The notes beneath the pieces were generated by a model. It was not told where the DNA came from and ran no database searches. It saw only the letters and a program-made list of their open reading frames with translations. Made by a program: the position numbers and the translations under genes. DNA of 64,000 nt from Ensifer sesbaniae. Lineage in GTDB: Bacteria > Pseudomonadota > Alphaproteobacteria > Rhizobiales > Rhizobiaceae. The stretch lies in contig NZ_JABEKU010000002.1 of the NCBI RefSeq assembly GCF_013283665.1, positions 184,863 to 248,862 of the forward strand, in the 5' to 3' direction. Shown here one piece after another: positions 1-64,000 of the stretch. Each line of letters starts with the position of its first letter. Within the stretch, counting starts at the first letter, position 1.

Positions 1-2
1 AC

Positions 3-1682
3 GCCGACGGCGATGCCGCCCCGGCGGGCAACCTGGTGATCTCGATCGTCGACGACGCGCCGATGCTCGGCCAGTTCATGGCGGCGGTCATCCCGAATGA
101 AGTCGGCTCGGTGACCGGGACCTTCGCGCTCCAGCCCGGGGCGGACGGTATCGAGAAGTTCAATATCACGGGGCCCGCCATCAGCGGCATCTCCTATACA
201 ACGTCCATAGGTCCAGATGGCACCACAATCCTTCTTGGGAAGTCCGGCAGCACTTCTGTCTTCTCGCTAACCGTTGCTTCAGACGGAACATATCATTTTG
301 ACCTGATCGAGCCGAAAGCAGCAACAAATACAACCGTCCCATTGGCCGGCATGTCCGGAGGAAATGCTCAATTCAGGGAAACCTCTGGCGGGCTCGTCGA
401 GTTTTCGACTACTGCGGGCCACACGGTTAACAGTTCGGGCACGGGATTCGGTGTAGACGATCAGCGCCTCGCGAAAAGCGAGCAGTTTACGATGGAATTC
501 CACAGTGTGGGACAAGCCGGGGTGGACAATCTACCAACCGAGAATCCGAAATATGTCAGCAGCGTCTCGCTCGCATACGGCGACGTGAACCTGGGGAACA
601 GTGCTACCGATAACTTCATACAGTATAAGTGGACGGCCACGAACACAGGTACCAACACGACCGCCTTTGGTTTCATCACCATCACAGACGGAATTGGGGG
701 ATCTCTGCTGGTGAACCCAGGATTTGACTTCAATGTTCTTACGATCGAGGGCGTTGATGGCGTCTCAGGTTCTGGAAAGGGCGCCAGGTTCACGGCAGCA
801 GAGGTCGGCACAACAATTCTTCCCGCAGACCAGAATTATGACTTCCAAATTGTCGCGGTGGATCGCGACGGAGATTCCAGCGTCGCTCAAACCCTTCATG
901 TCGATCAGGTGGCAGCCGGATCGGGGGGCTCCTATACTCTGACTGGCACGGCCGGCGACGACACCATTGCCGGAAGCACCAAGGCGGACACTATCAACGG
1001 TGCGGGCGGTTCGGACATTGCCGACTATACCGGCAGTACGTCGGCGGTGTTCATCAATCTCGATGACAATGGCAGCGCTTCGTTGGGTGCGACCGTTGGC
1101 AGCCAGCCGGAAGGGTCGATTGGCGGTGGTGATGCGGCTGGCGATACGCTGACGGGCATCGAAGGGCTGATCGGCGGTTCCGACGACGACTTCCTGCACG
1201 GCAACTCGGGCGCCAACTACCTTGCCGGCGGTATCGGTAACGACTCACTTTATGGCGAGGGTGGCGCTGATTCGCTCTACGGCGGCCTGGGCAATGATAC
1301 GCTTTATGGTGGCGCCGGTTCCGACACCATGACCGGCGACGGAGGCGGTGATACCTTCGTGATCGATTCCGATTCGCTTAGCAACATCCATGACGTCATC
1401 GCCGACTACAATTTCGGCGAGGACGATTCCGTCGACCTGTCCGCGCTTCTGGGCAATCTGCCTTCGGGCACGAATCTCGACGGCAACTATGTCCAGGTCG
1501 TGCAGGATGGGCAGAACGCCAACCTGCAAGTGGACACGGACGGCAGCGCCGGCAATGCTCAGGGCTGGCACACGGTCGCCGTGCTGGAGAACTTCCAGGT
1601 GTCGACCGAGGTGGTGAAGGTCCTATTCAACGACGAGAATGGGGCGAAAACATCGCAAAACATTCCACACGATGTTCCATAA
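3..1682 (+). CDS. C-terminal part of an RTX / type I secreted repeat protein (5' end outside the window)
   Basis: The reading frame is open from the first bases, so this is the 3' end of a larger gene; the apparent GTG start at 36 is internal. The first residues (about [11 protein letters not shown] then VISIVDDAP) match the end of a repeat unit of the type found in giant T1SS adhesins (VCBS / T1SS-143 style). A beta-rich unit of about 290 residues follows, then glycine/aspartate nonapeptide calcium-binding repeats of the GGxGNDxLYGG kind around residues 370-440, and a C-terminal segment with the aliphatic/acidic pattern typical of an uncleaved ABC-exporter signal. The product is probably secreted through an HlyB/HlyD/TolC-type channel and acts outside the cell as an adhesin or matrix protein. 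No exporter genes are visible here. Enzymatic activity cannot be judged because the N-terminus is missing. Confidence 0.85.
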
Positions 1683-1757
1683 CGCAACGTCGGTCTCGAC
1701 AGCTCAGCGGTTCTCGGTAATCATCCGGGAACCGCATTTTCCAGGGGGAATCTTTTC

Positions 1758-2123
1758 ATGATCAGAAGCATGCTGGTGGGGGCGATGGCCGCTCTTATGC
1801 CCGTTTCAGGTTTCGCGGCCGATCTCATCGTCGATTATGCGCCAGCCGCGAGGCAGTGCGCCGAAGCCAGCCAGTCCTCGCTCACCGTCGACCAGGACGT
1901 CGCGACATTGACCAAAGAGGTCGTTTCGCGCATGGACGAGGCGATCGCTGTCGCCGACGATCCGCACTGGATCTCGTCTACGCGGCCGGCTTTCGTCTGG
2001 GCGTCCGAGACCAAGGTTGCCTGCGGCAAGGCCTATGGTTACCTGCAGTCCAACTGGCGCGACGAGGACTACATCGCCAAGTGCGATTGCTTCTACACCA
2101 AGATGCGGAATTTCATGAATTGA
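1758..2123 (+). CDS. Small secreted protein of unknown function
   Basis: The product is 121 residues with a clear Sec signal peptide (MIRSMLVGAMAALMPVSGFA, cleavage about residue 20-21). The mature part is mostly helical and has several cysteines (AARQCAEA, VACGKAYG, AKCDCFYTK) that could form disulfides. The ATG follows a purine-rich AGGGGGAATC ribosome site. I do not recognise the family. It lies 75 bp after the RTX gene and ends 10 bp before the next gene, so it may be co-transcribed with the lipoprotein. A periplasmic location is inferred from the signal peptide. Confidence 0.6.
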   Translation: MIRSMLVGAMAALMPVSGFAADLIVDYAPAARQCAEASQSSLTVDQDVATLTKEVVSRMDEAIAVADDPHWISSTRPAFVWASETKVACGKAYGYLQSNWRDEDYIAKCDCFYTKMRNFMN

Positions 2124-2142
2124 GACCGGCGCTTTGATCGTC

Positions 2143-3351
2143 ATGTCCCACCCTGTCGTTTCACCGACGAGGCGGGTGTCGCGCGGTCGGCGGTGGCTGG
2201 CCCTTGGCGCCCTCGTGCTCGGTACACTTGCGGGCTGCCAGGGCGCACCCACGCCCCAGGACGTCCTCGACGTGGAATCACCACAGGCGAGACACGCGCG
2301 GCGCGCGGCCGAACATGCCGTGAAACCACAAGAAACCTTCGGCAGCGGGGCGACACGCATCGCACTCATCACGGCCTTGATGGCGCCGTCAGGCGAAACG
2401 GTGCGCGAACGCGATATCCGGGACGGCGCGTCGCTCGCGATCGATGAGGTCGGCGGCGGCCAGCTCTCGTTGCTGGTCGAAAACACCGACGGTTCGCCAC
2501 AGCAGATCCAGGAGGCGGCAAAGCGGCTTGCCGGCCAGAAGGTCGCGCTCGTCGCGCTGTCCGTCGCCGACGTGCCTGTCAGCACCGTGCGCCAGGGGCT
2601 AGGCTCTTCCCGCGCGCCGCTTTTGATCCTGCGCGGCAACGGCGCCGTGCGACCGGCGGGCACCTTCGCTTTCGTGTCCGACCGCATCGACAGTGCTGTC
2701 GAGGGGGCATCCTATGCGGTGGCGGCCGGCCGGAAGCGGCTCGTCGTGCTCTTGCCAAGCGATGTTTCCGCCGCCGAGCGACAAAGACTTGATCGCGGGC
2801 TTGCCGGATATGGCATCAAGCCGGCGCTCGTCGCAGTGACGGGCACCACGGCATTCACCGGCGACGCGGCCTCCAAGGCCAAGTTGAAAGATACTGATGG
2901 CGTGCTCCTGATCGGTTCGGGGGAGCCGGATGTCGGCGCGCTGTCGCAACTCAAGGCCAACGGCTATCTGAAACCCAACGCGATGGTCGTCGGCAGCTCC
3001 GGATGGGCGAATGCCGCTTACAAGCGCCCCGAACTTTCGGGAAGCCATCTCTGCCTGTTCGGCCCTGAGAACGGTTCGCGGATGACGTCGCGTTATCTCG
3101 ATCGGTACGAGCGCGCCGCCGGCGCCGATGCGGCCTATGGCTTCGATGTGATCGCGCTTGCCGCCGGCCTCGTGCGCAGCCAGGGCGAGGACGCCATAAC
3201 GCAGGAGAGCCTTCGCTCTCCAAACGGCTTCATCGGCGCGGCGGCAGCCTTTCGATTCGAGGGGAACGGCTCCGTTGAGCGAACCTGCGCGATCTATCAG
3301 GTCACCTCCGGGAGTGTGAAGCTGCTGGATCCAGCGCCACGTTCGTTCTGA
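2143..3351 (+). CDS. Lipoprotein with periplasmic leucine-binding-type fold (ABC-receptor / LpoA-like)
   Basis: The N-terminus has a positively charged stretch, a hydrophobic core and the lipobox LGTLAGC, so the mature protein is probably lipid-anchored. The rest resembles the Peripla_BP_6 / LivK-type receptor fold: a first beta-strand region TRIALITALMAPSG, an early RDGASLAIDE helix, and a two-lobe pattern ending near residue 400. Rhizobial proteins of this kind are annotated as amino-acid-type binding proteins or PBP activators. No ABC permease or ATPase is adjacent, so an orphan sensor or cell-wall role is as likely as transport. A TTG at 2134 is also in frame; I prefer the ATG at 2143 because it leaves a compact signal sequence. 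It is probably in one transcription unit with the small secreted protein upstream. Confidence 0.65.
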   Translation: MSHPVVSPTRRVSRGRRWLALGALVLGTLAGCQGAPTPQDVLDVESPQARHARRAAEHAVKPQETFGSGATRIALITALMAPSGETVRERDIRDGASLAIDEVGGGQLSLLVENTDGSPQQIQEAAKRLAGQKVALVALSVADVPVSTVRQGLGSSRAPLLILRGNGAVRPAGTFAFVSDRIDSAVEGASYAVAAGRKRLVVLLPSDVSAAERQRLDRGLAGYGIKPALVAVTGTTAFTGDAASKAKLKDTDGVLLIGSGEPDVGALSQLKANGYLKPNAMVVGSSGWANAAYKRPELSGSHLCLFGPENGSRMTSRYLDRYERAAGADAAYGFDVIALAAGLVRSQGEDAITQESLRSPNGFIGAAAAFRFEGNGSVERTCAIYQVTSGSVKLLDPAPRSF

Positions 3352-3704
3352 AGCGCTAGCTAGCTAGCACTGGCCAAAGCTCTGCTCATCGGCTGTCGGG
3401 ACGGTGGCGCCCGAAGACACGTGCGTCTAGCTGAGGGCGGTGCGACGGTTGCGGGCAACCCGGGACAACCCTTAGTCGCTCCACGGTCATCCCGGACTGC
3501 GATGAGTATTGATCGTTGCCGATGCCGTAGCGTTGGCCTGCTTTGCAGCGCCCTGATCCTTACCGGTGTTGCTGCCGTCCAGCGGACGACCCCATGGGAC
3601 ATCCGCCGAAGCTCGCGCTTTCGCGCTGGTTCGGCGGATGTCCGTGTCGGCAAGGAATAGGGCTCGCCGACGTGGAGCAACGATCGGCCCCATATCTAAG
3701 ACAA
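3352..3704. other. Intergenic stretch without a convincing gene
   Basis: About 350 bp between convergent genes. It starts with a short run of overlapping GCTAGC units near 3355-3367. Open frames on both strands have no ribosome sites and do not resemble known proteins. I see no convincing intrinsic terminator. Confidence 0.4.
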
Positions 3705-4421
3705 TCACCCTTCGCGTTCGCCGGTAAAATTCAGCAGTAGTTGGAAGATGTTGACGAAGTTCAGATAGAGCGACAGGGCACCGAAAACCGCGAGCTTCTG
3801 CTGCGATTCCTGGTCGAAATTGTCGGCATACTGTTCCTTGATGTTCTGCGTATCCCAGGCGGTCAGGCCGACGAAGACGACGATACCGATCACCGAAACG
3901 GCAAACTGAAGAGCGCTCGAGCCGAGGAAGATGTTGACGATCGAGGCGATAATCACGCCAATCAGGCCCATGATCAGGAACGAACCGAACTTCGCCAGGT
4001 CACGTTTCGTCACATAGCCGTAGAGGCTCGTCGCACCGAACATGGTGGCGGCGATGAAGAACGTGCGGGCGATGCTGGCTCCGGTGAAGACGAGGAAAAC
4101 AGAGGCGAGCGACAGCCCCATGACGGCGCAGAAAGCCCAGAAGATCATCTGCGCTGACGACGCCGACATCGAATGCATCTTGAAGGAAAAGAAGAAGACG
4201 AAGGCCAGCGGAGCCAGCATCACCACCCACTTCAGCGGGGTCGAGAAGATCGGCACATAGAGCGCGGGCGTGGTCCCGACGATGAAGGCCACAAGGCCCG
4301 TTACGACGAGGCCGAGCCCCATATAGTTGTAGACGCGCAGCATATGCTGGCGAAGGCCCTCGTCGAGGGCAGCGGCAGAAGCCTGGCTCATGCCGCCGAA
4401 GCGGTTCTGGTTCGAATACAT
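3705..4421 (-). CDS. Bax inhibitor-1 / YccA family membrane protein
   Basis: The product is 238 residues with seven hydrophobic segments, matching the BI-1 family in length and topology. Family hallmarks include the N-terminal DEGLRQHMLRVYNYMGLGL segment before TM1, the charged loop after TM5-6 (TKRDLAKFGSFLIMG), the AWDTQNIKEQY segment after TM6 (conserved acidic residue of the proposed calcium/proton leak site) and the LYLNFVNIFQLLL final helix. Bacterial BI-1 proteins are inner-membrane proteins linked to ion leak and, in E. coli, to FtsH interaction. The ATG has a GAGGAAA ribosome site. It lies just downstream of the sigma/anti-sigma pair on the same strand, so read-through is possible. 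Confidence 0.93.
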   Translation of the reverse strand: MYSNQNRFGGMSQASAAALDEGLRQHMLRVYNYMGLGLVVTGLVAFIVGTTPALYVPIFSTPLKWVVMLAPLAFVFFFSFKMHSMSASSAQMIFWAFCAVMGLSLASVFLVFTGASIARTFFIAATMFGATSLYGYVTKRDLAKFGSFLIMGLIGVIIASIVNIFLGSSALQFAVSVIGIVVFVGLTAWDTQNIKEQYADNFDQESQQKLAVFGALSLYLNFVNIFQLLLNFTGEREG

Positions 4422-4436
4422 CTAGGTTTCCTCAGT

Positions 4437-5198
4437 TCAGTAAAGTGAGTTTTTGAGTAGCTCGGCCTCATCGCTGAGGCCGATTCCCGGCGCACTTGAG
4501 ACGACGGCATAGGCGACCTCGCCGACCTGCCACCACGCAGCCTCGGCATTGGAGAGATTGAGGTCCTTCACAGGCTCGACCGCGAAGTGCCCCGGCCTGC
4601 CGGCAAAGAGTGATATGACTGCGCCAGCATCGGTCTTGACGCTCGTCTCGACACTAGGCCCGAAATCCGAGGGGAAGACCTGCACATCGATGACGTTCCA
4701 ATCCTTCGGAAGCTCCGGCATGACGATGGCGGTCGCCGCACGAATGTCGTCCGGGTCGTAGGTCTGCGCTTCCGGCTGTGACGGCATTCCCGCTCTGACG
4801 AGCGAGGTCTGATGGGCGCGGATCGCATGCTCCACGAAAGCAGGCGGATGGGCCGAGGCATTGACTTCGCTCGGGCCGACGGACGAATGGGCAATCCACC
4901 CCACCGAAACCATGAAGCCGACTGCGGCGACCTTTTGCATGGCGTTCCACACGCGCGCATTCGTCAGTCCCGACGAAAGGCGGCGGGCGGCCTCGCGCGT
5001 CTCGGGACGTGGGGTAACGGCATCCGACGTCATCGCCAACTTGAGCGTGGTTCGCATGCCGAGGTCGGCCATAACACGCGCCGCCGCATCAGGATTCCTC
5101 GCAAGCCAGGTCTCAACCCGCAGCCGCCCCGCCGCATCGAGCTGGTTGTCCACATAGGCATCGAGATCGGTATCGATAATCATGTCGACGTCAGTCAT
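4437..5198 (-). CDS. Membrane-anchored anti-sigma factor
   Basis: The N-terminal part, with the pattern DTDLDAYVDNQLDAAGRLRV then ETWLARNPDAAARV, is the anti-sigma domain typical of alphaproteobacterial ECF partners. One transmembrane helix follows around VWNAMQKVAAVGFMVSVGWIA (roughly residues 90-110), then a periplasmic domain of about 140 residues. I chose the ATG at 5198 because it has a strong GGAGG 8 bp upstream; a TTG at 5213 is also in frame. The start overlaps the end of the sigma gene by 8 bp, which indicates translational coupling. By analogy it holds the sigma factor at the membrane until a periplasmic signal releases it. The inducing signal is not evident. Confidence 0.85.
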   Translation of the reverse strand: MTDVDMIIDTDLDAYVDNQLDAAGRLRVETWLARNPDAAARVMADLGMRTTLKLAMTSDAVTPRPETREAARRLSSGLTNARVWNAMQKVAAVGFMVSVGWIAHSSVGPSEVNASAHPPAFVEHAIRAHQTSLVRAGMPSQPEAQTYDPDDIRAATAIVMPELPKDWNVIDVQVFPSDFGPSVETSVKTDAGAVISLFAGRPGHFAVEPVKDLNLSNAEAAWWQVGEVAYAVVSSAPGIGLSDEAELLKNSLY

Positions 5199-5721
5199 GA
5201 TCGCCTCCGACAAGCCTCAGGTGGTTGGGCCATTTCGTTCCACTCTCGAAATCTCGCAGACTCGCTCTTGCGCGCGAGACGCGCGACATCAGAGTTCCGA
5301 CGGGAATGGCGAGTATGTCGGCCGCCTCTTGATAGGAGAGGTCCTCGACAGCAACGAGATGCAGCGCTTCGCGCTGCTCTTCGGGAAGCATCATGAACGC
5401 TTCGCGGACCTGAGCCAGCCGTACGCTGTGTTCCTGGTGGGCCGGGTAGGATAATGCCGCTTCCTGCGCCGTCTGGTCGTCACGCTGGCCGCGAGAGATC
5501 GCGGATCGCACGCGGTCGATATGCGTGTTGCGAACGATGGCGAAAAGCCAGTTTCTAAGGCTCGCCCCAGAGCGGAACGTCGAGCGTCGCTCATAGGCTC
5601 TCACCAGCGCATCGTGAACGAGATCCTCCGCGTCCGGCGAATTTCGCGCAAGCGAGCGCGCATAGCGCCTCAGCGCAGCCAACTGGCCAATAACGTCAAA
5701 GGCGCCCTTTTTCGAATCCAT
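5191..5721 (-). CDS. ECF-type RNA polymerase sigma factor
   Basis: The product is about 176 residues, the usual ECF size. Region 2 is visible as YARSLARNSPDAEDLVHDALVRAYERR followed by LRNWLFAIVRNTHIDRVR. Region 4 is LPEEQREALHLVAVEDLSYQEAADIL followed by the helix-turn-helix IPVGTLMSRVSRARASLR. No region 3 is present. The ATG at 5721 (MDSKKGAF) is preferred over the upstream ATG at 5754, which would add an arginine-rich leader. It forms an overlapping pair with the anti-sigma gene downstream. Group and target promoters cannot be read from the sequence. Confidence 0.92.
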   Translation of the reverse strand: MDSKKGAFDVIGQLAALRRYARSLARNSPDAEDLVHDALVRAYERRSTFRSGASLRNWLFAIVRNTHIDRVRSAISRGQRDDQTAQEAALSYPAHQEHSVRLAQVREAFMMLPEEQREALHLVAVEDLSYQEAADILAIPVGTLMSRVSRARASLRDFESGTKWPNHLRLVGGDHD

Positions 5722-5894
5722 ACCCGCATATACGGAGCGACGGCGTCTTCTCATCCATTGCGTTCAAAAAAATCTGAAAAAATCTGAGCGGCGCCTTCAG
5801 GACTTGGCTCCGCGCACGCTGGCAGCTAACGGGTTGGGCCTGCCCACACGCCTTGGCCGCGTCGGGCTTTTTCGTGCCCACGTGTCCCGCATGC

Positions 5895-5934
5895 AGTATC
5901 GGATCATCGTGCAGAGGCGCGATGATCCGATACT
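5895..5934. repeat. Perfect 15-bp inverted repeat (hairpin) upstream of the sigma factor gene
   Basis: The arms 5895-5909 (AGTATCGGATCATCG) and 5920-5934 are exact reverse complements with a 10-nt loop. No T-tract follows on either strand, so a classic intrinsic terminator is doubtful. It lies between the sigma-factor start and the MFS relic. It could be a protein-binding site, an RNA structure in the sigma leader, or an old element end. Confidence 0.6.
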
Positions 5935-5979
5935 ATTCTCGTCCTGTCGGAGCCCGGTCGGGCTATTGCCGGGCCTCAT

Positions 5980-6370
5980 CTATGCAGGCTGTTGCGTCTG
6001 CCGGCTTACTTTGCTGACGAAATCGGCGATCAGCACGATGGTCAGGGCCTCGACGACGGTGACCAGCCACAGACCGTCGGTCATGACGCCTGTCTTGTCC
6101 TTCAGGTAGCCCATGAGATAGGGGCGCCAAAGCCGGCGAGGTTCGCGACAGAGTTGATCAGCGCGATGCCGACCGCTGCAGCCGAGGCCGCCAGGCAATC
6201 GTTCGGCATCTGCTAGAAGCCGGGATTGCGGACATGGTGCCGACGATCGCCAGCCCCAGAGCAGCGAGCGACAGGGCAGGGCTAACCGGAAGGGCGAAGC
6301 CCAGGACCATGAGGCCGGTGGCACCTGCAAGTGCCGCAAAGGCGCAGTGGTAGCGCACCTCAGATTATGC
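5980..6370 (-). pseudogene. 3' remnant of an MFS (ACS-type) transporter
   Basis: Two overlapping frames together resemble the last three helices of an anion:cation symporter-type MFS permease. One frame gives LMVLGFALPVSPALSLAALG; the next gives NDCLAASAAAVGIALINSV then GFGAPYLMGYLKDKTG and WLVTVVEALTIVLIA. The second half matches the family's conserved helix 11 region (SVANLAGFGAPYLMGYLKD). The two halves are in different frames and roughly 300 N-terminal residues are absent, so it is not functional. It lies back to back with a decayed LysR gene, consistent with a lost regulator/transporter pair. Confidence 0.7.
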
Positions 6371-6412
6371 CAGCAGCACCGCCGAGATAGATGCTCCTAT
6401 TTCACGACCGCA

Positions 6413-6640
6413 CCGTATCCTGCAGTCGGACCTGATCTTCTCGACCAGCCGTCATTTCGCCAGCTAATTTGCGGGTTTACTGCCGCTCGTCGTCCGCCAG
6501 CCGCCGATCGAGTTCCCGCAGATGGTCTTCCACATGCTATGGCACGACCGCTCGCAATCATTTGCCGATGCATCGGTGGCTGCGTGAAATCATCATGCAG
6601 GCGCGCACAGGATCGCGACCTGGATTTCCGGACCAGGTGC
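6413..6640 (+). pseudogene. C-terminal remnant of a LysR-family regulator
   Basis: Read from about 6420 on the plus strand, one frame gives LQSDLIFSTSRHFAS, a TAA where a tyrosine codon is expected, then FAGLLPLVVRQPPIEFPQM and VFHMLWHDRSQS. A shift to the next frame gives PMHRWLREIIMQA. Together this is the typical end of a LysR effector domain (the xxLWHxRxxxDPxHRWLR motif). The in-frame stop, the frameshift and the missing N-terminus show decay. Confidence 0.6.
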
Positions 6641-6678
6641 CCGCTCGCCGATTAGCCTGGCACTCGCACCCAATTCCA

Positions 6679-7701
6679 TCATCGCCGTGTCGGCGGTGGC
6701 CCAACAGAGTTGCGGACCACCAGGTCGGGCCTCAGCAGGATCTCCGTTTCGGAAGGAGTACGGTCCGAGAGCATTTCGAGAAGCAGTGCCATCGCGTGCT
6801 TGCCGATGGCCGTGCGTGGCTGGCGAATCGTGGTCAGGGAAGGGGTCATGAAACTGGCTTGTGGGACGTCATCGAAGCCTGTGACCGAAAAGTGATCCGG
6901 TATGTCGTAGCCGCGCGCCTTGAGTCCGAGTGCGACACCGAGGGCAGTCTGATCGTTGACGCACATGAAAGCGGTCGGAAGGTCGTCGCGCATGAAGAGC
7001 TGTTCCAGTGCCAGCCTGCCACTTTCCACGGTTCCGTCGCCTTCGAGGATAAGGCGGCGGTTCGTTGGGATGCCGGCCGCAGCGAGCCCGGCCTCGTACC
7101 CTGACCGACGACGGCTATAGGCCAGGCGCGTATGGGAGTCTCCGATGAATGCGATCCGTCGATGCCCCTCGGAAATGAGAAGGTCAACGGCCTTGCGCGC
7201 GCCTTCGATATCGTCGACGCCGACATAGGGAATGCCTCCGTTAAAGACGGGCTCGAAAACGCCGACGGTCGGCGGCAGGCGCGGCGTCACCTCCTGGTGG
7301 CCGAAAGGAAGAATGCCCGTAAAGAGGATCAGGCCGGCTGCCTGGTTCGAATTGAAGAACTTCAGATACTCCAATCCACGTTGCGCATCATTCTGGGTAT
7401 GCCCGATCAGCACGCCGTAGCCATGGGCGCGTGCTTCGTTTTCGAGGCCAACGAGAATGCTGGAGAAATTCGGGTCGCCGATATCGGGCGCCACCACCAA
7501 TATCATGTTCGACCGGCCGAGCCTCAGGCTGCGCGCCATCGCGTTGGTAGTGTAGCCCGTCAGAGCGATGGCCTGATTGACCTTCAGCCGCGTGGACTTG
7601 GCAACCTTCTCCGGCATGTGAATGGCCCGCGATACCGTCGCGATCGACACTTCGGCGATCCGTGCGACGTCTTCGATGGTTGCGGGGGTGGAATCGGACA
7701 C
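6679..7701 (-). CDS. LacI-family transcriptional regulator of the adjacent sugar ABC operon
   Basis: The product is 340 residues, the standard LacI length. The N-terminal helix-turn-helix TIEDVARIAEVSIATVSRAI and hinge helix region NAMARSLRLGRSNMI are clear. They are followed by a periplasmic-binding-like effector domain with the DFSVTGFDDV-type segment (here DHFSVTGFDDVPQA) and IRQPRTAIGKHAMALLLEML near the end. It is transcribed divergently from the rbsACB-like operon, with two typical LacI-family operators between them. It therefore most likely represses that operon and itself until the transported sugar or a derivative binds. The sugar cannot be named from the sequence. Confidence 0.93.
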   Translation of the reverse strand: MSDSTPATIEDVARIAEVSIATVSRAIHMPEKVAKSTRLKVNQAIALTGYTTNAMARSLRLGRSNMILVVAPDIGDPNFSSILVGLENEARAHGYGVLIGHTQNDAQRGLEYLKFFNSNQAAGLILFTGILPFGHQEVTPRLPPTVGVFEPVFNGGIPYVGVDDIEGARKAVDLLISEGHRRIAFIGDSHTRLAYSRRRSGYEAGLAAAGIPTNRRLILEGDGTVESGRLALEQLFMRDDLPTAFMCVNDQTALGVALGLKARGYDIPDHFSVTGFDDVPQASFMTPSLTTIRQPRTAIGKHAMALLLEMLSDRTPSETEILLRPDLVVRNSVGPPPTRR

Positions 7702-7788
7702 TCGGCTGGCCTCGGGCTTTGTTGCGAGACACTACACAGACTTGCCTGGCGGTCAAACGCGCAAGCCGAAAAAATTGTCGAACAAGCA

Positions 7789-7830
7789 TGATGTAAACCT
7801 TTACACTAGCCGATGTAAAGGTTTACATCA
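7789..7830. promoter_or_regulatory. Tandem LacI-family operators in the divergent promoter region
   Basis: Two copies of the LacI-family palindrome type GTAAA-CC/GG-TTTAC lie at about 7791-7806 and 7813-7828, centres about 22 bp apart. The outer arms 7789-7805 and 7814-7830 are also perfect 17-bp reverse complements of each other. They sit between the LacI gene and the ABC ATPase gene, where repression of both would be expected. Confidence 0.85.
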
Positions 7831-7866
7831 TAGCAAATGGCGGTGGAGGCCGCAGGGGAGGGGAAT

Positions 7867-9393
7867 ATGACCACGGAGGTTGTCGACGGGGCGCCCGTCG
7901 TGCTGTCTGCGCGCCGCATCAGCAAATCCTTCAGCGGCGTGCAGGTGCTTTTCAGCGTCGATTTCGAGCTACGCCAGGGCGAAATCCACGCGCTGATGGG
8001 CGAGAACGGCGCCGGCAAATCCACACTCGTCAAGATATTGTCCGGCTTCGAGCAGCCGACTTCGGGCGAGATCCTGCTCGACGGCAAGTCAGTGAAACTT
8101 CCGGCAAACGGCGCGGCCGAAGCACTCGGCATCGTCATCATCCATCAGGAATTCAATCTTGCCGAACATCTGACCGTCACCGAGAGCCTGTTTCTCGGCC
8201 GCGAGGTGACAAGGTTCGGCGTGCTCGACCGCAAGTTCATGCGCGCGGAAACACGCCGCGTTCTCGATCTCCTCGGTTCTCATGTCGACGAGAATGCGAT
8301 GGTCGGGTCGCTGTCGATCGCCGAAAAACAGATGGTTGAGATTGCCAAGGCCATCAGCCGTGACGCGCGTGTCGTCTTCATGGATGAGCCGACCGCCGTG
8401 CTTTCTCGCGAGGAGACGAACTTCCTGTTCCGGCTGGTGCGCAAGCTGCGCGACAAGGGAACGAGCTTCGTCTTCGTGTCGCACAAGCTCGACGAGGTCA
8501 TGGAACTCACCGATCGGGTGACAGTGCTGCGCGATGGCCAATGGATCAAGACGTCGCCGACCTCCATCCTCGATGGCGAGGCGATCGCGCAGTTGATGGT
8601 CGGCCGGGAACTGTCGAGCCTCTATCCCGCCAAAACCGAACCGGACATCGACGAGGAGGTCGTGCTGCGGGTCAACGGGCTTTCGACCGGATATGTCCGC
8701 GACGCGAGCTTCGAGGTCCGCCGCGGCGAAATCCTCGGCTTTTCCGGCATGATCGGCTCGGGGCGGACGGAATTGATGGAGGCGATCGTCGGATTGCGTC
8801 CCCGCCTAGCCGGCGAGGTATTCGTTCGTGGCCAGCCAGTTTCATCCGGCGACGTGCATGCGGTCAACAATGCCGGTCTCGCCTACATGACCAAGGACCG
8901 GAAGGCGAAAGGCCTGTTGCTCGATGCCGGCATGATGGCGAACCTGACGCTGCAATCGCTCGCCCGGCACACCCGGCTCGGCTATCTCGATCCCGGAAGC
9001 GAAGAAGCGGCGCTCGTCAAGGCGCGCCGCCGTTTCGACATCCGCGTCCGGGATGACAGCGTCATTGCCGGGCGCATGTCGGGCGGCAATCAGCAGAAGC
9101 TGCTGCTTGCCAAGGTCATGGAGACCGATCCTGACATCATCATAATCGACGAGCCGACACGCGGCATCGACGTCGGCACCAAGCAGCAGATCTATCACTT
9201 CATCTCGGCGCTGGCCCGCGACGGTCGCTCGATCATCGTCGTTTCGTCGGAGATGCCCGAGGTCATCGGCCTCTGCAGTCGCGTGGTCGTCATGCGCGAG
9301 GGCCACATCGCCGGCATCCTCGAGGGCGACGAGATCTCCGAGCAGGAGATCATGCGCTACGCCGCAGGCTTGAAGAAGAAAACGGCGGCCTGA
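7867..9393 (+). CDS. Sugar ABC transporter, duplicated ATP-binding protein (RbsA/MglA/XylG type)
   Basis: Two ABC domains are fused, as in carbohydrate-uptake-2 ATPases. Domain 1 has Walker A GENGAGKSTL, an LSIAEKQMVEIAKAI signature region and Walker B VVFMDEPTAVL. Domain 2 has the degenerate Walker A usual for this family (GMIGSGRTELMEAI), signature SGGNQQKLLLAK and Walker B IIIIDEPTRGIDVG. The ATG at 7867 has a strong AGGGGAGGGGA ribosome site; an upstream in-frame ATG at 7837 would overlap the operator area. It energises import through the permease encoded next and is the first gene of a three-gene operon. Confidence 0.95.
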   Translation: MTTEVVDGAPVVLSARRISKSFSGVQVLFSVDFELRQGEIHALMGENGAGKSTLVKILSGFEQPTSGEILLDGKSVKLPANGAAEALGIVIIHQEFNLAEHLTVTESLFLGREVTRFGVLDRKFMRAETRRVLDLLGSHVDENAMVGSLSIAEKQMVEIAKAISRDARVVFMDEPTAVLSREETNFLFRLVRKLRDKGTSFVFVSHKLDEVMELTDRVTVLRDGQWIKTSPTSILDGEAIAQLMVGRELSSLYPAKTEPDIDEEVVLRVNGLSTGYVRDASFEVRRGEILGFSGMIGSGRTELMEAIVGLRPRLAGEVFVRGQPVSSGDVHAVNNAGLAYMTKDRKAKGLLLDAGMMANLTLQSLARHTRLGYLDPGSEEAALVKARRRFDIRVRDDSVIAGRMSGGNQQKLLLAKVMETDPDIIIIDEPTRGIDVGTKQQIYHFISALARDGRSIIVVSSEMPEVIGLCSRVVVMREGHIAGILEGDEISEQEIMRYAAGLKKKTAA

Positions 9394-9468
9394 CGCCGCG
9401 GCAGCGCATGCTACGCAGATGCTGAGAACAATAAGATTCCCGAAGATGGGACGGAGGTTCAATTGGAT

Positions 9469-10479
9469 ATGAGCGTAAACGAGGAAGGCAGTCAGGGCGT
9501 AATTCGCCGCCGCAGCTGGCGTGACATCGATCTCAGGGCTGTGGCGCCGTTCGTCGCGCTGGCGCTGCTCCTGTTGGTGGGGGCGCTGGTCAATCCCAAT
9601 TTCATCAGCATCAACAACCTCGCCAACGTCGCCACCCGTAGCGCCTTCATCGCCATCATCGCGGTCGGCGCCACCTTCGTGATTTCGTCGGGCGATCTCG
9701 ACCTGTCGGTCGGGGCGATGGTCGCCTTCATCGCCAGCCTGATGATCCTCTTCATGAACTCCGGCGTGATTGCCGATCCGGCGCTCATGCTTCTCGCCGC
9801 GGTCCTGTTCACCATCGTCTCCGGCGCGCTCTGTGGCCTCACCAACGGTCTGATCACCACAGTCGGCAAGATCGAGCCCTTCATCGCGACGCTCGGCACC
9901 ATGGGCATCTATCGGGGACTGACGACCTGGCTGTCGCAAGGCGGCGCGATCACCCTCAAGGAACCGGAACTTCAGGAGATATATCGTCCCGCCTATTTCG
10001 GCACCATTTTCGGCGTTCCCGTTCCCATCGTCGTCATCCTCGCGGTGACTGCCGTAGCGGCCTTCATCCTTTACCGCACGCGCTATGGCCGGCACGTCGT
10101 CGCCGTCGGTTCCAATCGTGACGTTGCGCGCTACTCAGGCATTTCCGTCAACCGCGTCCGCACCGTCGCCTTCGTGATCCAGGGCCTGTGCGTGGCGGCC
10201 GCCGTCCTCCTCTATGTGCCGCGTCTCGGCTCGACGTCGGCGACGACCGGTATTCTTTGGGAGTTGCAGGCGATCACCGCCGTCGTGGTCGGCGGCACGG
10301 CGCTCAAAGGCGGCGCCGGTCGCGTCTGGGGCACGATCTGTGGCGCGTTCATTCTCGAGCTGGTCGGCAACATCATGCTGCTTTCCAACTTCATCAGCGA
10401 ATACCTGATCGGCGCCATCCAGGGCGCGATCATCATCATTGCGATGCTCGTCCAGCGCTCGCTGGTGCGGAAATCGTGA
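9469..10479 (+). CDS. Sugar ABC transporter permease (RbsC type)
   Basis: The product is about 336 residues with 8-10 hydrophobic helices. Family features include ATRSAFIAIIAVGATFVISSGDLDLSVG (the conserved xISGGIDLSVG-like segment), GLITTVGKIEPFIATLGTM, and GGTALKGGAGRVWGTICGAF near the C-terminus. The chosen ATG at 9469 lies 11 bp after GGAGG; a TTG at 9463 is also in frame. It forms the transmembrane channel as a dimer with the ATPase encoded 75 bp upstream. The binding protein follows. Confidence 0.94.
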   Translation: MSVNEEGSQGVIRRRSWRDIDLRAVAPFVALALLLLVGALVNPNFISINNLANVATRSAFIAIIAVGATFVISSGDLDLSVGAMVAFIASLMILFMNSGVIADPALMLLAAVLFTIVSGALCGLTNGLITTVGKIEPFIATLGTMGIYRGLTTWLSQGGAITLKEPELQEIYRPAYFGTIFGVPVPIVVILAVTAVAAFILYRTRYGRHVVAVGSNRDVARYSGISVNRVRTVAFVIQGLCVAAAVLLYVPRLGSTSATTGILWELQAITAVVVGGTALKGGAGRVWGTICGAFILELVGNIMLLSNFISEYLIGAIQGAIIIIAMLVQRSLVRKS

Positions 10480-10542
10480 GACGGCCGGGTCCCCAGGTCT
10501 CCCGGCCTAGAACAGGCTGACCTGACATTTGGGAGGAACTTA

Positions 10543-11496
10543 ATGCGTAATAAGCTATTCGGCCTGACCCTCGCGGCTATGACAGCACTTGCTGGCGTGT
10601 CGCACGCGCAGGAGGAAAAGAAGGTCACGATCGGTGTCTCGATCCCGGCAGCCGATCATGGCTGGACGGCCGGCGTGGTCTTCCATGCCGAGCGGGTCGC
10701 CAAGATCCTGATGGAGCGCAATCCGGGACTCAACGTCATCGTGAAGACCTCGCCCGATCCGGCAAGCCAGGCCAACGCCGTGCAGGACCTCGAGACACAG
10801 GGCATCGACGCTCTTGTGATCCTGCCGACCGATCCGGATCCGCTCGTCAATGCCATCAAGGAAGTGAAGGGCAAGGGGACCTTCGTCGCGCTCGTCGACC
10901 GTGCGCCGAGTGTCAACGACAACTCCGTGCGCGATCTCTATGTCGCGGGCAACAACCCGGCACTTGGCCAGGTCGCTGGCGAATACATCAAGGCAACGAC
11001 ACCGGATGCTGAAGTCGTCGTCATTCGCGGCCTGCCGATCCCGATCGACCAGCAGCGCCAGGATGGCTTCGACAAGGGCATCGACGGGTCGGACGTCAAG
11101 GTTCTCGACCGACAGTACGGCAACTGGAACCGCGACGATGCCTTCAAGGTCATGCAGGACTATCTGACCAAGTACCCGAAGATCGACGTCGTCTGGTGCC
11201 AGGACGACGACATGGCCGTCGGCGTGCTGCAGGCCATCGAACAGGCAAAGCGCACCGACATCCAGTATGTCGTCGCCGGCGCCGGCTCGAAGGAGATGAT
11301 CAAGAAGGTCATGGACGGCGACAAGATGATCCCGGTCGACGTGCTCTATCCGCCGGCGATGGTCGGTACGGCGCTCGAGATGACCGTTGCCAACTTCTAC
11401 GGCCAGGTGCCGGTGCGTGGCGTCTACACGATCGACGCGACGCTGGTGACCAAGGACAATGCAAAGGACTTCTACTTCCCGGATTCGCCATTCTGA
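10543..11496 (+). CDS. Sugar ABC transporter substrate-binding protein (RbsB-like)
   Basis: The product is 317 residues with a Sec signal peptide (LFGLTLAAMTALAGVSHAQ) and a Peripla_BP_4 fold. Matching features include VTIGVSIPAADHGWTAGV at the first strand (an aromatic stacking residue as in sugar-binding proteins), ALVILPTDPDPLVNAIKEVKG, a VDRAPS segment and VVWCQDDDMAVGVLQAI. The ATG has a GGGAGG ribosome site. It is the last gene of the operon and captures the sugar in the periplasm. The ligand is unknown because no catabolic enzymes accompany the operon. Confidence 0.94.
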   Translation: MRNKLFGLTLAAMTALAGVSHAQEEKKVTIGVSIPAADHGWTAGVVFHAERVAKILMERNPGLNVIVKTSPDPASQANAVQDLETQGIDALVILPTDPDPLVNAIKEVKGKGTFVALVDRAPSVNDNSVRDLYVAGNNPALGQVAGEYIKATTPDAEVVVIRGLPIPIDQQRQDGFDKGIDGSDVKVLDRQYGNWNRDDAFKVMQDYLTKYPKIDVVWCQDDDMAVGVLQAIEQAKRTDIQYVVAGAGSKEMIKKVMDGDKMIPVDVLYPPAMVGTALEMTVANFYGQVPVRGVYTIDATLVTKDNAKDFYFPDSPF

Positions 11497-11711
11497 TCCG
11501 GAGCCGAAGCAATGGGCGGCCCGCAATTGGCGCGGGCTGCCACCAATATGCATCGACATCCATTTGCGCATGAGCGCAACAGGCCATCTGCGCTACCTGG
11601 GCCGGCCCGTCGGGAAACCGAAATACGGTCGTCTTGGACCCCGGGGGCTCGGGAGACGCCTTCCAACGCCAGAGTCCACACGATACGGTAAACGGCGGCC
11701 GGGATGCCTAT

Positions 11712-11736
11712 CCCGCGCCGATGGGACCGGCGCGGG
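11712..11736 (+). terminator. GC-rich hairpin downstream of the sugar operon
   Basis: The 8-bp arms CCCGCGCC (11712-11719) and GGCGCGGG (11729-11736) are perfectly complementary with a 9-nt loop. Only a short, mixed T-containing stretch follows. It lies 215 bp after the binding-protein gene and is a weak terminator candidate. Confidence 0.45.
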
Positions 11737-11833
11737 CGTTCTGTATCGCACCCCCGCCGCCCTTCCCTTTATAGAACTCAGCCATATTTACACCTTCACT
11801 GCCTGAAGGCGGTTCCTTCAAGGGGCGTTGGGC

Positions 11834-11995
11834 ATGTCCATCACAATCAGCATCCTGATCACGGTCTTTGTCGTCGCCTTGATGCTGTACCTCGTGCAAA
11901 AACTTCCGATTGACTCGACGATGAAGCAGATGGCTCAGATCGTTGTTATAATCGTCGGTATCGTCTCGTTGCTCAGCTCGCTAAACGCATTTTGA
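11834..11995 (+). CDS. Thivi_2564-like small membrane protein
   Basis: A 53-residue protein starting MSITISILITVFVVALML, with a short polar middle (QKLPIDSTMKQMAQ) and a second hydrophobic segment IVVIIVGIVSLLSSL. This two-helix layout, with a proline/aspartate linker and a second helix of isoleucines and valines, matches the small Thivi_2564-type membrane proteins scattered in proteobacteria, whose function is unknown. The ribosome site is weak. The coding pattern (hydrophobic-aliphatic codons, clean start and stop) makes it credible. Confidence 0.6.
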   Translation: MSITISILITVFVVALMLYLVQKLPIDSTMKQMAQIVVIIVGIVSLLSSLNAF

Positions 11996-12655
11996 CTAGG
12001 CTTGCCACTACTCGACCCAGCCGCCGCCGCCGGCCGGGAGTGCTCTCAGCCCGCTTTTCCCGCCTCCATCCGCGTCATCGCCACTCCTGCCTTGAGTTTG
12101 TCTGCGCAGCGGTTTATCGGCTGCGCTGCTCGATTATCCCATTGTTCAAGCGAATCCCTCGTCGCGGAAGCAGGATCCTGGGTGTCTACGTCGGATGCTT
12201 CGATGATGATGGCATCCATGAGGTCCGCATCTGAAATACGTCGATCGTCTGCTGGAACTCGACCGACATGGCCGCCGACGTTGGCATCTCCGATCGGCCG
12301 GCGAATCCGTCCCGGACGACCTGCCGGTCGATACCTCGCCGGTCGGGTGGGTGGGAGCATATTGCATGTTGCCTAACTACACCAAGAAAGATCCAGCACC
12401 TACGTCTGCCTAGGATCTCAGTTTACGGCGGAGCCTTTTCCTGCTTCTGCTTTCCCACCTCCGCGCCTTGATTGGGGTCCAATCGGGTGTATTCAAGATG
12501 TTCCCACGAATTCATATTCGCAAATTCTTGTATTAATAAAATAATAATGTTTGTTGTTAAGTATAATTTCTATTATAGTTATTTGAAATCATGAGGATCT
12601 TTCGCAGATTTTCGACTTATATTCTTCACAATTTTCCTTGTATAAATAATATTTC
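11996..12655. other. Long intergenic region, AT-rich in its last 170 bp
   Basis: Between the small membrane protein and the groES promoter. The first 480 bp are GC-rich with only unconvincing open frames. One minus-strand frame (12046-12360) has a soluble acidic C-terminal half but no recognisable family or ribosome site. From about 12480 to 12655 the sequence is strongly AT-rich (runs such as TATAAATAATA), as expected of a promoter region for the chaperonin operon. Confidence 0.4.
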
Positions 12656-12682
12656 TTGGCACTCCTATCAATTGAGCGCCAA
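12656..12682 (+). promoter_or_regulatory. CIRCE element (HrcA operator) of the groESL operon
   Basis: TTGGCACTC (12656-12664), a 9-bp spacer, then GAGCGCCAA (12674-12682). This is the exact CIRCE architecture (consensus TTAGCACTC-N9-GAGTGCTAA), with one mismatch between the arms. It lies 55 bp upstream of the groES start, so HrcA-mediated heat-shock repression is the expected control. Confidence 0.85.
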
Positions 12683-12736
12683 AGGTGTTATGTAGGGATT
12701 GCAGTCGTCCTACGCGCGGGCCGTGGAAGGATTTCT

Positions 12737-13046
12737 ATGAAGTCGCGCCCAATCCATGACCGCGTCTTCATCCGGCGTGCGGACGGCGATCTCAAATCCA
12801 ACCGCGGGATCATCATTTCCGACATTGCCAAGGAAAAGTCACGGGGAGGCGAAGTGATCGCCGTTGGTTCAGGCACGCGTGATGAGGGCGGCAAGCTGAA
12901 ACCGCTCGACCTTAAGGCCGGTGATACGATTCTGTTCGGCAATGGTCCGGCCCCGAGTGAAGATCGACGGCCAGGAACTGATCATGAACGAGGCCGACCT
13001 CATGGGCATCGTCGAAAAGACCGTCGCGACCAAGAAAGTTGCCTGA
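12737..13046 (+). pseudogene. groES: Frameshifted groES co-chaperonin
   Basis: The frame from ATG 12737 (GGAAGG ribosome site) reads as Gro[22 protein letters not shown], then the mobile-loop region [12 protein letters not shown], then [10 protein letters not shown]. It then leaves frame at about 12943-12956. The expected C-terminus continues in another frame as [19 protein letters not shown] and [10 protein letters not shown], ending with TGA at 13044-13046. Compared with the usual codons for LFGKWSGTEVKIDG, one base appears missing after ggcaa and another in gagtgaag, giving a net 2-base loss. As written, the protein would carry an unrelated tail to position 13126 and lose strands needed for the heptamer. 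True pseudogene or sequencing error cannot be told apart here. Confidence 0.85.
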
Positions 13047-14699
<1,653 letters not shown>

Positions 14700-15269
14700 G
14701 AACAGTGCCTGAACGACGTTGGTGCACGGATGACCTGGTAAACCGATTTGAGGCCCACATATGCGAAACGCTATTGGCTGGGCCAGCCAATTGGCCTCGC
14801 GTGGCCTCGCGGCGTCAGAGGCCGCCCATTCACCAAAAACGATGACGAGGGTCATGAGCGGGTGACGCAGAACGGGCACGAACAGGTGCCTATGTCGTCC
14901 GCCGATGAAGGCGCCGCGCTCAAAGGACGTTCGGCAACCAGATCAAGCCCGCCGCGAACGGCAGCGCCTCGCTCGACAAGAGCGAGAACTGACAGTTACG
15001 AACCCCTCAGTCCAACGGAAAGGATGGCGACGAAGATCGTGATTGCGTTCCGCCATGTTCGGGATGCGGACGACGCGCATGCGATCGTCGGCCCGCGAAA
15101 ACCGTGGAAACTGCCGATCTCGATTAGGCGATAGAGATTGCGCGGGAGCTCTTCCGGACGCTCGACATGCCGCAGCGTCCGGACGCCATGACCAGATCGA
15201 CGGTGATGGAAACACGATCCATTCAAGCAGGCTCGACACCATCGAGAACCTTGATGAAAGGCCACAACC
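14700..15269. other. 570 bp without a supported gene
   Basis: Several short overlapping frames on both strands, none with a convincing ribosome site or family resemblance. The base composition is like coding DNA, so it may contain decayed genes I cannot identify. Confidence 0.35.
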
Positions 15270-15536
15270 ATGAACGCCGACAGCAATGAAACTGAATCGC
15301 GAAATGCGCTAGCGATCAGCATCTGGGAAAATGAAGGCGGGACGCCAGCGCCCGACACAATGGATGATCAATGCGGCCGCCACATCGATGCGGATCGCTC
15401 CTGGGCGGTCTATCACGTGTTCACAGGCGCACCGGCGCGTGTCGGCAGCAACCTTCGGGATATAGAACGCCGGATAAAACGGATCAGGCTACCGGCCCCC
15501 GCGCGGTCCGCGTCGCGCGAAACAGAGGCACGCTGA
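15270..15536 (+). CDS. Small conserved rhizobial protein, paralogue of the gene at 19958
   Basis: An 88-residue soluble protein. Its core NALAISIWENEGGTPAPD then RSWAVYHVFTGAPARVGS closely matches the protein at 19958-20191 (HALAISAWESEGGAPDR and TIYHVFTGEVARIGSW), so both belong to one small family of unknown function. An AAAGG ribosome site precedes the ATG. Its C-terminal 25 residues diverge from the paralogue and are arginine-rich, perhaps from an old frameshift. Its stop lies 2 bp before the next ATG, so the two are translationally linked. Confidence 0.55.
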   Translation: MNADSNETESRNALAISIWENEGGTPAPDTMDDQCGRHIDADRSWAVYHVFTGAPARVGSNLRDIERRIKRIRLPAPARSASRETEAR

Positions 15537-15538
15537 TT

Positions 15539-15763
15539 ATGACGCTGTCATTTCCAAATCCGAGCCGCAGCCTCGATGAAACAAGAAACGCCGTCCGTTT
15601 CATCGGCCATGACGGTATGTTCGAGGTGCGGTTCTTCGTCGAGGCCGAGGCGCTCATGATAGCGGATGCCGAATTGGGCAGGTCCATCTACGAAGTCGCA
15701 CGCAAGGTCTATTCCAGTGGCCGCCGCGACTCCTATACACTAACCGCCGCCGATTTCCGCTAG
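15539..15763 (+). CDS. DUF1488-family small protein with an internal deletion
   Basis: A 74-residue protein reading LSFPNPSRSLDETRNAVRF then GHDGMFEVRFFVEAEAL and VARKVYSSGRRDSYTLTAAD, the DUF1488 pattern. Compared with the paralogue at 21043-21306 (87 residues) it lacks about 14 residues in the middle (the segment ATEAECLLAFDAARG), although the frame is kept. DUF1488 proteins are small, soluble and uncharacterised. It directly follows the small protein at 15270 and lies just before the transglutaminase-like gene. Confidence 0.7.
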   Translation: MTLSFPNPSRSLDETRNAVRFIGHDGMFEVRFFVEAEALMIADAELGRSIYEVARKVYSSGRRDSYTLTAADFR

Positions 15764-15774
15764 GATGGATCCAG

Positions 15775-16587
15775 ATGCTGATCCGCTACGGTTATGAGAT
15801 CACGCTGAACTGCCAGCAACCGACCGCGTTGGTATGCCTGCTGTCGGTCCACGAGGATCGCGCGGCCGATATCCGGGTTCCTGAAACGACATTCACCGCG
15901 CCTGATGTGCCGACATCGACCTATCGCGATCTCTTCGGCAACCGATGCCGGCGGCTTGTTGCTCCGGCGGGTGACCTGACGATATGGGGCGATGCCACGA
16001 TCGAGGACGACGGCAAGCCGGACAAGGTGTTGCCAGCCGCCCAGGAACTTCCAGTGCCGGAGTTGCCGGACGATTGCCTCGCCTACCTCATGGGCAGCCG
16101 CTATTGCGAGACCGACCGTCTCAGCCAGATCGCTTGGGACATGTTCGGCGCGGTTGCGCCTGGTTGGGGGCGTGTGCAAGCGATCTGCGATTTCGTTCAC
16201 AACCATATCCGTTTCGACTACATGCGGGCCCGATCGACGCGGACGGCCTTCGAAGTCTTCCATGAGCGCGTTGGTGTCTGCCGCGACTTCGCGCATCTTG
16301 CGGTCACCCTTTGCCGCTGTCTCAACATTCCCGCACGCTATATCAACGGTCATCTCGGCGACATCGGCGTCCCGGTCGTCGACCCGATGGATTTTAGTGC
16401 CTGGATGGAGGTCTTCCTGGATGATGGATGGCACACGTTCGATCCGCGCAACAATACCCCGCGTGTCGGCAGGATCGTGGTTGCACGCGGCCGTGACGCG
16501 GCCGATGTCCCCCTCATCAACTCGTTCGGGCCGCACGTCCTGAAGTCGTTCCGGGTGTGGACTTATGAGGTGCCGGCCTTGCAATAG
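15775..16587 (+). CDS. Transglutaminase-like family protein, catalytic His apparently replaced
   Basis: The product is 270 residues: an N-terminal bacterial transglutaminase-associated beta domain (YGYEITLNCQQPTALVCLLS) and a transglutaminase/protease core. The nucleophile region is clear (RVGVCRDFAHLAVTLCRCL, Cys in VCRD). The third catalytic position is also visible (WHTFDPRNN, Asp). The motif usually written HAWxE, carrying the catalytic histidine, reads DFSAWMEVF here, with Ser in place of His. The protein may be inactive, or its subfamily may use a different His. The ATG follows only 11 bp after the DUF1488 gene. No signal peptide is visible, so it is probably cytoplasmic. Confidence 0.8.
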   Translation: MLIRYGYEITLNCQQPTALVCLLSVHEDRAADIRVPETTFTAPDVPTSTYRDLFGNRCRRLVAPAGDLTIWGDATIEDDGKPDKVLPAAQELPVPELPDDCLAYLMGSRYCETDRLSQIAWDMFGAVAPGWGRVQAICDFVHNHIRFDYMRARSTRTAFEVFHERVGVCRDFAHLAVTLCRCLNIPARYINGHLGDIGVPVVDPMDFSAWMEVFLDDGWHTFDPRNNTPRVGRIVVARGRDAADVPLINSFGPHVLKSFRVWTYEVPALQ

Positions 16588-16889
16588 CCACTGGAAACAT
16601 TCGCCAGCCGCGATCAAAACGCAGGAGTGGTTCACGGCATGAACGACAGCCTCTCACGGCTTCCCAGTGACCGGCAGATCGGCTTACCAAGCCATTCATG
16701 CGAGTCCTCCGCATCAAGGCTAACGGCGGGCATTATCCTTGCCGATTACCGCATAAGCGGGGCGCCTCGCGGACCCGCCGTACGGCGTTATGATCAAGAC
16801 CTGCAGGCCACATCAGAATGCCGTTCCGCATCTAGTCTGGGACGCCCGACTACTTCAATCGCACGATAGCACGACACCACCGCGCTAGA
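16588..16889. other. Intergenic region between convergent genes
   Basis: Short open frames only, with no family resemblance and no clear terminator. Confidence 0.35.
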
Positions 16890-18668
16890 CTAAACTGGCG
16901 GCCAAAACCACAGGATCAGAGGCACTCCCAGCAAGACCACAATCAACGAGAGCGGCAGTCCCAACTTCCAATAGTCGCCGAAACGATAGCCGCCGGGACC
17001 CAGCACCAAAGTGTTGCACTGGTGTCCAACAGGCGTGAGAAAATCGCACGCCGCCCCTACCGCGACTGCCATCAGAAACGCATCCGGATTGTAGCCAAGG
17101 CGCTGAGCAAGGGTGACCGCGATCGGCGCGACGACGAGAACGGTGGCTGCATTGTTCAAAAACGGCGTTGCGGCCATTGCGACCACCATGATCATTGCAA
17201 GCGCACCATAGAAGGGCAATGTGCTAGCGAACTGAGCGAGGCCGCCGGCGATAAGGTCGGCGCCGCCGGTCGTGCGGATCGACTCGCTGACCGGAATGAG
17301 AGCGCCGAGCATGATCAGGATGGGCAAGTCGACGGCCTCGTAAGCTTCCCGAAGCGAAAGTGAACCGAGCAGTACCGTCAGGACAGCAGCCGTAAAGAAA
17401 GCCGTGGCGACGGGCAGCAGGCCTAATGCCGTTAGCATCATGGCACCAGTCAGGACCACCACCGGAACCAAGCCTTTTCGGGGGTTCCCCAAACGGATTT
17501 CGCGCCCGGCCAACGGAAGAAGACCGAGTTCCATCAACCTGGTCGGGAGAAGCACCAGATCGCCCTTCAAAACGAGAACGTCGCCTGGTCTTAACGCGAT
17601 GTCGCGCAATCGCTCCGTGAAGCGCTCGCTGCTTCGGCTTACTGCGAGCAGATTGATATTGAAGCGATCATGCAGCGCCAAACGCTTGGCGGTTTGCCCG
17701 ATCAAGACTGACTTCGGGCCGATCACCGCCTCAATTCCAGCAATCTCCTCGTCGGCTCCCTTTGCTTCCGTGGGGCGGTCGTGCCCCTCCAGTTCCAGAC
17801 GCGCACGACTGATGCCTCGCTCGAGCGCCTGGGGATCTCCTTCCAACAAAACGATATCGCCTTGACGGAGTACGACGTCCGGCAGTGGCGTCAGCGGTTC
17901 GACCCGATTGCGAATGAGGCCAGTGACCAGGACCTCCTCGTCCAACAAGATCGACAGGTGACGGATCGACTTGCCGATGACGGACGAAGTCGCAGTAACG
18001 CGCGCCTCAGTCATGTAGTCGTTGATGTTCAGCGCCTTCTCCATTGTCGCGACCGCCTTGCGCTCCTTGGGAAGCAGCCGGTAGCCAAACGCCAGAAAGA
18101 TCACTCCCGCTGCGGCAAGCCCTATGCCGACGGGGGTGAAATCGAACATGTTGAAAGCGCGGCCCGTCAGTTCCTCGCGCATCCGGGAGACGACGATGTT
18201 CGGCGATGTGCCGACGAGGGTCGTGAGTCCGCCAAGCAAGGAACCGGACGCCATCGGCATGAGAAAAGACGAAGGGGACGCTTTCGACCGGCGCGCCATC
18301 TGGAATGCGACTGGGATCATCATCGCCAACGCGCCGATGTTCTTGATGAAGACGGAGAGAAGCGAGACAGTCGTCACGAGCATAATAACCTGCCCCTGCA
18401 CAGAGGTCACGCTGGGTGCCAGGCGATGGAGGAATGCCTCTATGACACCACTGCGCTCAATCGCGGCGCTGACGACCAGCGCGCTGGCTACAATGATGAC
18501 GATGTCGTCGCCGAAGCCGGAGAACGCTGCGTTGTGCGGCACGATGCCGGCGAAAACCGCGGCAAGCAGCGCGAGAACTGCAATGAGGTCGTAGCGGAGC
18601 CGTCCCCATATGAAAGCGACCATCAGGCCGATCAGAATGGCGAAGGCGAAAGCCTGAGCCTGTGTCAT
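16890..18668 (-). CDS. SLC13/DASS-type permease with central TrkA-C (RCK_C) domains
   Basis: About 592 residues. The N-terminal membrane half (FAFAILIGLMVAFIWGRLRYD, FGDDIVIIVASALVVSAAIE, TLVGTSPNIVVSRMREEL) is followed by two soluble TrkA_C-like repeats around residues 205-370 (for example YMTEARVTATSSVIGKSI and ALHDRFNINLLAVSR). A second membrane half ends with TPFLNNAATVLVVAPIAVT and GHQCNTLVLGPGGY. The two conserved loops with SPN and NNA signatures are those of the divalent-anion:Na+ symporter family. Members with TrkA-C inserts take up sulfate, dicarboxylates or other anions; the substrate cannot be decided here. ATG 18668 matches the family N-terminus; an in-frame ATG at 18707 would add 13 residues. 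Confidence 0.9.
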   Translation of the reverse strand: MTQAQAFAFAILIGLMVAFIWGRLRYDLIAVLALLAAVFAGIVPHNAAFSGFGDDIVIIVASALVVSAAIERSGVIEAFLHRLAPSVTSVQGQVIMLVTTVSLLSVFIKNIGALAMMIPVAFQMARRSKASPSSFLMPMASGSLLGGLTTLVGTSPNIVVSRMREELTGRAFNMFDFTPVGIGLAAAGVIFLAFGYRLLPKERKAVATMEKALNINDYMTEARVTATSSVIGKSIRHLSILLDEEVLVTGLIRNRVEPLTPLPDVVLRQGDIVLLEGDPQALERGISRARLELEGHDRPTEAKGADEEIAGIEAVIGPKSVLIGQTAKRLALHDRFNINLLAVSRSSERFTERLRDIALRPGDVLVLKGDLVLLPTRLMELGLLPLAGREIRLGNPRKGLVPVVVLTGAMMLTALGLLPVATAFFTAAVLTVLLGSLSLREAYEAVDLPILIMLGALIPVSESIRTTGGADLIAGGLAQFASTLPFYGALAMIMVVAMAATPFLNNAATVLVVAPIAVTLAQRLGYNPDAFLMAVAVGAACDFLTPVGHQCNTLVLGPGGYRFGDYWKLGLPLSLIVVLLGVPLILWFWPPV

Positions 18669-18831
18669 GGATAAAGTCCCGACCACTCTTCGCAATGGCA
18701 GGTCCATTTTACGCGCCTGAAAGAGCTAATGTCGGGATAACTTACCAGCTTCATTCAACGGCGCTGCACCCCGAAAGTCCGTCCAGAATGTTTTCCAACG
18801 TCGTAGAGCGGATGCAAGCTTGATCAGACGA

Positions 18832-18954
18832 CTACAGGATGCTTCCGAACAGGACCGAATAGACAATCACAGCAATCGCCAGCGTAAACGCAAGCGATAC
18901 GAACAGGCGCGTGAAGTCGTAGGTATAGAAGCGGGCGGGGATGAGGTTTTTCAT
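18832..18954 (-). CDS. 40-residue single-pass membrane protein
   Basis: Starts with MKNLIPARFYTYDFTRLF, followed by one hydrophobic helix (VSLAFTLAIAVIVYSVLF). The ATG has a good AGGAG 7 bp upstream. The size and single helix resemble the small protein at 20544-20666, though the sequences are only loosely similar. Function is unknown. Proteins this small often bind larger membrane complexes, but nothing here indicates a partner. Confidence 0.55.
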   Translation of the reverse strand: MKNLIPARFYTYDFTRLFVSLAFTLAIAVIVYSVLFGSIL

Positions 18955-19012
18955 AGCGATCTCCTATTTTTTCGTTCAGGTTGGCCTAACTATGCGCGGT
19001 GTCTGCTGCGCT

Positions 19013-19354
19013 TCAGGATAGTGAGCGACTGCAACTCGTGCTGACCTTGCCGAGGACGTCCGCTGGAACTTGGATATCGGCCATAATGGTCGCTACGAGC
19101 TCGTCACGCTTCGCGCGATTGTCGTAGCCCTTAAGCGTTGCGAGATCCGTGCTGGTGGCAGCAGCCATTCGTCCTGCCGCACCTGAACAAATGCCGGCAA
19201 ACGCATCCACTCTGGCCGTTTCTGCCGCCAGAGTGCTGGCAGTCGTGGTGGTGAGCCATCCCGCATTGAAGCCGATGATTGGGCTGAAGAAAAGCCCGAC
19301 AACCAAACCAATCGCGTAGGGTTTTGTCCGTTCAAGGATTTGCTCGAATGTCAT
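19013..19354 (-). CDS. Small membrane-anchored protein of unknown function
   Basis: The product is 113 residues from ATG 19354 (GAGGG ribosome site). An N-terminal segment TFEQILERTKPYAI leads into a transmembrane helix (GLVVGLFFSPIIGFNAGWL) and then a soluble Ala-rich domain with two cysteines (FAGICSGAAG, STSCSRSL). This layout looks like an export-facing small protein. The longer frame from 19471 has no ribosome site and starts inside AT-rich promoter DNA. I do not recognise the family. Confidence 0.55.
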   Translation of the reverse strand: MTFEQILERTKPYAIGLVVGLFFSPIIGFNAGWLTTTTASTLAAETARVDAFAGICSGAAGRMAAATSTDLATLKGYDNRAKRDELVATIMADIQVPADVLGKVSTSCSRSLS

Positions 19355-19471
19355 GATTTCATTCCCTCTAATCAGGTGATTATCGGGATCGTTGCGGGCC
19401 CGCGCTCCGACCAGGAGCCAATGGCAATCCAGACTTGTTACAGTGCTCGCTAAACTAATTAATGTAAACAT

Positions 19472-19957
19472 ACATTAGCAATGTTTTTTAAAAAATATAC
19501 CAAACTTAAAATTTAGGAATAACCTTTGGTACACATTATGATTCTTCCGGTGATTATCGAAAATCAATTTCGCAAATGCCAGTACGGAGTGGCACGCTTC
19601 CGCTTGGCCGTGGATTTGTTTTTAGAAAACTTAGTAAAGCCTCAATCAGGCCATATAGATTGAACCTCGTTCTGAGGCCAGTTCGGCCTCTGCTTCATCA
19701 GAGGCACTAGAACCCACCAAACTCACCGATCATCGATCCGGCTTATCGGCCCGTCGGTGCGCCTCAGAGTTCGAGCAGATACTTCCCCGGTGCAGCGCAA
19801 GCCGATCGCATCGCCGCCAAGCTTCGTTGCCCTCAGTATTACATCCGCGAAGATGCCAACGGGCGTCAGCGGGGAAGATGACTTGGAGCCGCTCGAATGG
19901 AGTATGACACCCCTCCGCTGAAGTACAGCGGCGACTTGCCCCGAGGAGGGTCACAAG
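19472..19957. other. AT-rich intergenic/promoter region
   Basis: The part from 19440 to 19680 is markedly AT-rich (for example a run of T then A around 19483-19497) and separates divergent small genes. Promoters for both are expected here. No coding frame is convincing. Confidence 0.4.
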
Positions 19958-20191
19958 ATGAAAAGCAAACACGAAGAGCACGCCCTCGCGATCAGTGCAT
20001 GGGAATCTGAAGGCGGTGCGCCCGACAGATCCGGACGGCTCTATCAATATGGCCGCCGTTTCGAGGGAGATGGCACCTATACGATCTACCATGTCTTTAC
20101 GGGCGAGGTTGCAAGGATAGGCTCCTGGACGATGGAGGGGCTCAGCCCCAAGAATGCTGCGCGCGCGCTGCGCGTTCTCAATGCCCCATAA
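19958..20191 (+). CDS. Small conserved protein, paralogue of the gene at 15270
   Basis: A 77-residue soluble protein with a strong GAGGAGGG ribosome site. Its core (HALAISAWESEGGAPDR, YQYGRRFEGDGTYTIYHVF, VARIGSW) is shared with the protein at 15270-15536, defining a small family. The C-terminal AARALRVLNAP ends cleanly, so this copy probably shows the intact length. It is followed within 20 bp by a decayed gene and then a 40-residue membrane protein. Function unknown. Confidence 0.65.
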   Translation: MKSKHEEHALAISAWESEGGAPDRSGRLYQYGRRFEGDGTYTIYHVFTGEVARIGSWTMEGLSPKNAARALRVLNAP

Positions 20192-20209
20192 GTGGCTCCG
20201 GAATAAGCG

Positions 20210-20433
20210 ATGCGCGGCTACCCAGACGATATCGTCGCAGCCCTGAGCGAGACCGAGGTGCGCACCCTGCGGCGCGTATTTGTATCGAATTCAAAATTCC
20301 GCGCAGAGGGAAGCGCATCCAAGGAGTTGCAAACTTTCTGATGGCAGAGTTTCGGCGTCATCCACGAGACCAAGACATGTTTCTCGCTGCCGCGCGGGTG
20401 TTCTGCTGCCTCCAAGAACCAGGTCAAGGGTAG
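20210..20433 (+). pseudogene. Frameshifted paralogue of the small protein at 21446-21694
   Basis: From ATG 20210 the frame gives DIVAALSETEVRTLRRVF. The similarity then jumps to the next frame near 20275-20281 and continues as CIEFKIPRRGKRIQGVANF and LMAEFRRHPRDQDMF to a TAG at 20431. The minus-strand protein at 21446-21694 reads TVAEVDMLRRVFEAICAEYQ, VPREGIRAEHLARFLMGKF, clearly the same family. A small deletion of about 7-10 bp just after the RRVF codons explains the break. As written only a 43-residue peptide would be made. Confidence 0.6.
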
Positions 20434-20543
20434 CAGACAGGCACTCAGCTGAGGTCACGCTAGGAGGATGGCCCACATCTACACGACCTGCTGCGAGAAA
20501 CATCAAAATAATAAAACACAAAAAACGACACGGGAGAAAGTCA

Positions 20544-20666
20544 ATGAAATCGCATGTTGGGAGTTCTGAATACTGTTTCAGACCGGTTGAGTTCCTAGTT
20601 CGCTCGTCGCTTGTAATGGCGCTCGGGGCGGTCGCTTGTGTTACGTTCTACGACGTCTTTTGGTAG
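20544..20666 (+). CDS. 40-residue single-pass membrane protein
   Basis: MKSHVGSSEYCFRPVEFLV followed by a hydrophobic helix (SSLVMALGAVACVTFY). The ATG has a GGAGAAAG ribosome site. It is followed 50 bp later by an intrinsic terminator, which supports a real transcript. It belongs to a cluster of tiny membrane proteins in this part of the window. Function unknown. Confidence 0.5.
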   Translation: MKSHVGSSEYCFRPVEFLVRSSLVMALGAVACVTFYDVFW

Positions 20667-20715
20667 GTGCAGGAGCGAAGATAACATGAAGCTATTTCGA
20701 CATTTCGTATAAAAC

Positions 20716-20740
20716 AAAGCCCGCCAAAACCGCGGGCTTT
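20716..20740 (+). terminator. Intrinsic terminator after the small-gene cluster
   Basis: The 9-bp arms AAAGCCCGC (20716-20724) and GCGGGCTTT (20732-20740) with a 7-nt loop. The A-rich upstream and T-ending downstream flanks would let it work from either side. Confidence 0.7.
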
Positions 20741-21042
20741 ATTACGAAGACTAATTGGGCGAAACTAATATTCTCAATCTCGTAAGAGGGGCACCTCAAA
20801 TAAGGATCATCCTCTGCTAGGCAGGGCCGGTCCAGTAACATTTTGGGGGTGATGGAAACATGCGGCGACCTGACTGCCTCGCTCGACTCGCCTCTCGCAA
20901 CGAGCAGGGCGGCACGCGATCAGCGGTTGGTTTGGCGATCACGGCGGTGTGCGAGGCTTTTGGTGCCGCGCGGTCGGACTCGCGGAGCGAGTGAAGCAGC
21001 TTTCCGACAGATGGGGTGGCGCGCAAACCCTGTCGCTACCCG

Positions 21043-21306
21043 TCATGGAAAGTCGCTTCTTGTGAGAATGTACAACGACCTGTGCCCACTGGAGTAAACG
21101 GACTGTGCGACGTCTTCGATCAGGCCCCGTGCCGCATCGAAAGCCAAAAGACACTCGGCTTCGGTCGCGTGCGGAGAGGCGGATTTCAATAACGCCCCGG
21201 ATTCGACGAAGAACGGAATCTCGAACATGCCGTCATGACCCAAGAACCGGACAGCTTTCCTAGCATCGATGAAACTTCGGCTGCGATTGGGAAAGGAGAG
21301 GGCCAT
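21043..21306 (-). CDS. DUF1488-family small protein
   Basis: An 87-residue protein with the full DUF1488 pattern: ALSFPNRSRSFIDARKAVRF, GHDGMFEIPFFVESGALL, TEAECLLAFDAARGLIEDVA, SVYSSGHRSLYILTRSDF. ATG 21306 has GAGG 9 bp upstream; a TTG at 21312 is possible. It is the intact counterpart of the shortened paralogue at 15539-15763. It is the last gene of a minus-strand set starting at 21694. Function unknown; these proteins are common in rhizobia. Confidence 0.75.
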   Translation of the reverse strand: MALSFPNRSRSFIDARKAVRFLGHDGMFEIPFFVESGALLKSASPHATEAECLLAFDAARGLIEDVAQSVYSSGHRSLYILTRSDFP

Positions 21307-21325
21307 AATCAACCTCGTGTCCCGC

Positions 21326-21446
21326 TCAGATACCGCTGAGCAGAACTAAGCAGGCTATGAAACCGATCGCGAGCGCAACCGTGGCCCAGCCGAGCGAGCG
21401 GCGGTAGTCATGGGCATAGAGTTGGTGGGAAGACGAAACCTCACAT
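21326..21446 (-). pseudogene. Possible decayed small membrane-protein gene
   Basis: One minus-strand frame reads SSHQLYAHDYRRSLGW then ATVALAIGFIACLVLLSGI and stops at 21326, the look of the nearby 40-residue membrane proteins. It fills the gap between two same-strand genes, but has no start codon: the ATG overlapping the upstream stop (TGATG) runs straight into TGA. A one-base deletion near the start would explain this. Confidence 0.35.
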
Positions 21447-21694
21447 CACCCTCCCTCCGCTCGCGGACGGCGCTTTCCCTGCTTGGGATAGGTTTTGCGG
21501 GTGGCTGCCAGAAGAGATCGTTCCGTTGAAACGGACACACGAAACTTGCCCATCAGAAATCGAGCGAGGTGCTCCGCGCGAATTCCTTCTCGCGGTACCT
21601 GATACTCGGCGCAAATCGCCTCGAATACACGTCGCAGCATGTCGACCTCTGCGACGGTCATCGCCACGGGTCCATTTCCACTGAATGCGGACAT
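21446..21694 (-). CDS. Small conserved protein of unknown function
   Basis: The product is 82 residues with a GAGGAG ribosome site 7 bp before ATG 21694. The helical core TVAEVDMLRRVFEAICAEYQ, HLARFLMGKF and SLLAATRKTYPKQGKRRP suggests a compact soluble helical protein with a basic tail. The family is shared with the broken gene at 20210. It heads a minus-strand set ending with DUF1488. Confidence 0.6.
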   Translation of the reverse strand: MSAFSGNGPVAMTVAEVDMLRRVFEAICAEYQVPREGIRAEHLARFLMGKFRVSVSTERSLLAATRKTYPKQGKRRPRAEGG

Positions 21695-22112
21695 TTACGT
21701 CTCCTCGCTGTATTTCTACGGAGCAATGAGGATCGGAAGCACGTTGGATGCTGACCATCGGTTGCGGTTCATCATTGTCCAGAACTCCACGCCGGTGTTC
21801 CGGTGGGGAGGTCACTTAGGAACCGTCGCATTCCACAACGTCGGTCCGTATTGAAAGGCAGCAGTGCTGTCGTATGCGCCACCATTCAGTGGCTACGGGT
21901 GATGCCCCAGTCGATCGGTTCAAGGTTATCCTCGCCGCTGACGCGGTCCTGTCCGAGTTCGTCGTTGCGAATTCGATACTGGGGTATTGTCCCTTACGGG
22001 CAGGCTTGCCGGGATGCGGTAGTCTCCGCCGCGCGCGGGCGACAGCTACTCCGGTCCCTAAGGCAAACGGACAGTCCTACGGCGTAGCGATGCTGTGACA
22101 TGGTCATTGCTC
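21695..22112. other. Intergenic region without a supported gene
   Basis: About 420 bp between minus-strand genes. Short overlapping frames, no family resemblance and no obvious regulatory palindrome. Confidence 0.35.
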
Positions 22113-22396
22113 TCATTGTTTTGGCGTGTTCGAAATCTCGGCGCCGCCAAGCGCGACCAGACGCGCCAGTTCGTCGGGTTCGATCTGGATCAACCGCATG
22201 CTGCTGTAGCGGTTATCGACCGTCGCGGCAGCTTAATGAAGGTGGCGACGCGGCGATAGGCGATCCAGGAAAGCCCCTCGATCAGCACCTCGTCGTCATC
22301 GATTTCGTAGTCACCAGCGGCAATCGCCTCATCGACGCCCGGCAGTGTAAAGGACCAGTCGAAGTGGATTGTCCGGTGTTTCGTTCGGTTGAACAT
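22113..22396 (-). pseudogene. Frameshifted conserved rhizobial hypothetical gene
   Basis: From ATG 22396 the frame reads MFNRTKHRTIHFDWSFTLPG, VDEAIAAGDYEIDDDEVLIE and SWIAYRRVATFIKLP. Near 22225 the sense continues one frame over as ATVDNRYSSMRLIQIEPDEL and ARLVALGGAEISNTPKQ, ending in TGA at 22113-22115. A single missing base after ctgcc would restore one protein of about 95 residues. In the written frame the protein ends after 16 unrelated residues at 22190. I recall similar small proteins in rhizobia, but no function is known. Confidence 0.65.
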
Positions 22397-22797
22397 GTCA
22401 TCTACTTTCGACGCAGGCACTGCCGGCGTCGCTGGCACGCGAACTCTGTTATGTCGAAAGTGGATGCGTCAGAACCGCCGCTTTCTCGCGGCAGGACACA
22501 CCGTTACGACAATCGAACAGGGGAAAATGGCGGGTCGGGACTCTGACGCCGCGAGAAGCCAAGCTGGCCTAAATCGACCCTTGGAAGCATGCGCGGCAAT
22601 TGAGGTCAATTCAAGATGCCGCTGGCGGCTCATACCTGGCGGAACGATGGCCGCAATCCTTGCACTCGCGGAGAACAGTGCTTCTACGGAACACCTATCC
22701 TGCCCAACACAGCCAGGACAGCCATGCGTGGCACCTGCGGTTTCCAGACTCGGTTCAACATGCCACCGACACTGGGTTCGAGTGACGCCCCTGAGCA

Positions 22798-22947
22798 TCA
22801 TTCGGCTGGATTATCGGGCTGGGGCCGTTGCTGCGCTGCCGGGGCGACTTCATAACCGCTGAAAATCACAGGCGGCGGGCGAAACGCCCAAACCAGCATG
22901 ATACTCATCGCGACGAGTAATAGAGAGAAAACAAGACGATTTGACAT
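22798..22947 (-). CDS. 49-residue membrane-anchored peptide
   Basis: MSNRLVFSLLLVAMSIMLVW forms one N-terminal hydrophobic helix, followed by a proline-rich tail (AFRPPPVIFSGYEVAPAAQ). The ribosome site is weak. The N-in or signal-anchor layout and clean ends make it plausible. Function unknown. Confidence 0.45.
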   Translation of the reverse strand: MSNRLVFSLLLVAMSIMLVWAFRPPPVIFSGYEVAPAAQQRPQPDNPAE

Positions 22948-23633
22948 GGCGCTATTCTCCCACTTTTGGAGCGCTTTGAATGCAGGGGGGCAGCATTCGT
23001 CGCCATTATCAGGTCAGGTATTTCTGGCAAGGAAACGGGCAAGCACCTTCATTCAGGCCTCGCCGGCTGTGTGGGCAACTTCGATTGTCCCGTCGTTGCT
23101 CGGTAACAAAGCATCCCTCTCAGCAGCGCTTTTTGCCGGATGATGACGTCGCTTTCGTAGAGCTACCTCGCCTACGGCAAGCTCCTGTCGCAAAAAAAGT
23201 TTACCACGTTCTGTCCTCGCGGTCTTGGACGAGGGATCGTTCGAAGAGTTTGAATGTACGTGTAACGGGATGGGGGACCATCAATGCTCGGCAGGCCAAC
23301 ATTGCCTCGCAGGACTTTACCGTGTTGGGCGGATCATTGTCTGATATGAGACGCACGCTCAGAAGGTCTGGAACTTTATGGAGAAGGGGGGCTCCGGTCA
23401 TCGGATGGAACGACCCCTGCGGCGCCCGCATCCATCGCATCCGGAAAGGCACGGCCACGCTCGCTGACTACTCAGACGTCTTCAAGCGTAACGTCGAGGA
23501 GTCCCGTCCCGCAGATTTCAGCCATGGGGCCTGACTGTCGAAGAGCTCGGCTGTGCAAGAATGCACACTACCAAAGTCCTCCGTCGCCGACCGCGCATGC
23601 GAGAATGACGTCGAGACGCTTGAGCACATCCGC
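22948..23633. other. Probable decayed DNA beside the Tn3 relic
   Basis: About 690 bp with many overlapping short frames and no recognisable protein. The composition is coding-like but no frame is maintained, as expected of eroded transposon or gene debris. Confidence 0.35.
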
Positions 23634-24178
23634 CTACTTTCCGATTTCCTCCCTCTCAACAATCGAGAGGCAACTCCAGATCGTGCGGTGGTCGCCGATC
23701 CCGAGAGGATCGATATGCGCCCGGACACGCTTGGAAAGCGAAGTTGCGCTAAGCAGTTCGGCTGACACCAGTCGGCGCTTTCGCGATAGACCGTGGAACG
23801 GCCAAGGCCAAGCTGCCTGGCGGCTTCCGCCGGTGGTCTTTTTCGCCTCGATCAGCTTCATGGCTGCCTTGACTTTCTCTATGTCCAGCGGTTGGCGCCG
23901 CGTCGCTTTCCCTTTGCCCTTGCGGCAGCCACACCGTCTTTAATCCGTTCCGAGATCAGTCGCCTTTCGAAATGCGCGATGGCACCGAAGACATGGAAAA
24001 TGAACTCGCCGGCGGCCGAAGAGGTGTCGATCTTCTCCTCAAGGCTGAGGAGGTCGATCTGTCGCCCCCGCAGCATCTTCACCGTTTCCAGCAGCTCCGC
24101 CAGTGACCGTCCGAGCCGGTCGAGCCGCACGACGTTAGTGTCGCCAGCGCGGGCATAATGCAGGCCGAGAGCAGACAA
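23634..24178 (-). pseudogene. Serine resolvase/invertase fragment, frameshifted
   Basis: The frame at 23879-24178 gives RLDRLGRSLAELLETVKML, then RGRQIDLLSLEEKIDTSSA and GEFIFHVFGAIAHFERRLIS, the core and E-helix region of small serine recombinases. The next frame continues with VKAAMKLIEAKKTTGG and a degraded version of the DNA-binding LGLGRSTVYRE motif. The N-terminal catalytic part with the active-site serine (YARVST region) is missing, so it is inactive. Confidence 0.8.
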
Positions 24179-24612
24179 TGTCGGATCACGTGCACGATCT
24201 CGCGGCAGCGTATGGGCTTCGTGGGGCGACCCGGAGAGATATCCCCTTCATGATCGAGGCGGCTTGGGACACAGATGAAGGCATGGTGATCGCCGCCCGC
24301 ATCATCGACGTGCTGCGCCAAGCCAACCCCGCGATCTCAACCATCGAGCGCGCCGGCATCGCGGGCCGGGCGCAGGCCAGGAAACAGGCGGCTCATGCGC
24401 TTGTCACCGGTCTTCGGCCGGTGCAACTGGACGCGCTCGATGCCCTAATGATCCTCGAGGCCGGCAGGGGTACCATACCGCTCACGTGGCTCAAGCCAAT
24501 CCCGACGGCGGCAAAGCCCGATTACGTTCGCGACATTCTCGAGCGCCTGCGAATGGTGAGGTACATCGGGGTTCCGGCGAAACTGACCGCCGCCGTGCAC
24601 CCCGACCGATAG
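24178..24612 (+). pseudogene. Tn3-family transposase N-terminal fragment (DUF4158 region)
   Basis: A 144-residue frame resembling the DUF4158 domain: DLAAAYGLRGATRRDIPFM, ISTIERAGIAGRAQARKQA, LTWLKPIPTAAKPDYVRDIL and ERLRMVRYIGVPAKLTAAV, ending at HPDR where the full protein (about 990 residues) would continue. The DDE catalytic domain is absent. Confidence 0.8.
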
Positions 24613-25080
24613 TAAGACCGGTGCTCTCGTCGGTGATGATGTCTTGAGTGAGAATATCCAATGCCATCGGTCAATCTCCCAATAGAACGAATTGATCAAA
24701 GAAAGAGACACCAGCTACTACGAGCCAATCGATTTATACGTGGGCTCTACGCGCCTTCTTCGAACCGTTCAAGTCATCCGCAATGACTGACTAATATATC
24801 TGTAGTTGTACCTCACTTCGACGCCTGATCAGTTCGACGGCAAAAAAGCGTTGCGGCTGAATGGGTTGTGTCGTCACATGTCGCGGTAGTGATTAGGATC
24901 ACATGAGGCGAGGGTCGCTTTCAGCACGAATGCAACCAACAGAAGCTTGATGCTGTGGCCCAGAGCCGCCCGGAAAGGCGTCGCAAGCGGCTCTGGAACC
25001 ACTTTTGCGACCCCGGCGGTGGATGACGCCAAGGTTGCATCAGGATATTCCGCGATTGAATTGCCCGACAAGGAGAGTAG
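24613..25080. other. Intergenic region upstream of the two-component locus
   Basis: One minus-strand frame at 24874-25071 (65 residues, TTG start) has a hydrophobic segment IKLLLVAFVLKATLA but no good ribosome site; I do not call it. Otherwise nothing recognisable. Confidence 0.35.
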
Positions 25081-25115
25081 GACTTTTGCCGCCCCGCATA
25101 GGACTTAGGTCCTAT
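25081..25115 (+). promoter_or_regulatory. Composite motif copy A (GACTTTTG ... GGACTTAGGTCC)
   Basis: GACTTTTG at 25081-25088, then 21 bp later the palindrome ATAGGACTTAGGTCCTAT (25098-25115). The same two-part arrangement recurs at 25237, 28381 and 30343 around the two-component genes. Probably a binding site of the NarL-type regulator encoded at 26231-26881. Confidence 0.6.
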
Positions 25116-25236
25116 ATGCACGAACCCACGACAACGGGCTGCAAGCAATCTACTCCCCAACCCGGTCGCACCAGCCCATCAAGTCACAGTCACGGATCGA
25201 AGCGCCGAAGACCGGAACCGGGGGCAACCGAACTAA

Positions 25237-25270
25237 GACCTTTGCGGCTAAGAATGGGGACTGAAGTCCC
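25237..25270 (+). promoter_or_regulatory. Composite motif copy B (GACCTTTG ... GGGACTGAAGTCCC)
   Basis: GACCTTTG at 25237-25244 and the palindrome GGGACTGAAGTCCC at 25257-25270, start-to-start spacing about 22 bp. It lies about 155 bp before an intrinsic terminator, so it may drive a short transcript. Confidence 0.6.
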
Positions 25271-25464
25271 ATGGCGTACGCTTTGGCGCCACTCTACCTT
25301 TTTGACACGCGCCATACACCGGAGCGGCAGTTTCCAAGCCCGTCTACGGTATGCCTACAACTGGGGCCAACCAAGAGCCTCCACAGATCGGCGCCCCTGA
25401 CACTTGGCCCCTTGGTTTACCTCAACGGCTCCATAGGGAGAACTCCTCAAGGGGCCGTCTTTTT
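25271..25464 (+). ncRNA. Candidate small regulatory RNA ending at an intrinsic terminator
   Basis: There is no credible coding frame between motif B and the strong terminator at 25426-25464. The stretch can fold internally: GGGGCCAA (25363-25370) pairs with TTGGCCCC (25404-25411). The combination of an upstream regulatory motif, internal stem and terminator suggests a small RNA of roughly 100-190 nt. The 5' end is unknown. Confidence 0.4.
25426..25464 (+). terminator. Strong intrinsic terminator
   Basis: Outer stem CGGCTCC (25426-25432) with GGGGCCG (25451-25457), including one G-T pair. An inner GGAG/CTCC stem is present, followed by TCTTTTT (25458-25464). There is no coding gene directly upstream. 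Confidence 0.7.
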
Positions 25465-25746
25465 CTGCCGGACCGCGGCAGCGGGCTCAACCCGATAACA
25501 GCAAGCAGAGGCAGGCTCGGTCGCGTCTGCCGAGCTGATCCGCCAGATCGCGCCCGCGAATCCCCGCCCGGTTTTCCGACCATCGTCTGGCCTGGATGGG
25601 ACGAAGGTCTGGCCCATCTGGGGGAAAAGTCCTGTACAGGCAGGATCTTTGCCGGGGCGAGTTGACTGCGTGTCTCGGTCGGGGGCAAAGTTCGTTCGTT
25701 GCCCGCCGCGCTGAGTGCGCTTTGCGCACGAAAAGACCTTGGAGAC

Positions 25747-26181
25747 ATGATGATCACGCGTCGGATGATCCTGACAGCATTCTTGCCGGCAGTCTGCACC
25801 CTCGCCATCTCTACACCCTACAGTCTCGAAATGTCGGGCGCCGGGCTTGCGATCGTCAAGTCGGCAGCCTTCGCCAACAATGGCAATGGTGGCGGAGGCG
25901 GGGGCGGCAATGGCGGTGGGAACGGTGGAGGAAATGGTGGCGGGAACGGAGGCGGGGGCTCAAATGGCGGCGATCGCTCCAACTCCAACAGCGAGCGTTC
26001 CAACGGCTCCAATCGTGGCACAAAGGCCAAAGGAGAGGATGTCGGCGTACGCCACGAAGGCGGCATCACCGAAGAGATTGCGAATGGCCGCTACATCATG
26101 AAGGATGCCCGCGGACGCACGATCATCAATCGCCGCGCGACGGCAAGCGATAGAAAACGAATAGATTCGTTCTTGCATTAG
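25747..26181 (+). CDS. Secreted glycine/asparagine-rich protein
   Basis: The product is 144 residues. An N-terminal signal (TRRMILTAFLPAVCTLAIS, with a twin-arginine-like RR only two residues from the start) is followed by a low-complexity Gly/Asn stretch of about 35 residues (NNGNGGGGGGGNGGG pattern). Then come a Ser/Asn-rich linker and a compact C-terminal domain (EDVGVRHEGGITEEIANGRY, IMKDARGRTIINRRATASD). A GGAG ribosome site precedes ATG 25747. It is encoded beside the two-component genes and parallels the second secreted protein at 28543 in layout (signal, then a Gly-rich repeat starting right after cleavage). A cell-surface or matrix role is inferred; the family is not known to me. Confidence 0.7.
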   Translation: MMITRRMILTAFLPAVCTLAISTPYSLEMSGAGLAIVKSAAFANNGNGGGGGGGNGGGNGGGNGGGNGGGGSNGGDRSNSNSERSNGSNRGTKAKGEDVGVRHEGGITEEIANGRYIMKDARGRTIINRRATASDRKRIDSFLH

Positions 26182-26230
26182 CCAATGGCGGTCGCACAAA
26201 GCCGGTCGGACGGTCCTGGTACGATGTGGA

Positions 26231-26881
26231 TCAGACGTCGCGCGCATCGCGCAGCACCATCGCCGCTTCGGTGCGATTGGCGGCACCCAGTTTCGTCATG
26301 ATCTGCGTCATGTGATGCTTTACGGTCTTTTCCTGCAGGTCCAGTTGGATTGCAACATGCTTGTTGCTCATGCCGGCTGCCACCAATTCCAGAACCTCCC
26401 GTTCACGAGGCGTTAGGTTGGCGACTAGGCCAGACTTGCTGCCCGCCGCCGGTGCCCGGCTGGACAGGAGCTTGGCCGACAAGGTCGGCGCAACGTAGCG
26501 GTCCCCCGAAGCCACGGTGCGAATGACGTCGGCAAGCGCTCTTGCGCCAACGCCCTTCAGCACATAACCGGTGGCCCCCCGATCCAGTGCAGTTGTCACG
26601 TCGTCACCGTCTTCGGAAACGGTGAGCATGATAATCTTCTGCGACGGGACGATTTGCAGCACCGCCGGTATCGCCTCCAGCCCGCCGCCGGGCATGGAAA
26701 TGTCCATGAGCATGATATCCGGCCGGAGGCTTCCCGCGATCTGGGTGGCATCATCCTTCGAGCTGCCCTCGGCGACAATTTCGAAGCCCTCGATCTCCGA
26801 CAGGCTCCGGATCACACCCTCCCGAAACAAGGGATGATCGTCCACGACAGCAACGCGAATTGGAAACACCATAATTGTCAT
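26231..26881 (-). CDS. NarL/LuxR-type response regulator
   Basis: The product is 216 residues. The receiver domain has the acidic pair VVDDHPLFREG, phospho-acceptor Asp at about residue 60 (DIMLMDISMP), and the conserved Thr and Lys (IIMLTVSEDG, GYVLKGVG). The C-terminal LuxR helix-turn-helix is LTPREREVLELVAAGMSNK, HVAIQLDLQEKTVKHHMTQI. The start overlaps the kinase stop by 4 bp (ATGA), so the two are coupled. It probably binds the composite motifs found at 25081, 25237, 28381 and 30343. Confidence 0.95.
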   Translation of the reverse strand: MTIMVFPIRVAVVDDHPLFREGVIRSLSEIEGFEIVAEGSSKDDATQIAGSLRPDIMLMDISMPGGGLEAIPAVLQIVPSQKIIMLTVSEDGDDVTTALDRGATGYVLKGVGARALADVIRTVASGDRYVAPTLSAKLLSSRAPAAGSKSGLVANLTPREREVLELVAAGMSNKHVAIQLDLQEKTVKHHMTQIMTKLGAANRTEAAMVLRDARDV

Positions 26882-28320
26882 AGCTCCTTGACGCTGGTCG
26901 TCATGCGAACGGTTGTCCCGGTCGCCGCTGTGACGACCTCGAACGTTCCTCCGAGACTTTCGATCCGTTCTCTGAGGCCGGCAAGACCAAGACTTGTGGG
27001 CAGAACTGTGTCCGGATCAAAACCGGGCCCACTGTCCACAACCTCGATCATGACGCGGTCGCCATCCATCCGCTGGGACACCCGTTGCCCAATACCGCCG
27101 CCGTGACGAAAGCCGTTGTTGAGCGTCTCTTGCACGAATCGGTAGATGCATATCTTCGCGGCGTGCGAGATGCGTTCGGGAGGCTTGGTCAACTGCAGTT
27201 CGACCGGCGCCCCCGTCCGCTGCTGATGCGCCTTTACGCACCGCTCCAGAATCTCAGTCAGACCTGCCGTCTCTATCTGCGGCAGGACCAGACCGCCGCA
27301 GATCGTGCGAATCTCCTGCATCGCCTCGTCCAAGCTCGCCTTTATCGCAGCGATTTCGCGATCACGCGTGGCCACCGGCATTTTGCTGCGCTTCAAGGCT
27401 TCACTGTCCAATCTGAGCGACGCATAGGCCACGAGTTGCGCAGGGCCATCGTGCAGGTCCGCCCCGATGCGTCTCAGATAGCTTTCGTTCAACGCTGTGG
27501 CGCGCTGCGACGCGCGCTGGAGGCGACCCCGCAACATTTCATTCTGGGCAAGCGATGCCGAGAGCTCATCGACCCTTTGCTTGAGGGCATGACGCTGGAT
27601 CTCGATCGTCTTGCTGCCGCGAAGCACGATTGCCGACAGCACGACAAAGAAGGCAAGTGTGAAGGCTGCGACCGCCAGCCACGTGTGCATACGCGCCTGA
27701 TTGAGACTTTGCTGAAACTCATTGGCAACTTCGTGGAATTCCGACACCGCAACCACCTGTCCGGACCAGGGCTGCAGCACGGGATTGTAAATAACGAGCG
27801 CCGGCACGGCTGAACCTTTGTCAGCCGCTACTTCTCCTTCCGGGTCGAAGCGTGCAGCCATCTTGCCCGAGAATGCGGTTTGTAATTCATCGCTGAGCCC
27901 AATCTTCGCACCGACAGCGGCCCGATCACTCGCATAGAGGAGCGTGCCGTCCGCACGCCAAAGACGAAAGGAGAGAAGCCGGTCACCCAATGCGCCCTGG
28001 CCAAGGGTCTCGTCCAGCGCCCGAGCCACGGTCTCGTCGAGGACTTCATTCTTCTGCATGTCGGGTAGCAGCGGCGCGATCACGCTATCGACGTACAGTG
28101 CTGTCGTCGCGGCCGAGTTTCGGGTGACGGCGTCTTCGATTCTGTTCGAAACAAAGGCTCCGATCAGCACCATGGCGCATGCGGCAACGGCTCCTCCGAT
28201 CAGCAGGAACTGCGTGGCAAGCGATTGAGAATTCCAACGGGTTATGAGTCGATTTACGCGCACCAGGTCTCTCGGATCGGGCCGCCGGCTCGTACGGCGT
28301 GACGATTGTAGCAAGGCCAC
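26878..28320 (-). CDS. NarL-type sensor histidine kinase
   Basis: The product is 480 residues. Two transmembrane helices (about 36-57 and 213-233) bracket a periplasmic sensor of about 150 residues. A cytoplasmic coiled-coil (HALKQRVDELSASLAQNEML) leads to the HisKA_3 box with phospho-acceptor His290 (IGADLHDGPAQLVAYASLRL). The ATPase domain has CIYRFVQETLNNGFRHGGG (N box), VVDSGPGFDP and LGLAGLRERIESLGG. It phosphorylates the co-encoded regulator. It is transcribed divergently from the secreted-protein gene at 28543, with motif copy C between them, so autoregulation is likely. The signal is unknown. Confidence 0.94.
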   Translation of the reverse strand: MALLQSSRRTSRRPDPRDLVRVNRLITRWNSQSLATQFLLIGGAVAACAMVLIGAFVSNRIEDAVTRNSAATTALYVDSVIAPLLPDMQKNEVLDETVARALDETLGQGALGDRLLSFRLWRADGTLLYASDRAAVGAKIGLSDELQTAFSGKMAARFDPEGEVAADKGSAVPALVIYNPVLQPWSGQVVAVSEFHEVANEFQQSLNQARMHTWLAVAAFTLAFFVVLSAIVLRGSKTIEIQRHALKQRVDELSASLAQNEMLRGRLQRASQRATALNESYLRRIGADLHDGPAQLVAYASLRLDSEALKRSKMPVATRDREIAAIKASLDEAMQEIRTICGGLVLPQIETAGLTEILERCVKAHQQRTGAPVELQLTKPPERISHAAKICIYRFVQETLNNGFRHGGGIGQRVSQRMDGDRVMIEVVDSGPGFDPDTVLPTSLGLAGLRERIESLGGTFEVVTAATGTTVRMTTSVKEL

Positions 28321-28380
28321 GCCAACCTAACCACTCTCAGGACGCGGTCAATGGCGCGGCAATCTCAGCAATTTTGATCG

Positions 28381-28414
28381 GACCTTTGATGTCCCAGGCT
28401 CAGACCTAAGTCCC
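28381..28414 (+). promoter_or_regulatory. Composite motif copy C (GACCTTTG ... AGACCTAAGTCCC)
   Basis: GACCTTTG at 28381-28388 and GACCTAAGTC at 28403-28412, spacing 22 bp. It lies in the divergent promoter region between the kinase gene (starts 28320) and the secreted-protein gene (starts 28543), the best-placed of the four copies for a direct regulatory role. Confidence 0.65.
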
Positions 28415-28542
28415 GGGCGCGGAGGCAATGGTCGGGGGCCGGTGGCGCCGTATCCGGCGCGCAGATATCGTCCTTGCATCAAACGCCGTCCGCTCGGTTC
28501 CGCGAGAGGACAGTAATAGCAAGTCGGAATAAGGAGTTTCAC

Positions 28543-29262
28543 ATGGCTACGACGACGAAACTGGTCGCACGAGGCATCATGGCATTGACGCTGGCAATCG
28601 CGCCCGTGGCTGGCGGTAGCTTGGCGCTGGGCGGGGTCGCCTATGCCAAGGGCGGCAACGGCGGCGATCATGGTGGCGATCATGGAGGCGGCCACGGCAG
28701 CGATCGTGGCGGCAATTCCGGCCACGGTAAATCCGACGATGCGAAGAGCACCAAGGAGACGAAGGGAAGCAAGTCCGGCGAGAAGTCGCGCCTGAAGTCG
28801 AACGTTTCGAAGGGCAAAGAAAATGCGTCTAAACCGGTGAAGGCCGAAAAGGTCGTCAAACCAGCGCCGGTGGTGGTTGAACCTGTCGTTGAGCCTGTGG
28901 TTGAACCTGTCACGCCGGAAGCAACACCGGGTTTCGCTTCGCTCAACCGGAACTACCACGCTTACCTCAATTCGAACGATCCGAAGATGGCGGGTATCCA
29001 GGCCTACGCGAAGGCCTATGCCGAGTTTGAGGCTGAAAATGGCGTGGATGCCGTCCCTACGGATCCGGCCTTGAGCGACGAAGCGTTGCGCGACGCGCTC
29101 GCCGGCTTCACCAAGGACGGTGTCGTGACCGACGATATGGTCGACGACGCCAAGGAGATCCTCGGCGTTGGCCCTGCGGTCGGAAAGATCGACGAAATCC
29201 GCGAAACACTGCCGCCAGCGACGGTGGATGAGACCGATCCGGACGCAGAAATCGCTCAATAA
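28543..29262 (+). CDS. Secreted Gly/His-rich and Val-Glu-Pro-repeat protein
   Basis: The product is 239 residues with an AAGGAG ribosome site. The signal peptide ends near GVAYAKGG. A Gly/His/Asp-rich stretch (NGGDHGGDHGGGHGSDRGG) could bind metal. A Lys/Ser-rich segment, a repeat of PVVEPVVEPV (about residues 110-125) and a C-terminal domain of about 110 residues (GFASLNRNYHAYLNSNDPKM, ALRDALAGFTKDGVVTDDMV) follow. It resembles the Gly-rich protein at 25747 in overall layout. Its position opposite the kinase and next to motif C suggests it is a regulon member. Function unknown. Confidence 0.75.
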   Translation: MATTTKLVARGIMALTLAIAPVAGGSLALGGVAYAKGGNGGDHGGDHGGGHGSDRGGNSGHGKSDDAKSTKETKGSKSGEKSRLKSNVSKGKENASKPVKAEKVVKPAPVVVEPVVEPVVEPVTPEATPGFASLNRNYHAYLNSNDPKMAGIQAYAKAYAEFEAENGVDAVPTDPALSDEALRDALAGFTKDGVVTDDMVDDAKEILGVGPAVGKIDEIRETLPPATVDETDPDAEIAQ

Positions 29263-29328
29263 AACAAAGACAGGCAGCCGGCTCCGGCGACTGTTGTCGG
29301 GCCGGTTGCCAACCAGGCGGGAGTTCGA

Positions 29329-30093
29329 ATGTTTGATCGTGTTGCGGAAGCCTTCGACTACGCCGTGAAACAAGGACGCGTCGGCTTTTCACTTCAACAC
29401 ATCAACTCAGCCGCCGACGTCGGCAACGTGCTTTATTCGGAATGCTTGGGTAGGCTCGTCAAGCCCGACGGCGAAATCATGACAGCCAGCGAGTTCGTCG
29501 GCTATCTGGAGGCGGCGGGCCGCATCGCGACACTCGATAGGCATATGCTCGCCCTGGCTTTTGACTGGCTCGCATGCCAGCCACACGGTGTCCTCGGCTG
29601 CAACATTTCGGTCGAGAGCATTTCCGACGAACGCAACAGAGCGCTTCTCTTCGATCTGCTGTCTGCTAACGCGCGGTTTGCATCGCGGCTTGTCCTCGAA
29701 CTGACGGAAAGCCTGCCCATGTCGGGAATTCCGGCGGCCTGCCGCTTCCTTCAAAGTCTGCAGGCGCTCGGTTACAGGATTGCCGTCGATGACTTCGGCA
29801 CCGGATTCTCGACGCCTGAGGCACTCTTGTCGCTGCCGGTCGACATCGTGAAGATCGACGGATTTTTCCTGCGTCTGGATCGTGGTGACGCGGAGCGTTT
29901 TCTCTCGCATATGGTCGGTCTTGCATCCTGCGTCGCGCCGATCGTGGTCATTGAAGGCGTTGAAACCTATGCGCAATTCGAAGCCGCGCAGGTCGCAGGG
30001 GCAACGCATGTTCAAGGGTTTCTGCTCTCCGAGCCTACCCTCACTCCGCTATTTGGTGGAGAATTCCGCTCTCGCGCGACGATGGAGTGCTGA
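29329..30093 (+). CDS. EAL-domain protein (putative c-di-GMP phosphodiesterase)
   Basis: A 254-residue stand-alone EAL domain. The signature EAL is ECL here (LYSECLGRL, residues 38-40), keeping the metal-binding Glu. Other catalytic motifs are present: CNISVES (Asn), LVLELTES (Glu), AVDDFGTGFSTPEAL (Asp pair and loop 6), VDIVKIDGFF (Lys) and VIEGVETYAQ (Glu), ending with ATHVQGFLLSEP. Hydrolysis of c-di-GMP is therefore plausible. It follows the secreted-protein gene by 66 bp in the same direction, so the two-component system may control a c-di-GMP output with its surface proteins. Confidence 0.85.
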   Translation: MFDRVAEAFDYAVKQGRVGFSLQHINSAADVGNVLYSECLGRLVKPDGEIMTASEFVGYLEAAGRIATLDRHMLALAFDWLACQPHGVLGCNISVESISDERNRALLFDLLSANARFASRLVLELTESLPMSGIPAACRFLQSLQALGYRIAVDDFGTGFSTPEALLSLPVDIVKIDGFFLRLDRGDAERFLSHMVGLASCVAPIVVIEGVETYAQFEAAQVAGATHVQGFLLSEPTLTPLFGGEFRSRATMEC

Positions 30094-30223
30094 GAGCAGG
30101 GGCAAGATCACTGTTTTCATTAAGCTGCCTGCCTTCGGACGCACACCTCCAGTCTCGCAATAGTGTGCAGCCGAGCGCTGATTAATAATCGCCCTGCCGC
30201 CTAAAAAATGTTCCGGAGAAGAG

Positions 30224-30273
30224 GGGATCCCAGAGCATCTGGTCGCTTGGGGCTGGGGGTGCTCTGGGATCCC
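30224..30273. repeat. 14-bp perfect inverted repeat downstream of the EAL gene
   Basis: GGGATCCCAGAGCA (30224-30237) and TGCTCTGGGATCCC (30260-30273) with a 22-nt loop and no T-tract. It may act as a transcript 3' structure for the EAL gene. Confidence 0.6.
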
Positions 30274-30342
30274 GAGCGCCACCGGTGCCGTTGGCGCTCA
30301 CCAAGCAATGTCAGGGCAAATCGGATTCGGCAATGCAACTAC

Positions 30343-30376
30343 GACCTTTGCCTGAGTGCATCGGACCTAAGTCTTA
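30343..30376 (+). promoter_or_regulatory. Composite motif copy D (GACCTTTG ... GGACCTAAGTCTTAGG)
   Basis: GACCTTTG at 30343-30350 and GACCTAAGTC at 30364-30373, spacing 21 bp. No intact plus-strand gene lies directly downstream. It could serve an unannotated transcript reaching the hairpin at 30522-30578. Confidence 0.55.
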
Positions 30377-30521
30377 GGTTGTGTCATCTCCCGGGTGGGA
30401 ACTCCGCGCAACGCATATTCTCTGGGCGACGCGCGGCTCTCTGGTGCTGGATGAGCAGTTCAAAAACTTCCGCCGGGGCAAGGTATTTTAGGGCGTAACG
30501 TTGATTTCCCGCTAAACGACG

Positions 30522-30578
30522 TGGCCTTTATCAACATGGGGCACCGCTCCCGCGATTACCCCATGTTGATAAAGGCCA
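30522..30578. repeat. Perfect 20-bp inverted repeat
   Basis: The arms 30522-30541 and 30559-30578 are exact reverse complements (TGGCCTTTATCAACATGGGG and its complement) with a 17-nt loop. There is no T-tract. It is far longer than a typical terminator stem in this window and lies 50 bp downstream of the minus-strand XRE gene's stop. Confidence 0.7.
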
Positions 30579-30627
30579 TGTATCGTCAGGAACCGCCCGC
30601 AGGTTAGCGAGGGCGCTGGCGCAAAGG

Positions 30628-30843
30628 CTAGTCCAATTCTGCTTTGCGCATGATATCAAACGGGTCGGCGCCGATCGCACGGCTGACTTTCACGAACTCG
30701 GCAGCATCCAACCGGCGTTCCCCAAGTTCAACCTTGGAAACGAACGTTTGCCGTTGGCCAATACGCTGCCCTAGTTCGACCTGAGTGATGTTCGCAACTT
30801 TGCGAGCCGCGATGAGCCCGTCAATCATTCGACCGTAAACCAT
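30628..30843 (-). CDS. Small XRE-family transcriptional regulator
   Basis: A 71-residue protein that is almost only a helix-turn-helix: MIDGLIAARKVANITQVELG, QRIGQRQTFVSKVELGERRL, AEFVKVSRAIGADPFDIM. ATG 30843 starts the domain directly; the longer frame to 30993 runs through the promoter palindrome and is unlikely. Such solitary XRE proteins are often autoregulators or antitoxin-like. It is divergent from a decayed LysR gene. A near-perfect palindrome at 30914-30931 is its likely operator. Confidence 0.8.
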   Translation of the reverse strand: MVYGRMIDGLIAARKVANITQVELGQRIGQRQTFVSKVELGERRLDAAEFVKVSRAIGADPFDIMRKAELD

Positions 30844-30913
30844 TGCGTGGAACGAAAACAAATTAGAGCGCCAGTTTGAGAAAGCAGACGCCTTCAATAA
30901 AACCGATTCTCGG

Positions 30914-30931
30914 ATACCCCAAATAGGGTAT
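30914..30931. promoter_or_regulatory. Palindromic operator candidate for the XRE regulator
   Basis: ATACCCCAAATAGGGTAT: 6-bp arms ATACCC/GGGTAT around a CAAATA centre, located about 70 bp upstream of the XRE start and 55 bp upstream of the LysR relic. Confidence 0.55.
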
Positions 30932-30985
30932 TGTTGGTTGCATGGGGGCGGATCACTCGCGTTTACGTGGGCCGAAAATCGGAGC

Positions 30986-31680
30986 ATGGACATGGAACTA
31001 CGTCAGCTTTCCTACTTTGTTGCCGTAGCCGAAGAGTTGCACTTCAACCGTGCGGCCGCGCGGATGTGCATCGCCCAGCGGGCGCTGAGCTCGCATATCC
31101 AAGCGTTGGAGAAGGAGCTCGATGTCCGATTGCTGGAACGGTCGACGCGCCGGGTCGAGCTGACGCGGGCAGGGGAGGTGTTCCACGATCGGGCGCTGCG
31201 GATCATTGGCGATGTCGGGCTGTCGATGGATGTGGCGCGATCGGTGGCCGGCAAGGTGGCACGGACGATCAAGATCGGGACCGTCTATCCGGTAACGACT
31301 GGTGTGCTGCCGGCGTTTCTGGCACGCATCGGCCGAACGTTCCCGGATGTCGCGCTGCAGCTCGCTGGCGCTTCGAAGCGAGATCGATATCGAGGACCTT
31401 CGCTCAGAGAAGATCATCGCTTTCTCCCGTCAGAACCTGTCCTATAGCGAGCAGCTGCGACGACACCTTCTCGCTGGTGTCGCTGGTTTCTGCCGGTCTT
31501 GGCATCGGCTTTGCGCCGGAATGGACGAAGGATCTCCCGAATCGCAACTTCGAGCTCAGACCCGTGCGCGGGGTCGATCTCAAGATTGGTCTTGGCGTTG
31601 CCTGGAACAAGGAAGATCCGACCGCGTCGAGAGACGACATCATCGACATTGCCCGGTCACTGGCACGGCCGGGTAGGTGA
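30986..31680 (+). pseudogene. LysR-family regulator, multiply frameshifted
   Basis: The N-terminus is intact: MELRQLSYFVAVAEELHFNR, AAARMCIAQRALSSHIQALE and KELDVRLLERSTRRVELTRA. After about residue 125 the effector domain is scattered over three frames: IDIEDLRSEKIIAFSRQNLS in one, then TFSLVSLVSAGLGIGFAPEW and KIGLGVAWNKEDPTASRDDI in another. The summed length is about 65 residues short of a normal LysR protein, so deletions as well as shifts occurred. Confidence 0.85.
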
Positions 31681-31731
31681 GGAACTTAGGCGCTGCGTGG
31701 AAGCCGCATGCCCATTCCGCAGAGTTGTCCC

Positions 31732-32055
31732 CTAAGACAGCAATCCGAGACCATGCTTTTGCACTATCGAGAGCAACTTCAATGCTGGGCCGCTCGGCCG
31801 CTTCGCGCCGGTTTCCCACTTTTGCACTGTGGATTCACTGGTGTTCAGGTAGCGCGCGAAGACTGGCTGGCTGACATGATTGTTCTCGCGCAGCGCCTTG
31901 ATCTCACCCGGCGTCAGCTCCTGCGGGACGGACAGGCAAGTCTCGTCGAAGGTCTTCATGGTTTCCTTGTCGATGGTGCCTGCCGCATACATGTCTTCGA
32001 CGGCGCTATGGATCGCCTCAAAGGCATCGCTCTTGAACTTGCGCTTGGTCGTCAT
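31732..32055 (-). CDS. HigA/NadS-type XRE antitoxin
   Basis: A 107-residue protein: MTTKRKFKSDAFEAIHSAVE, then SVPQELTPGEIKALRENNHV and SQPVFARYLNTSESTVQKWE, the HTH pattern of antitoxins paired with RelE/HigB-2-like toxins, ending GPALKLLSIVQKHGL. ATG 32055 overlaps the end of the toxin frame by 38 bp. As in other higBA loci, the toxin gene comes first. The antitoxin is intact although its toxin partner is broken; it would still bind its promoter. Confidence 0.85.
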   Translation of the reverse strand: MTTKRKFKSDAFEAIHSAVEDMYAAGTIDKETMKTFDETCLSVPQELTPGEIKALRENNHVSQPVFARYLNTSESTVQKWETGAKRPSGPALKLLSIVQKHGLGLLS

Positions 32056-32390
32056 TGCAAATCTCCAGTAGGGCGCCGGTCCCGATTTCGGCATCAAGCT
32101 CGGCCTGCGTCTTGCGCCGATAGAGTTCGGCGAGCTTCCGGAAAGCCAGGAACTCGTCGTCATCGATGTTTGCGCGGTCCTTCTTCGCGAACAGATAGGC
32201 GAACACCCAGTACTCACCGGCTTTCGCCAGAACGATCGAACGATGCATGTTATGTTGAGCCGCTTCTTGAACACGCCGCCACCGAGATCGTCAGCCTGTC
32301 CGCGTGCGACTTGCTCAATCGCCTTGCAAGGGCCTTGTCGGAGATCCACGCTTTCTTCGCTGCCTTGGAAAACCCGCCGTTTTGAAAGTT
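32018..32390 (-). pseudogene. RelE/HigB-type toxin, double frameshift
   Basis: The toxin can be pieced together from three frames: GFSKAAKKAWISDKAL (about 32300-32370), then CKAIEQVARGQADDLGGGVF and KKRLN, then MHRSIVLAKAGEYWVFAYLF, AKKDRANIDDDEFLAFRKLA and LLEICNDD, ending at 32018. This matches the RelE/HigB-2-like family. Two shifts (near 32325 and 32250) prevent a full-length toxin. Confidence 0.8.
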
Positions 32391-32652
32391 CGTTCTGACA
32401 TCACTTCATATAGCACTAGGTGCTACACCTATCAAGTTGTCGGGAAAATTTGCGGGGACTACGCTGCTTCCCATACCTGTCTCAGAAGCTTCGCACCAAG
32501 TGCCGCTTTGTCCTGTAGAAGGAAGCGACCGTAGTCGTTGGCGACCGGTTGATTTGACCTTCTGCCTGACCAATGCTCCAGGGCAGATCGATGGCGTTAC
32601 AGATCGCGTCGATATCCCGGCGAAGATTGCTCTTGAAAAAGTGGGGTCGGCG

Positions 32653-32744
32653 TTATACTAATTTTGCAAATTTAGTATAACATGCACCGCTCTACCATTC
32701 CCCTGATGGATCGCGGGCGATATACTAAAAATTCAAATTTAGTA
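32653..32744. promoter_or_regulatory. Two operator-like palindromes upstream of the nucleotidyltransferase gene
   Basis: Site 1: TTATACTAA (32653-32661), 10 bp, TTAGTATAA (32672-32680). Site 2: TACTAAA (32723-32729), 8 bp, TTTAGTA (32738-32744), ending 12 bp before the ATG at 32757. Centres are 67 bp apart. The arms are nearly identical, implying one DNA-binding protein. Confidence 0.65.
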
Positions 32745-32756
32745 CAGCGAGACAAC

Positions 32757-33842
32757 ATGAAGCAGATCGATCTTATGTATCGCACCATGACCGCCGAACT
32801 CGGACAACGGCTGCTCGATGCTTCCTTCTCGGCCGACTTCCCGGTTGAAGGCCGCTTCGTCGGGGTCAACAACAAGGGCCGGAAATACTGGTATTTCGAC
32901 CAGCCGCCGGAAGGGGACGGGTATCGCCAACAGCGCCGCTATGTTGGACCGGCCGACGATCCGGAGATCAACAAACGGGTCGAGGACTTCAAGGCGATCA
33001 AAGACGATACGAAAGCTCGCCGCAAATTCGTCTCGACGCTCGTTCGTGAGGCTGGCTTGCCGGAACCGGATCGCTTTACGGGCGATGTCGTCGAAGCTCT
33101 CGCCAATGCCGGAATCTTCCGCCTGCGGGCCTGCCTCGTCGGATCGGTCGCCTTCTCGACCTATGCGGGACATCTTGGCGTCCGTCTGCCTGCTGCGTCA
33201 TTCCAGACCGGAGATGCCGACTTCGCCCAGGATTATGCGATCTCGACCGAAGTAGGGGACAGCCTTCCACCTATTCTCGAAATCCTGAAGGGCCTCGATC
33301 CGACATTCCGGCCGGTCATGCATCGCTCGGGTTCACCGCGTGTAACCGGCTTCATCAATCGCAGCGGCTACAAGGTCGAGTTCTTGACCGGAAACAGGGG
33401 ATCAGATGACCGCATGGACAAACCGGTCGACATTCCCGCCCTTGGTGGAGCCTCGGCCGAACCGCTGAGATTCCTGGACTTCCTGATCTATGAGCCGATC
33501 AGAGCCGTCATGTTGCACAAGTCAGGCATCAGCGTGATCGTACCAGCTCCGGAGCGCTACGCGATCCACAAGCTGATCGTCGCCAGCCGCCGCGTCGTTG
33601 ACACGCTTGGTTCCGCGAAACGAGACAAGGACTTGAGGCAGGCCGTTCTCCTGTTCGAAGCGCTCGATGTCGCCAATCGGCTCAATGAGCTGTCGGACGC
33701 CCTGCACGAGGCATTGGAGAGGGGAGAGGCCTGGCGCTACGCGATCAAGACCGGGATCGGCTACATGAGCCGCGCTGATCGGGCGAAGACGGAAGCGTTG
33801 TTCAAGGAACTCGGTGTCGATCCATTCAAGGAAGATAGGTAA
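32757..33842 (+). CDS. GSU2403-family nucleotidyltransferase-fold protein
   Basis: A 361-residue protein with an N-terminal helical and ligand-like region (NNKGRKYWYFDQPPEGDGYR, RYVGPADDPEINKRVEDF) and a nucleotidyltransferase core with LRACLVGSVAFSTYAG (G-S motif), QTGDADFAQDYAIS (DxD-type metal site) and VEFLTGNRGS. IHKLIVASRR follows. This matches the GSU2403 / NTP_transf_8-type family, common in mobile DNA and suspected to modify RNA or protein in conflict systems. ATG 32757 is chosen because the upstream part of the frame overlaps the palindromes. No cognate antitoxin gene is adjacent. Confidence 0.8.
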   Translation: MKQIDLMYRTMTAELGQRLLDASFSADFPVEGRFVGVNNKGRKYWYFDQPPEGDGYRQQRRYVGPADDPEINKRVEDFKAIKDDTKARRKFVSTLVREAGLPEPDRFTGDVVEALANAGIFRLRACLVGSVAFSTYAGHLGVRLPAASFQTGDADFAQDYAISTEVGDSLPPILEILKGLDPTFRPVMHRSGSPRVTGFINRSGYKVEFLTGNRGSDDRMDKPVDIPALGGASAEPLRFLDFLIYEPIRAVMLHKSGISVIVPAPERYAIHKLIVASRRVVDTLGSAKRDKDLRQAVLLFEALDVANRLNELSDALHEALERGEAWRYAIKTGIGYMSRADRAKTEALFKELGVDPFKEDR

Positions 33843-33848
33843 GGGCGG

Positions 33849-33977
33849 CTATTTCACAGATTTAGCAGCTTGTTTCTGACCAAGTACTCGCGCCGATGCC
33901 GATCCTTTGGATCGCGGCGCGATTCCCATGGTGACGTCGAAGAATTCCCAATACAGAACTTCGGAATCTGAGATCAT
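33849..33977 (-). CDS. Possible 42-residue protein (perhaps a truncated gene)
   Basis: MISDSEVLYWEFFDVTMGIA followed by a basic tail. The frame stays protein-like upstream of the ATG (SGWLLNGITVADLKA) to a stop near 34055 without a good start, so this may be the end of a truncated gene. The region around it, 33843-34321, otherwise holds nothing recognisable. Confidence 0.3.
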   Translation of the reverse strand: MISDSEVLYWEFFDVTMGIAPRSKGSASARVLGQKQAAKSVK

Positions 33978-34321
33978 GGCCTTCAGGTCGGCCACGGTTA
34001 TACCGTTCAATAGCCAGCCCGAGCAGTCCTTATGATGATCAGCGAGTTAGATGAACCTACATCACGAAGTGCGCAACCGGGCTTTGTGGCTTCTTCGTCC
34101 AGCGTGCTGATCCGATTGCGATGACCGCAAATGCACAATGTATCGATCGGCACTCTTTTGCGTTTTTGCGTTCAAGCAGAAGGCTACTTCGTAGTCTTGC
34201 AGACCTTCAACGGATCCGGCGGTAGGGCTGATTCCGTTGGAGCTGATGTCGACATCGAGTGCAGCGACAAGGCGATCGAGAAGGTCAACTCGGAGCGCTA
34301 TTTCTCCGAGATGTTCGAGAG

Positions 34322-34552
34322 CTATCGACTCTTTTTCGGCTTCGACGAGATCAGGCCTTCGCGTTGCATTTGCTTGCGAGCATTCTTGCGCTGGCGGCTC
34401 ACCGCCTCGGCTTTCTCGCGCGCCCTCTTAACCGAGGGCTTTTCAAAAGCCTCGCGCATTCGCATTTCACGGAAAATGCCCTCGCGCTGGAGTTTCTTCT
34501 TCAGGACGCGGAGCGCCTGATCGACATTGTTATCGCGTACTAGAACCTGCAT
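34322..34552 (-). CDS. rpsU: 30S ribosomal protein bS21
   Basis: A 76-residue protein matching alphaproteobacterial S21 along its length: [59 protein letters not shown]21 helps the 30S subunit in translation initiation. Alphaproteobacteria often have more than one copy. This one lies between mobile or decayed genes and may be an accessory paralogue. Confidence 0.93.
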
Positions 34553-34719
34553 TAGCCGCTCGTAGGTTGGAAAAGGTCGCTCAACTTACAAGTTTTCGAG
34601 CGGATTCCAAGTTCACAGTTCGCAGAAATTCGAGCTTTCTAAAATGTAAAGCGAGGCGACGCTGAAACCGGTCAGGTGCGAAATTCTGGTCATCGAACGA
34701 TACCTCGAGCGGAAGGCTT

Positions 34720-35310
34720 TCACGCCACCACAATTGGGACTTTGGTCGGCGATGCCTTGACCCGGTTGCACAGATCGATGACGTCCTGGTTGATCATGCG
34801 CACGCAACCGGAAGACGCCCGAGTGCCGATGGTCCACCATTCCGGTGAACCGTGCACGCGATAGCCAGTGTCGTGGCCGTCCTTGTACATATAGTGTGCG
34901 CGGGCGCCGAGCGGGTTGTCGAGGCCACCCGGCTGACCGCCCGACCATTTCACCAGCTCCGGCTTGCGCGCGATCATCTCTTTGGGCGGGCTCCAGGTCG
35001 GCCACTGCTTTGTGTACTGGATTTCTGCGCGGCCCTTCCATTCGAAGCCGGCCTTACCGATGCCGACGCCGTAGCGGATCGCTTCGCCGCCTTCTTGCAC
35101 CCAATAGAGATGCCGCTCGTTGAGCCGCACCACAATCGTGCCCGGTCGACATGTGGTCAACACCCAGGGGCGACATACGACCGGACGGCTCGAGCGGTCC
35201 CAGCGATGGGAGTTCGAGCGCCTGCGAGCAGTCGGAGGCACCAAGCAGGGTCATGACACCGAGACCCGAAAGCACGGCGCGGCGAGAGACGACATAGCCG
35301 GACTCCGAAA
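34720..35310 (-). pseudogene. L,D-transpeptidase (YkuD), frameshifted near the N-terminus
   Basis: The catalytic part is intact: GTIVVRLNERHLYWVQEGGE, MYKDGHDTGYRVHGSPEWW, TIGTRASSGCVRMINQDVID, with the YkuD His and Cys in place. The N-terminal signal region is one frame over (SRRAVLSGLGVMTLLGAS then GPLEPSGRMS), and the two meet near 35140-35150. The segment between signal and YkuD domain is also shorter than in typical rhizobial homologues. Without a continuous frame the enzyme would not be exported to its peptidoglycan substrate. Confidence 0.75.
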
Positions 35311-35416
35311 TGGTTGCGTCGGAGGACAGCTTCTAATCTTGCGGTTTACGCATGCGCTCTTTACCCCAAACGAACGGTCGGAATCATGCCTCCGGCTGGG
35401 AGCATTTTCACAATCA

Positions 35417-35710
35417 ATGGCTGAGAAGTTTACCGAGTTCGACGTGGCCGATCTGCTCACCAGTGAAGAAGCCATTGAGGCGTTTCTCGCCGAGGCAATG
35501 GAAACGGGTGACGCCAAACATATCGCGGCCGCGCTCGGTGCTGTCGCGCGCGCCAAGGGGATGACCAAGATCGCCCGCAAGACCGGTCTGGCCCGCGAGC
35601 ACCTGTATCGCTCCCTCAGCGAGAACGGGAATCCGACGCTCGAAACCACGCTCGCCGTGCTCAAAGCCTTTGGTTTTCACCTGACGCCGAAACATGATGT
35701 GGCCGCCTGA
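35417..35710 (+). CDS. Orphan addiction-module antidote protein (HTH)
   Basis: A 97-residue protein: FTEFDVADLLTSEEAIEAFL, MTKIARKTGLAREHLYRSLS and NPTLETTLAVLKAFGFHLTP, the pattern of RelB/HigA-like antidotes paired with short RelE-type toxins. No toxin frame is found on either side; the upstream DNA belongs to the L,D-transpeptidase relic and the downstream DNA leads to an IS. It is a solitary antitoxin that could still act as an autoregulator or anti-addiction factor. Confidence 0.8.
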   Translation: MAEKFTEFDVADLLTSEEAIEAFLAEAMETGDAKHIAAALGAVARAKGMTKIARKTGLAREHLYRSLSENGNPTLETTLAVLKAFGFHLTPKHDVAA

Positions 35711-35904
35711 TGCGTCAGAGCGGGCGCAGTCCGCAGCAGGCTCTTTGTTGCTTTCTGAACGTTCACAACCCATCTCAACAGTCCTGATCCATCAGGAAAA
35801 TCGGGATTGCTTGACCGATGAAAAAGCAACACTTCCGAAACCGCCCAGATGTTCCATAATGTATATTATGTGATCTTTGTGTGTAGTGGGGTACATTCTA
35901 TTTT
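35711..35904. other. Short intergenic region before the IS element
   Basis: AT-richer stretch with no gene. It contains ATAATGTATATTAT-like sequence near 35856-35869. Confidence 0.35.
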
Positions 35905-36989
35905 CAAGTGCGACATGCCAATGATTTCAATGGCTTCCCCTTGGAGATTTTGGAATGTCACGACGCTATTCGCAGCTGAATCTGGCCGATCGACGCCGCC
36001 TCTTCCACTTTGTCGAACGCAAACTGCCGATCAAAGAAATGGCGCGCCAACTCGGTCGTCATCGATCGACGATCTATCGTGAGATCAGACGCAACACCTT
36101 CCACGATCGCGAGCTGCCCGATTATAACGGCTACTTCCCAACGGTTGCTGACGACATCCGCAAAGAGCGGCGGCAGCGTTTGAGGAAGCTTGTGCGGCAC
36201 CCGCAATTGCGCGAACTGGTGATCGAGCAGCTGAAGGCGCTTTGGTCCCCTGAACAGATCGCCGGTCGTCTGCTCGCCGATGGCGTGAGCGCCGTGCGTG
36301 TCTGCACCGAGACGATCTATCGCTTTATCTACGGCAAGGAAGATCAGGCGCTGGAGCTCTATCAGCATCTGCCGGAAGGCCGCCGCAAACGCCGCCCCCG
36401 CGGCTCGAGGAAACCCCGCGACGGCGGCTTTCCTGCTGCCTGCAGGATATCGCAACGTCCTGATTTCATTGGTGATCGTTCGCAGTTCGGCCATTGGGAG
36501 GGCGACTTGCTGATCTTCCAACGTGACTTGGGCAACGCCAACGTCACGTCCTTGGTTGAGCGCAAGAGCCGCTACACCGTGATGATAAAAAACCAGAGCC
36601 GGCACTCACGACCGATCATGGACAAGATCATCGAAACGTTCTCTCCCTTGCCAGCCTTTGCGCGGCAGAGCTTCACCTTTGATCGCGGCACGGAGTTCGC
36701 CGCTTTTAGGGCTTTGGAAGATGGCATTGGCGCGCGCAGCTGGTTCTGCGACCCCAGTGCGCCGTGGCAGAAAGGTGCGGTGGAAAACGCCAACAAGCGC
36801 ATCCGCCGCTTCATGCCCAGCGATACCGATCTATCCGCTGTCAGCCAACAACAGCTCGTCGCTCTCGTCCATCATCTGAACGCGCTGCCACGCAAGTGCC
36901 TGGGTTACCGCACGCCCGCCGAGGTCTTCATGGCGCATTTGCGCGACTGCGCGTGATGCCCTACCCTTCACACGGCAATGTTGCACTTG
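35905..36989 (+). mobile_element. IS30-family insertion sequence
   Basis: A single transposase gene is bounded by imperfect inverted repeats: CAAGTGCGACATGCC at 35905-35919 and GGCAATGTTGCACTTG at 36974-36989. Total length is about 1.09 kb, normal for IS30. I cannot define a clear target duplication. The element appears intact. Confidence 0.8.
35955..36956 (+). CDS. IS30-family transposase
   Basis: A 333-residue protein. The N-terminal HTH is LADRRRLFHFVERKLPIKEM, ARQLGRHRSTIYREIRRN. The DDE catalytic core has FGHWEGDLLIFQRD (first Asp), SFTFDRGTEFAAF (second Asp) and APWQKGAVENANKRIRRF (Glu). It ends NALPRKCLGYRTPAEVFMAH as IS30 transposases do. All key residues are present, so it is probably active. 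Confidence 0.97.
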   Translation: MSRRYSQLNLADRRRLFHFVERKLPIKEMARQLGRHRSTIYREIRRNTFHDRELPDYNGYFPTVADDIRKERRQRLRKLVRHPQLRELVIEQLKALWSPEQIAGRLLADGVSAVRVCTETIYRFIYGKEDQALELYQHLPEGRRKRRPRGSRKPRDGGFPAACRISQRPDFIGDRSQFGHWEGDLLIFQRDLGNANVTSLVERKSRYTVMIKNQSRHSRPIMDKIIETFSPLPAFARQSFTFDRGTEFAAFRALEDGIGARSWFCDPSAPWQKGAVENANKRIRRFMPSDTDLSAVSQQQLVALVHHLNALPRKCLGYRTPAEVFMAHLRDCA

Positions 36990-37113
36990 GATTAGATTCC
37001 CCACGGCAGTTTAGAGATGCGACACTCTCGCCTCTCGACGCGCTGGTCAATGTCAACGTTGGGAGCAAGGATGACGACCTTCCGCCTGGTGGAGACCATG
37101 AGCGTTCGGAGTC

Positions 37114-37608
37114 GTGATGTCCTGTTTGATCACCATGTCGCAGAAAGAATTGCATCGCCTCGAAGTCATTCAGAAGATCAATGATCGACGCCTAAGCGTT
37201 GTCCAGGCAGCCGAACTGCTCGGGCTCAGCCGAAGTCAGGTGCACAGGCTGCTGCAGGCTTATGACCGGTCCGGTGCGGCCGGTCTGGTTTCAAAGAAGC
37301 GAGGTCGGCCGAGTAACCGGCGTCACAGCGAGGAGTTTCGCAATGCGGCACTGGACCTGATCCGTGAACGCTATCTGGATTTCGGTCCGACGCTGGCGCG
37401 CGAGAAGCTCATCGAGCTGCACCGGATTTCCTTATCCTCCCATTCATCCGACATGGAACTTCGCATCGGAATGCGAGCAAGTTCTCACCCGGATGAGATT
37501 TCAACTGGGGTACGATCCAGGCGCAGAGAATCTCTACAAAAAGCCATCGATAATGATGGATTACTTCTTGGACAATTTTCGCGGGCAACTAGCCGGCGAC
37601 ATTGCTAA
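37114..37608 (+). pseudogene. ISNCY-type transposase, N-terminal fragment
   Basis: MSQKELHRLEVIQKINDRRL, SVVQAAELLGLSRSQVHRLL, AYDRSGAAGLVSKKRGRPSN and RERYLDFGPTLAREKLIEL are the DNA-binding part of ISNCY-group transposases. Similarity ends near 37425; the remaining residues to 37608 are unrelated, and the catalytic domain is missing. The element was truncated, possibly by the insertion or rearrangement that brought in the TA genes. Confidence 0.85.
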
Positions 37609-37718
37609 AGCGACGCGAATTATCCTCATTCGGGTGATCGATGGCGTGGGCCCCTCTCATTCCGGCCGCGGCGGTCGATCCGCCGTGGTTGGACCAGACG
37701 CCGTGCTCGTCTGACCGA

Positions 37719-38087
37719 TCAGGCCGCCGCCCGTAGATCAAAATTCGCGTGGATCACTTCGTAAGGGACGCAAATCTTGCCATCCTCGGTGTGTTCAACG
37801 ATGCCCCAGTCCACGAGCACTGAAACATCTTCGTGCACCCGTTTGACGTCGCGGTCGATCGATCGGGCCAAGCCGCGAATGCTCGATGAGCCGATTTTCT
37901 GTAGGTGTTCGATCAGCTCCCATCGCTTCGGACTAATGATGGTGAAGAGTTGGGCAGGCGAGGAAAAGGTAAACACCGCAACCGGCTCCGATCGTTCGCC
38001 TGTACGCATTGCGCGCGATGCTCGATCGAACGCCTCGCTGAACACGGCCTCACTGTCTGCTCTGATCTGTATTAGCGCTTCTCTCAT
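37719..38087 (-). CDS. TumA-like antitoxin (HVO_A0114-type winged-helix protein)
   Basis: A 122-residue winged-helix protein: ISPKRWELIEHLQKIGSSSI, RGLARSIDRDVKRVHEDVSV, LVDWGIVEHTEDGKICVPYE. ATG 38087 has a perfect AGGAGG, which lies in the end of the toxin frame; the toxin TAA (38090-38092) is 2 bp away, so the pair is coupled. This matches the antitoxin of TumE/TumA-type modules. It appears intact. Confidence 0.8.
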   Translation of the reverse strand: MREALIQIRADSEAVFSEAFDRASRAMRTGERSEPVAVFTFSSPAQLFTIISPKRWELIEHLQKIGSSSIRGLARSIDRDVKRVHEDVSVLVDWGIVEHTEDGKICVPYEVIHANFDLRAAA

Positions 38088-38089
38088 GG

Positions 38090-38293
38090 TTACTGCCTCC
38101 TCTTGATTATCTCCTTCCGAAAATCGGACAGGAGGGCGTCGGGCGTCGTGAACGTGTAAGGATGTTCGTCGCCGTCGAGATGGCAATGGTCGCCCTTACC
38201 GCGCTCGTTGTCGAAACCGACGATTCGACGTCCATCCTTGCCGTAATACAGCCGATATTTGGCGGCTTCGGTTTCTTCCTCGATGCGGTCGAT
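38090..38293 (-). pseudogene. TumE-family toxin (DUF6516), N-terminally truncated
   Basis: The frame reads IDRIEEETEAAKYRLYYGKD, GRRIVGFDNERGKGDHCHLD and HPYTFTTPDALLSDFRKEII, then KRRQ and stop. The GFDNERGKGDHxH motif is the signature of the TumE (DUF6516) toxin family. A stop codon lies directly before the first shown residue and no start codon exists, so about 25-30 N-terminal residues are lost. Confidence 0.75.
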
Positions 38294-38556
38294 TTACCGT
38301 CCCATCGAACTGGTTCACCCGCCCCCTCCCTTCCCTTGCAACCCGGCCCAGCCGGTCCGGTCGGGGCTTGCCTCAGCGCCAGTGAAGATGCCGGGTGCAG
38401 TATTTCTAAATGGCTGAAGACGTCCCCAAAGTGACATTTCTACTTTGCGCCGGAACGGACATTTCAACCTGGCCGCCACAATTTGTGTGTGTGTAGCCGG
38501 TATAGCCCCCCAACCGGGGTGTAACACAACGAACCTTGGCGACGCCTGAGAACCCC
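38294..38556. other. Intergenic junction between TA modules
   Basis: No coding frame. Probably the recombination junction that truncated the TumE gene. Confidence 0.3.
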
Positions 38557-38994
38557 TCAACTGGCGACGCCCTTTGATTGCCTTGAGATCAACTCCAGCC
38601 AGTTTTCAACGTGGAGGTTGGGAATGCGCATAAACTCCCCGGTATTGGCCGTAACGAGGACTGCTCCGGCGGCACAGGCGTGAGCAGCGATCAATAGGTC
38701 ATTTGGACCGATTGGTTTGCCCTTGGCTTCCAGTTCAGTCCGGATGTCGCCGTACTTGGTGTCGGCGGGCAAGTCGAGTGCGAGCACCAGAATGCTTCCG
38801 AGAATGGCTTCGATCTGGGCCAGCAGTTTCGGGGATCCCTTCTTGGCGCAGCCATAACGTAGCTCTGCCGCCGTTATGATGCTGACGCAGATTGCCTCCG
38901 GTCCGATCTCGGCAATGCGTTCAGCGATCTGCCCTCTCGGGTTCCGGGCCAGCTCCGACACAATATTGGTGTCCAGCATGAAAAGGGTACTCAC
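38557..38994 (-). CDS. vapC: VapC-type PIN-domain toxin
   Basis: A 145-residue PIN ribonuclease. The acidic site includes FMLDTNIVSELAR (first Asp), ITAAELRYGCAKKG (Glu), GPNDLLIAAHACA (Asp) and VTANTGEF (the usual T/N-N-x-x-x-F). Length and motifs match VapC of the FitB/VapC type. It cleaves RNA, typically initiator tRNA or rRNA loops, when free of VapB. Its start overlaps the vapB stop by 4 bp. All catalytic residues are present, so this is the one complete TA pair in the island. Confidence 0.94.
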   Translation of the reverse strand: MSTLFMLDTNIVSELARNPRGQIAERIAEIGPEAICVSIITAAELRYGCAKKGSPKLLAQIEAILGSILVLALDLPADTKYGDIRTELEAKGKPIGPNDLLIAAHACAAGAVLVTANTGEFMRIPNLHVENWLELISRQSKGVAS

Positions 38995-39257
38995 AGGTCG
39001 ATTTCCTTGGCGGGCAACAAAGTCTCGTCAATATCAGGGAACTGATCCTCAGGCCCAAGGGGATCCAGACCTGCCAGGACTTCCAGCAGGTTCTTGCGGC
39101 GCACCGGCTCTATGATAAGCCGATCCCCGTCACGGTGGATCATCACGCGATCGCCAGGAAGCTCAAAGTCGGCCGGGATGCGAACAGCCTGGCTCCTGTT
39201 ATTCCGGAAGAGCTTAGCTTCCCTTGCAGGAGGTTCGTTGTGTCTGGTCTGCGGCAT
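38991..39257 (-). CDS. vapB: VapB-type antitoxin (AbrB/SpoVT swapped-hairpin)
   Basis: An 88-residue protein: EAKLFRNNRSQAVRIPADFE, PGDRVMIHRDGDRLIIEPVR, the AbrB-like DNA-binding fold of VapB, followed by an acidic C-terminal tail (DPLGPEDQFPDIDETLLP) that wraps VapC. It precedes and overlaps vapC. It probably binds the direct repeats 14-37 bp upstream of its start to autoregulate the pair. Confidence 0.93.
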   Translation of the reverse strand: MPQTRHNEPPAREAKLFRNNRSQAVRIPADFELPGDRVMIHRDGDRLIIEPVRRKNLLEVLAGLDPLGPEDQFPDIDETLLPAKEIDL

Positions 39258-39270
39258 GAAACTCTCCTCT

Positions 39271-39294
39271 TCTGCATATACATCTGCATATACA
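39271..39294. promoter_or_regulatory. Tandem 12-bp repeat in the vapBC promoter
   Basis: TCTGCATATACA occurs twice back to back (39271-39282 and 39283-39294), immediately upstream of vapB. The position and repetition fit a VapBC operator. Confidence 0.65.
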
Positions 39295-39477
39295 TGTTGG
39301 CTAGGAGGATTTCAAGCGAGAGCCGGGTCTGCTCGGTGAGGTCCAGTTTCGGGCAAATGACGATCCGTCGCGAAAGGGACAGTTAGAGGGGACCTGCGCG
39401 TTGCCCCTCCTCATCCAAACAGCCTTCGCCCACTTCTCTGCCTTTAAGCACGAGTTGCGTTTGCTCTATGTTGCTCC

Positions 39478-41949
39478 ATGGCAGGAGTTCTCGGGGTGTG
39501 GACTGCGGTGTTGACGGATTGGGATGACACATTGGATAAGATTGCGCACATCCGGCGGCGCTTGGCTGATATCGATGCCGAGCGCATGGAACTTGAGCGT
39601 GTGCTGGAAGCGCTTGAGCAAAAGCTGGCGGCCGATAGCCGCGCGTCTGACCGATCGTCCTTTGTCGGGGCTGCTGTCAGCAACAACGCGCCATCGGTCG
39701 AGAAGATCGAGTTGTTCCGCCGTTTGTTTGCTGGACGCCCTGATGTCTTTCCGGTGCGATGGGAGAACAGGAAAGCAGGCCGCTCAGGGTATTCACCGGC
39801 CTGTTCCAACGAGTGGGCGAAGGGGATCTGCGGCAAACCGAAGGTGAAATGCGGAGAATGCCCGCATCAGGCCTTCATCCCACCGACCACCGACATCATC
39901 GAAAAGCACCTGCGTGGAGGTGACCTTCGCTCCGGCGACTTTGTCGCCGGAGTGTATCCTTTGCTGCAGGACGAAACCTGCTGGTTTCTGGCCGCGGACT
40001 TCGACAAGGAAAGCTGGGCCGACGATGCCAGGGCATTGCTGGACACGTGCCACGCAAAGGGAATTGCCGTCGCCCTGGAGCGGTCGAGATCGGGGAATGG
40101 CGGCCATGTCTGGATATTCTTCGCCGAGCCCGTTCCGGCCCGGATCGCCAGGCAGTTTGGCTCCGCCCTGATCACGGAAACGATGGAGCGACGCCCAGAG
40201 ATCGGGTTCGCGTCCTACGATCGCTTCTTTCCCAATCAGGACACGATGCCTCTTGGGGGCTTCGGCAATCTGATCGCCTTGCCGCTTCAACGAAAGGCAC
40301 GTGAAGTCGGCAACAGCGTTTTTGTCGACGAGGATCTGCGACCCTACGCTGACCAGTGGGCCTACCTTGCATCTCTGCCGAGATTGTCCGCCGACACGGT
40401 CTTCAAGATCGCCGACGAGGCAGAATTGTCGGGTCGGGTCTTGGGTGTTCGCATGCCGATCGACGACGAACACGCCGACGAGCCGTGGAAGATGTTGCCG
40501 TCAAGCCACAGCGAGCCACGGCGAATAGAAGCCGCACTACCGCAACGCATCAGCGTCGTGGTCGTCGACCAGGTTTACATCGACAGGACAGAACTACCGC
40601 CGGCCCTGATTGCGCAATTTGTTCGCCTAGCAGCGTTCCAGAACCCGGAATTCTATCGCGCGCAGGCCATGCGGCTGCCGACTTTCGGCAAGCCCCGGGT
40701 GGTCTCATGCGCAGAGCTTCATCCGCGGCACGTCGCCCTGCCCCGGGGTTGTTTCGACGAGGCGATTGACCTCATCAAGAACCACGGTGCGACCGCCATT
40801 TTGGAGGATCACCGCGAAGGTGGAAGGGCTTTACCCTCCCGCGTTTCGTTCCAAGGACAACTGCGACAGCCGCAAGCGAAGGCTTTCGACGCTCTCATTG
40901 CTCACGACAACGGTGTGCTCGCGGCAACGACCGCCTTCGGCAAAACCGTTGTCGCCGCAGCGCTCATCGCGCATCGGGCGCGAAACACGCTGATCCTTGT
41001 CCACCGACGGCAACTGCTTGATCAATGGGTCACGCGTCTCAGTTCCTTTCTGAACATTGACCCGAAGCAGATCGGCATTATCGGCGGCGGGAAAAGAAGG
41101 CCAACGGGCGTCATTGATGTGGCGTTGATCCAGAGCCTTGTCCGCAACGGGGACGTTGCCGATGTTGTCGCCGATTATGGCCTTTTGATTGTCGACGAAT
41201 GCCATCATCTATCCGCGGCAAGCTTTGAGCTTGTCGCTCGCCGGTCCAAAGCGCGATACGTGGCGGGTCTATCCGCGACCGTCGCTCGGAAGGACGGGCA
41301 TCATCCCATTATCTTCATGCAATGCGGCCCCGTTCGTCATCGGGTTGATGCAAGAGTTCAAGCTACCGAACGCGGCATCCGCCATCGCGCTCGCGATCGT
41401 GCAACGAAGTTTGAATTGCCGCCGTCCCTGGCTTCAGTCGAACACCCTTCCATACCCGCAATCTATGCGGCTTTGGCGCAGGACAGCGGGCGGAACGATC
41501 TCATTTTCGATGATGTGCTGAAATCGCTCGAGGCGAAGCGCTCGCCGATCGTCCTGACAGAGCGCAAAGACCACCTCGAGTATCTTCACGAGAAGTTCTC
41601 ACCCTTCGTGAGAAATCTCGTGGTGCTGCGCGGCGGCATGTCCGCAAAAGACCGTAAGCAAGCCAACATGGCATTGAATGTCCCTGGGGACGCCGAGCGG
41701 CTGATCCTTGCAACGGGCCGCTATATAGGCGAAGGCTTCGATGATGCGCGGCTTGACACATTGTTCTTGACGATGCCGATCGCCTGGAAGGGGACCCTGG
41801 CACAGTATGTCGGCCGGCTCCATCGCCAGCATGATGACAAGAAAGATGTCTTGGTCGTTGACTATGTCGACAACGCCGTCCCGGTTCTGGTCCGGATGGC
41901 TGCGAAACGACGTGCGGGTTATCGGGCGCTGGGCTACATGATCGAGTAG
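39478..41949 (+). CDS. AEP primase-SF2 helicase fusion of the TOTE conflict-system type
   Basis: An 823-residue multidomain protein. Residues 20-52 form a coiled coil. A zinc-binding-like cluster follows (C109, C118, C125, C128, H130). Residues 140-300 are an archaeo-eukaryotic primase domain: metal-binding DxD at 174/176 (LAADFDKESWADD), GNGGHVWIFF (His210) and YDRFFPNQDTMPLGGFGNLI. The second half is an SF2 helicase: Walker A TTAFGKTVVAA (about 484-492), DECHH (573-577), SAT (599-601), a late helicase motif YIGEGFDDARLDT and motif VI QYVGRLHRQH. Such fusions are the core of the TOTE conflict systems, predicted to act against invading DNA or RNA. All motifs are intact. It stands alone, next to vapBC and a Fic fragment. 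Confidence 0.88.
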   Translation: MAGVLGVWTAVLTDWDDTLDKIAHIRRRLADIDAERMELERVLEALEQKLAADSRASDRSSFVGAAVSNNAPSVEKIELFRRLFAGRPDVFPVRWENRKAGRSGYSPACSNEWAKGICGKPKVKCGECPHQAFIPPTTDIIEKHLRGGDLRSGDFVAGVYPLLQDETCWFLAADFDKESWADDARALLDTCHAKGIAVALERSRSGNGGHVWIFFAEPVPARIARQFGSALITETMERRPEIGFASYDRFFPNQDTMPLGGFGNLIALPLQRKAREVGNSVFVDEDLRPYADQWAYLASLPRLSADTVFKIADEAELSGRVLGVRMPIDDEHADEPWKMLPSSHSEPRRIEAALPQRISVVVVDQVYIDRTELPPALIAQFVRLAAFQNPEFYRAQAMRLPTFGKPRVVSCAELHPRHVALPRGCFDEAIDLIKNHGATAILEDHREGGRALPSRVSFQGQLRQPQAKAFDALIAHDNGVLAATTAFGKTVVAAALIAHRARNTLILVHRRQLLDQWVTRLSSFLNIDPKQIGIIGGGKRRPTGVIDVALIQSLVRNGDVADVVADYGLLIVDECHHLSAASFELVARRSKARYVAGLSATVARKDGHHPIIFMQCGPVRHRVDARVQATERGIRHRARDRATKFELPPSLASVEHPSIPAIYAALAQDSGRNDLIFDDVLKSLEAKRSPIVLTERKDHLEYLHEKFSPFVRNLVVLRGGMSAKDRKQANMALNVPGDAERLILATGRYIGEGFDDARLDTLFLTMPIAWKGTLAQYVGRLHRQHDDKKDVLVVDYVDNAVPVLVRMAAKRRAGYRALGYMIE

Positions 41950-42242
41950 CCGCCTGCCCGCTCTCTGCGGGAAGCGGAGTGCACTTGGCAGGTGGGGCTT
42001 ATTCTCAAAACGACTCCCGGGCTGTGTTTTTGTAAGCAAAATCGCCTAGGATCCAGACCGGAAGCCGCTACGCCGCAGCGACTTTAGGCGAAGCCCCAGT
42101 CGGCTCCCCGGTACTCTTCGTTCTGCTTCGACGCCTACGACGCTCGTGTGTTTGAGATTCAGAAGTGGCGTCCGTTCCGCACATGGCTGCGCTTGCGCGT
42201 TATCAGTTTTCATGAAACTCTTTCTTAGGGGTTGATTTTCAC
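41950..42242. other. Region downstream of the primase-helicase gene
   Basis: No supported gene. Short GC-rich frames only. Confidence 0.3.
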
Positions 42243-42425
42243 GTGCGGATATCAAAATTCATGAATGCGTCGCAGCGGAAGCCATATTCGGACGCTGTAA
42301 GCGTTTTTCACGGACGCTGGTTGCCAGAGAAAGCGATCCCTGCGGGATATGCTGCTCTAATCGACGCATATGAGTTGTCAGTTCCACTGCCACGGAGGCT
42401 GGCGGCCATTGGTCCCCGCCAATGA
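42243..42425 (+). pseudogene. N-terminal fragment of a Fic-family protein
   Basis: A 60-residue frame starting at GTG: RISKFMNASQRKPYSDAVSV, WLPEKAIPAGYAALIDAYEL, VPLPRRLAAIGPR. This matches the N-terminus of a group of Fic/cell-filamentation-type proteins that normally continue for several hundred residues with the HPFxxGNGR active site. Here it stops at once, so the catalytic domain is lost. Confidence 0.6.
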
Positions 42426-42786
42426 TTCCGCGGCCATCTCCCGGCCAACAGTAAGCCCTTGCTCAGTTGAAAGCGGGAGAGTGACCTAAAGCTAAAGTTT
42501 ATTTGGGGTCATCCGCCGCCGACACGGCCGCGACCCTGACCAGTTCCGTCCGAACGGCGGATTGCGTCCGTGTATTACGCAAATTACTCCGCTTGAAACA
42601 ACAACAACTACAAACGACGTTTCTAGTTTTACTACTTTGCGTCATCTTCAAATATGCAGCCGAAAAGTTGAAAAATCCTGTTTCCACAATAAAGGAATGT
42701 CACTCTCCCCGGGCGCACAGTGTGGGTTGACCGCTCTCAGTAGCGAGGCCACACTTGCAACCTGCAGCAAGACAGGAGGAAAAATA
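42426..42786. other. Intergenic region, partly AT-rich
   Basis: No convincing gene. The part from 42590 to 42690 is AT-rich and may hold the promoter of the next gene. Confidence 0.35.
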
Positions 42787-43092
42787 ATGGCCGAGCCAGA
42801 CCAATGGCGCCACATGGCAAGCGCGCCGAAGAATGGCAGTCGGATCCTCGTCACGATCCGTCCGTCCGAACAAGGGGCGGCAGAAGTTGACCTCGCATAT
42901 TGGTCGAATGGCGATCAGTTCGGCGCAGAAGGCTGGCGCGCCTCGGATTCCTCGCCCGGCCGCATCGTCGAATACGCCGAGCCGGAATTGAAGTGCTGGA
43001 TGCCGATGCCATCGGCCAACCTCACTCGCAGCGCGATGCCCTCCCCTTGGGAAGGCGACGACGACCAGGAACTCGACGGGTCAGGAATTTGA
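42787..43092 (+). CDS. Small soluble protein of unknown function
   Basis: A 101-residue protein with an AGGAGGAAAA ribosome site. The beginning WRHMASAPKNGSRILVTIRP resembles the W-x-x-M-x-x-A-P-x-x-G-x-x-IL motif of DUF551-like small proteins. The middle (VDLAYWSNGDQFGAEGWRAS) and an acidic tail follow. DUF551-like proteins are common in phages and plasmids. Function unknown. Confidence 0.6.
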   Translation: MAEPDQWRHMASAPKNGSRILVTIRPSEQGAAEVDLAYWSNGDQFGAEGWRASDSSPGRIVEYAEPELKCWMPMPSANLTRSAMPSPWEGDDDQELDGSGI

Positions 43093-43204
43093 GAACTCGC
43101 GCCGGCGCGGCGAGGAACAAGATCCAGTCGAGCTATCCCCAACTGGAGTACCGCTTGCAATTGTAGTCTAGGCTGGCCTCCCTCGTACACGACGGGTTCG
43201 AGGT

Positions 43205-44524
43205 TTAGTTCCGAACACGCATGGCCGTGAAACCTGCCCTGACCTCTTCGGCGAAGAGTTCCGGTTCCTCCCAGGCAGCAAAGTGCCCACCTTTCGGCGC
43301 GCGGTTATAGTACACGAGCTGCGGATAGGCTTTTGATAGCCAATTTCGCGGCGGCCGATAGACCTCCCCCGGAAATACGGTCACGGCGACGGGAACTTTG
43401 GCGGCGGTAAGCTTGGCTCCTGCCTTGAGGTTTTCCCAGTAGATACGTCCGCTCGATGGGCCAGTATTCGTCAGCCAGTACAAAGTGATGTTGTCGAGAA
43501 TATCGTCTCGGCTCAAAGTTTGTTCCGGATTGCCGCGTGTGAACACCCAATCCGCGATCTTGTCGTAGAGCCAGGCCGCCAGCCCCACCGGAGAATCCGC
43601 AAGCCCGTACCCGACCGTCTCCGGACGCGTGCTGAGGATCGAAGCGTAGCCAAAGCCGCTGTTGAGGAAGTCACGCGCCTCGTCGAAGACCTTCCTCTCT
43701 TCGGCTGACAAGCTGTCGGGAGCCGGCCCTCCAGTCTTCAGCGCTTGCGCGGCGTTGGCTGGAAACGTCGTCGCGCGCTCAATCCTGTTGACGTGGATAC
43801 CGAGCAGCCCTTCCGGCGCCTGACGCGCGAGGGCGTCGCTGATGATGGCGCCCCAGTCGCCCCCTTGCGAGACATAGCGGTTGTAGCCCAGCCGTTTCAT
43901 CAGCCGGTCCCAGGCCATGGCAATCCGCTGCGCGTCCCAGCCCGTAGAGGTTGGTTTCTGCGAAAATCCGAAGCCGGGGATCGAAGGGATGACAAGATGG
44001 AAAGCATCTTCGACCTTGCCGCCATGGGCGGTGGGGTCGGTCAATGGGGCGATCACGTCCAGCAGCTCAAAGACCGAGCCGGGCCAGCCATGAGTCATGA
44101 TCAATGGAAGTGCGTTTTCATGGCGTGAGCGCACGTGGATGAAATGAATGTCCAGCCCATCGATGTTCGTCAGGAATTGAGGAAACGCGTTAAGCTTTCG
44201 TTCCGCCCCGCGCCAATCATAGGCGGACTGCCAATAGGCCACGAGTTCCTGGAGCGTCCGCTGCTCGACGCCCTGGGAACGATCTTTGACGGTCGCACTG
44301 TCCGGCCAGCGCGTCGCCGCTAGACGGCGCCTGAGATCCGCGAGAGCCGTCTCGGGAATGGCAGCCCTGAACGGACGGATATCGTCGCTCTTGACCGACG
44401 TATTCATGTTGGCGGTCGCGCCGGGCGCAGGCAGCACCGCTGCCGCGACACCGATCGCAGCGCCCGAGAGCAGAAACGAGCGCCGCGTGACCTGACTCTT
44501 TCGAGCCTTGTTTTCCAGGTCCAT
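43205..44524 (-). CDS. Exported epoxide hydrolase (EHN domain)
   Basis: The product is about 439 residues. A twin-arginine signal (TRRSFLLSGAAIGVAAAVLP) is followed by the epoxide-hydrolase N-terminal domain (IRPFRAAIPETALADLRRRL, RTLQELVAYWQSAYDWRGAE) and an alpha/beta hydrolase core. The oxyanion HGWPGSVFE, nucleophile Asp in SQGGDWGAI and catalytic His in RAPKGGHFAAWEEPE are present. It opens epoxides to diols, probably in the periplasm. ATG 44524 has an AGGAAA ribosome site. It forms a cluster with the VOC protein and the Asp-nucleophile hydrolase, suggesting catabolism or detoxification of an epoxide-forming compound. Confidence 0.93.
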   Translation of the reverse strand: MDLENKARKSQVTRRSFLLSGAAIGVAAAVLPAPGATANMNTSVKSDDIRPFRAAIPETALADLRRRLAATRWPDSATVKDRSQGVEQRTLQELVAYWQSAYDWRGAERKLNAFPQFLTNIDGLDIHFIHVRSRHENALPLIMTHGWPGSVFELLDVIAPLTDPTAHGGKVEDAFHLVIPSIPGFGFSQKPTSTGWDAQRIAMAWDRLMKRLGYNRYVSQGGDWGAIISDALARQAPEGLLGIHVNRIERATTFPANAAQALKTGGPAPDSLSAEERKVFDEARDFLNSGFGYASILSTRPETVGYGLADSPVGLAAWLYDKIADWVFTRGNPEQTLSRDDILDNITLYWLTNTGPSSGRIYWENLKAGAKLTAAKVPVAVTVFPGEVYRPPRNWLSKAYPQLVYYNRAPKGGHFAAWEEPELFAEEVRAGFTAMRVRN

Positions 44525-44619
44525 TTGAGAGTTTCCTTTGCAAACACGCACAATCGACTGGGTTTGGACTCGACGCCGGGCCTCACCGGTGGCGGCGAGG
44601 TCCCGGGCTATGCTGATTG

Positions 44620-45060
44620 TCAGACCTCGTCGGGACCAGTGCGGTAGACGAGGAACTTGTTTCCTTCCGGATCGCGAAAATAGGCACAGTAGGGGTCACC
44701 GCCATCAGGGCCTCTCGGACCGGGGGCTCCCTCGTCCGAACCGCCTGCTTCCAGGGCCGTCGCATGAGCGAGATCCACCTGCGCTCGCGAGCGGGCCTCG
44801 AAGGCGGTCATCGTACCATTGCCGGCAATGGCCGTCCCGCCATTGAACGGCTTGAGCACGCCGAACTCGAGGGCACGGTGCCCGTAGTAGACGGCACGTC
44901 CCGGCTGAACGAGCACCCGACCGATACCGAAGACGGCGAGCAGCTTGTCGTAGTAGGCGGCAGCGGCATCGAGGTCGTTCGTGCCGACGGTCGAGTGGCC
45001 GGGGAGCGCCCTGGCTTTTTCCGGAATCGCTTTTTGCGAGGAGGACGTAACATCGTTCAT
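44620..45060 (-). CDS. VOC-family (glyoxalase/dioxygenase superfamily) protein
   Basis: A 146-residue two-module VOC protein: GHSTVGTNDLDAAAAYYDKL, AVYYGHRALEFGVLKPFNGG, AFEARSRAQVDLAHATALEA, CAYFRDPEGNKFLVYRTG. The paired beta-alpha-beta-beta-beta units and the FRDPEGNKF ending are typical. The metal ligands and substrate cannot be fixed from sequence. AGGAAG precedes the ATG. It is encoded 95 bp upstream of the epoxide hydrolase on the same strand. Confidence 0.85.
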   Translation of the reverse strand: MNDVTSSSQKAIPEKARALPGHSTVGTNDLDAAAAYYDKLLAVFGIGRVLVQPGRAVYYGHRALEFGVLKPFNGGTAIAGNGTMTAFEARSRAQVDLAHATALEAGGSDEGAPGPRGPDGGDPYCAYFRDPEGNKFLVYRTGPDEV

Positions 45061-45451
45061 TCTGATCTTCCTTTATTTAAGCGGGCGATTTTTCGCCTCG
45101 CCGGTTTCACTTGGGATCGCGCCGAAAACGGACGATCCGCGAATGAACGGAAATCTAAGAACGAGACCGGGCGGCCGGCACCCAGCGGAATTGAGAGCCA
45201 TCCTCTCACGCGGACACTTGGTTCGATCGGGACGGCGAGCGGCCGGACGCCGGATCGCAGGAAGGGCCAACGCCGAGACGAGATCCCTCGTCTGCGTTTG
45301 ATGGAAACCTCTCGCATGGGAATGGGCGGCCTGCGACCGCGGGGCCTTTGCTCAATTCAAGAGGGTTCCTCTCAAAAACACCATCTGCCAGCGACCCGTT
45401 GGATATCGGATCTTCTCATCAGATTTGGATTTGACCAGGAGGACGCCTGAC

Positions 45452-46408
45452 ATGGTTATCCCATCGCTGAAGAACTTCGTGGCCGCCGCTTCCGTGGCAA
45501 TGGCATCGGCGGCATCAGCATCGGCTGGCACAGCCATCCCGGTAACCGGCCCGAAGATCGACTTCATCAAGATCGACGAGACCATCACGCTGCGGCGCAT
45601 GGTTACCCGTCCGGCCTCTCCCAGGGGCACGGTTCTCTTCCTGCACGGCTTCCCCGAAACGCTCGCCGTCTGGAAAGAGATCGCGACGACACTCGGCACG
45701 GACTACGAGGTCCACGCTTTCGATTGGCCCGGATATGGCCAGTCGTCACGCCCCTCGCCGTCACAGTTCTCCTATTCGCCGAGGGACTACGCCAAGATAC
45801 TCAAGGCCTATATTGAGAACACGGGCATCGACCGATCGAATCTGGTCATCTACGCCTCGGATATCGGCGGCCTGCCCGCACTGCTGTTGGCCCTCGACGA
45901 ACCAACCGTGTCAAGGACGATCATCGTCGGCGACTTCGCGCCGTTCAACCGGCCGCAATACATGTATGAGAGCCTGCAAAACCTTAAGACAGAGCCGACG
46001 GCGACGCCGACGCGTGCCTACATGAACAAGACCAGCGACGAAATCTTAGCAAACGTCCATCGCCGCGGCCTTACACCCGACGCCCAGTACGAACTGCCGC
46101 CTGAGGTACAAGCGGATATGAAGAATTCCTGGCTGCGCGATGGCATAACGAGCGCCGACGCCTTCGCCTTTTACTATTCCAATTTCACGCGCGACGAGGA
46201 CTATCTCGAAGCCAACCTCGGCAGGCTCACGACTCCGATCAAAGTGATCTGGGGCGAAAAAGACATCTACATCAAGCCGGAGATGGGCAAGGAGTTCGCC
46301 GAGAGTACCAATTCGGAGTTCGACATAGTGAAAGGTATAGGCCATTTCCCGCACCTGCAGGATACAGCCACCACTGTCGAAAAGGTTAGGGCTGCCTTTG
46401 CCAATTAG
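45452..46408 (+). CDS. Exported alpha/beta hydrolase with Asp nucleophile (epoxide hydrolase / dehalogenase-like)
   Basis: The product is 318 residues with a signal peptide (VAAASVAMASAASASAGTA). The core has LFLHGFPETLAVWKEIA (oxyanion HGFP), FDWPGYGQSS, a nucleophile elbow YASDIGGLPA where the nucleophile position is Asp, a DEDYLEANLG region and catalytic His in VKGIGHFPHLQDT. An Asp nucleophile is the mark of epoxide hydrolases and haloalkane/haloacetate dehalogenases. A GGAGG ribosome site supports the ATG at 45452. It is divergent from the VOC/EH pair and convergent with the following LysR gene, overlapping its end by 4 bp. Confidence 0.88.
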   Translation: MVIPSLKNFVAAASVAMASAASASAGTAIPVTGPKIDFIKIDETITLRRMVTRPASPRGTVLFLHGFPETLAVWKEIATTLGTDYEVHAFDWPGYGQSSRPSPSQFSYSPRDYAKILKAYIENTGIDRSNLVIYASDIGGLPALLLALDEPTVSRTIIVGDFAPFNRPQYMYESLQNLKTEPTATPTRAYMNKTSDEILANVHRRGLTPDAQYELPPEVQADMKNSWLRDGITSADAFAFYYSNFTRDEDYLEANLGRLTTPIKVIWGEKDIYIKPEMGKEFAESTNSEFDIVKGIGHFPHLQDTATTVEKVRAAFAN

Positions 46409-47313
46409 GCCTGCGGCGCCTCGCCTCTTCTGCAGGCAGCGCGAAGGCGAGGCAGCGCCCAGTCGACGAAGGACCGCACCTTCAGCGTCAACTGACCCTG
46501 TCCAGAATAGACAATGTGGATCGGCCGCGGCGCCTGGTCGAAAGCCTCCAAAACCGGCACGAGAGCGCCTGAAGCGAGCTCGTCCGGGATTTGATAATCG
46601 AACAAACGGGCGATGCCGGCTCCGCCAACCGCCGCAGCCACGCAATTGGCCGCAGTGTTAACCTCGAGACGGTTGCGTGGAATTGCCTCCACCTCGTGAC
46701 CATCGACATCGAATGTCCAGAAGAACGTCCTCTTGTTGAAGAGTATTCCTTCATGGTCTGCGAGATCGCTCGGATGTTTCGGCACGCCCCGGCGCTGCAG
46801 GTATGTCGGGCTAGCGCAGGTCAGCAGGCGAAACTCCCCAGCCCTCACCGCGTAGAGAGAGCTATCGGCGAGGTCGCCCAACCGGATGGCTATATCGACC
46901 TGCTCCTCCACGAGATGCACTGTCCGGTCGAGTGAGAGTAGGTTGAGCGACACCTCCGGATATGTCTCCATGTAGCTAAGCGCGACCGGCATGACGTAGC
47001 GTGCGCCGAACTCGACCGGCATGGTGATCGTCAAGATGCCACGAGGGGTCCGGTATTCGCCGGACGCCCGACGTTCGGCCTCCTCGAGGTCCGCCATGAT
47101 CTTGCGGGCTGCCTCGACATATTCCCTGCCCGCATCGGTGAGCTGAAGATTGCGACTGGTGCGCACGATCAGGCTCGCGCCTAGGTGCCGTTCGAGTTCG
47201 GCCACCTTGCGGCTGACGCTGGGCAGTGGCGCATTCAGCTTCCTGCTCCCTGCCGAGATGCTGCCGGCGTCGACGACTGCCAGCAGCATCTTCATTGCTT
47301 CGAGACGATCCAT
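46405..47313 (-). CDS. LysR-family transcriptional regulator
   Basis: A 302-residue protein. The N-terminal HTH MDRLEAMKMLLAVVDAGSIS, AGSRKLNAPLPSVSRKVAEL and the effector domain (LTITMPVEFGARYVMPVALS, RLGDLADSSLYAVRAGEFRL, GAGIARLFDYQIPDELASGA) are typical of the group with the DRLEAM start. ATG 47313 fits the family; the longer frame would add 38 unlikely Arg-rich residues. It may control the hydrolase cluster. Confidence 0.94.
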   Translation of the reverse strand: MDRLEAMKMLLAVVDAGSISAGSRKLNAPLPSVSRKVAELERHLGASLIVRTSRNLQLTDAGREYVEAARKIMADLEEAERRASGEYRTPRGILTITMPVEFGARYVMPVALSYMETYPEVSLNLLSLDRTVHLVEEQVDIAIRLGDLADSSLYAVRAGEFRLLTCASPTYLQRRGVPKHPSDLADHEGILFNKRTFFWTFDVDGHEVEAIPRNRLEVNTAANCVAAAVGGAGIARLFDYQIPDELASGALVPVLEAFDQAPRPIHIVYSGQGQLTLKVRSFVDWALPRLRAACRRGEAPQA

Positions 47314-47341
47314 CGCATGCCCCCGGCGCTTCCGACGTTGC

Positions 47342-47974
47342 TTAGCCAGCGTTCGAAGTCTTCGCATGCGGTACGGTACCCGCGCTCCTGCCCTGCGGTT
47401 CCGAAGGCGCGCGGACCTCCTGTGCAAGCAGGTTCTCCGCCATGCGCTTGCTCTGCCGGACCGGCTCGCCCGTCCGCGTCATTTGCGCAACGGCGGTCGC
47501 CCCCTCGTGCAGCAGGTTGATCGTCTCTGCGACGCATTTCGGTTCCGCGAAACGGGCGGCATGCGCGAGTTCCTCAAAATAGGCGAGAACGAGCCGCTTG
47601 TGCATCAAGGCGGCGCGGAAGACCGGATCGACGGCTTCCTTGTGTTCCCCGGCAGCGCTCATGAAAATGCAGCCGCGGAACTGCTTGTCCCGAACCGAGG
47701 CCTCCAGAAAATCGAAAGTCGCCAGAAGGCGCTCATAGGGATCGTCCGCACGCTGCTCGACAAAGATCCGCATTTTGGCGCGGGATTCTTCATCTCGCCG
47801 CCCAAGGGCAGCGAGGATAAGCTCCTCCTTGGTTTCGAAGTGCCGATAGAGCGTCGTCTTGGCCACCCCAGCCTCGGCGATGAGAAGATCGATGCCGGTC
47901 GCTTGGTAGCCGTGCAGGTTAAACAGGCGCAGGGCGGTATCGAGCAGATGACCGCGGATCTCTGAACGGCGCAT
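47342..47974 (-). CDS. TetR-family regulator of the RclC-like gene
   Basis: A 210-residue protein with an N-terminal TetR HTH (RGHLLDTALRLFNLHGYQAT, AGVAKTTLYRHFETKEELIL) and a helical ligand domain with FRGCIFMSAAGEHKEAVDPV, one cysteine inside a conserved RGCxF segment common in TetR proteins controlling reductases and stress genes. It is divergent from the DUF417 gene, with two near-identical palindromes between them (48134-48180). The redox role of the cysteine is inferred only from context. Confidence 0.93.
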   Translation of the reverse strand: MRRSEIRGHLLDTALRLFNLHGYQATGIDLLIAEAGVAKTTLYRHFETKEELILAALGRRDEESRAKMRIFVEQRADDPYERLLATFDFLEASVRDKQFRGCIFMSAAGEHKEAVDPVFRAALMHKRLVLAYFEELAHAARFAEPKCVAETINLLHEGATAVAQMTRTGEPVRQSKRMAENLLAQEVRAPSEPQGRSAGTVPHAKTSNAG

Positions 47975-48133
47975 GTTAGCCTCAAAAAAACAAAACAGAT
48001 TTGTATCATTTTATCGTGCTGTCTGGGAAATGCAAGCGAGGCCTGCGGTTCGAAAAGGCGGCGCGCGCTCGCACTCGCGAGTAGTTCCCATTGAACGACG
48101 GCGACCACAAAATTCCAGAGCCGGATTGTCAAA

Positions 48134-48180
48134 CGATACAGATCGGTATATTAATCACTCAACGATACAGATCTGTATCG
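48134..48180. promoter_or_regulatory. Paired TetR-type operators upstream of the RclC-like gene
   Basis: CGATACAGATCTGTATCG (48163-48180) is a perfect 18-bp palindrome. A degenerate copy, CGATACAGATCGGTAT, lies at 48134-48149. A related half, ACAGATTTGTATC, occurs just upstream of the TetR start near 47995-48007. Confidence 0.8.
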
Positions 48181-48233
48181 CATACCAGGGCCAGTCGGGA
48201 GAATTGCCCGACGCCACCAACCAGGAGAAGACA

Positions 48234-48770
48234 ATGCTTCGTGATCTCGCACACCGCGGCGCGGCGCGTCCGCGTGTCCACGCTCGTTCCGCCACCTTAG
48301 CGCTCGACCTGATCGACAGCCACGGTCAAGCCGTCACTGCCGCTGGCCTCTATGGCTCCCTCGCCGTGATCTACGGCTGGTTCGGCGGCATGAAGTTTAC
48401 CCGTTATGAAGCGGAGGGCCTGGTCAGCCTGGTCAGCAACAATCCCTTGCTGAGTTGGACCTATTCGCTGTTCAGCGTGGAGGGTTTCTCGAACCTCCTC
48501 GGTTTCCTCGAACTCAGCATTGCCGTCCTCATTGTGGCCCGGTTGATAAAGCCGATCTACTCGCTCGTCGGCGGATTGCTTTCGGCTGGACTTTTCGCAA
48601 CGACACTCAGCTTCATGGCAACGACCCCCGGGGTGTTTGTGCCTGAGCTCGGCTTTCCGGCGATCTCCGTTGCGCCCGGGCAGTTTCTGCTCAAGGACGC
48701 CGGGCTCTTCGCCCTCTCTCTCTGGATCGCCGTCGACTCGTTTGCGGCGCTCCGTGCGACACGGGCCTGA
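48234..48770 (+). CDS. DUF417 (YkgB/RclC-like) inner-membrane protein
   Basis: A 178-residue protein with four hydrophobic helices: LYGSLAVIYGWFGGMKFTRY, LSWTYSLFSVEGFSNLLGFL, LELSIAVLIVARLIKP and LFATTLSFMATTPGVFVPEL. The GGMKFTxYEAEGI-like motif and FVPELGFPAIS are DUF417 hallmarks. The E. coli member RclC (YkgB) belongs to the reactive-chlorine resistance operon. An AGGAGAAG ribosome site precedes the ATG. MsrB and MsrA genes follow downstream on the same strand, which fits an oxidant-defence role. Confidence 0.9.
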   Translation: MLRDLAHRGAARPRVHARSATLALDLIDSHGQAVTAAGLYGSLAVIYGWFGGMKFTRYEAEGLVSLVSNNPLLSWTYSLFSVEGFSNLLGFLELSIAVLIVARLIKPIYSLVGGLLSAGLFATTLSFMATTPGVFVPELGFPAISVAPGQFLLKDAGLFALSLWIAVDSFAALRATRA

Positions 48771-48866
48771 TTGACGAAAAGGGCGGCCCAAGGGTGTGCC
48801 CTCATCCAGCCCAACTGCGACTACACCATCTCCGGCGATCCGCCGGCTGAACAAGAGGAGCGCCTC

Positions 48867-49022
48867 ATGATCATGCACTATCTTATATCGAGGATCCGCG
48901 CGCATCAGCGCTACCGCCAGACCGCTCTGGAACTCGGGCGATACAGCGACCACCAGCTCGACGACATCGGCATCTACCGCTTCGAAATCGACGATATCGC
49001 TCGCCGACAGTTCAACTGGTGA
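48867..49022 (+). CDS. DUF1127 small protein
   Basis: A 51-residue protein: SRIRAHQRYRQTALELGRYS, DHQLDDIGIYRFEIDDIARR. DUF1127 proteins are short Arg-rich stress-related proteins abundant in rhizobia; some bind RNA or regulate phosphate and C1 metabolism. ATG 48867 has AGAGGAG upstream. Confidence 0.88.
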   Translation: MIMHYLISRIRAHQRYRQTALELGRYSDHQLDDIGIYRFEIDDIARRQFNW

Positions 49023-49112
49023 CGAAGCCCGGACGCGTGGGCCGGCGTGCCGAGCACCACCGTCGCAGCTTCAACGCCGGTTCCAAGCAGCATACCCTAT
49101 TGGAGACGAGGA

Positions 49113-49556
49113 ATGACTTACAGAAAGACAGACGAAGCGATCCAAAAGCTGACGCCCGAGCAGTTTCGCGTAACGCAGCAGAGCGGGACCGAGCGTCCCT
49201 TCACGGGCGAGTACAATGACAACAAGAGGCCGGGGATCTATGTCGATATCGTTTCCGGCGAACCGCTGTTCGCCTCGGCCGACAAGTTCGATTCCGGTTG
49301 TGGCTGGCCGAGCTTTACCAAGCCGATCGTGCCTGCCAATGTCGAGGAACTACAGGACCGTTGCCATGGTATGCTCCGCACCGAGGTGCGCTCGAAACAT
49401 GGCGACAGTCACCTTGGCCATGTTTTTCCCGACGGGCCTAGGGATCGAGGCGGCTTGCGTTACTGCATCAATTCCGCCGCCCTGCGCTTCATTCCCCGCG
49501 AGGAAATGGAGGTGGAGGGTTACGGCGCATTCATCAACCAGGTGGAGGATATCTGA
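49113..49556 (+). CDS. msrB: Peptide-methionine (R)-S-oxide reductase
   Basis: A 147-residue Msr[49 protein letters not shown] and the catalytic Cys in [11 protein letters not shown]. The CxxC zinc pairs of classical MsrB are absent, so this is a zinc-free form. It reduces the R epimer of methionine sulfoxide. It is followed directly by msrA. Confidence 0.97.
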
Positions 49557-50072
49557 ATGACCGATAGAGCTGAAAGAGCTGTTTTGGCTGGTGGCTGCTT
49601 CTGGGGGATGCAGGATTTGATCCGCAAGCTTCCCGGGGTCATCGCGACGCGGGTGGGCTATACCGGCGGAGATGTGCCCAATGCCACCTACCGCAACCAC
49701 GGCACCCATGCCGAGGGTATCGAGATCGTTTTCGATCCGGGGACGATCAGCTACAGGCGGATATTGGAAGTTTTCTTCCAGATCCACGATCCGACCACCA
49801 AGAACCGGCAGGGCAACGACATCGGCACGTCCTATCGCTCGGCAATCTACTACGTCGACGACGAGCAGAAGCGGGTAGCCGAGGACACCATTGCAGACGT
49901 CAACGCTTCAGGCCTGTGGCCGGGTAAGGTCGTGACCGAAGTGGAGCCCGTAGGAGATTTCTGGGAGGCCGAGCCGGAGCACCAGGATTACCTGGAGCGC
50001 TATCCCAACGGCTACACTTGCCACTTCCCGCGCCAGAACTGGGTTCTGCCGCAGCGCTCAGCCGCTGAATAA
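49557..50072 (+). CDS. msrA: Peptide-methionine (S)-S-oxide reductase
   Basis: A 171-residue MsrA with the catalytic [17 protein letters not shown] motif, [40 protein letters not shown] and [20 protein letters not shown]. The ATG directly follows the msrB stop (TGAATG), so both reductases are made together and cover both sulfoxide epimers. Confidence 0.98.
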
Positions 50073-50257
50073 CTGGCCTCCGATGTCGGCGTGAATTCGG
50101 GCGAGCAGACAGCTTGCCCGAACTTTCCCAAGCCTGAGGCGACACCAGGGGAAGAACCTTTGCGACTGCGTTTATCGCGCAGGCCTCGATATTCTCTGCA
50201 AACAGGAAAATTTGAGCGTACGGCCCTCGAAAAGGCGGTCAGGCGCGGCACCGAGCA
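50073..50257. other. Short intergenic region between convergent genes
   Basis: No gene and no obvious strong terminator. Confidence 0.3.
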
Positions 50258-50797
50258 TCACCCAGCCTTCGCAGAGATGCCGCGGCGGCGGCGTTGCGGT
50301 GTCCGGGCGGCAAGCCAATCCTTTATGTTGCCCGCGTGTTCCTTGGGCGCCTTTGACGATGCGCGTGCGGCAATGGTCGCCAGCGTATGGCCAGCCATCA
50401 CTTCTCTCGCCCGCTTTTCGGCCTCGATCATGACCGCGTGAATGGAGCAGACGCCGTCTTCCGCCCAGGCAGGCGTCCGATCGCCGAACAGCGCACACTG
50501 GCCACGGATTTCCTTGCATTCGAACAGCGGCTTCCGTCCGTCGATGGCCTCGATAACATCGAGTGCGGTGATGTCGGTGGCGGGGCGGGCAAGCGCAAAA
50601 CCGCCGCCAATACCTTCTCGGGCGACGACGATGCCGGCCTTCTGGAGCTTAGTGAAAAGCTTCGCAACGAATTCGGTGGAAATCTTCTGCAGCTCGGCGA
50701 GATCGCGTGCACTTGCCGGCTGGTCTAACTCCTCCGTCTCGATGAGGAACAGGAGACAGTGGAGAGCGTATTCGACGCCTGCGCTTATGTGAGCCAC
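50258..50797 (-). CDS. Rrf2-family transcriptional regulator
   Basis: About 179 residues from a GTG at 50797 (VAHISAGVEYALHCLLFLIE); an ATG at 50857 would add 20 residues. The winged helix is visible (ASARDLAELQKISTEFVAKL, FTKLQKAGIVVAREGIGGGF). The three cysteines of the Rrf2 cluster-binding loop are present (ECKEIRGQCALFGDR, DGVCSIHAVM), so an Fe-S-sensing role similar to IscR/NsrR is plausible. It is divergent from the FAD oxidoreductase operon, with a perfect 12-bp-arm palindrome between them. Confidence 0.9.
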   Translation of the reverse strand: MAHISAGVEYALHCLLFLIETEELDQPASARDLAELQKISTEFVAKLFTKLQKAGIVVAREGIGGGFALARPATDITALDVIEAIDGRKPLFECKEIRGQCALFGDRTPAWAEDGVCSIHAVMIEAEKRAREVMAGHTLATIAARASSKAPKEHAGNIKDWLAARTPQRRRRGISAKAG

Positions 50798-50922
50798 GGA
50801 AACACCAAAACACCGACAAATGCAGTCGGAGATAACATCGAAGCTTCTCCGGCGCAAGTCCTTGGGTGTCTCCGACGCGTTGACAATGCGTTTCCGAAAT
50901 CGACCGGATTTATCGTTGCTGA

Positions 50923-50951
50923 TTAACTACGACTGCGCTAGTCGTAGTTAA
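50923..50951. promoter_or_regulatory. Perfect palindrome in the rrf2 / oxidoreductase divergent promoter
   Basis: TTAACTACGACT (50923-50934), 5 bp, AGTCGTAGTTAA (50940-50951). Perfect 12-bp arms, 120 bp from the oxidoreductase start and 126 bp from the regulator start. The best candidate for the Rrf2 operator. Confidence 0.8.
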
Positions 50952-51070
50952 GCGACGACATTGGATCATCGCGAAAACCGTCTCCGCCTCCGGAGACTCC
51001 TAACCGAAACGGCAATGCCCGATGGCTGGCCCTGTTTAGCCGATGGCGAAGCCTTGTCTGAGGAAAAGAA

Positions 51071-52279
51071 ATGCGTGAACGAATTCTGATTATCGGCGCT
51101 GGATTTGCCGGAATGTGGTCGGCACTCGGCGCCATGCGGCTACTGGACCAGCAGGGAAAGGCCGACGGTTCCGTCGAGGTTGCCGTGATCGCACCTCAAC
51201 CCGAGCTGCACATTCGCCCCCGTCTTTACGAAAAGCACGCGGCGAAGATGAAGGCGTCCCTCACCGAGATCTTCGCCAATGTCGGCGTGCGTTTCATCAA
51301 GGGCTACGCGACGTCCATCTCGGCAGCGGACAACGCCGTTACCTACGCGGATAAGGATGGCCACGAGCAGACGATCGGCTACAGCAAGCTTGTTCTTGCC
51401 ACCGGCAGCGTCCTGTTTCGACCGGATATCCCGGGGCTTGCCCACGCCTTCAATGTCGACCAGCTTGCCGATGCGGCGGAGTTGGAGGAACACATCGCCA
51501 AATTGGGTCGTCTGCCGGAAACCCCTGCACGCAACACCGTGATCGTCGCCGGCGGCGGCTTCACCGGCATCGAAACGGCCGCCGAATTGCCACATCGCCT
51601 TCGCGCCGCACTTGGAGACAACGCGGATGTTCGCGTCGTGATCGTCGAGCGTGGCAATGCAATCGGACCGGATCTCGGCCCCGGCCCGCGTCCAGTCATC
51701 GAGCGGGCGCTTTCGGAACTCGGCGTCGAGACGCGCTTGTGTTCCCCGATCGTTGCCATCGACCAAAACGGCGTCACCCTGGCATCCGGTGAACGCATCG
51801 ACGCAGCAACGGTCATCTGGACGGCTGGCGCTCGCGCCAACCCGATCACCAGCCAGATCGATGCGGACAAAGATTCTTTTGGACGCCTCCATGTCGATCG
51901 GAACCTGAAGGTCATCGGTCACGCAAACGTCTTCGCAACCGGCGACGTCGCCTGCGCGGCAACCGATGAGATAGGCAACCGTACGATGATGAGCTGCCAA
52001 CATGCTCAAAACCTCGGGCGCTCCGCTGGACACAACGTCGCGGCAGATCTGCTCGGAACGGATCCGATCGCCTACAGCCAAGAAAAGTACGTGACGTGCC
52101 TCGACCTCGGCCCGTGGGGCGCCGTTTACACGGAAGGCTGGGACCGCCAGGTCAAGCTCTCGGGTGACGAAGCCAAAAGGCTGAAAACCAAGATCAACAC
52201 CGAATGGATCTATCCGCCGAGTGCCGAACGCGCAGCAGCGCTTGCGGCTGCCGACCCTCTTCGCATCGTGGTCGCCTGA
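51071..52279 (+). CDS. NAD(P)/FAD-dependent oxidoreductase (NDH-2-like)
   Basis: A 402-residue two-dinucleotide-binding flavoprotein. FAD site RILIIGAGFAGMWSALGAMR at the N-terminus; NAD(P)H site NTVIVAGGGFTGIETAAELP in the middle; second FAD motif HANVFATGDVACAATDEIGN followed by TMMSCQHAQNLGRSAGHNVA. It resembles type II NADH dehydrogenases/quinone reductases but lacks an obvious C-terminal membrane anchor. It is the first gene of an operon with a cupin and an AhpD-like protein, probably under the divergent Rrf2 regulator. A role in quinone or oxidative stress is inferred. Confidence 0.92.
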   Translation: MRERILIIGAGFAGMWSALGAMRLLDQQGKADGSVEVAVIAPQPELHIRPRLYEKHAAKMKASLTEIFANVGVRFIKGYATSISAADNAVTYADKDGHEQTIGYSKLVLATGSVLFRPDIPGLAHAFNVDQLADAAELEEHIAKLGRLPETPARNTVIVAGGGFTGIETAAELPHRLRAALGDNADVRVVIVERGNAIGPDLGPGPRPVIERALSELGVETRLCSPIVAIDQNGVTLASGERIDAATVIWTAGARANPITSQIDADKDSFGRLHVDRNLKVIGHANVFATGDVACAATDEIGNRTMMSCQHAQNLGRSAGHNVAADLLGTDPIAYSQEKYVTCLDLGPWGAVYTEGWDRQVKLSGDEAKRLKTKINTEWIYPPSAERAAALAAADPLRIVVA

Positions 52280-52442
52280 TCGTGGGAGCGGCCAAGAGGT
52301 CCGCCTACGAAGCGACGACCACTTGGCAGCCAGCGCACCGATCAAGCCGCGCCGGCTGCCACAAGCGAGCCCGCTCCTTTGTCCTCTCTGGAAGGCGGTG
52401 GGCTCGCTTTCCCACAAGACGTCATGAAAGGAGAATGTCGTC

Positions 52443-52859
52443 ATGAATGCAAGGTTCATCGTGGGTGCAGCCTACGCAGCCACCGCCATAGCCACCGCCA
52501 TGCCAGTCGCAGCACATGGCCCCACCGAAACGGTCACGCCGCATTTCGAAAAGGCGATACCCAACATTCCGGGCAAGACGATGAAAGTGGTGATCGTCGA
52601 CTACCCACCGGGCGGAGCCTCCGTCCCGCACAGTCACGCGGACTCGTCGTTCATCTTTGCCCACGTCCTCTCTGGAGAAATCGAATCGAAGGTCAATGAC
52701 GGTGCGGCCGAGACCTATCGCGCCGGCGAGAGTTGGTACGAACCGCCGGCGTCCAAGCACCTCGTCAGCCGCAACGTCAGCAAGACCAAGCCCGCAAGGC
52801 TCCTCGCGGTCTTCGTCCTTGATAGCGGCGAGAAGACCCTGACCACCCCCATCGAGTAA
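52443..52859 (+). CDS. Exported cupin-domain protein
   Basis: A 138-residue protein. The signal peptide (FIVGAAYAATAIATAMPVAA) is followed by a single cupin barrel: DYPPGGASVPHSHADSSFIF (metal-binding HxH), VLSGEIESKVNDGAAETYRA and GESWYEPPASKHLVSRNVS (second motif His). AAAGGAG precedes the ATG. Probably a periplasmic metal-dependent enzyme or sensor. It sits between the oxidoreductase and AhpD genes. Confidence 0.88.
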   Translation: MNARFIVGAAYAATAIATAMPVAAHGPTETVTPHFEKAIPNIPGKTMKVVIVDYPPGGASVPHSHADSSFIFAHVLSGEIESKVNDGAAETYRAGESWYEPPASKHLVSRNVSKTKPARLLAVFVLDSGEKTLTTPIE

Positions 52860-52882
52860 ACCCGACTTAAGGAACCGAACAA

Positions 52883-53338
52883 ATGAGCAAGCGTCTCGAC
52901 TACAACCAAATCGCTCCGGCTGGCGCCAAGGCCCTTGGAGGTGTATACGGCTACGTCCTCCAGAGTGGCCTGCCACAGGTGCTGGTCGAACTGGTCTATC
53001 TGCGCATCTCGCAGATCAACAACTGTGCCTACTGCCTCGACATGCACACGCGCGACCTTTTGAAGAAGGGCCAACAGATCGAGAAGATCGCATTGGTGCA
53101 GGCGTGGAAGGAGGCAGGCAACCTCTTCGATGAACGTGAGAGAGCAGGCCTTGCCTGGGCCGAAACGGTCACGCGGGTCGCCGAGACGGGTGTGCCGGAC
53201 GAAGCCTATGAAGCGGCACGTGCCGAATTCACCGAGCGTGAACTCACTGACCTGACGATCGCGATCAGCCTGATGAACGCCTATAACCGAATGGCGATCA
53301 GTTTCCGCAATACGCCACAGGCTGCGATTGAAAAATAG
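52883..53338 (+). CDS. AhpD-like carboxymuconolactone decarboxylase family protein
   Basis: A 151-residue protein with the redox motif NNCAYCLDMHTRDLLKKGQQ (CxxC and downstream His) and helical flanks (LVELVYLRISQI, AEFTERELTDLTIAISLMNA, YNRMAISF). This is the AhpD/CMD single-domain pattern linked to peroxide reduction. It follows the cupin gene by 23 bp. Third member of the Rrf2-associated operon. Confidence 0.93.
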   Translation: MSKRLDYNQIAPAGAKALGGVYGYVLQSGLPQVLVELVYLRISQINNCAYCLDMHTRDLLKKGQQIEKIALVQAWKEAGNLFDERERAGLAWAETVTRVAETGVPDEAYEAARAEFTERELTDLTIAISLMNAYNRMAISFRNTPQAAIEK

Positions 53339-53547
53339 CTTACGCCGCATTTGCGGGGCGCGCGGTCGCCCCGCGCCCCGCAAAGTCTCCAGGTCGCTGC
53401 CGGCCTCCACGATGTCGTCCAGGATGTTCCGCACGCAGTGTTTATGAGATTATTGCAGGCGTCAACGACGTCCTCACACTGGAACATCCCTGCCCTTGTC
53501 CAGCGCGACTGCTGAAAAGCTGTGCAGAGGTACCAGCCCCGCGACAT

Positions 53548-54477
53548 TTAGGCTTCGCGTTTTGTGCCTTGATGTTCGATAGGGATCCCCCCCGAAAGCG
53601 CCCGCTGCCCCTGCTTCACGATGGTCTCGAGAAACTCGCAGACGACGCGGATGCGTTTCGCGCCGCGAACCCCTTCATGGACGATCAGCCAGATAGGCTC
53701 TTCCTGCCGGCAAAGGTCCGGCTTGACCCGGACTAGCCCTTCCTCCTTGTCCGCGAGAATGCACGGCAGCACGCCCATGCCGTTGCCCGCCTTCATCGCG
53801 AACAGCTGCGCTTGCATGGAATCGACCGTCAAATTGGTGACACCGCTATCGACCCATGAGCGCAACGTCGTGGGAAGAGAGAGAAACGACAAGGGGTCGC
53901 CCCAGGTGATGAGCCGATGGCCGGTGATGGGCAACTGATCTTCCCGAACGGGATAGCGCTTCAGATAATCACTCGACGCGTAAAGACCGAATGCGATCAT
54001 ACCGATCCGGCGTACCACGTAATTGCCCTGTTCAGGACGGCAGAGCCGAAGGCCGATATCCGTTTCCCTTTGCGGAAGTTGGGCGAAGGATGCGGCGTTG
54101 ACCACAACTCCCAACGAGAGGTCGGGATAGGCATCCTGCAGCGCCGGCAGGCTTGGCATCAGGAGATGATGGGCAAGCGCATCGACGGTGATAACTCTCA
54201 CCGTTCCCGAGACGCTACCATCCTGCCCGCAAAAACTGCCCTCCAGCTCGTGCATTGCGGTTTCAATCGCCGTCGCCTTTTCAACCATGGCGCGGCCCGC
54301 ATCCGTCAGTTCATAGCCTTCTGGTCTGCGTTCGAACAGTCGCGTTTTCAATGCGAATTCCAGGGTCTCTATTCGTCGCGCGACCGTGGAAGCACTGGCC
54401 TTCACCTCACGCGCAGCGCCGGTGAGGCCGCCCTGGCGTGTCACTGCGAGGAAGTAGCGGACATCGTTCCAGTTCAT
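53548..54477 (-). CDS. LysR-family transcriptional regulator
   Basis: A 309-residue protein: MNWNDVRYFLAVTRQGGLTG, AAREVKASASTVARRIETLE, RTLF-type LKTRLFERRPEGYELTDAG, then the effector domain (VRVITVDALAHHLLMPSLPA, ETDIGLRLCRPEQGNYVVRR, MKAGNGMGVLPCILADKEEG). The NWNDVRYFL start marks the subgroup often regulating an adjacent divergent transporter. The DMT transporter gene is divergent from it. Confidence 0.95.
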   Translation of the reverse strand: MNWNDVRYFLAVTRQGGLTGAAREVKASASTVARRIETLEFALKTRLFERRPEGYELTDAGRAMVEKATAIETAMHELEGSFCGQDGSVSGTVRVITVDALAHHLLMPSLPALQDAYPDLSLGVVVNAASFAQLPQRETDIGLRLCRPEQGNYVVRRIGMIAFGLYASSDYLKRYPVREDQLPITGHRLITWGDPLSFLSLPTTLRSWVDSGVTNLTVDSMQAQLFAMKAGNGMGVLPCILADKEEGLVRVKPDLCRQEEPIWLIVHEGVRGAKRIRVVCEFLETIVKQGQRALSGGIPIEHQGTKREA

Positions 54478-54617
54478 GTTTCTATTTTTCGAAAACCCTC
54501 TTGCGAACTTAGGCGTCGAACGGGCCGAAGGGAAGGTCTATCCCTTTAAGCATCGTAGAAACGGAGCTGGGCAATGAGAAATCGGCAAAGCTCATTCAAA
54601 CGCTCGAGGCTGTGCTC

Positions 54618-55592
54618 ATGATGAACAGGCAATTTTCGGTCGGCGTATTCGCGGCGCTCTTTGCAGCGTTTGCCTTCTCCCTCAATTTTATCGTGCCATT
54701 CATTATCGGTGACTACTCCACCTTCGATTTCGCCATGATCCGGCACGTCGTCTCGGCGTTGGTTGGTCTTGTCATTTTGTTTTCGAGACGAGAGACGGCT
54801 CTACGCCATTTGACGTTCCGCAACGCCATGGCGGCAACGGGATTGGCCTTCATCGGCTACGTCGGCTACTTTCTGACGGTGACGGGAGCTGCAATCTTCA
54901 GTGGACCGGTCATTGCGCCGGCCTTCCTTGGCCTGGTGCCGATCGTGCTGGCGATCATTGGAAACCGGCGTCAGCAGTCGCTCCCGTGGCGCTTCTTGAT
55001 GACGCCGCTCGCACTTGTGGTGATGGGTCTCATTCTGGTCAACGGCTCGGCATTCACAACTGACAGCCTCACTTCCGTTCGGTCGCTTTGGATTGGTATT
55101 CCGCTTGCTCTTGCGGCGGTTGGACTATGGGTGTGGTTTGCGATCGCCAATCAGGCGGCGCTCGCAATTCGCCCTGACATGCCCTCAGGTACGTGGTCTG
55201 CGCTCATCCTGATCGGCGGTGGTGTGCAGATGCTCGCATTCTACCCGGTTGGTGCAGCGATGGGCCTCTTTCAGCTTCCGGAACTCGGTTTCGGCTGGGA
55301 AGCGGCCGGCTCCCTATATTTGTGGGGGACCTCGCTCGCCCTGATGGCGACAGTGTGCGGGGTGTGGGCGTGGAATGTCGCTTCGCGTGCCCTGCCCGTC
55401 GCGCTCGCGGCGCAACTGATCGTCTCGGAGACCGCCTTCGGCGTGATCGGTGGGCTCGTTGTCCATGCGCGATGGCCCACAATGATGGAGGCCACCGGCG
55501 TTGTCGTACTGATCGCTGGCGTCGTTCTAGCCATCCGTGTGTTCTATGGCCAACAGGTCGATATGAACGAGGCTATTCCGCAGCCATCCTGA
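54618..55592 (+). CDS. DMT-superfamily (EamA) transporter
   Basis: About 324 residues with ten hydrophobic helices in two EamA repeats. Examples are FAALFAAFAFSLNFIVPFII, GLAFIGYVGYFLTVTGAAIF, PAFLGLVPIVLAIIGNRRQQ in the first half and VWAWNVASRALPVALAAQLI, ATGVVVLIAGVVLAIRVF in the second. EamA proteins usually export amino acids or drugs. ATG 54618 follows GAGG; ATG 54621 is an alternative. Probably regulated by the divergent LysR protein. Confidence 0.92.
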   Translation: MMNRQFSVGVFAALFAAFAFSLNFIVPFIIGDYSTFDFAMIRHVVSALVGLVILFSRRETALRHLTFRNAMAATGLAFIGYVGYFLTVTGAAIFSGPVIAPAFLGLVPIVLAIIGNRRQQSLPWRFLMTPLALVVMGLILVNGSAFTTDSLTSVRSLWIGIPLALAAVGLWVWFAIANQAALAIRPDMPSGTWSALILIGGGVQMLAFYPVGAAMGLFQLPELGFGWEAAGSLYLWGTSLALMATVCGVWAWNVASRALPVALAAQLIVSETAFGVIGGLVVHARWPTMMEATGVVVLIAGVVLAIRVFYGQQVDMNEAIPQPS

Positions 55593-55683
55593 GGTTCGTG
55601 GCGATCGAAGGCGCTAGCCGCGCTCGGCAAGATCGTCATTGATGCCGGGCCGGAAGACTTCGACGGCCTCGACGCGAACCCGA

Positions 55684-56382
55684 TCACAGTTTCGGCGTCA
55701 GACCATCCAGCAGGAAATCGAGGCCCTTCCTGAAGGTGCCGTCCCAGTCGTTTTCCAACAAGAGACGGGAGCGTTCGATCGTCGGGTAGCGTTCACTGAG
55801 ATGCGTAAGGCGCTGCTGCGCCGCTGCCTTGTCCTCATCCGACAGGTCGAAGCTTGCCCGTGTGACGGTGGCGCCCAGGACATGATTCCAAAGCGACCAG
55901 ATCGCAACGTTGAGATCCGCATCGGCGACACCGGCACGCGATAAGCTGCTGCCCAGCAGTTCCAAGCGACGCAGCATGTTGGCGCCGAGCGCACGGCTCG
56001 GCAGCAGCGAAGCCGACCAAGGATGACGCAGCATGCAGACGCGCCAGTCTTCGAGCATATGGACGACTTCTGCGCGCCATTCTCCGAGTTCACCCGTTTG
56101 CGAAAAGCCGCGGTATTTGAGCACAGCGTCGAGTGCGAGATCAAAAACATCCTCTTTGGTGTCGATGTGCCAATAGAGGCTCATCACCCCTGAGCCGAGA
56201 CGATCAGCCAGCCGTCGCATCGTCAATCCGTCAACACCTTGAGCGTCCAGCAGTTCGATAGCGGTCGCTATGATACGTTCGAGGGAGAGCGAACCGTCGC
56301 CGCGCGGTTCCCGGCTGGATTGGCGACTCCCACTTTTCCGTTGTGATCGTTTAGTCCGGGCGCCGCTGCTTTTGGCCACCAT
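55684..56382 (-). CDS. TetR-family transcriptional regulator (TetR_C-type)
   Basis: A 232-residue protein. A basic, disordered N-terminus precedes the HTH (LSLERIIATAIELLDAQGVD, GLTMRRLADRLGSGVMSLYW, HIDTKEDVFDLALDAVL). The TetR_C1-like ligand domain includes WRVCMLRHPWSASLLPSRAL and VAIWSLWNHVLGATVTRASF. ATG 56382 is chosen; the longer frame runs into the 21-bp palindrome. It is divergent from the exported RidA gene and probably represses both. Confidence 0.92.
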   Translation of the reverse strand: MVAKSSGARTKRSQRKSGSRQSSREPRGDGSLSLERIIATAIELLDAQGVDGLTMRRLADRLGSGVMSLYWHIDTKEDVFDLALDAVLKYRGFSQTGELGEWRAEVVHMLEDWRVCMLRHPWSASLLPSRALGANMLRRLELLGSSLSRAGVADADLNVAIWSLWNHVLGATVTRASFDLSDEDKAAAQQRLTHLSERYPTIERSRLLLENDWDGTFRKGLDFLLDGLTPKL

Positions 56383-56448
56383 TCCGTCTTCCTTTTCATT
56401 CGCCCCCCCGAATTTGGCCGGAAACACAGTGAATGTCGACCTCACCCA

Positions 56449-56498
56449 TTGACTCGTACAATGTACGATGCAAAAAAATCGTACATTGTACGAGTCAA
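56449..56498. promoter_or_regulatory. 21-bp perfect inverted repeat containing two TetR-type operators
   Basis: The arms 56449-56469 and 56478-56498 are exact reverse complements with an 8-nt A-rich spacer. Each arm contains the inner palindrome CGTACAATGTACG or its complement, so two 13-bp operators are stacked. Located between the TetR gene and the ridA-like gene. Confidence 0.85.
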
Positions 56499-56574
56499 TC
56501 ATCGACGATTGGTCTCAAGGTTCACATTATGCCGGCGCGAGGCCCGTGCTCATGGCGTTCGGAGCGAGAAAATC

Positions 56575-57063
56575 ATGTCACGCACAGTCAAACATGTGCT
56601 TACCGGAGGGCTAGTCATCATGAACATTGGAGTTCCCAGTGCGGCAACAGCCAACGAGGGCAATCTCGAGCTGACCATTGTCAATCCCAAGACGCTCTAC
56701 GACCCGACGCCGAATGGCTACAGCACCGCGGTGGTCACGCCCCCTGGTGCGCGGGTGGCCTACATCTCCGGACAGGGGGGGCAAGACAGCTCGGGAGCCT
56801 TGTCGCCCGACTTCGCCGTTCAGGTTAAGCAGGCCTATGCGAATTTGCGCGCTGCCCTCGACGCACTCGGCGCCCGGCCAGACCAGGTTGCCAAGCTCAC
56901 AATCTTCGTGGTCGACCACGATATGTCCAAGCTTGGGGTGTTGACCGAGAACGTCAGGGAAATGTTTGGGACCGCGCTGCCGGCACAAACGTTGGTTCCC
57001 GTTCCGAACCTCGCAGTCGACCCCATGCTGTTCGAGGTCGAAGCCGTCGTCGTTCTGCAATAG
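56575..57063 (+). CDS. Exported RidA (YjgF/UK114)-family protein
   Basis: A 162-residue protein: a signal peptide of about 26 residues (LTGGLVIMNIGVPSAATA) and a RidA domain with VTPPGARVAYISGQGGQDSS, FAVQVKQAYANLRAALDALG, VAKLTIFVVDHDM and TLVPVPNLAVDPMLFEVEAV. The canonical deaminase Arg (usually in RxxxxV..LP..ALVE-type ends) is not clearly present, so the protein may have another role. RidA proteins hydrolyse reactive enamines or act as chaperones after N-chlorination; export is unusual. GGAGCGAG precedes the ATG. Confidence 0.85.
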   Translation: MSRTVKHVLTGGLVIMNIGVPSAATANEGNLELTIVNPKTLYDPTPNGYSTAVVTPPGARVAYISGQGGQDSSGALSPDFAVQVKQAYANLRAALDALGARPDQVAKLTIFVVDHDMSKLGVLTENVREMFGTALPAQTLVPVPNLAVDPMLFEVEAVVVLQ

Positions 57064-57493
57064 TATTGCTCGGACTGGCCCGCGAGGATGTCGATAGAGG
57101 GCGGCGGCGGTGGGGCGTAAATACAAGCCGCCACCCGCGGCCTTTCTGCCCCCTGCCCTTCGCGGTTACGACGGCGCCGCCGATCTCAGTTTGCCACCCT
57201 TCGGAGCCGGGCAATCAGCCAGGCGCCATAGCTTTCGACTGAAACTTGCGGTCGGCAAACCTTGCGGCTGCGTCATGGCAAAGCCTGCGGCTGCCGACCG
57301 ACAGAACCGAGTCTGTTCCTGGAACGTCGAGATCGTTGGAACATGCTTGCGTGGCAGACTTTGGCTGCGCCCATCGATCGGCGCATCGCATTTTTCTCGA
57401 CTCCTAACCCCATTTACGCACCTATCTAATCCTTGACGGACGCGTGCATTGTGGGACGCTATTGCTTTAGGTTGTAGTGCGTAGGGGCATTCA
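57064..57493. other. Intergenic region
   Basis: About 430 bp with no supported gene. A TTGACG hexamer near 57432 could be part of the promoter of the next small gene. Confidence 0.35.
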
Positions 57494-57694
57494 ATGAAGC
57501 TCGCAAAGACCAAGAGAAAACATCCCGGAAAGATGCACAAGGCAGTTGGGCTCGTCGGCCGCTATGACGATGGCCTCGTCGGCGGCGGGCGCGTCACCCC
57601 CGGTTTTTCCTATCGGGGAAAATGGCTCAGCGAAGGATGCCCGGGCACCTTCGAGACCTGGCTCGTCAACAAAGGTATCATGCCCAAGGTGTAA
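57494..57694 (+). CDS. Small basic protein of unknown function
   Basis: A 66-residue basic protein: KLAKTKRKHPGKMHKAVGLV, GRYDDGLVGGGRVTPGFSYR, GTFETWLVNKGIMPKV. Lysines cluster at the N-terminus, suggesting nucleic-acid contact. The ribosome site is weak. I do not recognise it beyond recalling similar hypothetical proteins in rhizobia. Confidence 0.55.
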   Translation: MKLAKTKRKHPGKMHKAVGLVGRYDDGLVGGGRVTPGFSYRGKWLSEGCPGTFETWLVNKGIMPKV

Positions 57695-58242
57695 CAAGGC
57701 GCCCCGGCCGGCATTTCAGTGGACCGCGCACTGACGGCAGTGCTCCGTCCACACCGAGAGGCCGTCGTTCACCTGCGCTCGCGCGGACCGCCACGGGAGT
57801 CGATACCGCATCGCCATCCGGCAACAAGCTTCGTTGCGGAGCCTTGGCGCCGGACCAAGCCTTTCCGGCGCCTCTCCAAGACGGGAACTTGCGTTGGATC
57901 GCCCAGATATCCGACTTCGAACTCTCCATCTCATAGGGCGACAAGCAGCGAGGCAGCGGCGGACGCGCTTGGATCGCCGTCCGCAGTAAACACGCTGCAC
58001 AGTGATAGCTTGCCGCCACGGGACTTCTCGCATCCGGCCATTCTGGAGCGGCCTTCAGGGATGTCACACGTTGCAGGAACCTGCATGATGCGACCGATGC
58101 AACTTTCGCGGATTACGCAGAATCCGCCAAAACGAAAAGTTTTGCATCTCTAATATTTCCAATGCTATGGTCCAACCGTTTGCCCCTCCCATGGGTATGA
58201 ATCCGTTGCCGGTTGGAGGAGGCATAATCCGGGGGCACAAGC
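57695..58242. other. Intergenic region upstream of the anion transporter
   Basis: About 550 bp with only shadow frames. The last 100 bp turn AT-richer (AAAACGAAAAG and TCTAATATTTCC) and probably hold the sulP promoter. Confidence 0.4.
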
Positions 58243-60039
58243 ATGCCGTTTCACCTGCCTCGCCTGCCGTTACTCGCGAACCTGGATGGTTATCGGGTGA
58301 GTTGGCTGCGCAGCGATATTTCCGCTGGACTTGCGATTGCCGCCGTTGGCCTGCCAAGCGCCATCGCCTATCCCGCCATAGCCGGACTGCCTGCCGAAAC
58401 GGGTCTCTACGCCAGCATAACGCCGCTCATCGCCTATGCGCTCTTCGGTCCATCGCGCCAACTCATCGTGGGACCGGATGCTGCGACGATGACCGTGCTG
58501 GCAGCGGTTCTGACAGCGGTATTCGCGTCCCCCGGCGCGACGGTCGACCGCGTGACGGCGGCCGCGCTGCTGGCGCTGATCGTCGGCATCCTGTGCCTGC
58601 TTGCGCGCCTGATACGGCTCGGGGTGCTCGCGACCTTTCTGTCACGCCCGATCCTGACCGGCTTCTTCGCCGGCATCTCGCTGTCGATCCTGGTCGGGCA
58701 GATCAAGCGCTTTACCGGCGTCGATATCGAGTCCGAAGGACTCATATCGCCCGTGCTCGAGCTCCTGCGACAAGTCGGTTCGATCCATTGGCCGACCTTG
58801 GCCTTCGCCCTGGCCTGTTTTGCACTTCTGCAAGTGGCCCGCATCTATCGCTCACCCATACCGGGCCCGGTAATCGTCGTTTTCGTGGCCGTGCTGCTTT
58901 CCTTTCTCTTCGACTTCGAAGGGCGCGGCATGGCGATCGTCGGCAACATCCCGCAAGGGCTGCCATCGCTCGTGCTGCCGCGCATCGACAACCTGCCGAT
59001 CGACGCCTTGCTTACCGGCGGGGCGGCGATTTTCCTCGTCAGTTTCGGCTCCGGTGTCATCGCCGCCCGTAGCTTCGCTACGATCGGCGGCTACCGTGTC
59101 GACCCGAACCGCGAACTGACGGGTTTCGGAGCGGCAAACTTCGCGGCCGGACTGTTCGGAACGTTTCCGGTGACGGCCTCGGATTCCCGCACCGCCGTGA
59201 ACTTCGCCGTCGGCGGTCGTTCGCAAATCGCCAGCCTCGTCGCGGCCGCTACCCTCATGGCGGTGCTCCTGTTCCTCGGCAACGTTCTGCGCATCCTGCC
59301 GATCGCCGCTCTGGGCGCGATACTCGCGGCAACGGCTCTCAGCCTGATCGATATCGAGGGCCTCAGACGGATATGGCGCATCAACCGGATCGAATTCGTT
59401 TTTGCGCTGATCGCCTTATGGGGACCAATCGGCCTCGGTGTGTTGAATGGCGTGGTCATCGCCATTGCTGCGACCCTGATCTATCTCCTGCTGCAGACCA
59501 TGTATCCGCACGACGCCCTGCTCGGCAGAATCCCTGGTCGGGATGGCTTCTACAAGCTGCATCGCGCGCCGGATGCACGGTCGGTGCCGGGCTTCGGTGC
59601 CTGCATGATCCAGGACAGCCTGCTTTTCTACAACGCGGACTATGTGCGAGCGCGCCTGACCGCCATAGCCGAAGAATTGCCGCCGCCCGCCCATTGGCTC
59701 GTCATCGATGCCAGTGCGATCCCCCAGATCGACAGCACCGCCGCCGAGATGCTCGGGGATCTTGCTGATGAGTTGAAGGCGGGGGGCATCGCACTCGGTC
59801 TGGCGGAGCTGCACACGGATGCGCGCGCCCTGCTCGACCGGGCCGGCATCATCGAAAGAATCGGGCCGAACATGATCTTCGAGGGCATGGAGGATGCACT
59901 CGACGCTTACGAGGCCCGGTATGGCGAAAGCCAGGCGCCGGAAGGGGAAATCGCTGCGAACTCCAACGCCATGGGAACAGCACATAGCTTCGAAACGGGA
60001 GAGAAAGATGGGAAAACACGAAGGCAAGAAAAAGAATAA
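58243..60039 (+). CDS. SulP (SLC26) inorganic anion transporter with STAS domain
   Basis: A 598-residue protein. The N-terminus carries the SulP signature LRSDISAGLAIAAVGLPSAI, AYPAIAGLPAETGLYASITP, LIAYALFGPSRQLIVGPDAA. About 12 helices end near residue 410. A cytoplasmic STAS domain follows (AEELPPPAHWLVIDASAIPQ, IDSTAAEMLGDLADELKAGG). Substrates of such proteins are sulfate, bicarbonate or other anions. It overlaps ppk2 by 32 bp in another frame, so the two are made together. Confidence 0.95.
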   Translation: MPFHLPRLPLLANLDGYRVSWLRSDISAGLAIAAVGLPSAIAYPAIAGLPAETGLYASITPLIAYALFGPSRQLIVGPDAATMTVLAAVLTAVFASPGATVDRVTAAALLALIVGILCLLARLIRLGVLATFLSRPILTGFFAGISLSILVGQIKRFTGVDIESEGLISPVLELLRQVGSIHWPTLAFALACFALLQVARIYRSPIPGPVIVVFVAVLLSFLFDFEGRGMAIVGNIPQGLPSLVLPRIDNLPIDALLTGGAAIFLVSFGSGVIAARSFATIGGYRVDPNRELTGFGAANFAAGLFGTFPVTASDSRTAVNFAVGGRSQIASLVAAATLMAVLLFLGNVLRILPIAALGAILAATALSLIDIEGLRRIWRINRIEFVFALIALWGPIGLGVLNGVVIAIAATLIYLLLQTMYPHDALLGRIPGRDGFYKLHRAPDARSVPGFGACMIQDSLLFYNADYVRARLTAIAEELPPPAHWLVIDASAIPQIDSTAAEMLGDLADELKAGGIALGLAELHTDARALLDRAGIIERIGPNMIFEGMEDALDAYEARYGESQAPEGEIAANSNAMGTAHSFETGEKDGKTRRQEKE

Positions 60040-60859
60040 GAACAAGAACGACGCCGACAAGGTTGCCGAAGCAGCAGCGCCAGAGGAGCGGTCGTCCGGC
60101 GGCTACGCCAAGGAGCTTGCCCGACTGCAGGAAGAGGTTGCGCACCTGCAGGCCTGGGTGAAGAAGACCGGCGCTCGCATCGTCATCGTCTTCGAGGGAC
60201 GCGATGCCGCTGGCAAGGGCGGCGTGATCAGGCGGCTGACCGAACGCGTCAGCCCCCGCGTCTTCAGGGTCGTCGCCCTGCCCGCGCCCACCGACCGGGA
60301 AAAATCTCAGATCTACATGCAGCGTTACATCCAGCATTTGCCGGCTGCCGGCGAGGTCGTGATCTTCGATCGCTCCTGGTACAACCGCCCGGGCGTGGAG
60401 CGCGTCATGGGTTTCTGCTCGGAAGACAGCGCGCGACGCTTCCTCGAACTCGCACCGCGCTTCGAAGCGGCAATGGTCGAAAGCGGCATCGTCCTGCTCA
60501 AATACTTCCTCGATGTCAGCGAGAAGGAGCAGGAGCGCCGGTTCCGCCAGCGCATCGTCGATCCGTTGCGCCAATGGAAGCTCAGCCCCATGGACGTCGA
60601 GTCCTATCGGCGCTGGTGGGACTATACTCGGGCCTATAACGAGATGATCCGCATGACGGATACGGAGTATGCCCCCTGGTGGATCGTACCGTCAGACGAC
60701 AAGAAGCGGGCGCGCATCAATTGCATCTCGCACATGCTCGCCTCGATCCCCTACGAACGTGTGAAGTTTATCGAACCGGACCTCGGCAAGCGCCAGAAGC
60801 GGCCGAACGACTTCGCGGACGATGATCACATTCGCAGGACGGTACCTGACGTTTTCTAG
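60008..60859 (+). CDS. ppk2: Polyphosphate kinase 2
   Basis: A 283-residue PPK2: Walker A KTGARIVIVFEGRDAAGKGG, then VSPRVFRVVALPAPTDREKS, lid and Walker B VVIFDRSWYNRPGVERVMGF, and RWWDYTRAYNEMIRMTDTEY with APWWIVPSDDKKRARINCIS. It transfers phosphate between polyphosphate and nucleotides. The basic N-terminus (KHEGKKKNKNKN) is variable. ATG 60008 lies inside the sulP 3' end with GGGAGAG upstream. The pairing with an anion transporter may reflect phosphate/anion homeostasis. Confidence 0.96.
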   Translation: MGKHEGKKKNKNKNDADKVAEAAAPEERSSGGYAKELARLQEEVAHLQAWVKKTGARIVIVFEGRDAAGKGGVIRRLTERVSPRVFRVVALPAPTDREKSQIYMQRYIQHLPAAGEVVIFDRSWYNRPGVERVMGFCSEDSARRFLELAPRFEAAMVESGIVLLKYFLDVSEKEQERRFRQRIVDPLRQWKLSPMDVESYRRWWDYTRAYNEMIRMTDTEYAPWWIVPSDDKKRARINCISHMLASIPYERVKFIEPDLGKRQKRPNDFADDDHIRRTVPDVF

Positions 60860-60865
60860 GACTGG

Positions 60866-60893
60866 GAAGCCCGCGTCTTGCGGCGCGGGCTTC
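60866..60893. terminator. Bidirectional-type hairpin between convergent genes
   Basis: GAAGCCCGCG (60866-60875) and CGCGGGCTTC (60884-60893), perfect 10-bp arms with an 8-nt loop, just after the ppk2 stop. The T-tract is poor. Confidence 0.65.
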
Positions 60894-60956
60894 CGAAGGT
60901 TGAATGCGCTGAAGCACGGGTGCCGACGCGACTACCGACACGGGAGTCGGTCGCGT

Positions 60957-61418
60957 TCAGGCCTTGTCCGGCGCCCAGTTCAGGAAGAACCCGACGTCGC
61001 CGGGCATGCCGCCCGGAAAGTTGATGATCATCGCCTTCAGCTTGTAGCCCTGCGGCTTGCCATAGGTCTGGTAGCGATCGAAAAATTCTTTCGCCTTGCC
61101 CTGCAGCGTCTGCGGCCAGTCGCGGTCGCCACTGTTGATTGCGCGACCGCTATCGCTGCAAAGCTCGGAGGGGAAGCTGTAAACCATCGCTTCGAACTTG
61201 CCGGCCTTGACGGCGTTCGCCACAAGGCGGCGAACGATGGCGATTTCCTCCTCCGTCACCTGTTTCTCAAGAAAATCTGCGGCAAAATCGGCGTGTTTCT
61301 GTTCCTCGATCGCCTTCAATCGCCGCTCCTTGTCCATCTCCTCCATTTCCCGCTGGAGGATCTGCATTCGGAGGTCCTGTGCACTCGGAGGTGCGCCCGC
61401 ATTCTTATTCTCAGCCAT
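60957..61418 (-). CDS. Conserved hypothetical protein
   Basis: The product is about 153 residues from ATG 61418. An N-terminal charged helix (QDLRMQILQREMEEMDKERR, KAIEEQKHADFAADFLEKQV) leads to a compact domain (VRRLVANAVKAGKFEAMVYS, FPSELCSDSGRAINSGDRDW, ETLQGKAKEFFDRYQ-like TLQGKAKEFFDRYQTYG and YKLKAMIINFPGGMPGDVGF). It is well preserved, with coding-like codon use. I know similar sequences only as uncharacterised rhizobial proteins. Confidence 0.75.
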   Translation of the reverse strand: MAENKNAGAPPSAQDLRMQILQREMEEMDKERRLKAIEEQKHADFAADFLEKQVTEEEIAIVRRLVANAVKAGKFEAMVYSFPSELCSDSGRAINSGDRDWPQTLQGKAKEFFDRYQTYGKPQGYKLKAMIINFPGGMPGDVGFFLNWAPDKA

Positions 61419-61774
61419 CACGTCGATCCACTTCAAGCAATGGGACCACTGTGGCATTGGACTACACGCCTGCCGTGCGCCGCACACCAAAGACGTCCCG
61501 CAAATACATCCAAGGGAACCCGATCGGCATACCAATTCGGGGACGAAGCATTTTCGTATTTGAGCCGTTTCTCGTCCAAGGGCTCTCTATTTGCTGATCT
61601 TTCTCACTTTCAAGCGGAATAGCCGGTGCGGGCTAATCCCCCGCAAGGCTATCCTAAAATACTACAACCGCAAGGGGACGGTGACAATTCGGCAAGGGGC
61701 GATGAAATTGCCTCAGAACTCCGAGGCAAACGTCCTTTATCCGACGGATGTCCGTCCTACCGAACACGCCCCCG
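61419..61774. other. Intergenic region
   Basis: About 355 bp with no supported gene; short shadow frames only. Confidence 0.35.
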
Positions 61775-63655
61775 TCACAGGACGGACCGGTCCAAGTCAC
61801 TCGCCGCCTGCTTCAAGCCGGGCGCTGCCGGAATGCCAAATATCCGCAGGAGCCTCAAGTCATCATCGCGAAGACGCTCGATGATCCATCGTTTCGTCCA
61901 CTCGTAGGTTTCGACATAGAGTTCGGAATGCCGACTCCAGTCCATGAACCCGATCGCGTTCGAAATCGGCGGGGAAACGAGAATATCCCGCTCACCGAGC
62001 ATGACTTCCTCCGGCCTGTGTGCCAGCACGCTCGCCGTGATAACCTGAATCATGCTCGGGATCTTCGGCAGGCTGGCCCGACCGAAGGGTGTGAGCATCC
62101 GCACCGCCAGTTCGGATGCCCCCGGTATGCTGTCATAGTCGATATAGTGTTTTCTTGGTCCGTGGGAGCCCAAGCTCGCCACGACATTAGGCCCGGTCTT
62201 GAGTTCCTTCATCTGCTCCAGCGGCAGATTGTTCATGATGGCGCCATCGACCAGCATGTCGCCATCGGCCGTGAAGAATGGCGGCAGGACACCAGGGATC
62301 GAGCCTGACGCCCTGACGGCCTGCCAGAGTTTTCCCCGGCGGTGGACATGCGCCCGCCGACTGCTGAGATTGGTCGACAGAGCGAAGAACGGAAGCCAGA
62401 GGTCTTCGATGAGAACGTCGCCATATTCCGCCTGTAGCGTGCGGTCGAGCACCTTGTGATCGAGCAGCGCATATTGTGGCAAGGTGAGACGACGAAACGC
62501 GCGGCTCTTGACGAAGATGAGATGCGTTCCCCGGTCGATTGCGTCAGCGTCCAATCCTCTGGCGAAGCCTGCCATCATCGCAGCCCCAGAGCTGGTGCCG
62601 CCGAGATAGTCGAAGGAGGCTCCCGCCTCGACGAAGGCTTTGTAAACCCCGATATGTGCGCAGCCGAGCGAGCCTCCACCGGCCGCGACAAATCCCCTCG
62701 CCTCACCCGAGATGAAACGGACCAGGCGCTCGACGTCCAGCCCGTCTTCCAGCGAAACGTGGTGATGCTGGCGGACCCCGGGTCGCGCGTCGAGCCACGC
62801 GGCGGTTCCGGAAACCGTTGCAGTGCGCTTCGGGTGAACGAGCACAAGCCGAAGGTTCGACGGCGCATGGATGGCAAGCGCCAGCGCCTCACAGGAACTG
62901 AGGTCGGCCGGGTCGGATGCATTGGCGAACAGCAGCACGTTGTCGGCCTGGCGGATACAGACGTGCGTCCACTCGCTTGGCTCGTCATCGGCGACATAAA
63001 CGATGATGTCGGCCTTGCCTTCGAGATGGTTCAGCCAGTCGAGCACGGGCTGATCGTCGATCGGCAGGCCGGCGAACCGGCTTTCGAGTTCTCGCCGGGT
63101 CAGGAACACGGCTCGCTTGTCCGCAGAAAATGTGGCACGGAGCTGCGAGATGAAATCGGGTGAAATGCGACTGCGACCCGCAGGCACGATCGCCAGCGTC
63201 CGGAGCTTGCAGGGCTGCTTGGTCTGCGTAGGCACCGGAGACTGCATCGCGAACCGGCGCGCGAGAAACGTCGTCACCGACTGGCGCAGGCTGGGCAACG
63301 CCTTGGCAGCCCTCTCGAACTGGTCGTCGCGAATTTCGAGTACGATCGAATCGCGCGCCGCAACGACGGTGGCAATGCGCGGCAACGCGGCGAAAAAGCC
63401 GATTTCCCCGACAAGTTCGCCCTGTCCGATCTCTGCGACAGTCTCGCCAATGCCCTCCCGGTGCACCGTGAAGCGTCCCGACAGAACGACGAAGAAGCGG
63501 TCCGACCGGTCTCCCTCACGAACGAGAACCTCGCCGCGTCGCAAAATCCGGCGATCGGAGTTGGCGGCCAGGGCCTCCAGCGCGGCCAAAGACGTCTGGT
63601 CGAACAACAACGTCGCCGACAGCAATTTGGCGGCAAGGGAACCGGTGGACTCCAT
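61775..63655 (-). CDS. Patatin-like phospholipase with cyclic-nucleotide-binding domain (NTE type)
   Basis: A 626-residue protein. Residues about 10-130 are a cNMP-binding fold (RRILRRGEVLVREGDRSDRF, FVVLSGRFTVHREG, GELVGEIGFFAALPRIATVV). A middle Rossmann-like region follows (RLVLVHPKRTATVSGTAAWL). The patatin domain has the oxyanion loop GFVAAGGGSLGCAHIGVYKA, nucleophile GGTSSGAAM (GxSxG) and catalytic Asp DMLVDGAIMNNLPLEQM. It matches bacterial neuropathy-target-esterase-type lysophospholipases. ATG 63655 has GGAAGG; the 52-residue upstream extension is not family-like. Confidence 0.94.
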   Translation of the reverse strand: MESTGSLAAKLLSATLLFDQTSLAALEALAANSDRRILRRGEVLVREGDRSDRFFVVLSGRFTVHREGIGETVAEIGQGELVGEIGFFAALPRIATVVAARDSIVLEIRDDQFERAAKALPSLRQSVTTFLARRFAMQSPVPTQTKQPCKLRTLAIVPAGRSRISPDFISQLRATFSADKRAVFLTRRELESRFAGLPIDDQPVLDWLNHLEGKADIIVYVADDEPSEWTHVCIRQADNVLLFANASDPADLSSCEALALAIHAPSNLRLVLVHPKRTATVSGTAAWLDARPGVRQHHHVSLEDGLDVERLVRFISGEARGFVAAGGGSLGCAHIGVYKAFVEAGASFDYLGGTSSGAAMMAGFARGLDADAIDRGTHLIFVKSRAFRRLTLPQYALLDHKVLDRTLQAEYGDVLIEDLWLPFFALSTNLSSRRAHVHRRGKLWQAVRASGSIPGVLPPFFTADGDMLVDGAIMNNLPLEQMKELKTGPNVVASLGSHGPRKHYIDYDSIPGASELAVRMLTPFGRASLPKIPSMIQVITASVLAHRPEEVMLGERDILVSPPISNAIGFMDWSRHSELYVETYEWTKRWIIERLRDDDLRLLRIFGIPAAPGLKQAASDLDRSVL

Positions 63656-63909
63656 CGAACCTTCCTTGGTGCAGCGTCGGTCAACCTTAGCGGTTCCCAC
63701 GGGAATTGCCGAACAGATTTGGCGTGGGCCATCCTCAAACGTGTGACGTTGTTTGACGCCCGAGCGGGCGGGAACCGGACAAAGGTTGGCTGGAGCGGCC
63801 AGCTTACTCAAGCAGCTACAATCTCAATGGAAATCAAATCACTAGAACCGCTGCTTCATGCGAATTGATAACGCCAGTTCCGTTCTATCGGGCTGACCGG
63901 CAGTCAAGC

Positions 63910-64000
63910 CTAGCGCTTGGCGTGGATGTCTTTCGCCTCGTCCCGAGGCTCGACGTCTGGCTGTTCGTGCCGCATGGCCCGCGCCTCGATAAAGCCGATG
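63910..64000 (-). CDS. C-terminal end of a protein entering from beyond the window
   Basis: The minus-strand frame reads IGFIEARAMRHEQPDVEPRD then EAKDIHAKR and TAG at 63910-63912. It is open to the window edge and hydrophilic like a C-terminal tail. Too short to identify. Confidence 0.35.
   Translation of the reverse strand, partial: IGFIEARAMRHEQPDVEPRDEAKDIHAKR

Follow-up and report, generated by a model that had tools for sequence, protein, structure and literature searches.

A putative operator of the EmmC-type response regulator in Ensifer, found beside EcfG-like promoters and a multicopy structured RNA

An EmmABC-type locus with four copies of a composite motif

The window analysed here, a 64,000-nucleotide stretch of the Ensifer sesbaniae genome, contains a cluster in which genes for a NarL-type response regulator and a sensor kinase are flanked by genes for two Gly-rich proteins with signal-like N termini, followed by a gene for an EAL-domain protein (Table 1). 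The regulator combines a receiver domain (PF00072, 9.4e-20) with a GerE/LuxR-type helix-turn-helix (PF00196, 3.1e-21), and the adjacent kinase, as in NarL-type systems, carries HisKA_3 (PF07730, 1.3e-5) together with PF02518 (7.4e-8). Neither Gly-rich protein matched Pfam or NCBIfam. Against the named NCBIfam regulators, the response regulator reached no cut-off among the best 25 of 71, scoring 157.9 of the 250 needed for NarL and 140.6 of the 300 needed for MctR. It has matches in all 15 other genomes of the genus analysed, at 54-92% identity, and is 74% identical to its counterpart in Sinorhizobium meliloti 1021, while the kinase is 72.5% identical over 91% to a gene on pSymB of that strain. 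In S. meliloti, a gene similar to that of the first Gly-rich protein occupies the same place beside the regulator (strain 1021), and a gene similar to that of the second lies behind the operator. The EAL gene begins after a gap of 66 bp and is probably co-transcribed with the second Gly-rich protein.

Judged from this orthology, with secretion assessed by eye, the cluster corresponds in Ensifer to emmABC of S. meliloti, in which a secreted EmmA stands beside the sensor EmmB and the NarL-type regulator EmmC, and its two-component system is therefore already known. The primary paper on EmmABC of S. meliloti is reportedly that of Morris and Gonzalez in 2009. The Emm names used here rest on review passages, the S. 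meliloti sequence record carrying no annotation, and the system appears in excerpts of PMC3233446, PMC8227245, PMC10659215 and PMC12239276. An excerpt of the last places emmABC in region B301 of pSymB, and the matching pSymB locus falls inside B301, whereas passages of two reviews describe the genes as chromosomal. A review passage ascribes to EmmABC effects on exopolysaccharide and motility as well as on stress tolerance and symbiosis, with emm mutations raising succinoglycan synthesis and lowering motility and stress tolerance. The window resembles this system in grouping secreted protein, kinase and regulator, and in having a motif site at the same place; unlike S. meliloti EmmABC as described in those passages, the genus reaches up to 12 exact motif matches in a single genome, one of those 12 lying within a gene.

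Within the window, GACYTTTG was found on the forward strand at 25081, 25237, 28381 and 30343, with a palindrome starting 21, 22, 22 and 21 bp further on, respectively, which leaves a gap of 13-14 between the two parts. The first-pass annotation had placed all four copies correctly, had noted the two helical turns between their parts, and had put one copy between the sensor kinase and a secreted protein, as the start positions bear out (28320 or 28263 on the reverse strand, 28543 on the forward strand). Its description of the motif as two-part proved incomplete at 28381, where a third box makes three parts; by the motif model described below this site is the reverse-strand match C2:213262-213295 (E 0.11). 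CAAYGGTC by itself was uninformative, with 12 scattered occurrences in the window against 4.4 expected.

Table 1. Genes, putative operators and candidate regulatory elements of the locus
Feature	Position	Strand	Content or basis
Hairpin, candidate for a second type of structured RNA	24955..25002	-	Read leftwards from putative operator 1
Putative operator 1	25081..25112	+	GACTTTTG-N12-GGACTTAGGTCC; palindrome GACTTAGGTC from 25102
Putative operator 2	25237..25269	+	GACCTTTG-N13-GGACTGAAGTCC; palindrome GACTGAAGTC from 25259
Stretch corresponding to the EcfG-type promoter of genome G010 (locus L099)	25276..25303	+	Compared by eye
Gly-rich protein, signal-like N terminus, EmmA counterpart	25750..26181	+	ORF
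NarL-type response regulator, EmmC counterpart	26231..26881	-	Response_reg + GerE
HisKA_3 sensor kinase, EmmB counterpart	26878..28320 (start may be 28263)	-	Pfam
Putative operator 3, three-part	28380..28433	+	GGACCTTTG 28380-28388; GACCTAAGTC 28403-28412; CAATGGTC 28426-28433; divergent promoter, kinase / secreted protein
Second protein, signal-like N terminus	28543..29262	+	ORF
EAL-domain protein	29329..30093	+	PF00563, 1.3e-40
Two-hairpin RNA, R2 set	30223..30312	-	Read leftwards from putative operator 4; R2 85.3 bits, fold z -3.7
-35-like element TTGCCGAATC	30324..30333	-	9 nt past CAAAGGTC
Putative operator 4	30343..30373	+	GACCTTTG-N13-GACCTAAGTC; palindrome from 30364

Rarity and genomic placement of the motif

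Taken singly, the two halves occur at close to chance frequency in the window (GACYTTTG, 5 against 3.5 expected; the palindrome with up to two mismatches, 40 against 32). The composite occurs four times, compared with one match in total over 1000 dinucleotide shuffles, a test that is circular because the pattern was derived from the same four sites. Across the 6.9-Mb genome the exact composite was found six times, at the four window sites and at C1:715364 and C2:159350, and the reversed-pattern control not once; in 16 Ensifer genomes it was found 61 times, this genome's six included, against a single control match. The composite is therefore rare genome-wide rather than random in scale. The near-chance frequency of each half would suit a fortuitous likeness of four short sequences, but the genome-wide counts refute this explanation, to which we give practically no weight.

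Called genes, here ORFs of 50 aa or more, were avoided by 59 of the 61 sites of the gene-called set, compared with 40% of positions drawn at random from those loci; an adjacent gene starts within 700 nt of 55 of the 61, and convergent genes flank three of the 61. For the flank comparisons below we used 59 sites, leaving out two in-gene sites (L074 and L117) and one odd match in G015 and including S. meliloti 1021; because these comprise orthologues as well as paralogues, effective numbers are smaller than nominal ones. The boxes are conserved in sequence where the spacer differs. A model, R1, built from the 57 sites with a gap of 13 or 14, detected a further site in this genome at C2:1328859.

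With at least three additional sites outside the locus, the self-contained regulon initially proposed does not hold, nor are the sites confined to promoters of homologues of the locus genes: among the neighbours of the additional sites are genes for a small secreted-like protein and for a CsbD-like protein, the latter gene with a site 108 bp before it. Two short proteins neighbouring sites had no Pfam match. The uniform orientation that had been claimed applies to this genome (six forward, none reverse) but not to its relatives. The putative operator's tie to the secreted proteins and to the EAL protein was upheld; the one feature that points to the suggested coupling with c-di-GMP is the EAL gene behind the site.

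Promoters and structured RNAs beside the sites

In 22 of the 59 sites, GGAA[CA] starts exactly 8 nt past the palindrome, and in 18 of these 22 it is followed 15-18 nt on by GTT, a trinucleotide so placed in 392 of 5193 cases (7.5%) elsewhere. Of these class A sites of relatives, 18 fit the EcfG/RpoE2 pattern GGAAC-N16..18-(c)gTT and four do not; an excerpt of PMC6011840 gives the EcfG consensus as GGAAC-N18-TT. Those 18 share with the EcfG/RpoE2 promoters of alphaproteobacteria both elements at the reported spacing. Class A sites, whose sigma dependence is putative, differ from plain promoters of this kind in that a palindromic site ends at a constant distance of 7 bp before the -35 box, overlapping neither -35 nor -10. 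The literature searched held no description of an operator at a fixed distance from an EcfG-type promoter. At the window site at 25237 the GGAAC -35 box is absent, and GTACG stands at 25276-25280 where the matching G010 locus has GGAAC. Reading the left flanks of class B sites as reversed EcfG promoters was rejected by eye, GGAAC being absent at the required distance. In the left flanks of class A and class B sites together, TTG is conserved at 75-86% per position.

The candidate small RNA of the first-pass annotation proved to be one copy of a recurring two-hairpin RNA, R2, and is among the 16 copies that built the R2 model. Its first bases may belong to a promoter. R2 is a covarying multicopy element with 33 copies in 12 of the 16 genus genomes, up to seven per genome, with similar flanks and with sites about 30 nt away; the pairs with changes on both sides, of which there were five, did not exceed shuffles (4.0; 114/500), unlike the other measures. 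Beyond the 16 matches used for the model, 16 served as a test and one (G010:C10) was left out. An operator match lies upstream in 14 of the 16 test copies, at exactly 30 nt in eight, in a set that contains one locus (L240) previously seen beside an operator and several others fetched as operator matches. Like rhizobial sRNA families of Rfam such as ar35 and CcsR1, R2 is a small structured RNA with a C-rich loop. Over window 24000-32000 and five loci, however, the R2 elements drew no Rfam match at gathering level, in searches that returned two tRNAs and sub-threshold matches that included ar35 in L115. The two-hairpin RNA was likewise not described in the literature searched. R2 combines multiple copies with no Rfam match in those stretches and an operator match at a nearly fixed distance.

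Its copy number, similar flanks and restriction to this genus in the family search would also suit a spread intergenic repeat family with hairpins, of which the sites would be parts rather than operators and the RNA the repeat itself. By position, however, no R2 match adjoins the class A or the class C (emm) sites, the sites recur in other genera without an R2 match, and it is the boxes rather than the spacer that are conserved, so that we consider such a repeat very improbable. The hairpin of the second type was conserved in three genomes, with one pair changed on both sides.

Co-distribution with EmmC and a proposed mechanism

In other genera of the Rhizobiaceae, 25 of 40 EmmC loci contain a site with a motif matrix score of at least 16, which none of 200 shuffles reached (maximum 10.7), and in 24 of these 25 the site lies outside called genes; the other 15 loci score below 16. 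The 40 loci were taken from a longer list, with G247, G168 and lower-ranked loci left out. Of the 31 exact matches found in other genera, 12 have an EmmC match no more than 5 kb away. Among 297 family genomes, the regulator accompanies the exact pattern in 22 of 27 (Fisher 1e-10) and a model match in 27 of 29 (2e-16), or in 22 of 24 once the five same-genus genomes are removed (1.6e-13), these Fisher values ignoring shared ancestry. The regulator is absent at threshold from five of the 27 genomes with the exact pattern and from two of the 29 with a model match (G035 and G146), and 47 of the 74 genomes with a regulator match show no model match under the stricter filters applied there, which lose weak matches. 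The recognition helix hardly varies between EmmC loci with and without the motif; being nearly invariant, it cannot explain the presence or absence of the motif, and we rejected it as a discriminator.

This co-distribution, together with position, makes EmmC the most likely binder of the motif, in keeping with the earlier proposal that the motif belongs to the NarL-type system and sits in an autoregulatory position. Two of the refuting conditions set out with that proposal, random-scale occurrence in the genome and absence beside homologous regulator loci, did not hold. A different general-stress regulator could bind the sites instead, with EmmC as one of its targets; the 22 sites beside EcfG-type promoters, the site before the CsbD-like gene and the 15 EmmC loci of other genera that have no strong site all fit this. 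Against it stand the proximity of 12 of the 31 exact matches outside the genus to the regulator gene, the presence of the regulator in 22 of the 24 motif-bearing genomes by model, and the persistence of sites in a genome without the kinase (G014, below). The regulator gene is also the only evident DNA-binding protein gene common to the clusters read fully (the window, L065 and L066). We regard a different binder as quite unlikely.

We propose, at a probability of roughly 75%, that the motif serves the EmmC-type response regulator of the window as its operator and works through the promoter and RNA scheme that follows. The operator unit would be a GGAC-N4-GTCC-like inverted repeat, present twice, or three times at the kinase promoter, about 22 bp apart on one face of the DNA, with degenerate outer units (GGACYTTTG). 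Phosphorylated EmmC dimers would bind these units side by side and thereby control emmBC and the operon of the secreted protein and EAL protein. At other sites EmmC may act beside an EcfG-type stress promoter located 7 bp past the palindrome, while on the opposite side a -35-like TTG, 9 nt past CAAAGGTC, would be followed by a structured RNA and frequently by a small gene. NarL heptamers and GacA palindromes are operators of NarL/FixJ-family response regulators, and the motif shares with such operators its inverted repeats and its several sites two helical turns apart; to our knowledge, none has the GGAC-N4-GTCC core or this tandem or triple arrangement. In the literature searched we found no EmmC operator, binding site or direct regulon, and the motif letters retrieved nothing related by title among the matches listed. 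An operator so defined gives a testable EmmC regulon.

EmmC might alternatively bind as a repressor, holding the promoters down until a signal alters its phosphorylation. The increase in succinoglycan synthesis that the review passage reports for emm mutations fits this, the net effect of the system on that trait therefore being negative. A position upstream of -35 without overlap is more usual for activators, however, and the class A palindromes are so placed; we consider repression unlikely and favour EmmC acting as an activator.

If EmmC is the binder, the operator places it next to the general stress response. In a wider and more tentative picture, to which we give somewhat less than even odds, EmmC of Ensifer would run a network of cassettes, with an EcfG stress promoter or a multicopy genus-specific RNA, that joins envelope signalling, general stress response and RNA-based control through one operator, which could be retained without the sensor kinase. 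G014 provides a natural experiment on this last point: its regulator is 89% identical and its gene lies directly behind a model match, no kinase orthologue is present (best 35%), and seven exact sites are kept. In G015, the regulator has a match at 54% only, the model has no match at E 0.5, and a single odd exact match has a gap of 11.

A rare composite motif, a probable operator, at the emmABC locus

All four copies of the composite motif that the first-pass annotation had claimed in the window were confirmed, and the proposed motif also proved rare genome-wide. GACYTTTG alone and the palindrome alone each occurred in the window at about chance frequency. A whole-genome scan with GACYTTTG-N11..16-GACYKNRGTC, by comparison, returned only six matches in 6.9 Mb, compared to none for the reversed control. 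Across the 16 Ensifer genomes the composite pattern was present in 61 copies, counting the six of the window genome, against a single control match. For gene context we used 60 of these sites (omitting one odd match in G015, a relative's genome) together with the site of Sinorhizobium meliloti 1021. Using a gene caller that detects only ORFs of at least 50 aa, 59 of the 61 sites lay outside called genes, compared to 40% of random positions in the same loci. An adjacent gene started within 700 nt of 55 sites and within 300 nt of 41, while convergent genes flanked three.

Similarity searches placed the locus beside Sinorhizobium chiapasense and Ensifer adhaerens. It encodes a Gly-rich protein whose N terminus is signal-like, a GerE-domain response regulator, a HisKA_3 kinase, another protein of signal-like N terminus and an EAL protein. 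S. meliloti 1021 has the same gene order on pSymB at ~1,443 kb, which falls within region B301, to which an excerpt of PMC12239276 assigns emmABC (homology arms near nt 1,204,420 and 1,530,068). In an excerpt of the review PMC3233446, EmmA is secreted to the periplasm, EmmB is a sensor and EmmC a response protein, and the system affects succinoglycan, motility and stress; EmmB-EmmC is counted among envelope-integrity systems in part of PMC10659215. Based on gene order, the B301 position and these published roles, we call the window locus emmABC by sequence comparison, although excerpts of two reviews call the emm genes chromosomal. Since a partial resolvase ORF and a transposase gene flank the region, the locus lies near mobile-element remains. 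A LysR-type regulator gene, apparently split over two reading frames, adjoins an HTH gene.

Features of the window and putative target sites elsewhere in the genome (C1 and C2, contigs)
Feature	Position	Context or remark
Partial resolvase ORF	23879-24178	short; matches only second half of domain
Operators 1-4	25081, 25237, 28381, 30343	composite motif
emmC	26231-26881	NarL-type response regulator
Operator 3, three-part	28380-28433	divergent kinase / secreted-protein promoter; GGACCTTTG, palindrome, then CAATGGTC
Two-hairpin RNA (R2)	30223-30312 (-)	
Inverted repeat	30519-30581	23 nt, 96% complementary, 17-nt loop; between operator 4 and HTH gene
Split LysR-type gene	30992-31680	
Transposase	35955-36956	phrog_4646
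Putative target site	C2:159350	108 bp before CsbD-like gene
Putative target site	C1:715364	adjoins small secreted-like protein, no Pfam match
Putative target region	C2:1328859	found by operator model only

Operator anatomy and the candidate binder EmmC

The consensus of 57 aligned sites was TAGGACCTTTGC-N11/12-GGACTTAAGTCC, and T/G and C/T variants occurred within the palindrome. In the three-part operator the last box, CAATGGTC, differs little from the reverse complement of the first, GGACCTTTG, making the array roughly symmetric, and the same layout was found in other genera (loci L146, L147 and L149, scoring at least 30 in both orientations). Upstream of S. meliloti emmA, inspection by eye showed that both palindromes are complete, GGACTTTGGTCC and GGACGATCGTCC, at a distance of 22 bp. 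The description that best fits the operator unit is thus a GGAC-N4-GTCC inverted repeat recurring every two helical turns. Variant operators, GGACCTTTG-N-GGACCAA(A/G)GTCC, occupied corresponding places across several genomes, adjoining the 3' end of a Ku-like gene (L192, L194) or of an ABC-F-like gene (L197-L203), where five of seven also preceded a small membrane protein (all named by eye).

Several correlations, uncorrected for shared descent, point to EmmC as the probable binder of these sites. EmmC (match at E 1e-55) was present in 74 of 297 Rhizobiaceae genomes, including 22 of the 27 with the exact motif and 27 of the 29 matched by the operator model at E 0.02. Outside Ensifer, 12 of 31 exact matches lay within 5 kb of an EmmC gene. 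We fetched 40 EmmC loci of other genera (identity 54-79%); a match scoring at least 16 was present in 25 of them, compared to 0/200 shuffled loci. For orthologues of at least 70% identity the best site typically lay 1.5-1.6 kb away from the regulator gene, which puts it before the kinase. In G014, where the kinase orthologue is absent (best match 35%) and the regulator is kept at 89%, the regulator gene stands directly behind an operator (model match E 0.0016), and seven exact sites are retained. G015, whose regulator reaches just 54% identity, had no model match and a single exact match, the gap of which is unusual. Against this link, no model match was found in 47 of the 74 EmmC-bearing genomes under stricter filters. 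The EmmC recognition helix did not discriminate between loci with and without the motif. At the G014 locus (G014:C3:714000-732500) no kinase gene lies between operator and regulator gene, and a gene for a 1646-aa protein and genes resembling type I secretion parts by eye adjoin.

Putative targets and adjoining promoters

In the window genome, genes to either side of the intergenic regions of emm may be targets, as may those at three further sites (table). Neighbors of the sites in relatives, identified by eye, included additional secreted-like proteins and small proteins, some of them membrane proteins, and promoter orientation was not universal. In 22 of the 59 sites outside genes, GGAA[CA] started exactly 8 nt past the palindrome; 18 of these 22 had GTT at EcfG spacing, compared to 7.5% of other GGAA[CA]. 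The RpoE2 pattern in an excerpt of PMC6011840 is GGAAC-N18-TT. No window site had a good EcfG box, the 25237 copy carrying GTACG instead. On the opposite side, TTG was conserved at 75-86% per position, 9 nt past CAAAGGTC.

Signaling probably runs from EmmB through EmmC to RNA polymerase, a scheme of which the DNA side is observed and the remainder proposed: EmmB would sense an envelope signal, EmmC would become phosphorylated and its dimers would occupy neighboring operator units, helping RNA polymerase that carries EcfG at one flank or another sigma factor at the opposite flank. EmmC may, less probably, repress at these sites instead of activating. Literature searches, which returned excerpts, yielded no EmmC operator; what is new here would be an operator for an already known regulator, and less expected is that this operator would be coupled both to stress promoters and to a genus-specific RNA. 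The inverted repeat beyond operator 4 could be either a terminator or a repeat element.

A genus-specific two-hairpin RNA

A two-hairpin element, R2, recurs left of many operator sites. A covariance model trained on 16 copies found 33 at E 0.01 in 12 of the 16 Ensifer genomes, three of them in the window genome. Under stricter filters and a threshold of E 0.001, the model matched 4/5 same-genus compared to 0/292 other family genomes. In an alignment of 32 distinct rows, training copies included and itself fitted to the structure, 97.0% of pair cells were paired, falling to 29-59% with slid partners, and 35 cells were changed on both sides compared to 12.0 in shuffles (0/500 as high). The number of pairs with double-sided changes, five, was not above shuffles (114/500). 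An operator lay upstream of 14 of the 16 copies outside the training set, at exactly 30 nt in eight and at 29-78 nt in six.

Since a small gene follows many copies on the same strand, R2 may be a leader. No such gene was called behind the window copy, making a free RNA likelier there. Searches of window 24000-32000 and five loci gave no Rfam family at gathering level for R2. Operator 1 faces a different hairpin, which three genomes share and which contains a single double-sided change. At L115 (4950-5031), a sub-threshold match to the alphaproteobacterial sRNA ar35 reached 35.4 of 45 bits.
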